Positions 1 through 33,445 of a stretch of 33,445 nt of DNA are shown here, piece by piece; position 1 is the first letter of the stretch; each line of letters opens with the position of its first letter. Origin of the DNA: Kiritimatiellales bacterium. GTDB lineage: Bacteria > Verrucomicrobiota > Kiritimatiellia > UBA8416 > JAIOPI01. The stretch is taken from the NCBI GenBank assembly GCA_945949405.1, contig CAMFEP010000008.1:1-33445 (forward strand), in the 5' to 3' direction. The notes below the pieces were generated by a model. The model searched no databases. It was given only the letters and a program-made list of their open reading frames with translations, and was not told where the DNA came from. The position numbers and the translations under genes were made by a program.

Positions 1-75
1 CCGAATCCCCTTCACCGCCTCCAGCGCCACCCGCGCCTTGAACTCATTCGTATGTATCTTTCGCTTCGCAGCCAT
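1..75 (-). CDS. IS3-family transposase OrfA, N-terminus only (continues off the window)
   Basis: Reverse complement of 75..1 reads MAAKRKIHTNEFKARVALEAVKGIR, a typical IS3-family OrfA (HTH_Tnp_1) N-terminus. Confidence 0.85.
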   Translation of the reverse strand, partial: MAAKRKIHTNEFKARVALEAVKGIR

Positions 76-147
76 CGCTAATCTCCCGTCATTTTGGACG
101 TCACGACTCTATCTTAACCACCTGTCCAAAAAACGGGGGGAACTTCA
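1..147 (-). mobile_element. IS3-family insertion sequence, one end (terminal inverted repeat at 147)
   Basis: Minus strand from 147 reads TGAAGTTCCCCCCGTTTTTTGGACAGG, a TGA-starting IS3-type terminus, 72 bp upstream of the OrfA ATG at 75. Confidence 0.8.
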
Positions 148-388
148 GGTAGGAGTTCGACAAGACGACGGATTGCGTCCCATGGTTTGCCACCGATTGC
201 GCAACGGTGGCAGACGCATATTGATTGCCGTTGGTGGCTATCCATCCGTTCTGCCCATTTAGGCTGCCAGGAACATAGCCCTCCGAGGCCTCGAAGGATG
301 TTGCGAATCCTGCGAGAGTAGCACCGGTGGATGTCACCACGGTAGAAACAAGCATGACAAGAATGGCTACATAACCGCCGCCGTTCAT
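101..388 (-). pseudogene. Secreted protein N-terminal fragment interrupted by the IS; C-terminal residues are IS-encoded
   Basis: MNGGGYVAILVMLVSTVVTSTGATLAGFATSFEASEGYVPGSLNGQNGW... has a signal peptide and a start of the kind seen on LamG-like proteins. The tail KFPPFFGQVVKIES is the translated IS terminus. A GAAGGTG ribosome-binding site precedes the ATG at 388. Confidence 0.7.
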
Positions 389-825
389 TTTAACACCTTC
401 GGAAATGCGAACCCGGGCTCTCCGATGGATCCAAAACACAGGAATCGGCGAACCCGGAGGGGCTCGGTGCCAAACTCATCTACCGCAAGACAGACGGCGG
501 TGGTCATTGAAGTGATTCTCATCACAGTCGCCATGCGTAAGGTTCCGGTATAATTGGCGCCTATCACAAATGTAATCGGTACCGTCACCGTGGCACTTCG
601 GGGCTGAGACGAATGTAGTGCCGCGGCACACCAACCGTCTAGCACGGAGTAACTGCGTAGACTGGATGCCCCTCTGGCCTTTCCTGGGGGACGAGGCGGC
701 GCCAACGTAGGCGGGGCTTCATTTACGTGTCGCACCGAATGGGGGCCGCTGGGCAACCCGCATTTCTTGTGCGTCCGGCTGTGCGTACGCTCCCGATTCG
801 CCTCGTAGAATCAAGGAATTCGTGT

Positions 826-886
826 AGGTTGAGGGCCTAGTGGCCCTCATAAGGCCGTGCAGGTTCAAGTCCTGTCCCGAGCACCC
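826..886 (+). other. 3' half of tRNA-Leu(GAG); truncated, candidate attachment-site remnant
   Basis: TAGG-TTGAGGG-CCTA anticodon arm (GAG), long variable arm GGCC-ctcataa-GGCC, T-arm GCAGG-TTCAAGT-CCTGT, acceptor 3' strand CCCGAGC-A-CC. No matching 5' half (expected GCTCGGG plus a D-arm) lies upstream. Confidence 0.75.
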
Positions 887-934
887 TTCTTTGACGTCGC
901 TTCGCTTTCGGTTACGGAGGGCTTCGCCCCCCTG

Positions 935-962
935 TTGAACTCTTACGGAATGGCGCTATACT
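935..962 (+). promoter_or_regulatory. Sigma70-like promoter upstream of the 45-aa micro-ORF
   Basis: TTGAAC, 16-nt spacer, TATACT. Confidence 0.55.
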
Positions 963-1006
963 GACGGCCATAACTCTGTGGCTTGCTGGAAGGGAGGAGA
1001 TGGCAC

Positions 1007-1144
1007 ATGTTTCCGATCGATCCCGAACTGCTGATGTATCTTAAGATTTTCATTGTCTTTACCTGCATCTTTTTCTGGATCAAACTTGCCTACGATGTGC
1101 TCATGCGACGGCACCGCCTACGAGAGCATCGTCATGATCGCTGA
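1007..1144 (+). CDS. 45-aa single-pass membrane micro-protein (hypothetical)
   Basis: MFPIDPELLMYLKIFIVFTCIFFWIKLAYDVLMRRHRLREHRHDR*. AGGGAGGAG about 8 nt upstream and a promoter-like sequence at 935-962. Below the ORF-track length cutoff. Confidence 0.6.
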   Translation: MFPIDPELLMYLKIFIVFTCIFFWIKLAYDVLMRRHRLREHRHDR

Positions 1145-1200
1145 CCCATGGTTTTGGGATTTACAATCACAGGGTGAATCCATACAGTACGCGCTTTCGT

Positions 1201-1277
1201 GCACCCGTAGCTCAACTGGATAGAGCACCAGACTACGAATCTGGGGGTTACAGGTTCGACTCCTGTCGGGTGCACCA
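1201..1277 (+). tRNA. tRNA-Arg(ACG), CCA encoded
   Basis: GCACCCG/CGGGTGC acceptor, D-arm TAGCTCAACTGGATAGAGCA, anticodon arm CCAGA-CTACGAA-TCTGG, T-arm CAGGTTCGACTCCTG, ACCA end. Confidence 0.97.
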
Positions 1278-1338
1278 TGTGACTTTCAATTTCTGAAACA
1301 GTGTTTGATCGGTGTCGTGGTAATTCAGGAGAAGACCA

Positions 1339-1761
1339 ATGCAGACAATGCGTTCGATGTTGGTGGTCGCGGTGGTACTTGGCATGGTTCTGACGGGAAC
1401 GGTGCAGGCGCGTGCTGGAAAAGAAAGCCGCGTCACGATCAAAGGTACGGACGGATTCTGGCATGTGATCAGCAAAGGACTGCAGACCAACGCCTGCTAC
1501 ACCGTCACCCTTACCAGTACGATCAAGTATTCGCCATCGGAGAAACGGCCGGAACGGCTTCACATCGGCCTGGCTGGTGGCGACCGCACCGACTACACGT
1601 TCGAGAACAAGACCAAGGCCAAGAAGATTCGCGAATCGATCCAGATCACGGCGAAAGACACAATCCTGACCGTGCGTGTGATGGATCCCGATCCCACGGA
1701 CAATACCGGCAATCTGGTTGTCACCGTGGTGCCTTGCAAACCAGCACCGGCGGCCGAATAA
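1339..1761 (+). CDS. Hypothetical secreted protein, 140 aa
   Basis: AGGAGA ribosome-binding site, N-terminal signal peptide (MRSMLVVAVVLGMVLTGTVQARA), two cysteines in the mature part. Confidence 0.75.
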   Translation: MQTMRSMLVVAVVLGMVLTGTVQARAGKESRVTIKGTDGFWHVISKGLQTNACYTVTLTSTIKYSPSEKRPERLHIGLAGGDRTDYTFENKTKAKKIRESIQITAKDTILTVRVMDPDPTDNTGNLVVTVVPCKPAPAAE

Positions 1762-1830
1762 GTCGCGCCTGCCGCCAGTATCTCCCCGTTTGCGCCTGAT
1801 GTCGACGGACCAGGACTGGGATGAGGTATC

Positions 1831-3882
1831 ATGCCGGCAAATGCCTTTCAGCTGACGTCGGATTTCCGTCCTACCGGAGATCAGCCTGCGGCCATTGACG
1901 CGCTCTTCGCGGGGCTGGAGGCCGGGACGCGATTTCAAACGCTCGAAGGCGTCACCGGCTCCGGTAAAACCTTCACAGTCGCCAATGTGATCCAGCGCTG
2001 GGGGCGCCCCACGCTGGTGATTTCACACAACAAGACGCTTGCGGCGCAACTCTACGCGGAGTTGAAGGAATTTTTCCCCAACAATGCGGTTGAGTACTTC
2101 GTGAGCTATTACGATTACTACCAGCCGGAGGCCTATATCCCACAGACCGACACATACATCGAGAAGGACTCATCCATCAACCAGGAGATTGAGCGCCTCC
2201 GCCTTTCGGCAACCAATTCCCTGCTCACGCGCCAGGATGTGGTGGTTGTCGCCTCCGTGTCCTGTATTTATGGGCTGGGATCACCCGAAGACTATGTGGG
2301 CATGCTGGTATCCATTGAGCCGGGGGACATCGTGGACCGCGATGATCTGCTGCGGCGGCTGGTCGATATCCAATATACGCGCAACGATTACGAATCCGAG
2401 CCGGGGACTTTTCGCGTACGTGGCGACACGGTAGACGTTTTCCCTTCATACGCCTCCCAGGGGGTACGAATCGATTTGTTTGGGGATAGCGTGGAGGCCA
2501 TCAGCGTGATCGAGACAGCGAGTGGAAAAGTCCTTGGGACGCTTGAGCGCACCGTGATCTCCCCGGCCAAGCACTTCGTCATGCCGTATGAAAAAATTGA
2601 ACCGGCGATCGCAAGGATCATGGCCGAACTGGAGGAACGTGTGCGGTGGTTCGAACACCATGGGCGGTTGCTCGAAGCCCAGCGAATTCAGCAACGCACG
2701 CAATACGACATGGAGATGCTCAAGGAGATTGGATATTGCTCGGGAATCGAGAACTATTCGCGTCATTTAAGCGGGCGCGCAGCCGGGGAACCACCGGCCA
2801 CGCTATTGCATTATTTTCCAGGCGAGTTCCTGACGATCATCGACGAATCCCATGTGACGCTGCCACAGGTGCGCGGCATGTACAACGGCGATCAGGCGCG
2901 CAAGCAGACGCTGGTGGAGCATGGGTTCCGTCTGCCTTCCGCGATGGACAACCGCCCGCTCAACTTTCCGGAATTTCTCGCCAAGGTGGGGCCGATTCTC
3001 TTTACCACGGCGACGCCCGGGCCGTACGAAAAGAGCGTATCCTCCTCGCCGGTACAGCAGATTTTGCGCCCGACGGGCTTGCTGGATCCACCCGTGGAGA
3101 TGCGTCCGCTGAAAGGGCAGATCGACGATTTGATGGAAGAAGTCCGCGCACACGCGGAACGTCAGGAACGCGTGCTGGTGACAACCCTGACCAAGCGCAC
3201 CGCGGAGGACCTGGCCACCTACCTGCGCGAGGCCGGGCTGCGCGTGGAGCACCTGCATTCGGACATCAATGCCATCGAGCGCGTGGACATTCTGCGCCGC
3301 CTTCGCTTGAACGAATTCGACTGTCTTGTCGGAATCAACCTGCTGCGCGAGGGTTTGGATCTGCCAGAGGTTGCGCTGGTGGCGATCCTCGACGCGGACA
3401 AGGAAGGGTTTCTGCGCTCCGAGACGGCGCTGATCCAGATTGCGGGGCGCACGGCGCGACACGTGAATGGAAAGGTAATCCTATATGCCGACCATGTGAC
3501 GGAAGCCATGCGCCGCATGATCGAGGTCACGCAAACGCGGCGCGAACGGCAAATCACCTACAACCGCGAACAGGGGATTACGCCGCGCGGGATTTCCAAG
3601 AAAATCGGCGAAAGCCTGGGCATGTGGAAAGTCGCGCGCGCGGTCGAGGAGCGCGTCGTGCGCGAGGGTGGCGAAGACTACGATGTGCACCGTGCCATCC
3701 AGGACATCGAGCAGGAGATGCTCGAAGCGGCAGGGGCGCTGGAATTTGAGCGCGCGGCCCTGCTGCGCGACGAGATGCAGGAGCTGAAGCGGCATGCGGG
3801 GGACAGTGGAGAGAAAAAACGCGAGGGGAAGGGGCGATACAGGGTGCAGCAGGCGCGTGGCGCTCAACCAGGAAAGTCCTGA
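1831..3882 (+). CDS. uvrB: Excinuclease ABC subunit UvrB
   Basis: Full-length: [15 protein letters not shown] Walker [41 protein letters not shown]-terminal UVR motif. Confidence 0.99.
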
Positions 3883-3888
3883 ATTTGC

Positions 3889-3918
3889 TTGTCAAATGCG
3901 TATCTGCGCGCATAGAGT
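3889..3918 (+). promoter_or_regulatory. Candidate promoter for the riboflavin operon
   Basis: TTGTCA, 18-nt spacer, TAGAGT, about 25 nt upstream of the riboswitch P1. Confidence 0.4.
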
Positions 3919-3943
3919 CCAAGCATAATTTAATTTCGTAAGA

Positions 3944-4080
3944 AGTCTTCAGGGCTCGGTGACTCCGTCCGCGAGGGTGGGGAAGTCCGAACCGGCGGTA
4001 TAGCCCGCGACTCCTGCCTCACGGCGGGACTGATTCGGTGAAACTCCGAGGCCGACAGTAAAGTCTGGATGGAAGAAGAT
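3944..4080 (+). ncRNA. FMN riboswitch (RFN element)
   Basis: TCTTCAGGGC..., ACCGGCGGTATAGCCCGCGA, GATTCGGTGAAACTCCGAGGCCGACAGTAAAGTCTGGATGGAAGAAGA; upstream of ribBA. Confidence 0.96.
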
Positions 4081-4103
4081 CTTCTGTGAAGGCATTGTGT
4101 CAA

Positions 4104-4143
4104 ATGCCCGGGCAGAATTCTTTTTCCCCGGGTATTTTTTTTT
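4104..4143 (+). terminator. Rho-independent terminator, expression platform of the FMN riboswitch
   Basis: ATGCCCGGG-loop-CCCGGGTAT hairpin followed by about nine T. Confidence 0.85.
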
Positions 4144-4172
4144 GGCGCGGCTGGAAGCCGCGAACGGGACAC

Positions 4173-5435
4173 ATGCACGCATCGAAGACCATACGCCGCA
4201 CACCGCGGGCCAGCACGGGCGCCCAGCCGGGGGCTGCCGACTTTGATTCCGTCCCCCGTGTACTCGAGGCCCTGCACAACGGGCAGATGGTGGTGATTGC
4301 CGACGACAACCAGCGCGAAAACGAGGGTGACATCGTGGTGGCCGCCGGGCTGGTCACCGAGGCGCACATCAATTTTCTGTCCCGCCACGGGCGTGGGTTG
4401 ATCTGCGTGGCGCTCCCACGCGCGCGGCTCGCGCGCCTGGGAATCGGGCGCATGCCGGTGAAGGGAAACGGTGATGCGTTTCAAACCGCGTTCATGGAGT
4501 CGGTCGATGCGGTTGGTAGAGACGTGACCACCGGGATCAGCGCCCACGATCGCGCAGCCACCGTGCGGCTGCTGATGTGCGATGATGCACGCCCGGGCGA
4601 TTTTGCAAGTCCGGGGCATATGTTTCCGCTCGAATCCATGGAAGGCGGAGTGCTGCAGCGCCCGGGACATACGGAAGCGGCGGTCGATCTCACGCGCCTG
4701 GCCGGGCTCGAACCCGGCGGAGTGATCTGCGAAGTGTTGCGCGAGGACGGCACCATGGCACGCCTCCCGGATTTGCACGCATTCGCGCGTACGCATGGGT
4801 TGTGCATCACCAGCGTGGCGGAAGTCATGGCCTACCGCCGACAGCACGAGTCGCTCGTGGATTTCACCCGCGAGGTGCAATTGCCGACTGCCTGGGGGGA
4901 ATTCCGGCTGCGTTTGTATCGCGCACGTTTCACCGGTGAGGAACATGTGGCCCTTGTGCGCGGCAATGTCGCCGGAACTGAACCCGTACTGGTGCGCCTG
5001 CATAGCGAGTGCCTGACGGGTGACGTTTTTGGCTCGTTGCGCTGCGATTGTGGTCAGCAAATGGCCGCGGCCATGGACCGTATTGTCGAGGCTGGTGCGG
5101 GGGTGTTGCTGTATTTGCGCCAGGAGGGCCGGGGGATTGGCCTGGCCAATAAAATTCATGCGTATGCCCTGCAGGATGGCGGCTTGGATACCGTAGAGGC
5201 CAACGAACAGCTGGGGTTCGAGGCGGATTTACGCAGCTACGACGAAGGCGCGCAAATGTTGCGGGACCTCGGGGTGCTACGCGTGCGCCTGATCACCAAC
5301 AATCCGGACAAAGTGCAGGGACTCGAAGCCAACGGCATTACAATTGTTGAACGGGTGCCGCTGGTGTGTTCTGCCGGCCAGCACAATGCGCGCTACCTGC
5401 GAACTAAAAAAGAAAAACTGGGGCATATGCTGTGA
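4173..5435 (+). CDS. ribBA: Bifunctional 3,4-dihydroxy-2-butanone-4-phosphate synthase / GTP cyclohydrolase II
   Basis: [15 protein letters not shown] (RibB) and [20 protein letters not shown] (RibA). Start set at 4173 because the ORF-track start at 4086 lies upstream of the terminator. Confidence 0.96.
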
Positions 5436-5477
5436 CCCACGCGTTGTTCGCACGGGCGCACACAAGGAGAGACCAAC

Positions 5478-5966
5478 ATGGCGATCAAGGAAATTTCGGC
5501 AACGTTGTCGGCGGAAGGGCTTTCCTTCGGAATCGTGGTGGCCCGGTTCAATGATTTTCTGACCAAACAATTGCTCGGGGGAGCCGTCGATGGCTTGGTG
5601 CGGCACGGCGCCAAGGAGGAGCAGATCACCGTGGTCTGGGTGCCGGGATCGAATGAGATTCCCATGGCCGCGGAGCGCCTTGCCGCGCACAGCAAACTCA
5701 ACGCCATTATCGCGCTGGGCGTCGTGATCCAGGGGGCTACGCCGCATGCGGGGCTGATCACGGGCCAGGTTTCAAAGTCCCTCGCGGCACTGGCGTCATC
5801 CTCCGGGGTGCCCGTGATCAATGGCGTGATTGCCGCCGAAACGCTTGAACAAGCCATCGAACGCTCCGGCACGAAGGCCGGCAACAAGGGATGGCAAGCC
5901 GCGCAAGCCGCGATTGAGATGGCCAATGTGTACAAGGCCCTCGGGGTGCCTGTCCGCCGGAATTGA
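5478..5966 (+). CDS. ribH: 6,7-dimethyl-8-ribityllumazine synthase
   Basis: GIVVARFNDFLTKQLLGGAVDGL, WVPGSNEIPMAAERLA, ALGVVIQGATPHAGLI. Confidence 0.97.
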   Translation: MAIKEISATLSAEGLSFGIVVARFNDFLTKQLLGGAVDGLVRHGAKEEQITVVWVPGSNEIPMAAERLAAHSKLNAIIALGVVIQGATPHAGLITGQVSKSLAALASSSGVPVINGVIAAETLEQAIERSGTKAGNKGWQAAQAAIEMANVYKALGVPVRRN

Positions 5967-5976
5967 TCAGGCACGC

Positions 5977-6417
5977 ATGGCTACACGACGCATATGCCGG
6001 GAGTGGGCGGTCCAATTGCTGTTCCAGCTCGATTTGAATCCTTCGGACAAGTTGGATGAGGTATTTGGACTGTTCTGGAAAGGGCGGCGCTCAGATCGTG
6101 AGGCGCGCGCGTTTACGGAGGAACTGGTGCGTGGCGTCCGCGAGCATGCCACGGAATTGGATGCCTACATAGCCAAAATCGCCGAGCATTGGGCGATCAA
6201 GCGCATGGGTGTGATTGACCGCAACGTGATCCGCCTTGCGACCTATGAAATACGGCATCGGGATGATGTGCCGCCTGTTGTCTCGATCAACGAGGCCGTG
6301 GACATTGCCAAGTATTTTAGCAGCAAGGAATCCGGAAAATTCGTAAATGGCATCCTGGACCGGGCGCGCAAGGACATTGAACGACCTGCCCGGAGCCCAC
6401 GTTCGCCCAAGGGGTGA
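5977..6417 (+). CDS. nusB: Transcription antitermination factor NusB
   Basis: MATRRICREWAVQLLFQLDLN...; DRNVIRLATYEIRHRDDVPPVVSINEAVDIAKYFSSKESGKFVNGILD. Confidence 0.96.
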   Translation: MATRRICREWAVQLLFQLDLNPSDKLDEVFGLFWKGRRSDREARAFTEELVRGVREHATELDAYIAKIAEHWAIKRMGVIDRNVIRLATYEIRHRDDVPPVVSINEAVDIAKYFSSKESGKFVNGILDRARKDIERPARSPRSPKG

Positions 6418-6426
6418 GAGAACCCC

Positions 6427-7536
6427 ATGACCACAGCCTCGAGTGACGTTCGGTATATGCGGCAGGCGTTGCGCCTGGCCCGCCAGGGTGAAGGGGGCAC
6501 ACGCCCCAATCCGCCGGTCGGGGCGGTCGTGGTGCAGCGTGGGCGGGTCGTGGGGCGGGGATATCATGCACGGGCGGGTACGGCACACGCCGAGATTCAT
6601 GCGCTGGCGGCGGCGGGAAAGCGGGCGCGTGGCGGCACGTTGTATGTGACGCTCGAACCTTGCTCCACATGGGGGCGAACCAGCCCTTGCACAGAGGCGA
6701 TCTTGGCGGCAGGTATCCGGCGCGTGGTGGCCTGCGTGGTTGATCCCAATCCCAAACATGCGGGACGCGGGTTTGTCAAATTGCGGCGGGCGGGCATTGC
6801 CGTGACGAAGGGGATTTGCATGGAGGAGGGGCAGGAACTCCTGGCGCCCTTTGCGCGCTGGGTCACGCAAGGAATGCCCTATGTAACGCTCAAACTGGCG
6901 ATGACGCTGGATGGACGCATTGCAGATCGCCTCGGGCATTCACGCTGGATCAGTTCGACCTCCTCGCGGGACGTCGTGCAGGAACTCCGCCGCCGTGCCG
7001 ATGCGGTGATGGTGGGAGCGGGCACCACCCTGGCGGATGATCCGGCCCTCTCATGCCGTGCGCCACGGGCCCTTCCGCTGCTGCGCGTGATTGTGGATTC
7101 CCGCGGAAGAACGCCGCCCCGGGCACAAGTATTTCGTGATGGCGCTGGCCAACAGACGATTGTGGCCACGACAGATCGCTGTTCCAGAGCGCGGCAGGAA
7201 GCGTATCGGCGCAGCGGGGCACAGATTTGGATTCTTCCAGCTAAGCGCATGCACGTTTCATTAAAGGCCCTGCTGCGCCGGCTTGGGCGGGAGGGAGTTT
7301 TGCATGTGGTGTGCGAGGGTGGGGGAAAATTAGCCGCAGGTATGGTACATGCGCGGCTGATCAACCAATTGTGGCTGTTTGTGGCGCCCAAAACTTTGGG
7401 AGGCAGCGGGATCCCCGTGGTGGGAGGCGCGGGCTGGTTGCTTGGCAAGGCACCGGGCTTCGCTTTTCGTTCCTGCACGGCGGTGGGACCGGACATGCTT
7501 CTTATCGCGGAGCCCGACGAAAAGCGGGAGGCTTGA
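6427..7536 (+). CDS. ribD: Bifunctional diaminohydroxyphosphoribosylaminopyrimidine deaminase / 5-amino-6-(5-phosphoribosylamino)uracil reductase
   Basis: HAEIHAL and LEPCSTWGRTSPCTEAI zinc-binding deaminase motifs; TLKLAMTLDGRIAD reductase domain. Confidence 0.96.
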   Translation: MTTASSDVRYMRQALRLARQGEGGTRPNPPVGAVVVQRGRVVGRGYHARAGTAHAEIHALAAAGKRARGGTLYVTLEPCSTWGRTSPCTEAILAAGIRRVVACVVDPNPKHAGRGFVKLRRAGIAVTKGICMEEGQELLAPFARWVTQGMPYVTLKLAMTLDGRIADRLGHSRWISSTSSRDVVQELRRRADAVMVGAGTTLADDPALSCRAPRALPLLRVIVDSRGRTPPRAQVFRDGAGQQTIVATTDRCSRARQEAYRRSGAQIWILPAKRMHVSLKALLRRLGREGVLHVVCEGGGKLAAGMVHARLINQLWLFVAPKTLGGSGIPVVGGAGWLLGKAPGFAFRSCTAVGPDMLLIAEPDEKREA

Positions 7537-7537
7537 G

Positions 7538-8182
7538 ATGTTTACGGGGATAATTGAAAAAGTGGGCCGGCTGGCGTGCTTGGAAGATCGTGGCGATGGC
7601 GCGAGGTTGGTGATCGAACACCCGGCATGGAGCGAGCCGCTCGCGCCCGGCGAAAGCGTGGCGGTGCAAGGCGCATGCCTGACCGCCGTGACGTGCGCCA
7701 AGGAATCATTTACCTGTGATGTGCTGCGCGAAACGCTTGTGCGTACCTGCCTGGTGGAGAAGCGCCCTGGGAGCCTGCTGAATCTCGAACGCGCCATGCG
7801 GGCTGACGGTCGGTTTGGCGGACACCTCGTTTCCGGACATGTCGATGGCACCGGTTCCGTGACACGACTCGATGCGATTGGGCGGGATTGGCTGCTCGAG
7901 GTCGAGTGCGGCAGGGAACTCACCGTCGAAATGGTTCAAAAGGGCTCTATCACCCTCGATGGAATCAGTCTCACCGTCACGCAGGTGGCCGAAGACCGCT
8001 TTCAAGTGCATTTGATTCCATTCACGTGGGAAAACACCAGCATTCAGGAGGTGCGGGTGGGGAATCGCGTGAATCTGGAAACAGACCTGGTGGGCAAGTA
8101 CGTGCGCAAATATCTCGCCACGGGCCATCCCATTCGCCAAGGGCTGGCGCTTGAGGATCTTCGTCGCGCGGGTTTTGCGTAA
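7538..8182 (+). CDS. ribE: Riboflavin synthase alpha chain
   Basis: Starts MFTGIIEKVGRL; GHLVSGHVDGTGSV, GSITLDGISLTVT. Start is 1 nt after the ribD stop. Confidence 0.97.
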   Translation: MFTGIIEKVGRLACLEDRGDGARLVIEHPAWSEPLAPGESVAVQGACLTAVTCAKESFTCDVLRETLVRTCLVEKRPGSLLNLERAMRADGRFGGHLVSGHVDGTGSVTRLDAIGRDWLLEVECGRELTVEMVQKGSITLDGISLTVTQVAEDRFQVHLIPFTWENTSIQEVRVGNRVNLETDLVGKYVRKYLATGHPIRQGLALEDLRRAGFA

Positions 8183-8199
8183 AAACGGGGCAGGTAGGA

Positions 8200-8229
8200 T
8201 TGACACCCCGCGCACCCCTGTCATACACT
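8200..8229 (+). promoter_or_regulatory. Promoter of the zinc-ribbon protein gene
   Basis: Consensus TTGACA, 18-nt spacer, TACACT, about 25 nt before the GTG start. Confidence 0.55.
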
Positions 8230-8254
8230 CACCCCTTGGCAATTGGGAGGCTTC

Positions 8255-8968
8255 GTGGAAACCGGAACTGATAGTGAGATTGGAAAGCTGCTTGCCTTGC
8301 AGGAACTGGATGTCCGCATCCGGCAGATTGAGCGCGAGCTCAAGGACATCCCAGAGCGAAAAAAGCTCGAAGAAGACCGGCTTGCGACTCACAAACAGGA
8401 TGCGACGAAGGCCGAGGACAATCAAAAGGGCCGCCAAGCTTCGATCAAGGAGTTGGAGCTGGAAGTTGAAAGCCGGCGGCAGAAAATACTCAAGATCCGC
8501 GGACAACAGGCGGAACTGAAGACCAACAAGGAATTTCAAGCTACCGAGAGCGAGATCAAATCCATCCAGGGTGAAATCAAGGGCCTTGAGGATAAAGAGC
8601 TCGAATTGATGTCCAACCTCGAGGAGGCGAATCGACAACTCGGGGATCGCAAGAAGTCCCTCGCGGACGAGGCCGCTGTCGTGCAGCGTGATGTCAGTGT
8701 CTGGGACGATCGTGCCGCCAGTCTGGAAAAGGAAGTGGCGGGACTGCGCGCGCAACGCCAGGACGTTGTGCCGCACATCCGGGAAACCGCTTGGTTGAAG
8801 TTGTACGAGCGTGTGTTTACCCGCAAAGACCGGGCGCTGGTGCCCATTGAGGCGGGAATCTGTGGCGGTTGTCACATGCAATTGCCGCCGTATGTGGTGC
8901 ATGACGTGAAAAAGCAGGGTACCTTGGTGACCTGCAATTATTGCGGGCGCCTTTTGTTTGAAAAATAA
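8255..8968 (+). CDS. C4-type zinc ribbon coiled-coil protein (DUF164/CT398-like)
   Basis: Long coiled coil, then CGGCHMQLPPY...CNYCGRLLFEK. GGGAGG ribosome-binding site places a GTG start at 8255. Confidence 0.88.
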   Translation: METGTDSEIGKLLALQELDVRIRQIERELKDIPERKKLEEDRLATHKQDATKAEDNQKGRQASIKELELEVESRRQKILKIRGQQAELKTNKEFQATESEIKSIQGEIKGLEDKELELMSNLEEANRQLGDRKKSLADEAAVVQRDVSVWDDRAASLEKEVAGLRAQRQDVVPHIRETAWLKLYERVFTRKDRALVPIEAGICGGCHMQLPPYVVHDVKKQGTLVTCNYCGRLLFEK

Positions 8969-8973
8969 TTTAC

Positions 8974-9351
8974 GGCGGGGGCGATCAGTCGCCCCGTGAC
9001 CTTCGGGTTGCGGGGAGGAAAGTCCGGACTCCACAGGGCGGGATGCCACGCTTATGCGTGGGACTCTTTGGTGAAGCGAAGAGGACGGAAAGTGCCACAG
9101 AGAATATACCGCCACGCGGCTTTCGGGCCGCGGGGTAAGGGTGAAAAGGTGGTGTAAGAGACCACCGGGTCGCACCGTAAGGGGCGGCCGCATGGCAAAC
9201 CCCATTCGGAGCAAGATCAAATAGGAAACCGGAGGCGGCCCGCCTCGCGCGGAGTGGCTTTACGGCTGCTCTGTAATGGTTTCGGGTTGATCGCGTAGAT
9301 GAATGACTGATCCCGCTTGCGGGAAACAGAATCCGGCTTATGTCCCCCGCC
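8974..9351 (+). ncRNA. rnpB: RNase P RNA (bacterial class A)
   Basis: GAGGAAAGTCCGGACTCC, GGTAAGGGTGAAAAGGTGGTGTAAGAGACCACCG, AGATGAATGACTG, ACAGAATCCGGCTTA. P1 pairs GGCGGGGG (8974-8981) with CCCCCGCC (9344-9351). Confidence 0.97.
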
Positions 9352-10230
9352 GTTTCTTTTCGTATTTGGACTATTCGTGCCGCCTGGGCGCTGCTTGCCG
9401 CCACGATGCTGTTCGCCGCCCTCTTGGGATACCGGACGCATATTTTTCTGGCGTCCACACCGCTACCAAACAGCTCCACTCCTGCCAGCGCGCCGGAGGC
9501 GGACACCACGGTGCACCTGCAAAAATTGGATTGGAGTTTATTTCGCGGCAGGGTGGGGGGCTCCGCGGGCGGGGAGAATGCCCTGACGCAGCGCTTTCGT
9601 CTCGCGGGCACGTTCTTTGAATTCACCGCGATGGGCAGCAACACCAGGCTTGCCATCATGGACGACGCACTGAAAGGACAGCAATTATTGTTACGGGAGC
9701 GCGACCTCATTGATGATGTTCTCGTGGTTCAAATTCTTCGTGATCGGGTGTTGTTGCGGGAGGGCACTGGTCAGGAAGCGGAACTTTTTATGGATTTTTC
9801 GGGTGATGTGGACGCGCCGGATGAAGCGACGTCGACAAATGCACCCACCGGTCCCAGCGCACAGTATGGCGGCAGCCGGGTGGGGGACACGCGCTGGACC
9901 TTTGATCGTGGCACCCTACTCCGCTATTATCAGGATTTGCGAGATCAACCGGAACGCTTGGTTCTGCTCTTCGACTCCCTGAAACCCGTATACACCTCCG
10001 ATCGACGCATCAGCGGCTACCAACTTGGGATTGAGGGCGAAAAGGAGTTTTTTGATGCTGTGGGGCTGCAGCAAGGTGATGTCGTACGCCGGGTCAACAA
10101 TGTGGACATGACGGACCGCCGGCGTGCTGAATTCTTCATCAGCCAGTTCGTGCGCAACGAAGCCACGGCTTTCATGCTGGATATCGAGCGGGGCGGAAGC
10201 ACCAACAAATTGATCTACGAGGTCCGCTGA
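9340..10230 (+). CDS. GspC-like protein (N-terminal TM, HR domain, C-terminal PDZ)
   Basis: N-terminal TM helix; HR-like LAGTFFEFTAMGSNTRLAIMDD...VLLREGTGQEAELFM; PDZ GYQLGIEGEKEFFDAVGLQQGDVVRRVNNVDMTD. Start uncertain because it overlaps rnpB P1. Confidence 0.75.
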   Translation: MSPAVSFRIWTIRAAWALLAATMLFAALLGYRTHIFLASTPLPNSSTPASAPEADTTVHLQKLDWSLFRGRVGGSAGGENALTQRFRLAGTFFEFTAMGSNTRLAIMDDALKGQQLLLRERDLIDDVLVVQILRDRVLLREGTGQEAELFMDFSGDVDAPDEATSTNAPTGPSAQYGGSRVGDTRWTFDRGTLLRYYQDLRDQPERLVLLFDSLKPVYTSDRRISGYQLGIEGEKEFFDAVGLQQGDVVRRVNNVDMTDRRRAEFFISQFVRNEATAFMLDIERGGSTNKLIYEVR

Positions 10231-10289
10231 ATTTTTAAAATTACAGCCAAATCCCTGGATCATACACCAATAAGTAGACATAATATATA

Positions 10290-10406
10290 TTATGCGACGT
10301 TATGCAGAATCCAATACCCGGACTGCATGAATCCAACGTAGTAAAGTCCGTCAGGGCTGTCTGAGTTTTCAACGAGCTGGTAGGCGGTGCTGGTGGATTC
10401 AAACAC
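10290..10406 (-). CDS. Candidate 38-aa micro-ORF downstream of lepB
   Basis: GTG start with AGGAG about 8 nt upstream: VFESTSTAYQLVENSDSPDGLYYVGFMQSGYWILHNVA*. Starts 24 nt after the lepB stop. Confidence 0.4.
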   Translation of the reverse strand: MFESTSTAYQLVENSDSPDGLYYVGFMQSGYWILHNVA

Positions 10407-10430
10407 CAGTCAGACTCCTGACCTCTGAAT

Positions 10431-11534
10431 CTATTGCGGCACACCCCACCGCCTCGAAAATGGCCAATAGACGAATGCAGCAGGCCCCACCAGGTTTTTT
10501 CGCGGGACGTATCCCCAGTATCGGCCATCGCGGCTGTTTTGCGTGTTGTCGCCCAAGGCAAAGAACTGATCTGGGCCAAGCGTGATGGAGTCCGTTGTCC
10601 GGCGCATCGCCCAGGCCTGCGGCTCGCCGTCCGTGCGAATGTCAACGAGCTGATAGCCCGCAAATCCGGTATCGCGACGTTGGATCCGATCAATCCCCTC
10701 GGGTTCATGCACGGGAACGCCATCAATCAGCAGTTCAGGCGGTATGATCGAGACTCGCTCCCCCGGCAATCCCACCATGCGCTTGATGTAATGCGTCTTG
10801 TCCGGCAACGTGGGAATATTATCGGTATTGAATACGGTGATCTGCCCGCGGCGCGGTGGAAATAAATTCCAGCGCACGCGGTCGACAAATACATGATCGC
10901 CCGCCACGCGTACGCCCCGCCAGAGTACGGATCCCTTCGGCAAAAATTCGTTGGGCACGATGCGCGGGCCCGCCTGGGCCGGGATTCGGTACCGCTTGTT
11001 GCCCACGATGATGGACAAATGCCCGCTGGATATGTCCGCGGCATCCATGGTCGGAATTGCGTAACCCGCCTGGCTGGTTTTCACGTCCATATACCACTCC
11101 CCCAGGACCAGCCACTTGGCGATCTTGAACGGAAAGCGATCCATGAGCGTGGCCCCATCCCGGGCTTCGTATTGAATGCCATGCAGCGTTGGTTGCATAG
11201 ATCCGGTGGGAATCTTGAACGGCTGGATGAAGTAGGTTCGGCAGGCCATGGCCACGCCGACGGCGACCGCAAGAATCTCAAGATTTTCACGCAAGCCGGG
11301 AAAGCGACGCCGCGGGGCATTACGACCCAGCCAGGTCTGCACCTCTTCCGCCGCCTCGGTGATGGCATCCCCCGGCCCCTCCCCCAGCGCGTGCGCCAGA
11401 GCCGCTTCGCGCATGCGCAATGCGGCAAGATCCGTGGCGGCCATCAGGTCCTCACGCATGCGCCGGTAGTGCCGGACATGGCGCAATATCTCACGCGCAT
11501 GCTCATGCACATTGTCTTTCCGCCAGAATCCCAT
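10431..11534 (-). CDS. lepB: Signal peptidase I with a long N-terminal cytoplasmic extension
   Basis: IPTGSMQPTL (Ser), HYIKRMVGLPGE (Lys), FALGDNTQNSRDGRYWGYV. ATG at 11534 preferred over the upstream TTG. Confidence 0.93.
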   Translation of the reverse strand: MGFWRKDNVHEHAREILRHVRHYRRMREDLMAATDLAALRMREAALAHALGEGPGDAITEAAEEVQTWLGRNAPRRRFPGLRENLEILAVAVGVAMACRTYFIQPFKIPTGSMQPTLHGIQYEARDGATLMDRFPFKIAKWLVLGEWYMDVKTSQAGYAIPTMDAADISSGHLSIIVGNKRYRIPAQAGPRIVPNEFLPKGSVLWRGVRVAGDHVFVDRVRWNLFPPRRGQITVFNTDNIPTLPDKTHYIKRMVGLPGERVSIIPPELLIDGVPVHEPEGIDRIQRRDTGFAGYQLVDIRTDGEPQAWAMRRTTDSITLGPDQFFALGDNTQNSRDGRYWGYVPRKNLVGPAAFVYWPFSRRWGVPQ

Positions 11535-11556
11535 GGTTTTCCCCAATACAGCGAGC

Positions 11557-13359
11557 TCACTTCGTTTTCAACACCGCGACGAAGGCCTTTTGTGGAACGT
11601 TCACGCTGCCAAATTGTTTCATGCGCTTTTTGCCTTCCTTCTGCTTCTCCAGCAGCTTGCGTTTGCGCGACACGTCGCCGCCATAGAGTTTGGCCGTCAC
11701 GTCTTTGCGGAAGGCGCGGATGGTTTCGCGGGCGATAATGCTGCCGCCCAATGCGGCCTGCACCGGGATCGTAAACATGTGAGGAGGGATGACATCCTTG
11801 AGCGCCGCGCAAATCTGGCGCCCGCGGCTCTCGGCCTTGCTGCGGTGGACGAGGCAGGCAAAGGCATCCACCGGATCGCTATTGAGCAGGATGTCGAGCT
11901 TGACGATGTCGCTGATCTGATAGCCTGCAAGTTCGTAATCCATGGAGGCATATCCGCGGCTGATACTCTTCAGTGAGTCGTGAAACTCCACCAGAATCTC
12001 ATTGAGGGGCATGACGCTGCTCAACATCACCCGTCGGCCATCGAGGGTCTCGGTGCGGTCCACGGCCCCGCGGCGGTCCATGACCAGCTTGAGGATGTCG
12101 CCAATCTGCTCATTCAGGCAAATGATATAGGCCCGGATCATTGGTTCTTCGATGTGATCAATGCGGGAAATATCTGGGAGTTTGAGCGGGTTATCGATCT
12201 CTAGATTGGTGCCATCGCGCAGAAAAACCTTATAGACCACGGACGGATGTGTATTAATGATGTCGATGTTGAACTCACGCTGCAAGCGCTCCTGCATGAT
12301 TTCCATGTGCAGTAGGCCGAGAAAGCCACATCGAAAGCCAAACCCCAGTGCGGCGGAAGATTCCGTGTGATAGGTGAACGCGGAATCGTTGAGGCTCAAT
12401 TTCTCGATGCTGTCACGGAATTTTTCAAAATCGGCGCTATCCACCGGGTAGATACCACTGAAGACCATCGGGCGGACTTCACGAAAACCGGGCAGCGGAA
12501 TCGTGGCCGGCCGGCGCTTCACCGTCACCGTGTCCCCGATCTGGACGTCGGACGCCTTCTTGAGCGTGCCGATGATATAGCCCACCTGCCCCGTTCCTAG
12601 TTCATCCACCGGCGTTTGCTTGGGTGAAAAAACGCCGACTTCCTGGATTTCGGTTTCCTTGCCTCCCGCCATTAGGCGCACCACATCGCCGGCACGGATG
12701 TATCCATCCATCACACGCAGGTAGGCGACGACCCCGCGAAACGCATCGAACACCGAATCAAACACAAGCGCGCGGGTCTGGCCAGGTTCTCCCAGCGGCG
12801 TGGGCGGCGGAATACGCTTCACCACCGCTTCCATGAGCGCATCGATGCCGAGCCCGCTTTTGGCGCTCACGAGCATGGCATCGTGAGCGTCGATGCCAAG
12901 CACGTCCTCGATCTGTTTGCGGACTTCTTCAACGTTGGCACTGGGTAAATCGACCTTGTTGATCACCGGGATGATGGTCAGTCCGCGTTCCACCGCCAGG
13001 TAGGAGTTCGCCACGGTTTGCGCCTCAACGCCCTGGGCCGCGTCGACGACGAGCAGCGCACCCTCACAGGCGGACATGCTGCGCGAAACTTCATAGCTGA
13101 AATCGACGTGCCCTGGCGTGTCGATAAGGTTGAGCGTATAGGCGATGCCGTCGGCGGCCATGTATTGCATGGTCACGGGATGCGATTTGATCGTGATACC
13201 GCGTTCGCGCTCCAAATCCATGGCATCGAGAACCTGGTCGCGAAACACGCGCTGCGCGATGGTATTGGTCAGCAGCAGCATGCGGTCGGCCAGCGTCGAT
13301 TTGCCGTGGTCGATGTGGGCAATGATGCAAAAATTGCGGGTGTGTGTGAGCGTGCTCAT
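11557..13359 (-). CDS. lepA: Elongation factor 4 (LepA)
   Basis: MSTLTHTRNFCIIAHIDHGKSTLADRML; DTPGHVDFSYEVSRS; NKVDLP. Start at 13359 rather than the track start at 13578. Confidence 0.98.
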   Translation of the reverse strand: MSTLTHTRNFCIIAHIDHGKSTLADRMLLLTNTIAQRVFRDQVLDAMDLERERGITIKSHPVTMQYMAADGIAYTLNLIDTPGHVDFSYEVSRSMSACEGALLVVDAAQGVEAQTVANSYLAVERGLTIIPVINKVDLPSANVEEVRKQIEDVLGIDAHDAMLVSAKSGLGIDALMEAVVKRIPPPTPLGEPGQTRALVFDSVFDAFRGVVAYLRVMDGYIRAGDVVRLMAGGKETEIQEVGVFSPKQTPVDELGTGQVGYIIGTLKKASDVQIGDTVTVKRRPATIPLPGFREVRPMVFSGIYPVDSADFEKFRDSIEKLSLNDSAFTYHTESSAALGFGFRCGFLGLLHMEIMQERLQREFNIDIINTHPSVVYKVFLRDGTNLEIDNPLKLPDISRIDHIEEPMIRAYIICLNEQIGDILKLVMDRRGAVDRTETLDGRRVMLSSVMPLNEILVEFHDSLKSISRGYASMDYELAGYQISDIVKLDILLNSDPVDAFACLVHRSKAESRGRQICAALKDVIPPHMFTIPVQAALGGSIIARETIRAFRKDVTAKLYGGDVSRKRKLLEKQKEGKKRMKQFGSVNVPQKAFVAVLKTK

Positions 13360-13375
13360 GTCAATCCCATGCCGG

Positions 13376-14047
13376 TCACGCCAGCACCGCCAGCGCGTCG
13401 CGGCGCATGCGCAGCACAGCCGCCGCCATGTCGGTCGCCTTATACAGCGCGGTCCCCGCCACCAGCGCATTGGCGCCCTGTGCAGCGCACTGGGGGGCCG
13501 TGACTTGATCGACGCCACCATCCACCAAAATATTCCGCTCCGGGAGGAGGCTTTGTCGGAGCGCCTCGCGCACTTCACGAATTTTCGGCAGTATTTGCGG
13601 CATAAAAGGCTGGCCGCCGTAGCCGGGGGCGACGGTCATCACCAGAACCTCGTCCACCAGATCCAACACCGGGAAAATGCGCGCTGCCGGGGTGCCTGGA
13701 TTCAAGGTGATGCCGGGCTTTATGCCCAAATTTCGAATTTGGCGCAGCGTGGCGGGCACGTCGCAATCGGCTTCGATGTGAATCAGGATGGAATTGGCTC
13801 CCGCCTCGGCAAAAGCACGCACATAGCGGTCGGGGTGGATCAGCATCAAATGCACACTCAAGGGGATTTTGATACAGCGCCGTGCCATGGCTACCACGGC
13901 AGGTCCCATGCTGATGTTCGGCACGAAAACGCCATCCATGATGTCCAGATGCAGCGCATCGGCGCCGGCGGATTCCGCCCGGCGTGCTGCAGCTTCGAGG
14001 TTACCCATGTCCGCCGCAAGCAAGGAAGGGAGAATCAGCACGTTCAT
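13376..14047 (-). CDS. rpe: Ribulose-phosphate 3-epimerase
   Basis: LPSLLAADMGNL, LHLDIMDGVFVPNISMGP, VMTVAPGYGGQPFM, VDGGVDQ. Confidence 0.97.
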   Translation of the reverse strand: MNVLILPSLLAADMGNLEAAARRAESAGADALHLDIMDGVFVPNISMGPAVVAMARRCIKIPLSVHLMLIHPDRYVRAFAEAGANSILIHIEADCDVPATLRQIRNLGIKPGITLNPGTPAARIFPVLDLVDEVLVMTVAPGYGGQPFMPQILPKIREVREALRQSLLPERNILVDGGVDQVTAPQCAAQGANALVAGTALYKATDMAAAVLRMRRDALAVLA

Positions 14048-14820
14048 TGGGCATTGATGATGCCAGATCGATACCAGACCTTCCAGAGAAAAAGCCCGCA
14101 GGCAGGCGCAGTGGGTACGCGCGCCGTGCGCAGACGCGATGCCAGAATGTCGCGCGCCGTCTCCGGGGGCACCGCCCCCTCCCCCACCCTGATCAGGAAC
14201 CCCGCGAGACTCCGCACCATCTTGTAGAGGAACCCCTCGCCACGCGCCACGATGGTGATCTCTTTCCCGCGGCGTGTGACCCTCAACGCCGTGACCGAGC
14301 GCACGGTGCTTTCGACCTCGCGATTGGGATTAGCCGAAAACGCGGCGAAATCGTGCCGCCCTTCCAACATCGCCGCTGCGGCGCGCATGGTCAGTACATC
14401 GAGCGGTGCGCGGACATGGGCGCGATAATGGCGCAGGAAGGGCGGTAGGACATCCCCATTCCAAATGAAATAGCGGTATTCCTTGCCAACGGCACTGCGT
14501 CGCGCATGGAAATTCGCGGCCGCGCGGGTAAGCCCAAGTACGCGAATATCTGCTGGCAAAACGGCGTTCAAACTCACGGCCAGGCGGGGTGTGGGTCGCT
14601 GGGTCGTCAGATCAAAGTGCGCCACCTGGCCACGTGCGTGGACGCCTTGATCCGTGCGCCCGCTGCCATGCAGGCGCGGTCGTTCGCCGCACACGGTGGC
14701 AATAGCCTTTTCGACCACTTCCTGAATGCTCGTGGCGTTGGGTTGCAGCTGCCAACCGGCGTAGGCCGTTCCGTCGTACGCGAGGCGCAGTTTGTAGCGA
14801 TGCGTCGTGGCGGTGGTCAT
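14044..14820 (-). CDS. truA: tRNA pseudouridine(38-40) synthase TruA
   Basis: LRLAYDGTAYAGWQLQPN, GSGRTDQGVHARGQVAHF, YRYFIWNGDVLPPF. Confidence 0.97.
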   Translation of the reverse strand: MTTATTHRYKLRLAYDGTAYAGWQLQPNATSIQEVVEKAIATVCGERPRLHGSGRTDQGVHARGQVAHFDLTTQRPTPRLAVSLNAVLPADIRVLGLTRAAANFHARRSAVGKEYRYFIWNGDVLPPFLRHYRAHVRAPLDVLTMRAAAAMLEGRHDFAAFSANPNREVESTVRSVTALRVTRRGKEITIVARGEGFLYKMVRSLAGFLIRVGEGAVPPETARDILASRLRTARVPTAPACGLFLWKVWYRSGIINAQ

Positions 14821-15248
14821 GGCTTGGGCACGTCTCCACCGCGGGCATCGAGCCAGCCTTGCAAGATCTGCTGGGCGGCGAGCTTATCCCGCACGGCCTT
14901 GCGCTTTTGCCGGCTGACATCCGCCTCGATGAGCATTTCCTCCACGCTCCACGTGGTCAACCGCTCGTCCCATGTTTCCACCGGTAATCCGGAACCGTCG
15001 GCGATCGCCGTCACGAAACGCGCGACCTCCTCGGCCATGGGGCCGCGCGTGCCATCCATGTTCAGGGGCATCCCCACCACGACCCGTGCTGCGGCTTCAT
15101 GCCGGCAGCGCTTCACCACCTGGCTCACGGCATCCCGCTCATCACGAACTTGCAGGACGTCGAGCGGAAAGGAGAGGCCATCCGCGTCGTCGCTCACGGC
15201 GAGACCGACACGCCGGCGACCATAGTCAATGCCCAAGATGCGCGCCAT
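14817..15248 (-). CDS. ruvX: Holliday junction resolvase-like RuvX/YqgF
   Basis: MARILGIDYGRRRVGLAVSD, VVGMPLNMDGTRG, WDERLTTW. Confidence 0.95.
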   Translation of the reverse strand: MARILGIDYGRRRVGLAVSDDADGLSFPLDVLQVRDERDAVSQVVKRCRHEAAARVVVGMPLNMDGTRGPMAEEVARFVTAIADGSGLPVETWDERLTTWSVEEMLIEADVSRQKRKAVRDKLAAQQILQGWLDARGGDVPKP

Positions 15249-15272
15249 GTACGATCCCCATCGCGGACATCA

Positions 15273-16358
15273 CTACAACAGATGCTTGTATTCGGGATTT
15301 CCCGCCAGCAGCGTAACAAGTTTCTTCACGTCCTGGGCCCGATCCTTGGGGCAGATCAGAGTGGCACCCTCGGATTGCACGACCACGAGGTCATGCACGC
15401 CCAGCAGCGCCGTCAATCGGTGATTGGAAACGACCACATTTCCCGATGCATCTACCTGCTCGCAGGCTCCAATGCGTACATTTCCCTCGGCATCCTTCGC
15501 AAAGTGATTGGCGAGAGCCGGCCAAGATCCCACGTCATCCCAGGCAAACGTCCCACGCGCCATGACGATGTTGCGCGCATGCTCCATGATGGCGTAATCC
15601 ACCGAGATTTTTTCAAGGGGGCCATACTCACCCGCCAAGGCTTCATAAAACCCGGATTTTCCTGCGTGTGGAATCAGCCGCTCCACCATGGCCGCCAGTG
15701 GCGGACGGAACGCCGTGAGCGCCCGCTCGAAGGCCGCAACGGACCAGATGAACATGCCCGCATTCCAAAAATAATTTCCCGCCGCGAGATATTTTTCCGC
15801 CGTCGCCAGATTGGGTTTTTCAACAAACTTGCGGGCCTGATGAAACGTAACCCCCGACAATTCCTGATGCACATCGCCGGCATCGACATAGCCGTAGGCC
15901 GTACTGGGATTCGCCGGTTGAATGCCGATCGTGACCAGCACGTCCTCCCGCAAGGCCAGGGCAAAACTTTGTCGCAAAGTGTTTTGGAAAATGTCCAGAT
16001 CACCCATGATATGGTCCGCGGTCAGAATTGCGAAGGCAGCCTTGGGATCGTGAGCCTTGACCAGCGCAAGCCCCAGCGCGCAGGCTGCGGCGGTATCGCG
16101 TCCCACGGGTTCGCCGATGATGTTCTGCGCGGGCAGCATGGGCGCGGCGTCACGCGTAACCTCCACCAAATCCGCGCTGGTGATCACGAACACGCGTTCG
16201 GGCGGCAACAAACCCTTCAAGCGATCCACGGCCATTGCAAGCAGCGTGCGGCCCCCAAAAAGCGACAGCACCTGCTTCGGTGTGCGCGAGGTGCTCAAGG
16301 GCCAGAAGCGCTCACCCTTTCCACCGGCCAGAATAACGGCGTAACAATTATTTTCCAT
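15273..16358 (-). CDS. manC: Mannose-1-phosphate guanylyltransferase
   Basis: YAVILAGGKGERFWPLSTSRTPKQ nucleotidyltransferase signature; FVEKPNLATAEKYLAAGNYFWNAGMF. Confidence 0.93.
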   Translation of the reverse strand: MENNCYAVILAGGKGERFWPLSTSRTPKQVLSLFGGRTLLAMAVDRLKGLLPPERVFVITSADLVEVTRDAAPMLPAQNIIGEPVGRDTAAACALGLALVKAHDPKAAFAILTADHIMGDLDIFQNTLRQSFALALREDVLVTIGIQPANPSTAYGYVDAGDVHQELSGVTFHQARKFVEKPNLATAEKYLAAGNYFWNAGMFIWSVAAFERALTAFRPPLAAMVERLIPHAGKSGFYEALAGEYGPLEKISVDYAIMEHARNIVMARGTFAWDDVGSWPALANHFAKDAEGNVRIGACEQVDASGNVVVSNHRLTALLGVHDLVVVQSEGATLICPKDRAQDVKKLVTLLAGNPEYKHLL

Positions 16359-16415
16359 GCGGTTCCTCTTCCCTGATTGGATACTGACTTGTGGCGGGGA
16401 CATCAAGCCCGCTTG

Positions 16416-16444
16416 TTGACCCGTCAGGCAACGGAGCGTATCAT
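16416..16444 (+). promoter_or_regulatory. Promoter of the beta-helix protein gene
   Basis: TTGACC, 17-nt spacer, TATCAT. Confidence 0.55.
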
Positions 16445-16468
16445 ACTAACCGTGTTGCTGTAGTATGA
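16441..16468. promoter_or_regulatory. Perfect 8-bp inverted repeat between promoter and ribosome-binding site
   Basis: TCATACTA-12 nt-TAGTATGA; overlaps the -10 element. Confidence 0.5.
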
Positions 16469-16485
16469 ATAAATGGAGCAATCCC

Positions 16486-18012
16486 ATGCACCTACCATCC
16501 TGCAAATTGTCACTGTTGACGTCGCTCTTGGTCTGGTCGTTATCTCTGTCGTCCCTTGGCCTGCCGATCCACGTCGATGGGAACGCGACCGGCGCCAACG
16601 ACGGCAGTACGTGGGCGAACGCATTCACCGACCTCTCCAGTGCACTGAACGAAAGCGCCAAGGACGTGGAAATTTGGGTGGCGCAAGGAACCTACAAGGT
16701 CGGTCCATCTGGCTCTGATCGCGCGCTGGCATTCACCTTCGCGAACCGCAACGTTTTGGTATACGGTGGCTTCACGAGCGGCATGCCTTCTCTGACCAAC
16801 CGCAACCCCACGCTGCATGCCACCATCTTGAGTGGTGATTTTTCTGGCGATGACACACCCGCCTGGGGCAATCGCGGCGACAATGCCTACAACGTGGTGC
16901 GTGTCCGCAGCGACTCGGCCGTGCCTTTGGGTGACGTGCTCGATGGTTTCATCATTCGCGGTGGAATGGCCGACGCGGGAGACGGCAGCCCCTATAGCTA
17001 CGGTGGCGGCATCAGTGTCTACAACTCCGCCAATCTGCGCATCGCCAACTGCGTCATTGCCGATAACGCCGCGGATGGATCGGGGGGCCTTTGGTTGCGA
17101 CGATCCGCCAATGCCACGGTGGAAAATTGCGTTTTCAGCGGCAACAGCGCAAACCTCTCCGGCAGCCATAACTATGGCTCAGGAGGAGCGGGCGTCGCCG
17201 CCCAGGCAGGGGAATATTCGGTGCATTTCATTGGCTGTCGCTTTGTTGGAAATTACAGCGTGGAGTATGGCGGCGCCTTCTATAGCACACACATTATCAT
17301 CACCAATGATTTTCGAAACTGTCTGTTTGTCGGGAATTTATCGTCGGAAGCCGGCGGTGGGTTGATGCTGCGAAACCAGGCATCCCCGGTCATCAATTGC
17401 ACCTTCAGCCGGAATGCCCCAAGTGCAATCTGGAGCCAAGGCGCGAACCCGGTGGCGACCAACGCCATCCTCTGGGGTGACGATTCCGAAATCACCGGCT
17501 TCGCATTGATGCAATATACCTATTCCGACGTGATGTCATCCGGCGGCGGCGGTACGAGCAATCTCGACGTCAATCCCCTCTTCAAGGTCGATACGTCTGC
17601 CACTTGGACTGCCGCTGGCGTTTATAATCCGGCCACATGCCTGACGCAGTTAACGGATAGCCAGGCATCCTGGACTCCCGGTGCGTTGGCTGGCGGCACC
17701 GTGAATCCCGACACCTCCCAACCTCTCCACTACTACATCGCCACGAATACGGTTCACACAATTTTTGTTTGGGGCGATGCCTCGGTCGGCGACAATGGGG
17801 ACACGTACAGTCTTAACGATTGGCATTTGCAAACCAACAGCCCCTGTGTGGATCGTGGGAATCCGGGCATGGACTGGTCGCAGGAACCGGACTACCCCAC
17901 CGGCCACATCGACATGGGGGCCTATGGCAATACGCGCGAAGCGGCCAGCACCAATCCCGTGCCTTCAAACATTCCCCCGCTGCCCACGGGGATGCGTTTC
18001 ATCGTGCGGTAA
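16486..18012 (+). CDS. Secreted right-handed parallel beta-helix protein (choice-of-anchor Q-like)
   Basis: Signal peptide; GNATGANDGSTWANAFTDLSSALNES...IWVAQGTYK, repeated CVIADNAADGSGGL / CVFSGNSAN / CRFVGNYS rungs. GGAG ribosome-binding site favours ATG 16486 over 16465. Confidence 0.88.
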   Translation: MHLPSCKLSLLTSLLVWSLSLSSLGLPIHVDGNATGANDGSTWANAFTDLSSALNESAKDVEIWVAQGTYKVGPSGSDRALAFTFANRNVLVYGGFTSGMPSLTNRNPTLHATILSGDFSGDDTPAWGNRGDNAYNVVRVRSDSAVPLGDVLDGFIIRGGMADAGDGSPYSYGGGISVYNSANLRIANCVIADNAADGSGGLWLRRSANATVENCVFSGNSANLSGSHNYGSGGAGVAAQAGEYSVHFIGCRFVGNYSVEYGGAFYSTHIIITNDFRNCLFVGNLSSEAGGGLMLRNQASPVINCTFSRNAPSAIWSQGANPVATNAILWGDDSEITGFALMQYTYSDVMSSGGGGTSNLDVNPLFKVDTSATWTAAGVYNPATCLTQLTDSQASWTPGALAGGTVNPDTSQPLHYYIATNTVHTIFVWGDASVGDNGDTYSLNDWHLQTNSPCVDRGNPGMDWSQEPDYPTGHIDMGAYGNTREAASTNPVPSNIPPLPTGMRFIVR

Positions 18013-18024
18013 GCGTCGCGGTCT

Positions 18025-21000
18025 TCAAGGGCTCCCGTTCTGCAGCCAGACCCGCCCCCGGTAATATTGCGGGGGGCTGATGCTAGGTGTATTGGAATAG
18101 GTCACCACCCCGTTGGCGCCGCGCACATTGGTGAAGCTCGGAATCCCCTGCCAGAACGGAAGCATCAAGTTTGTCGCGCCTTCCAGGGCATAGAACCGCT
18201 CCTGCGGCGCCAGGGAATCATCCGCCTCAATCCCAAAGAAACTGATCCGGGCCAGATTACCCGACCAGATAACGTCCACATGGAAAACATTGGCGCGGTT
18301 GGTCGGATCCGTTCCTGCCGTAAATTCATCCCCATTGTAGGCGCCATCCAAATCGACATCCAGCTCCGGTTGTGCCAACGGGTCATCCTCGGTTCCAAAA
18401 TGCTCCCGTTCCCAGGCATCAGGCAGGCCATCCCCGTCAGCATCGCCATCATCCACCCCAACCCGATAGGTGGTCACCAGCGCATTCGATGCTACGGTGA
18501 GATACGATGCCCGCACCCAGGCGGGAGAATAAGCCACCGCGGCGATGCGCACTTCATCGAGAGTCCCGCGCAGACGGTACTCGGCCGCGCTTTGCCCATT
18601 GAGCATCCCGATCAACAAATCCCGAGTCGGCTTGAACGGTGTATACGCGATGGGCACGGCGGCAGGCTGGCCATCACGGTAGATGCGCGCCTGTCCCTGA
18701 TCCAAAACCAGTGTGAGCATCTGCCAGGCACCCGTGCTGACCGCATGTTCCTGATTGATGCTGCCGGTTGTGCGCACCACGCACTTCCAATTGCCGGACG
18801 ATTGCGCGATGTAGAGCGGTATATCGTGTCCGCCGCCATACGCGCCGATCACCGTGGCATTGTTTCCGGTTTCAGGACGCACCCAGAGCGACAGCGCCAA
18901 TGCCTGACTATTTGTTCCGTACCACGCCGCCGGCAACACCGGGTCCATCACATCGTCCACACCGTCAAAATAGCGCCCCTCACCCACGATCCCCGCTGCA
19001 GCCACGCTGCCGGTGTTGATCGCGGAAACATGATTGCTCGAGGCATCCGCCGTGCCGCCCTGCAGATGCAACACGCGCGCAGTTCCCGGCGCCCACACGT
19101 TCCCATTCGTGGCATACACGGGCAGACTTGCCTCGGAATTTCCCCAGAAAGCCCAGATCGACGTGCTTCCCGGCGGAATCACCGGCATACGTACCCAGGC
19201 GTACGAAATCCCCGACGGATTCCACGCATCGATTTCAAACGGCAGGACCGGACAATTCGTGGATTCCGCGAAACGCAAATCCGATCCGCCGGGCGCACCG
19301 AAACTGCCATAACTGAAGCCCACCGTATTGGTGCTGAACGCCACCAGCACAGGGAATCCTTGCAGCGTGTCGGAAACCGTCAGTCCCGCGAGCGTAATCT
19401 TCATGCGGTACGGCCAGGCGTCGTAGTTTTTTCGGAATGGCGACGTCGTGGGCGCCCAGGTGGCACCAAAATCATTTGCCACATGGACGCGGTAGAAATA
19501 TTCCTGCCCGAGACTCAACCCGCCCACGAGGTAATCGAACGTGCCCTCACCTACGGTCCCGGCATACTCGGCATGCGCCCACGCGGATGGATTGGTGCCG
19601 CCATCCACGGGGCCCCAGTAGAAGGTCGCTCTTGCCGTGCCCTCCCCCACCAAACGTCCACGCAAACGTGCAGTTGCCTCGGCGATCTCTGTTGCGCCTG
19701 CCTCGTTGTCTACAGACATGGCCGTGATCGCGGCCGGCGCGGAAGCATGCGAGCCTGCGCCATCTGTAAGCACCGCCGTCAGCACGTATTCACCCGGGGC
19801 CGTGATGGTGCTCAAGGGCCAGGAGTACGGCGCTTCTGTGTCCGTGCCAAGGCTGGCGCCATTTTGCAAAAACTCCACGGCGTTTACACCGCCCACGACC
19901 TGGCTTTCATCGATCACCACCGCCACCGTGCTTGTGAATGGCAATAAGAATTCGCTGCCTGCCGCAGGTGTGGCAATTGCTAGGATGCTTGGCGGCTGGC
20001 CGGGCGACGGGAATAGATCGCTGATCCAGGCCGTGGGATCCATCCCCATGGAAGCCGCACCCATGCGCCGGATCGAACTTCCCGTGCCGGAAGCGGACGT
20101 GGGCCATGGTGCATATGGCGCATATTGCACTTCATCCACAATCACCCAGGACACGCCTTCTCCCAAAGTGTCCGGTGGTTGCGGACGCTCCAGCGCCACG
20201 CGCTCGCCCTCGTTGGCCAGTTGGCCGTCGAAAGGCCCCACCAACACGGACTGCCCGTTGGTCTGGCCATAGGTCGCCTGAAAAGTCTGACGCGCGGCCG
20301 TGTCCGTGGCGGGCTCGAAGGCCACCACGGCAAGAAAGCCACCGGCGGGGATGATCGTAACGGGATCGAAGCTGAAGTCCACGCCTCCGCCCAATCGCCA
20401 CGCGCCTGCTTCACTGGCAAGCGTAACCGCATTCGAGGTGCAATTCCAAATTTCAATAAATTCAACACCGCCGTTTTGGTCGATGCCGCCCGGGACAATC
20501 GGAGGGTTGGCCATGATTTCGCTGATGATCAGATGCGCCAGCGGCACCCCGTTGGCGCTTTCCGGCGTGGCGGACATGGCGCTCCAGAATGCCGCGCCGT
20601 CTGGGAAGCGCCCGAAGGATATACCGTTATCCTGCCCCTTGAATTGCAGGGCGTCGGCCACACGATCCTGGGACGTTCCCGGAAGATAAGACAAGAATAG
20701 CGTTTCACCCGCCTTGTTCAGTCCAAAGCCATTGGTCAACGGAGCGTGGAAGCCGGTGACTTCGTCAAACAACCGCCAACCATGCGCGGCAATGGATTCG
20801 GCCGCAGGGAGAGCCCATTTCTTCAAATCCCCGGCATCGTCACTCAAAAACCAGTCCGTGAATCCAATCGCACCACTGGCCAGGTTGTACAATTCGATCC
20901 AGTCATTGGAATCGTACCCGGGGAAATTGGTGGGATCATCCAAATCCGTGTGCGCCATGATTTCATTCAAAACGACATCCTGCACGGAACTCGGATCCGC

Positions 21001-24000
21001 GGTGCCCGGCGAACCGAAGCGGAATGCGCTGGCCTGCCAATATGCGCCGTGATCCAGCCTGCCATCGACGGGATCGCTGGGAACCAACGGCACCAGTGAG
21101 TGTCCAGCCCCCCCGGCGGCGAGCGGCCACTCACGACTGTCGCCATAGGTGAAGGCCGCCAGGGTGGGACCCCAAGGCGTCGCCTTGAGCCGCAAAGTTT
21201 CACCGCTGTTGTCGAGGCTGCCAGCGTACACACCCGCCGCAGAAACGGAAGGATAACGCGCGGCAAATGCGGTGGCATCCTTGACCAGCACGGCATACCC
21301 GCCCGCGGGTAGTAGCCAGGTGTTCGTAAAGGTGAATGCGATGCCTTCCGTGAAGCTCACATCGCGCAGATCGAGCGTGGTGCCACCGGCATTGTGCAAC
21401 TCGATGAATTCGGCATCATTGGTGGCCAGAATCCCGGCCCCCGCGGCCGGCGCTGCCATGACTTCGGTGACCCGCAGCGGGAAGGTCGCGGAGTCGAACG
21501 GTGCGAAAGTCGCCGTCAACGCCGCATTGCCACTCATCGTGAAGGTCACCGGGTTGGTCGTGGAGGTGGAGAGCCCCTGCCAGCCAACAAAGCGATAGCC
21601 ATCCTCGGGAATGGCGGTGCACTGCATCGACACTCCGCGAAAATATACACCCTGCCAGGGATAGGCCAACCCGTTGGTCACGCCGGGCGTCCCCGCATCA
21701 ATATCGATCGTGTTAATGCGAATTTTTCCCTGCCCCTGGGTCGTCACATTCAGCGTGATCGTAGCCGTGCCCGCAAGACCATAGCGCGATTGCAAATTTG
21801 GCCGCTCAAATCCAACCCGATTGGCGATATTGACGCGCATCGCCGCCAGATGGCCGTTCCAATTGTTCATCTGGGTGCTGCCCCCCTCGATCACGGGCCA
21901 GCGATTGTGGAATTCCGGCGCGAATGGCATCAGCTCAGCCGCCATGGCGTCGAACCGCGCCAGCATCACGTCCGTGCGGAAGGCCGAGTTCATCAGATCG
22001 GCATACATGTTCAGGAAGCGGTTGACAAACTCGGGGTTGTCATCGAGCCGGCTGAACACGTTGTGCCCAAGGACGTTTCCGAGCATGTCTGTCCCCCACG
22101 AATCTTGAAACCCATGATCCAGGTCGAATTGCAGCCAGCGCCATTTTGCGTCGGGCGTGCGCGCACGAAATTTGGCCTCATTCTGGTTGGGCCAGTCGGC
22201 CTTGACCGTGAAACAGCCGTGGATCATGTAGAGCAGGAACGCATCGACATCGATCAGCGTTTGGGCGTAGGCGTAATTCGCGGGCAGCGTCATGTTCTGC
22301 GTGCTTAGAAAATTGATCAAGGCGTTCCAATTGGTTGCATCGCCCTCGTCGACGTACGAATAGTCCGTCAAGAAGTCCGGATCAAAATCGACATAGGGCC
22401 CGCTGCCGTAGAGCACGTCGTACCCGGGATCATCCCGATCCACCTCGTGAAACTCCTCAAGGTAGTGCGAATTCTTGTTGGCCTCGCGCAACTCATGCAG
22501 CCCCCAGTATTCACCATTTACAAAGACGACGCAGGGTCTGTAGTTCTGGAGATCGAGATCAGTCTCATCGAGCAGTAGATGGCAGAAGGGGTCATATAGC
22601 AGACCGCGCCCACGAAAACTGCCCCAGCCCCGGAGCATAAAGCGGTCGAAGGACTTAACCGTGCTCGCGCGCCCATGCACGGTCTCAAAAATCGGGTAAT
22701 CCACCGTCTCCTTGCCATATTCGCCCCGCGCAAAAATGCTCAAGCCCTTCTGGGGGCTTGCACAAGAGCTGTTGCCCTGTATACGCACGCCCACGTCCTG
22801 ATCGATGTGCGCGACGCCGTTGGAAGCGAACCACTCCATGTGGCAGTTTTTTTCCCAACGCTTATAGTAATTGCCCGATGATGTGCTGCCCGTGTAATTG
22901 ACCCCCGGCACCATGATGCCGGTACTATTGTCAAAAAGATTTTTCCTGTCCGAAGTAATCGAGATCACCGGCAAATGCCCGTAGCGCTGAAAGATGTTGG
23001 TGTTCACGAAGTATGTTTGCGTCACAATCGGACTCGGAATTTTCCCCGGCGCAAAGGTGCGCGCGCGCACCACATTGGCCTTGAACACCTCGCCCGCAGG
23101 TGCCGCCCAGCGCGGCATCCAGCTCCACTGGCCCTGCCCCGCCGTGGGTGCCGTCGGAATTTGCGCAAACACGTTGCTCTGCCCCGCACGGCTGGCGATG
23201 GCCAACGGGGCGGCATAGCCAGGCGATGATTCCGTAGGTTCGTCGCCATTCAACGTGTAACGCACCGTGGCCCCCGCACCGCTCGCGCTCAAGGCGAGCG
23301 TTTGCGCATTGGTATAAAATCCGGCGGGCAGGGAAAATGCCGGCGCTCCCGCAACCACCTCGTATCCGGCTTGGTTCGTCGTGCCTGGCGTCGGCGTCGT
23401 AAAGTAGCGCAGCGGCACGGCATTGTTTGTGGGCGATCCGATCAGCGCCGCCGAGAGCAGCATGTCCCCATCGGACGAACCGGCGTTGAGTCCGTGAATC
23501 GCCAGCATGTTGACGCCCTGCTCCAATAGGCCGAGATAGGGTGTCAGATCGAAGGCCTGCGAAATCACAGCCTCCGCGTTGACGCGCGACACCGTGGCGG
23601 TGGATGAGTAGACCGGAACCGCGGGCGCATTCGATTCCGCCACCCGCACGCCGTTGAGATAAGCAATGAACCCGTCGTCGAACAGAACGGAAAGCGCCAG
23701 GCGGTCGATCTGCTCCGTGCCATCGAGATTGAAGCTGAAGCGCTGGTAGAAGGAAACCGTGCCGACGCTGACCGTGCTCTGGAGATAGGAGGCGTACAAT
23801 CCGGGAGCCGTCTCATAGCCGGTGCCTCCGGGCTCCGTGCGCCAGCCCGAGTCGTTGAAACCAGTCCGATCCATCCAGTCTACGGGCGCCTGGAGAACAT
23901 TGGGTACCTTAAGCTTTCCGATGGCCCCGAACGGCACCATGGTCGTATTCGCATCCACCGCCACGCCGTAGGACATGCCGCTGTATTGTTCGGGAAACGT

Positions 24001-24411
24001 GGGCGAAAAGGAGAACTCTACTGTCGTTCCGTTCGGGCGCACGAGGGCAAGGTACTCCCCCTCCCCGCTCAGCTTGAAATTGGTATGCAGTGGTTGGCCC
24101 GCGACCAGCCGGTTTTTCTCGGACGCAAAAATCACCATGAACTGCCCTGGCGCGAGGCTGACGTTTGGAAAAGCCCATTTGGTCAGGGCCGTGGCCTTGT
24201 CGGTCAGATACCAGCCGAGCAGCGCAACCGTGTTCGATCCCTCGTTGTGCAGCTCGATCCAGTCCGAAAAGTCGCCATTCTCATCGGCCAGCGGCCCGCT
24301 GTTGACCGCCATGATTTCGCTAATTACCACCGAGGAACCCCGCAGTGGCAGTGCTCCGCCCATGACCAGTCCGATCATGCACCAAACAACCGCACTGAAG
24401 CGCCGTCCCAT
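18025..24411 (-). CDS. Giant secreted multidomain protein (about four LTD domains, Fn3_assoc/chitobiase-like, CotH kinase-like, InlB-type repeat, DUF2341, LamG, Ca-binding thrombospondin-3-like C-terminus)
   Basis: Signal peptide; VVISEIMAVNSG/VTEVMAAPAAG/VLNEIMAHTDL/IISEIMANPP LTD starts; GHLPVISITSDRKNLFD...FDLDHGFQ CotH; YRMKITLAGL...VLVAFSTNTVGF DUF2341; ALSLWVRPETGNNATVIG LamG; DDGDADGDGLPDAWEREHFGT. GGAAGGG ribosome-binding site. Confidence 0.9.
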   Translation of the reverse strand: MGRRFSAVVWCMIGLVMGGALPLRGSSVVISEIMAVNSGPLADENGDFSDWIELHNEGSNTVALLGWYLTDKATALTKWAFPNVSLAPGQFMVIFASEKNRLVAGQPLHTNFKLSGEGEYLALVRPNGTTVEFSFSPTFPEQYSGMSYGVAVDANTTMVPFGAIGKLKVPNVLQAPVDWMDRTGFNDSGWRTEPGGTGYETAPGLYASYLQSTVSVGTVSFYQRFSFNLDGTEQIDRLALSVLFDDGFIAYLNGVRVAESNAPAVPVYSSTATVSRVNAEAVISQAFDLTPYLGLLEQGVNMLAIHGLNAGSSDGDMLLSAALIGSPTNNAVPLRYFTTPTPGTTNQAGYEVVAGAPAFSLPAGFYTNAQTLALSASGAGATVRYTLNGDEPTESSPGYAAPLAIASRAGQSNVFAQIPTAPTAGQGQWSWMPRWAAPAGEVFKANVVRARTFAPGKIPSPIVTQTYFVNTNIFQRYGHLPVISITSDRKNLFDNSTGIMVPGVNYTGSTSSGNYYKRWEKNCHMEWFASNGVAHIDQDVGVRIQGNSSCASPQKGLSIFARGEYGKETVDYPIFETVHGRASTVKSFDRFMLRGWGSFRGRGLLYDPFCHLLLDETDLDLQNYRPCVVFVNGEYWGLHELREANKNSHYLEEFHEVDRDDPGYDVLYGSGPYVDFDPDFLTDYSYVDEGDATNWNALINFLSTQNMTLPANYAYAQTLIDVDAFLLYMIHGCFTVKADWPNQNEAKFRARTPDAKWRWLQFDLDHGFQDSWGTDMLGNVLGHNVFSRLDDNPEFVNRFLNMYADLMNSAFRTDVMLARFDAMAAELMPFAPEFHNRWPVIEGGSTQMNNWNGHLAAMRVNIANRVGFERPNLQSRYGLAGTATITLNVTTQGQGKIRINTIDIDAGTPGVTNGLAYPWQGVYFRGVSMQCTAIPEDGYRFVGWQGLSTSTTNPVTFTMSGNAALTATFAPFDSATFPLRVTEVMAAPAAGAGILATNDAEFIELHNAGGTTLDLRDVSFTEGIAFTFTNTWLLPAGGYAVLVKDATAFAARYPSVSAAGVYAGSLDNSGETLRLKATPWGPTLAAFTYGDSREWPLAAGGAGHSLVPLVPSDPVDGRLDHGAYWQASAFRFGSPGTADPSSVQDVVLNEIMAHTDLDDPTNFPGYDSNDWIELYNLASGAIGFTDWFLSDDAGDLKKWALPAAESIAAHGWRLFDEVTGFHAPLTNGFGLNKAGETLFLSYLPGTSQDRVADALQFKGQDNGISFGRFPDGAAFWSAMSATPESANGVPLAHLIISEIMANPPIVPGGIDQNGGVEFIEIWNCTSNAVTLASEAGAWRLGGGVDFSFDPVTIIPAGGFLAVVAFEPATDTAARQTFQATYGQTNGQSVLVGPFDGQLANEGERVALERPQPPDTLGEGVSWVIVDEVQYAPYAPWPTSASGTGSSIRRMGAASMGMDPTAWISDLFPSPGQPPSILAIATPAAGSEFLLPFTSTVAVVIDESQVVGGVNAVEFLQNGASLGTDTEAPYSWPLSTITAPGEYVLTAVLTDGAGSHASAPAAITAMSVDNEAGATEIAEATARLRGRLVGEGTARATFYWGPVDGGTNPSAWAHAEYAGTVGEGTFDYLVGGLSLGQEYFYRVHVANDFGATWAPTTSPFRKNYDAWPYRMKITLAGLTVSDTLQGFPVLVAFSTNTVGFSYGSFGAPGGSDLRFAESTNCPVLPFEIDAWNPSGISYAWVRMPVIPPGSTSIWAFWGNSEASLPVYATNGNVWAPGTARVLHLQGGTADASSNHVSAINTGSVAAAGIVGEGRYFDGVDDVMDPVLPAAWYGTNSQALALSLWVRPETGNNATVIGAYGGGHDIPLYIAQSSGNWKCVVRTTGSINQEHAVSTGAWQMLTLVLDQGQARIYRDGQPAAVPIAYTPFKPTRDLLIGMLNGQSAAEYRLRGTLDEVRIAAVAYSPAWVRASYLTVASNALVTTYRVGVDDGDADGDGLPDAWEREHFGTEDDPLAQPELDVDLDGAYNGDEFTAGTDPTNRANVFHVDVIWSGNLARISFFGIEADDSLAPQERFYALEGATNLMLPFWQGIPSFTNVRGANGVVTYSNTPSISPPQYYRGRVWLQNGSP

Positions 24412-24444
24412 TTACTTAGCCCTTCCCGGCTAGTAGTATAACAA

Positions 24445-24459
24445 GCGGCAGAGTGCCGC
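24445..24459. repeat. Inverted repeat GCGGCA-GAG-TGCCGC between divergent genes
   Basis: Perfect 6-bp arms, 3-nt loop; lies within the -35/-10 spacer of the minus-strand promoter (TTGTGG-18-TATACT). Confidence 0.5.
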
Positions 24460-24482
24460 CACAACACTAACCCCCGGTGCCA

Positions 24483-25670
24483 ATGATGAATGTATTGATC
24501 GCGGACAGCGTGGAGCAGGAATTGATCGCCGGGCTGGAAGCCATGGGGGCCACCGTCGACTACAAGCCGGAGTTGAACGCCGAAACCCTCCCAAAGGCCA
24601 TCGGTGCCGCCTCGGTCTTGATCGTCCGCTCAACCGCCGTAACCGCCGAGGCGATCAAGGCTGGCCCACGCTTGAGCTTGATCGTACGCGCCGGCGCTGG
24701 AGTGAACACCATCGATCTCAAGGCCGCCTCCGCACGCGGAACCTATGTGGCCAATTGCCCCGGTATGAACACCGCCGCCGTGGCGGAACTGGCCATGGGC
24801 CTGATGATCAGTGCCGATCGCGGCATCCCCGACGCCACCCACGCACTGCGCGCCGGCAAGTGGGACAAGAAGCGTATTGGCAATGCCCGGGGGCTCAAGG
24901 GCCGCACCCTCGGCATCGTCGGCACCGGCCAGATCGGCACGGCCGTGGCCCGCCGCGCCCATGCGTTCGAGATGCGGGTCATCGCGTGGTCTCGCAACCT
25001 CAATCCGAAAAAAGCCGAGGCGCTGGGTGCCGAATGTATGCCCACCCTGACTGAACTCGCGCGACGCTCCGATGTCGTCTCCGTCCACCTCGCACTCGCC
25101 CCGGAAACCAAAAATATTTTCAACAAGGCCTTGTTCGATGCAATGAAGCCGGGCGCGATTTTCATCAACACGGCACGGGGCGAAGTCGTGGATCACGCGG
25201 CCCTGTCTGACGCCATTGCGGCAAAGGGGCTGAAAGTCGGCTTGGATGTCTTTGACGCCGAACCCACCGCAGGTCAGGCGCCGTTTGAACAAACCGCATT
25301 GGTCGCGAAAATTTCGGGCACCCCGCATATCGGTGCATCAACAGACCAGGCCTCCATGGCCATCGCCATGGAAACCCTGGAAATTATCCGCAATTTTAAG
25401 CAAACCGGGCGCCCGACAAATATCGTCAACATCCGTAAGGCGCTGGGTTGCCAAAATACCTTGATCATTCGGCACTACAATCGCGTCGGCGTACTGGCGC
25501 GCGTGCTGGAAATTTTGCGCGAGGAAGGCATTAACATTGAAGAAATGCAGAACCTGATTTTTCAAACCAACGAGGCCGCCTGCTGCTCCCTCGCCATGGA
25601 CACTGCCCCCTCGCCCACCGCCCTGCAAAAACTCAAAGCCGACAAGGACATCATCGAGGTTCTGGTCTAG
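24483..25670 (+). CDS. serA: D-3-phosphoglycerate dehydrogenase-like protein (2-hydroxyacid dehydrogenase with ACT domain)
   Basis: GRTLGIVGTGQIGTAVARRAHAF, INTARGEVVDHAAL, TPHIGAST, C-terminal ACT-like LIIRHYNRVGVLARVLEILREEGINIEEMQN. Confidence 0.88.
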   Translation: MMNVLIADSVEQELIAGLEAMGATVDYKPELNAETLPKAIGAASVLIVRSTAVTAEAIKAGPRLSLIVRAGAGVNTIDLKAASARGTYVANCPGMNTAAVAELAMGLMISADRGIPDATHALRAGKWDKKRIGNARGLKGRTLGIVGTGQIGTAVARRAHAFEMRVIAWSRNLNPKKAEALGAECMPTLTELARRSDVVSVHLALAPETKNIFNKALFDAMKPGAIFINTARGEVVDHAALSDAIAAKGLKVGLDVFDAEPTAGQAPFEQTALVAKISGTPHIGASTDQASMAIAMETLEIIRNFKQTGRPTNIVNIRKALGCQNTLIIRHYNRVGVLARVLEILREEGINIEEMQNLIFQTNEAACCSLAMDTAPSPTALQKLKADKDIIEVLV

Positions 25671-25709
25671 TGACCATGGAGGGCGAGCGTCCCGCGAGCC
25701 GTGCTCCCG

Positions 25710-27662
25710 TCAAAAATACAAATTCACCCGCACGTGCGCTTCCTGAAACTCGTATGCATCCCGCCGCACCGTGGACAGCTCCATGCTGATGCTGCGATTC
25801 GGTGTCAGGCTAAAATCCTGGCCCCACGTCAGCGCGATATCCCAAAATTCCACCCCCAGGGCATAGTACGTGGCACGCGCCTCGATCAGATGCTTCCAGC
25901 GTGGCCCCACCATCGCCATCACCCCCACCGCAGGGCCCATGCCGATTGCATAATCCTCGTCACCAAGCCGCGGCCCCGCCAGGCCACGCGCCTCCACCCA
26001 ACCATATCCCAGCGCACCGCCGCGTGACTCCGCCGCCAGCCCCGCACCCGTCTGCGCCTGCAACACGAGTCGATCCCCCGCCTCGCCTCGATCCGCTTGC
26101 TCCGCTCCCGCGCTGAATTTCCATGAGCCTGGCGCAAAGAAATCGTCACGCGCCGCAATCGATTCCACATGCACCACATCCAGGCGCTGGAGACGGAAAT
26201 AGTCGCGCTCGAAATCGTAGCGCGTCTCCGTACTCAAAAACTGAATTTCGGCCCCCTTTTCGTAGCCCGCATCGTTGTCCAGTAGCGCATGGTAGGCGAT
26301 GCGCCCGCGCAGTGACGCAAATACATCGTCTTCCCGCACCCCGACCCCCGTGGATAGGCGCATCGGCGCATGCCCGTGATCCGGCCGGGGCGGTGGCGGG
26401 ATTGTGTTGGCCTCTACCGGGAGCGCCCCCAGCTTGCTGCGCGCGCGCAACGTATCCATCAGCATGGGACTGTAACGCGCCTTGGCCAGTTTTTCCTCGG
26501 TGTACAAATACTGGATGTACTCCGACGCCAGCTCCAGCACCACGGCCCGGTTGGTCGGATCCGGCACCGTCATTGCAAGATCCGCCACATTGGTCTGACC
26601 GCGCGCCACCCTTCGCGCCAGCGCGCGCTCCGGCGCATCCAACTGTTTGGCCAGATGCCGGATGCGCGTGACCTGCGACGGCCGGTATTGTACGTCCGTC
26701 ACCAGCCCCCGCCCGTCAATAGCTTTGACGGTATCAATGGGGATCACGAACCAGTCATGCACATCGCTCAAACCCAATTCCGGCCGAGCCACTTCCAGCA
26801 GGAAATACAAATTGTAGGCACAATTTTCGCTGAAGAAGAAATAGCGGCTCCAGATGTTTTGTAGCTCCCACGCGTGCCCAATCATGCGCTCCACTTCGTT
26901 GGACGAAAAATCCAGGTTGTATTCCCAGACGTCGCGGTGCCCGATGTCGCCGTACTGCTCGACCTTCTCGTAGTATGGCTGGATACTGTAAAATCCGGGA
27001 TACATACCTGCCATTCCAGCAAAAGCAAACAACGGACCAAAGCTAGTGTTTACTTTGGCTGCATAGCTTACAGATTTTGCTAAAAGCCTGTTTTTTTCAC
27101 GCGAATCGAAGACCAATAGTGTGTGACCAAACATCGAAGCCGGACCGTTCATGTAGGCCGCGGGAAAGACCAGCGTCACGTGGGTGACATCCAGATAATA
27201 ACTGACCAAGTTGAACTTCGCACATTCGGGCACCGGCAGTTGCGCCGGATCGATGGTCAGCTTCTCCCGCAGCCAGGTGTAACGGGCAACAAAGCGGCAG
27301 ACCGGGTGCTCGAGCTCATTCGTCCCCGCGGGTCGAAAAAATGCCCGCAAAGTCGCCGCCAGTTCATGGCGCGGATTAAACTTGCCGTCGGGCGCGCTAA
27401 AAAATCGAGGATCATCGACCAGGCTGACGTATCCGCCCAGTAGCGCGGGCTTGTAATGCAACAGGCTGTGCCACGTGGGATCGGCATAAAGCCGCAAACC
27501 CTCGGCCTGCGCCACCAACGCTTCGGCGTAGTTGGTCTCGCCGCCTGGAGGGCGAGGCTGTGCCGAGCCGTCCGCCAGGACGGTGTTACCAACAAAAATC
27601 AGGATGAAAAAAGCGACAGGCCGCCAAGGCAGCCTGTCGCTTCGTCGATCAACGGCTTGCAC
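25710..27662 (-). CDS. DUF4105 (Lnb N-terminal periplasmic-like) protein with C-terminal outer-membrane beta-barrel
   Basis: AAYMNGPASMFGHTLLVFDS, ENCAYNLYFLLEVARPEL; C-terminal ~240 aa of alternating strands ending HVRVNLYF. GTG start at 27662. Confidence 0.85.
   Translation of the reverse strand: MQAVDRRSDRLPWRPVAFFILIFVGNTVLADGSAQPRPPGGETNYAEALVAQAEGLRLYADPTWHSLLHYKPALLGGYVSLVDDPRFFSAPDGKFNPRHELAATLRAFFRPAGTNELEHPVCRFVARYTWLREKLTIDPAQLPVPECAKFNLVSYYLDVTHVTLVFPAAYMNGPASMFGHTLLVFDSREKNRLLAKSVSYAAKVNTSFGPLFAFAGMAGMYPGFYSIQPYYEKVEQYGDIGHRDVWEYNLDFSSNEVERMIGHAWELQNIWSRYFFFSENCAYNLYFLLEVARPELGLSDVHDWFVIPIDTVKAIDGRGLVTDVQYRPSQVTRIRHLAKQLDAPERALARRVARGQTNVADLAMTVPDPTNRAVVLELASEYIQYLYTEEKLAKARYSPMLMDTLRARSKLGALPVEANTIPPPPRPDHGHAPMRLSTGVGVREDDVFASLRGRIAYHALLDNDAGYEKGAEIQFLSTETRYDFERDYFRLQRLDVVHVESIAARDDFFAPGSWKFSAGAEQADRGEAGDRLVLQAQTGAGLAAESRGGALGYGWVEARGLAGPRLGDEDYAIGMGPAVGVMAMVGPRWKHLIEARATYYALGVEFWDIALTWGQDFSLTPNRSISMELSTVRRDAYEFQEAHVRVNLYF
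27607..27642 (-). terminator. Rho-independent terminator after the DUF3015 gene, inside the DUF4105 signal-peptide codons
   Basis: Minus strand AAGCGACAGGC-tgccttggcg-GCCTGTCGCTT-TTTT: 11-bp perfect stem and T tract. Confidence 0.8.
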
Positions 27663-27666
27663 GAAA

Positions 27667-28134
27667 TTAGCCGTTGAGCACCTTGTCCATGTTGCGCACG
27701 ACGTCCATGGACGTCACTTCGCTCGTGGGGAAGATGCTTTCGAAGCTGCCCTGCAGTTTCGCGAACAGGTCAGCGCGTCCGGTCGCCGACACGTCCATCA
27801 GGTCCGCCAGCGCGTTCAGGGACTCACCCTGGCCCGCCGCCACGTCCATGATCAACTGGTCCATGTTCTCCGCCACATACTGCTGCACCCGGGTGTTGGA
27901 TGCCATGCCCGCGTGCGGCTCGCACTCCAGCGTGCCCGACGAGATACCGAACGTCTGATTGCCGCAAATGGCACCGTTCAGGAAGGTGGCGGCCAACTGC
28001 GACAGCATCGTCGGCTCCTGATCGCCCAGCGCCATCGTACCCAAGCCACAACCGCAGTTATCACGAATCGTTCCCGCCGCAAACGTACCCGTCGCCGCCA
28101 GCGCCACTGCCAGGATCAATACCTGTTTCTTCAC
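27667..28134 (-). CDS. DUF3015 family secreted protein, 155 aa
   Basis: GTG start with GGAGG ribosome-binding site; signal peptide; AAGTIRDNCGCGLGTMALG, GNQTFGISSGTLEC, YVAENMDQLIMDVAAGQGESL. Confidence 0.85.
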   Translation of the reverse strand: MKKQVLILAVALAATGTFAAGTIRDNCGCGLGTMALGDQEPTMLSQLAATFLNGAICGNQTFGISSGTLECEPHAGMASNTRVQQYVAENMDQLIMDVAAGQGESLNALADLMDVSATGRADLFAKLQGSFESIFPTSEVTSMDVVRNMDKVLNG

Positions 28135-28158
28135 TGCGACCTCCTGCCTTATTGTTAC

Positions 28159-28202
28159 ATGCGGAAGGTTTATGCGGCACCTCGCCGCGCGAACTTCCGC
28201 AT
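28159..28202. repeat. Nested inverted repeat in the DUF3015 leader / divergent intergenic region
   Basis: ATGCGGAAG...CTTCCGCAT (9 bp perfect) enclosing GCGGC-acctc-GCCGC. Confidence 0.65.
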
Positions 28203-28288
28203 ACGTTGGGATCAGCGTGCGACGTCCAGTGGAAACCTTCAAGCGAAAAAGACTGGCGTAAGATCGATTTCCGATTTCAAATGGGGGC

Positions 28289-29149
28289 ATGCGCAACCCC
28301 CGCATACTGCTGATTATCGCGTCCCTTGCCCTCGGCGGATGCGCCAACGGCCTTTTCTATCAACCCAATCACGTCGTCTATCAAACCCCGGAGCGCCACC
28401 ACCTCACCTACACGAATGTCGTTTTCCACAGCGCCGACGGCACGCCCCTTACCGGTTGGTTCATCCCTGCGGTTGGCCCACCGCTCGGCACCGTCGTGCA
28501 CTTGCACGGCAACGCGCAGAACATGACCGCCCATTTTTCGTTTGTCGACTGGCTTCCCGCCGAAAGATTCAACGTCTTCGTCTTCGACTACCGGGGCTAC
28601 GGCCAGTCCGCCGGCTCGCCCGACCGCAAACACCTCTACGAAGATTCGCTTGCCGCCCTGCAGTATGTGGCCACGCGCCCCGATGTAGATCCGCAACGCC
28701 TGCTGGTTCTGGGCCAGAGCCTCGGCGGAGCCAATGCCATCGCCGTGCTGGCGCGCCATGACTTCCCCGGGGTGCGCGCCATCGTGATCGACTCCACCTT
28801 TTCGTCCTACCGCACGATCGTCCGCGACAAAATCGCCCTGATCCCAATCTTGAGCCTGTTGCGCTGGCCCCTGTCATTCGTTGTGGTCAGCAACGGCTAC
28901 AGCCCCGATGCCGGCGTAAAGCGCCTGCCCCACGTCCCCGTCTTGTTCATCCACGGCACCGCTGACACCGTGATCCCTTTTCAGCACGGAAAAACGCTCT
29001 TCGCCCTCGCCAACGAGCCCAAACAGTTTTGGATTGTTGATAAAGGCAATCACACCGATGCGCTCACGCGTTTTCGTCGCCAGTATGCGCCGCTCCTCGT
29101 GGATTTCTTCAATCAGGCGTTGGAAGCGAATGCCGAGGAGAGCAAGTAA
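28289..29149 (+). CDS. Alpha/beta hydrolase (S33-type), lipoprotein
   Basis: Lipobox LALGGC; HLHGNAQNM, FVFDYRGYGQSAGSP, VLGQSLGGANAIAV, FIHGTADTVIPF, KGNHTD. Confidence 0.92.
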   Translation: MRNPRILLIIASLALGGCANGLFYQPNHVVYQTPERHHLTYTNVVFHSADGTPLTGWFIPAVGPPLGTVVHLHGNAQNMTAHFSFVDWLPAERFNVFVFDYRGYGQSAGSPDRKHLYEDSLAALQYVATRPDVDPQRLLVLGQSLGGANAIAVLARHDFPGVRAIVIDSTFSSYRTIVRDKIALIPILSLLRWPLSFVVVSNGYSPDAGVKRLPHVPVLFIHGTADTVIPFQHGKTLFALANEPKQFWIVDKGNHTDALTRFRRQYAPLLVDFFNQALEANAEESK

Positions 29150-29156
29150 TTTGTAG

Positions 29157-29177
29157 GGGCGCTTGTACCAAGCGCCC
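29157..29177. repeat. 9-bp palindromic hairpin between convergent genes (REP-like)
   Basis: GGGCGCTTG-TAC-CAAGCGCCC preceded by TTGTAG; no T tract on either strand. Confidence 0.6.
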
Positions 29178-29186
29178 AAAGGGACT

Positions 29187-32100
29187 CTAACGCACCAACT
29201 TAACCGTCCGAATCTGAAACGGCCCAAACGGTAACCGCACCGCGCCGTTGCGCAGGGCCAGTTTTTTCAACGGCCGCTCCATCAAATCCGTCTCCCACGC
29301 GGCGCGCACCGGCCAGGCCAGGCGCAACGTCACCGCTTCACGCGCCCCATGCGCCTCGTAGAGCCGCACCACCACACCCGCATCGTCCTCGGCTTTCTTG
29401 ACCGTGTCGATGATCACCCCACCGTCGCTCACCGCGAGCGCGCTGTGCGTCGCAGCCAATCGCCCCGCGTGGGAACGCACCACGTCCCCTGCCAGCGGAA
29501 CGTTGAGCCCATACCCTTCACGCACAACCCCGTTGGTGAAATCGCCCGCATGCGGGAACAGCGCATAGGTCAGAACATGGGGTTTGTTGATATCGGCCGT
29601 CGGATCCGGTTCTTTCGGTGCACGCAGCAATGACAAGCCCAGCACGTTGCCGCGCACGTCGTACCCATACTTGCAGTCGTTGAGCAATGCCACCCCGTAC
29701 CCCGGCTCGGAAAGGTCGGCCCACTTTTGCCCCGCCACTTCAAACTGCGCAAAATCCCTCGGCATGTTCGTGTGCGTCGGGCGTTCGACATTGCCGAACT
29801 GAATCTCGAAGCGCGCGCGATCGGCGCGCACGTTCACCGGAAACGCCACTTTCAATAAAACATTCTTCTCATTGCCCCACTCAACGCGCGTCACGAAATC
29901 CAGTCGCGCGCTGCCCGCCTCCAGCACGAGCTCTTGCGTCACCCGCGACTTGCCAATGCGCCGCACGATCCGCAGCACACCGCGCACCGCCCCCGACTCA
30001 ATCACCACCACGGAATCGAGCCGACCGTCGATTTCCAACGGCTTGTTCTTATAAAAATGATCCACATCCCATGCCGCCCAGTCGTTGGGTTTGTCTTCGT
30101 AGAGTGTAAGTCGGTTCCCCACAGCCCCCGCTGCCAGCACCTCGCGTCCATTGCGCTTGTCGCGGATGCGCCGGACCCGCCCCTGCCGGTCCAACCGCAC
30201 CTGCAACACGTCATTTTCCAAAAGTGTCGCCGTCGCCTTCACCACCGGTGCCGCCACGCGTCCCGGCACCAGCCGGCAGACAGCATGCCCGATCGAAGGA
30301 ACGCTTGCCTGGAACCGCGCCTGTCCATCCGCCCCAATCTGCACCGGCACCTCACGGCCGTCGGGCAACACAGCCTTGACCCCGCCCCGGCCAGCGACAC
30401 CCTTGCGCGGCACCGCCACGACGCCCTGACGATCCCACGACAGCGCATTGCGCACCAGCACCGCCACCCCTGCCCCGCGCGTATCCACCTTCGCCGCATA
30501 TTGACTCACCGCCCGCTCGCGCACCCCGGCAAGCTGCTGGAGCGCCTCGGCGTACTGCCGATCCGAATCCTTGTACACCAGTGCGATCGAACTGCCGGGA
30601 ATGATGTCGTGGAACTGATTGAGCAGGACAACCTTCCAAATCGCATTCAGGCGGCGCTGATCGTAGCGCCCGCCCCCGGCCAGCCCCAGCGCCGACACCA
30701 TTTCCGTCTCGCGCAACAGCAATTCACACAGGCGGTTAAAGCGCTTGTTGTAACCCTGCGTCGTTAGCGTCCCACGATGCAGTTCGAGATACAATTCGCC
30801 AACCCAGCGCGGCAAGTGTGCGGCTTCCCCCGCAAGCCGGTCAAAAAAGGCCTCCGGCCCCATCGGTTCGAGCTTGGGCATACCCTCGAGATCGCGATAA
30901 CGCCGCATGCGCTCGATGTGCCGCCGCGTCGGACCCCCGCCCCCGTCGCCATAGCCAAAGGGAATCATCTGCAGCGAGGACCGATCCTTTTCCCTGAAAG
31001 CCCGCTCGGCGAAGCGAACTTCCGAGGCGTGCAACTCGCTGTTGTAAGTCGACACCGGCGGAAAATGCGCCAGCACCGTGGACCCGTCGATCCCCTCCCA
31101 ATGGAACGAGTGGTACGGGAAGGTCGTGATGCTATTCCACGAGATTTTTTGCGTCAGGAAATACGGAATCCCGCTCAAGCGCAACAACTGTGGCAGCGCC
31201 CCCGAATACCCAAACACGTCCGGCAGCCACAGGCAGCGCACGTCGTGGCCGAATTCTTTCTTGAAAAAGCGCGTGCCGTGCAAAATCTGCCGCACGAGAC
31301 TTTCTCCACTCGTGACGTTGCAGTCCGCCTCGATCCACATCGCCCCCGTGGGTATCCATTGCCCGGCCTTCGCCTTCTCGCGGATGCGGCGGTAAAGCGC
31401 CGGATAGCGGTCGCGCGTGAATTCATAGAGATGCGGCTGGCTTTGCACGAATTTGAAATCGGGATATTCATCCATCAACGCGAGGACATTGGAAAATGTT
31501 CGCCCGCATTTGCGCATCGTTTCCGCCAGCGGCCAGAGCCAGGCCACGTCAATATGCGCATGCCCGATAGCCGCCACAGTTTGCGCCGATGGCACCGCTT
31601 TCCGCCGGTACAGCGGCGCCAGCGCCCGCCGCAGCCGGCGCGCCGATGCGCGCACCGCGGCGCGACTCGTATCGGCATAATCGAACAGATCCACCGCCCG
31701 TCCCAATTCAAAGACCAGCTTCGCGCGGCGCGTATCTTCCGGCTCAACCACCCGGTGCATCCGTTGCCAAAAATCCCAGTGGTGTTCCGCCAGCATCCCC
31801 TGGAGCGCGTTCAAATCGTGCGATGCATCCCACACCTCCCGGTTGAACACCGCCAGCGTGGGTGCCTCCATGGTTCGGCGCGCATACCGCCCCTGGCGTT
31901 CGTTGCACGCCGCCTCCACAAAAAGCTCCACACGCTCTCCACCCCGGGCCCGTTTGAACAACAGCAAATCGTGGCGGTTCGCATCCAGCCCTTGCACAGG
32001 GACGTCGTTCCAAAAAATGATGCACTCGCCATGCGGGCGGAAGAGCAGCGACACCGGTTCCCCGCGAAAGGCACGCGGCACCTGAAGCCGAATCCGGAAC

Positions 32101-32318
32101 CACGCCGTGGACCACGGCGTGCCCCACAGTTGGCCATCCTTGACCGGCTTGTAGCGCAACCGCCTGGCCTCGGCCAGCGGCAGGTGCTCCATGGTTTCCG
32201 CCATGGCCACCTCAACGGGCTGGGCCTCCCCCCAAATCAATCCCTCAATCTCTTTCGCACGCTGCTCAATCTTACGGATCTCGATGCTCCGAATGCGATC
32301 CATGCCTTCATTTGCCAT
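29187..32318 (-). CDS. Glycoside hydrolase family 38 alpha-mannosidase
   Basis: AAIGHAHIDVAWLWPLAETMRKCGRTFSNVLALMDEYPDFKFVQSQPHLYEF, GAMWIEADCNVTSGESLVRQILHG, LWLPDVFGYSGALPQL. Confidence 0.96.
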   Translation of the reverse strand: MANEGMDRIRSIEIRKIEQRAKEIEGLIWGEAQPVEVAMAETMEHLPLAEARRLRYKPVKDGQLWGTPWSTAWFRIRLQVPRAFRGEPVSLLFRPHGECIIFWNDVPVQGLDANRHDLLLFKRARGGERVELFVEAACNERQGRYARRTMEAPTLAVFNREVWDASHDLNALQGMLAEHHWDFWQRMHRVVEPEDTRRAKLVFELGRAVDLFDYADTSRAAVRASARRLRRALAPLYRRKAVPSAQTVAAIGHAHIDVAWLWPLAETMRKCGRTFSNVLALMDEYPDFKFVQSQPHLYEFTRDRYPALYRRIREKAKAGQWIPTGAMWIEADCNVTSGESLVRQILHGTRFFKKEFGHDVRCLWLPDVFGYSGALPQLLRLSGIPYFLTQKISWNSITTFPYHSFHWEGIDGSTVLAHFPPVSTYNSELHASEVRFAERAFREKDRSSLQMIPFGYGDGGGGPTRRHIERMRRYRDLEGMPKLEPMGPEAFFDRLAGEAAHLPRWVGELYLELHRGTLTTQGYNKRFNRLCELLLRETEMVSALGLAGGGRYDQRRLNAIWKVVLLNQFHDIIPGSSIALVYKDSDRQYAEALQQLAGVRERAVSQYAAKVDTRGAGVAVLVRNALSWDRQGVVAVPRKGVAGRGGVKAVLPDGREVPVQIGADGQARFQASVPSIGHAVCRLVPGRVAAPVVKATATLLENDVLQVRLDRQGRVRRIRDKRNGREVLAAGAVGNRLTLYEDKPNDWAAWDVDHFYKNKPLEIDGRLDSVVVIESGAVRGVLRIVRRIGKSRVTQELVLEAGSARLDFVTRVEWGNEKNVLLKVAFPVNVRADRARFEIQFGNVERPTHTNMPRDFAQFEVAGQKWADLSEPGYGVALLNDCKYGYDVRGNVLGLSLLRAPKEPDPTADINKPHVLTYALFPHAGDFTNGVVREGYGLNVPLAGDVVRSHAGRLAATHSALAVSDGGVIIDTVKKAEDDAGVVVRLYEAHGAREAVTLRLAWPVRAAWETDLMERPLKKLALRNGAVRLPFGPFQIRTVKLVR

Positions 32319-32397
32319 GTTATGTGCCTTTCCACATCCGTGTCATCCCCTCTGGGTCCGAGGACGTGAAATCCGTGGTGCCATCTGCCGCATAAAA

Positions 32398-33411
32398 TCA
32401 GTCCTTCGGTCGCACAAAATCCACGTCATCAAACACATCAAGTACGTCAGATTCGTGCTCCGCCGTATAAAGCACCTTCACGTTCGGTCCCGCATCCATC
32501 GTGAAATACACCGGCAGGCCCTGCTCCCGGACCTTCCAGATTTTCTGCATGATCCGCACGCTTTCGGGCAGCCAGTAGAGCACCGGCGGTGAGGCCGCCA
32601 GCATTGTGGCATGCATCGCCAGCGCGTTGCGCTCGGCCACCGCACCCGTACGCGTGAAATCGTGCTCCACAAGCGCCGCCTTGATTTCCCCAAAATCGTG
32701 CGCCACCGTCGCCGGCCACGCGCGGTACAGCGGTGAGTTTGCCACGGTGCGCTGCATCGCCGCGCGTGAGCTCAATCCCTTCTCGGCTGTGGTGATCACC
32801 ACAAGCCCGATTCGCAATTCCGGCCAGGCCACCGGCAAGGGTTCCGCAAAACTATCCATGCCATCCGCCGCCACACCCGCATGCCATTCGACAAGCCCGT
32901 CAAACAACGAGCGCGCCGCGCTTCCACTCCCGAGCCGCGCCAGAATCGACATCGCGCGCGCTTCTAATCCCCAACCGAAAAGCCCATCCAATGCCCGCAC
33001 GAGTGCCGCAAATCCCGAGGCCGATGAGGCAAACCCCGCCGCCGTCGGAATCGTATTCACCGCCGCCACATCGAACACAAATCCGGGCGCAGGCCGGAAT
33101 AAATCCAAAAACTTCCGTACGCGCACCGCGAACTCACTGTCCGGCGCCAGGACGCGCCCATTGAGGGAAACCCAATCCTCCCCCTCGCCCGCGCGCAAGG
33201 TCACCCAGGAGCCCAATTTACCCAATGAGATCGACAGGCTCGATGTCACAGGCAGGTTGAGTTGCTCGTCGCGCTTGCCCCAATATTTGACCAGGGCAAT
33301 GTTGGAAGGCGCAAATGCCGTGGCTTCAATCCGTGCGGGCGCCCGCGAACGCTTCGCCAGTATCGCCGCCACCGCATCGGCTGCCGTTCGAATGTGACTA
33401 TTCTGTATCAC
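32398..33411 (-). CDS. mvaD: Diphosphomevalonate decarboxylase
   Basis: SNIALVKYWGKRDEQLNLPVTSSLSISL, AAGFASSASGFAALVRAL, GSGSAARSLFDG, YFTMDAGPNVKVL. GTG start. Confidence 0.94.
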   Translation of the reverse strand: MIQNSHIRTAADAVAAILAKRSRAPARIEATAFAPSNIALVKYWGKRDEQLNLPVTSSLSISLGKLGSWVTLRAGEGEDWVSLNGRVLAPDSEFAVRVRKFLDLFRPAPGFVFDVAAVNTIPTAAGFASSASGFAALVRALDGLFGWGLEARAMSILARLGSGSAARSLFDGLVEWHAGVAADGMDSFAEPLPVAWPELRIGLVVITTAEKGLSSRAAMQRTVANSPLYRAWPATVAHDFGEIKAALVEHDFTRTGAVAERNALAMHATMLAASPPVLYWLPESVRIMQKIWKVREQGLPVYFTMDAGPNVKVLYTAEHESDVLDVFDDVDFVRPKD

Positions 33412-33445
33412 GCGATTAACCCGCGACCCTCCGGGAGGGGCGGCC

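Follow-up and report, generated by a model that had tools for sequence, protein, structure and literature searches.

The predicted intrinsic terminator of a DUF3015 gene lies inside the gene that follows it, where its hairpin and T tract are read as the first signal-peptide codons of a DUF4105 protein. We identified this arrangement in the window (the whole 33,445-nt stretch of DNA analysed, a contig of a Kiritimatiellae MAG that is 76% complete) and in most of the DUF3015-DUF4105 junctions that we collected. We consider it fairly likely that the DUF3015 terminator limits DUF4105 to read-through transcripts, which are then translated by coupling. The junction in the window contains the following features:

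27667–28134, minus strand: DUF3015 gene (PF11220; profile match E 2.6e-32), with a GTG start at 28134

25710–27662, minus strand: DUF4105/Lnb_N gene (PF25225, PF13387 and PF25222), 650 amino acids

27611–27642, minus strand: predicted intrinsic terminator hairpin, AAGCGACAGGCTGC-CTTG-GCGGCCTGTCGCTT

27607–27612, minus strand: T tract of six T, coding for Phe-Phe; its first two T are also paired in the base of the stem

27649–27677, minus strand: weaker second predicted hairpin of 9 bp, which covers the DUF3015 stop and carries the DUF4105 GTG in its loop

The product of the DUF3015 gene is a small exported protein. A Shine-Dalgarno (SD) sequence, AGGAGG, is located at 28145–28140 ahead of its GTG, and the gene ends with a TAA stop at 27669–27667 (minus strand). 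The DUF4105 product is composed of the Pfam domains DUF7843, Lnb_N (formerly DUF4105) and, as its C-terminal part, DUF7840; Lnb_N (PF13387) scored 166.8 bits against a gathering cut-off of 22.2. Its GTG start (27662–27660) lies 4 nt downstream of the DUF3015 stop on the minus strand and is not preceded by an SD sequence (duplex −1.7 kcal/mol). This confirmed the original prediction on both points and fits the translational coupling that it suggested. From the hairpin to the mature part of the protein, the reading frame contains no in-frame ATG, GTG, or TTG. The second hairpin might conceal the DUF4105 start until a ribosome arrives; a similar one is present in locus L006, and none is visible in L002.

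The full element, AAGCGACAGGCTGC-CTTG-GCGGCCTGTCGCTT-TTTT, spans 27642–27607 on the minus strand; it begins 27 nt beyond the initial base of the DUF3015 TAA. It occupies the earliest DUF4105 codons, which specify the n-region of the signal peptide and the beginning of its h-region, the Phe-Phe codons of the T tract belonging to the latter. The proposed overlap between a terminator and signal-peptide codons was therefore borne out, and the bases do encode R-S-D-R-L-P-W-R-P-V-A-F-F as claimed. The stem had been drawn with 11 pairs and a 10-nt loop and needed correction, because it is formed by 14–15 pairs closed by a 4-nt loop. As in other intrinsic terminators, a G+C-rich stem follows soon after the upstream stop, with a T tract directly behind it. 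An 81-nt region including this element folded at −41.2 kcal/mol compared with −22.8 ± 3.2 kcal/mol for dinucleotide shuffles (z −5.8; 0 of 200). A simple scan for a terminator consensus gave no more matches than in shuffled sequence and listed the window site in truncated form only. Searches against Rfam 15 returned no match at the window junction at gathering score. For ten loci, no credible hit was obtained at the junction, those returned being sub-threshold and unrelated (up to E 1).

Using a DUF3015 alignment scan and Pfam searches, we gathered 83 distinct DUF3015-DUF4105 junctions, which are not independent of one another. A hairpin was found at the same place in 75 and within the DUF4105 open frame in 68, counts that combine both of our stem finders; the first had missed A+T-rich stems of Campylobacterota that were later revealed by folding. 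Across all junctions, mean folding energy in 46-nt windows was lowest at +24 relative to the DUF3015 stop (−19.5 kcal/mol; median there, −21.7 kcal/mol), with flanks near −8 kcal/mol, and in 59 of the 83 the energy minimum over 700 nt was located at this position. Measured from the initial base of the DUF3015 stop codon, the hairpin starts after a median of 28 nt (IQR 26–30). Its sequence varies among loci and its pairing is retained: stem arms showed 96% pairing within a locus versus 56% when arms of different loci were combined. Among the first eight loci, L004, L005, L006, L007, and L008 all have a hairpin in the corresponding position within the DUF4105 frame; the stem of L006, from the same genus as the window, is near-identical to the window's, whereas those of L004, L005, L007, and L008 are quite unlike it. 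An ATG with GGAG upstream sits immediately ahead of the stem in L007, and in L003 the hairpin overlaps the DUF4105 frame, yet a downstream ATG is also present.

According to record titles, which rely on MAG labels and may be wrong, the embedded cases come from Kiritimatiellota/Verrucomicrobia, delta-proteobacterial groups, Nitrospirota, MAGs labelled Spirochaetota, Eisenbacteria, Campylobacterota, and Aquificota. Because the hairpin recurs in distant phyla with differing sequences, we regard it as a real evolved feature. Relatives in many lineages also keep both the stem pairing and the signal peptide, as the proposed comparison called for. The dual use of these bases, described as unusual when first noticed, is thus genuine, although its recurrence means that it is not unique to the window.

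At the window locus alone, the hairpin could be ascribed to signal-peptide amino acids that happen to fold, or to a gene that truly starts further downstream. Synonymous recoding of this locus gave a z of −1.6, with 16 of 300 recodings folding equally well, a weak result at one locus. The force of the recoding test comes from the family as a whole, where recoding with each gene's own codon usage gave mean z values of −2.66 for the junction and −0.44 to 0.00 for seven other offsets. The T content behind the stem also exceeds what the amino acids require: 5.68 T were observed in the first 8 nt against a codon-based expectation of 4.43 (p 2e-9, 56 loci). This excess is confined to 8–10 nt past the stem; at about 10 nt the T content is back to the expected level. 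This is the pattern that an intrinsic terminator requires. An ATG, GTG, or TTG between the DUF3015 stop and the stem is present in the DUF4105 frame in 53 of 67 embedded loci, versus 10 and 11 of 67 for the other two frames; about 20% of embedded loci have no such codon in this interval. In 31 embedded loci with an upstream start, no ATG, GTG, or TTG follows within 12 codons past the hairpin, which argues against a downstream start. Generic terminators encode a basic-then-hydrophobic stretch slightly more often than shuffled sequence (16 of 122 open frames versus 139 of 1881), a point in favour of chance that gives only weak support to the broader idea that any terminator suits signal-peptide coding. 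With the codon-level, frame, and T tests all rejecting coincidence family-wide, we give that explanation almost no credence.

A fusion of DUF3015 and DUF4105 by frameshifting or stop-codon read-through was excluded, because the frame of one gene relative to the other differs among loci (offsets 0, 1, and 2 modulo 3). In L101 and L167, and also in L047, the DUF4105 open frame reaches back hundreds of bases over DUF3015 in another frame, and the hairpin is placed as usual.

Comparably strong hairpins with a T tract at the starts of genes were also counted. Taking the first 50 codons of each open frame, we identified them in only 3 of about 329 crude genes in 433 kb of the window genome, where the DUF4105 gene has the top score and another of the three corresponds to an FMN-riboswitch terminator. 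A 400-kb sample of a Kiritimatiellota genome contained 9 among 318 crude genes. DUF4105 accounts for one; of the rest, many probably sit ahead of the true start. In the collected loci, DUF4105 dominates the genes with a hairpin and T tract at the start of their open frame. Upstream of DUF3015, strong hairpins with a T tract also occur within other long open frames at L064:2149–2180 (+) and L040:690–723 (+), and these are possible further terminators at gene starts. The FMN riboswitch aptamer of the window (RF00050, 94.9 bits) is located at 3941–4084 (+), followed by its terminator hairpin and T tract at 4102–4137; the whole element (3941–4137, +) lies upstream of an open frame at 4062–5432 that looks like a riboflavin gene, read as putatively ribB/ribA-like. 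The window additionally contains a class A RNase P RNA (RF00010, 238.7 bits) at 8973–9356 (+) and a tRNA (RF00005) at 1201–1274 (+).

The translation signals of the two genes differ across the family. Median SD energies at start sites were −10.8 kcal/mol for DUF3015, −2.4 kcal/mol for internal start codons, and −0.7 kcal/mol for DUF4105; DUF3015 starts were picked as the best-SD candidate within a short stretch, which favours DUF3015 somewhat. Most DUF4105 starts lie 4–20 nt downstream of the DUF3015 stop, as would be expected for coupled reinitiation. Our suggestion that ribosomes reinitiate at DUF4105 draws on this start position and the missing SD sequence.

The terminator is not embedded everywhere. 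In L002, from the window's genus, the hairpin is followed by a stop codon and DUF4105 starts beyond it. Most Gammaproteobacteria possess an ordinary intergenic terminator at a similar distance, with DUF4105 beginning just past it, also without an SD sequence, and other scattered lineages likewise have the terminator ahead of the DUF4105 start. Embedding is therefore dispensable. Among cultured organisms, Desulfobotulus alkaliphilus (L077) has the intergenic form, and Kiritimatiellota bacterium B12222 (L052) and Aliarcobacter relatives have embedded ones. A terminator also follows DUF3015 in L031, L140, and L145, where no DUF4105 was found downstream. In L009 and L124, where DUF4105 is not directly behind DUF3015, folding revealed no comparable hairpin at its start; as judged from these two unpaired genes, the only ones folded, the hairpin is tied to the DUF3015-DUF4105 pair. 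A DUF4105 tree contains one large, mostly embedded group (77 of 87 members), with scattered shifts to the intergenic state, and a gammaproteobacterial group that is intergenic in 20 of 22. The two states required 12 changes on this tree versus 26.4 with shuffled labels, the labels being based on the open frame rather than a proven start and seven of them having been set by hand. Given this distribution, we regard the terminator as the common element and embedding as a frequent, reversible variant.

The original prediction went further and proposed that a coupled ribosome melts the hairpin, making DUF4105 expression dependent on DUF3015 translation. In such an attenuator, a reinitiating ribosome would trail the polymerase, enter the 5′ arm and block the hairpin, so that DUF4105 is transcribed only if DUF3015 is well translated. 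The frame test described above does place a translated open frame running into the terminator, as this would demand. As to a competing pairing, the small second hairpin at 27649–27677 was the only one seen. Start codons precede the hairpin in most lineages, in many by 14–21 nt, so translation of the first few codons would disturb the stem, and the pyrBI attenuator operates through ribosomes that translate into the terminator embedded in its frame (PMC4824070 and references therein). Against this, the arrangement would not be required in L002, in Gammaproteobacteria, or in several other lineages. Li et al (2015; PMC4824070) found in Escherichia coli that repression of a terminator by a ribosome at a stop codon is limited to distances below about 27 nt, and the 28-nt hairpin distance (IQR 26–30) is about at this published limit of interference. 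A terminator 30 bp into a second open reading frame lost only about 10% of its efficiency on translation, keeping about 90% and giving rise to non-stop mRNA (PMC4824070). Timing is a further difficulty: initiation takes 1–2 s, as cited in PMC4824070, and the polymerase would move from the stop to the T tract in about 1–2 s. The spacing, the modest loss of efficiency, and the intergenic terminators of L002 and Gammaproteobacteria leave the proposal unsupported in its stated form and argue against any requirement for ribosome-mediated attenuation of the trp or pyrBI type. We consider such gating unlikely as the principal explanation; a switch in which the ribosome melts the hairpin is possible, is not needed, and is probably minor. 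That signal-peptide codons of Lnb-like proteins serve in many phyla as deeply conserved, ribosome-sensitive terminators, with DUF4105 output reporting DUF3015 translation, is a possible if doubtful extension of the same idea. The distances of Li et al (2015) together with the 28-nt spacing instead favour a working terminator that limits DUF4105.

Termination might also be secondary to a role of the hairpin in translation or mRNA stability, whether by shielding processed DUF3015 mRNA at its 3′ end or by slowing ribosomes on DUF4105. This would suit loci in which very strong stems are accompanied by a poor T tract or none (L080, L089, and L093, and L045, L069, and L097 of Aquificota), where the hairpin may have another role. 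L089 and L093 contain an exceptionally long stem from +26 to +68 relative to the DUF3015 stop (TCTTCCTC; −41.7 kcal/mol) with a poor T tract. The T excess beyond amino-acid needs, restricted to just 8–10 nt behind the stem, is however what termination predicts, and the ordinary terminators at a similar distance in Gammaproteobacteria likewise argue against this role. We therefore regard it as quite improbable as the chief function.

For a terminator that limits DUF4105 to read-through transcripts, we propose the following mechanism. The hairpin and T tract would act as the DUF3015 gene's own intrinsic terminator. The majority of transcripts would stop at the T tract to give monocistronic DUF3015 mRNA, leaving a minority of read-through transcripts to carry DUF4105. 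On these, ribosomes finishing DUF3015 would reinitiate at the nearby SD-less start. Two spacing constraints would apply: a terminator out of reach of the terminating ribosome would have to begin about 25–30 nt downstream of the stop, and a start used for reinitiation could be at most about 20 nt from the same stop. Both would be satisfied only with the hairpin inside the gene. Because the SD-less DUF4105 gene starts upstream of the terminator, the terminator would have become signal-peptide coding sequence. A coupled start without an SD sequence would also keep ribosomes off terminated messages. The sequences themselves show where the hairpin lies and how it pairs, the T tract, selection at the codon level, where DUF4105 starts and its missing SD sequence, and the recurrence in many lineages. 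From these we infer that transcription terminates in living cells and how efficiently, that ribosomes reinitiate, and what the arrangement is for, which would be much DUF3015 and little DUF4105; the second protein is probably kept scarce relative to the first. A counterpoint is that so strong a stem might terminate nearly completely, with little DUF4105 left unless termination is relieved.

Several known systems share parts of this design. The frd terminator of E. coli doubles as the attenuator of ampC, so that, as here, the terminator of an upstream gene acts on the next gene; the ampC hairpin is located in a leader, unlike the DUF4105 hairpin in coding sequence. Partial intra-operon terminators that set gene ratios (PMC4824070) similarly place a strong terminator between cotranscribed genes and rely on read-through for downstream expression, whereas at the DUF4105 junction the terminator is within the downstream coding sequence, encodes a signal peptide, and does so repeatedly across phyla. 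The E. coli pyrBI attenuator (PMC4824070) is also an intrinsic terminator near the 5′ end of a translated open reading frame. That frame is a short leader coupled through transcription pausing; the window has a 650-residue SD-less structural gene, and no pause signal was identified. The closest geometry is that of the synthetic construct W48 (Li et al, 2015; PMC4824070), in which tR2 was placed 30 bp into the second open reading frame: it runs from gene to stop to start, with the terminator in the opening 100 bp of the second frame, a near-identical layout, and it showed efficient termination and non-stop mRNA. W48 is artificial and has an active ribosome-binding site, whereas natural DUF4105 genes start without an SD sequence, which would limit the number of ribosomes running off terminated messages.

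In Bacteroides, work cited in PMC12994826 identified Lnb_N/DUF4105 as a lipoprotein N-acyltransferase. Based on its domains, the window DUF4105 protein is a putative Lnb-like protein with DUF7840 at its C terminus. We found no described function for DUF3015 in the literature. One paper that names DUF3015 and two that name DUF4105 were found, and the abstracts and passages covered contained no account of the DUF3015-DUF4105 junction.

Terminators within coding sequences are usually dismissed as false predictions or as rare leader elements. The DUF3015-DUF4105 junction represents a terminator kept over long evolutionary times within a structural gene, with synonymous-site selection visible for both stem and T tract and with recurrence in Kiritimatiellota, Thermodesulfobacteriota, Nitrospirota, Campylobacterota, and other lineages. 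Gene callers may have misplaced the DUF4105 start at such loci. The family offers dozens of natural replicates for studying how a terminator acts inside a translated gene, and these loci also bear on the means by which coupled starts without an SD sequence escape non-stop messages, and on why the ratio of DUF3015 to the Lnb-like protein would be controlled.
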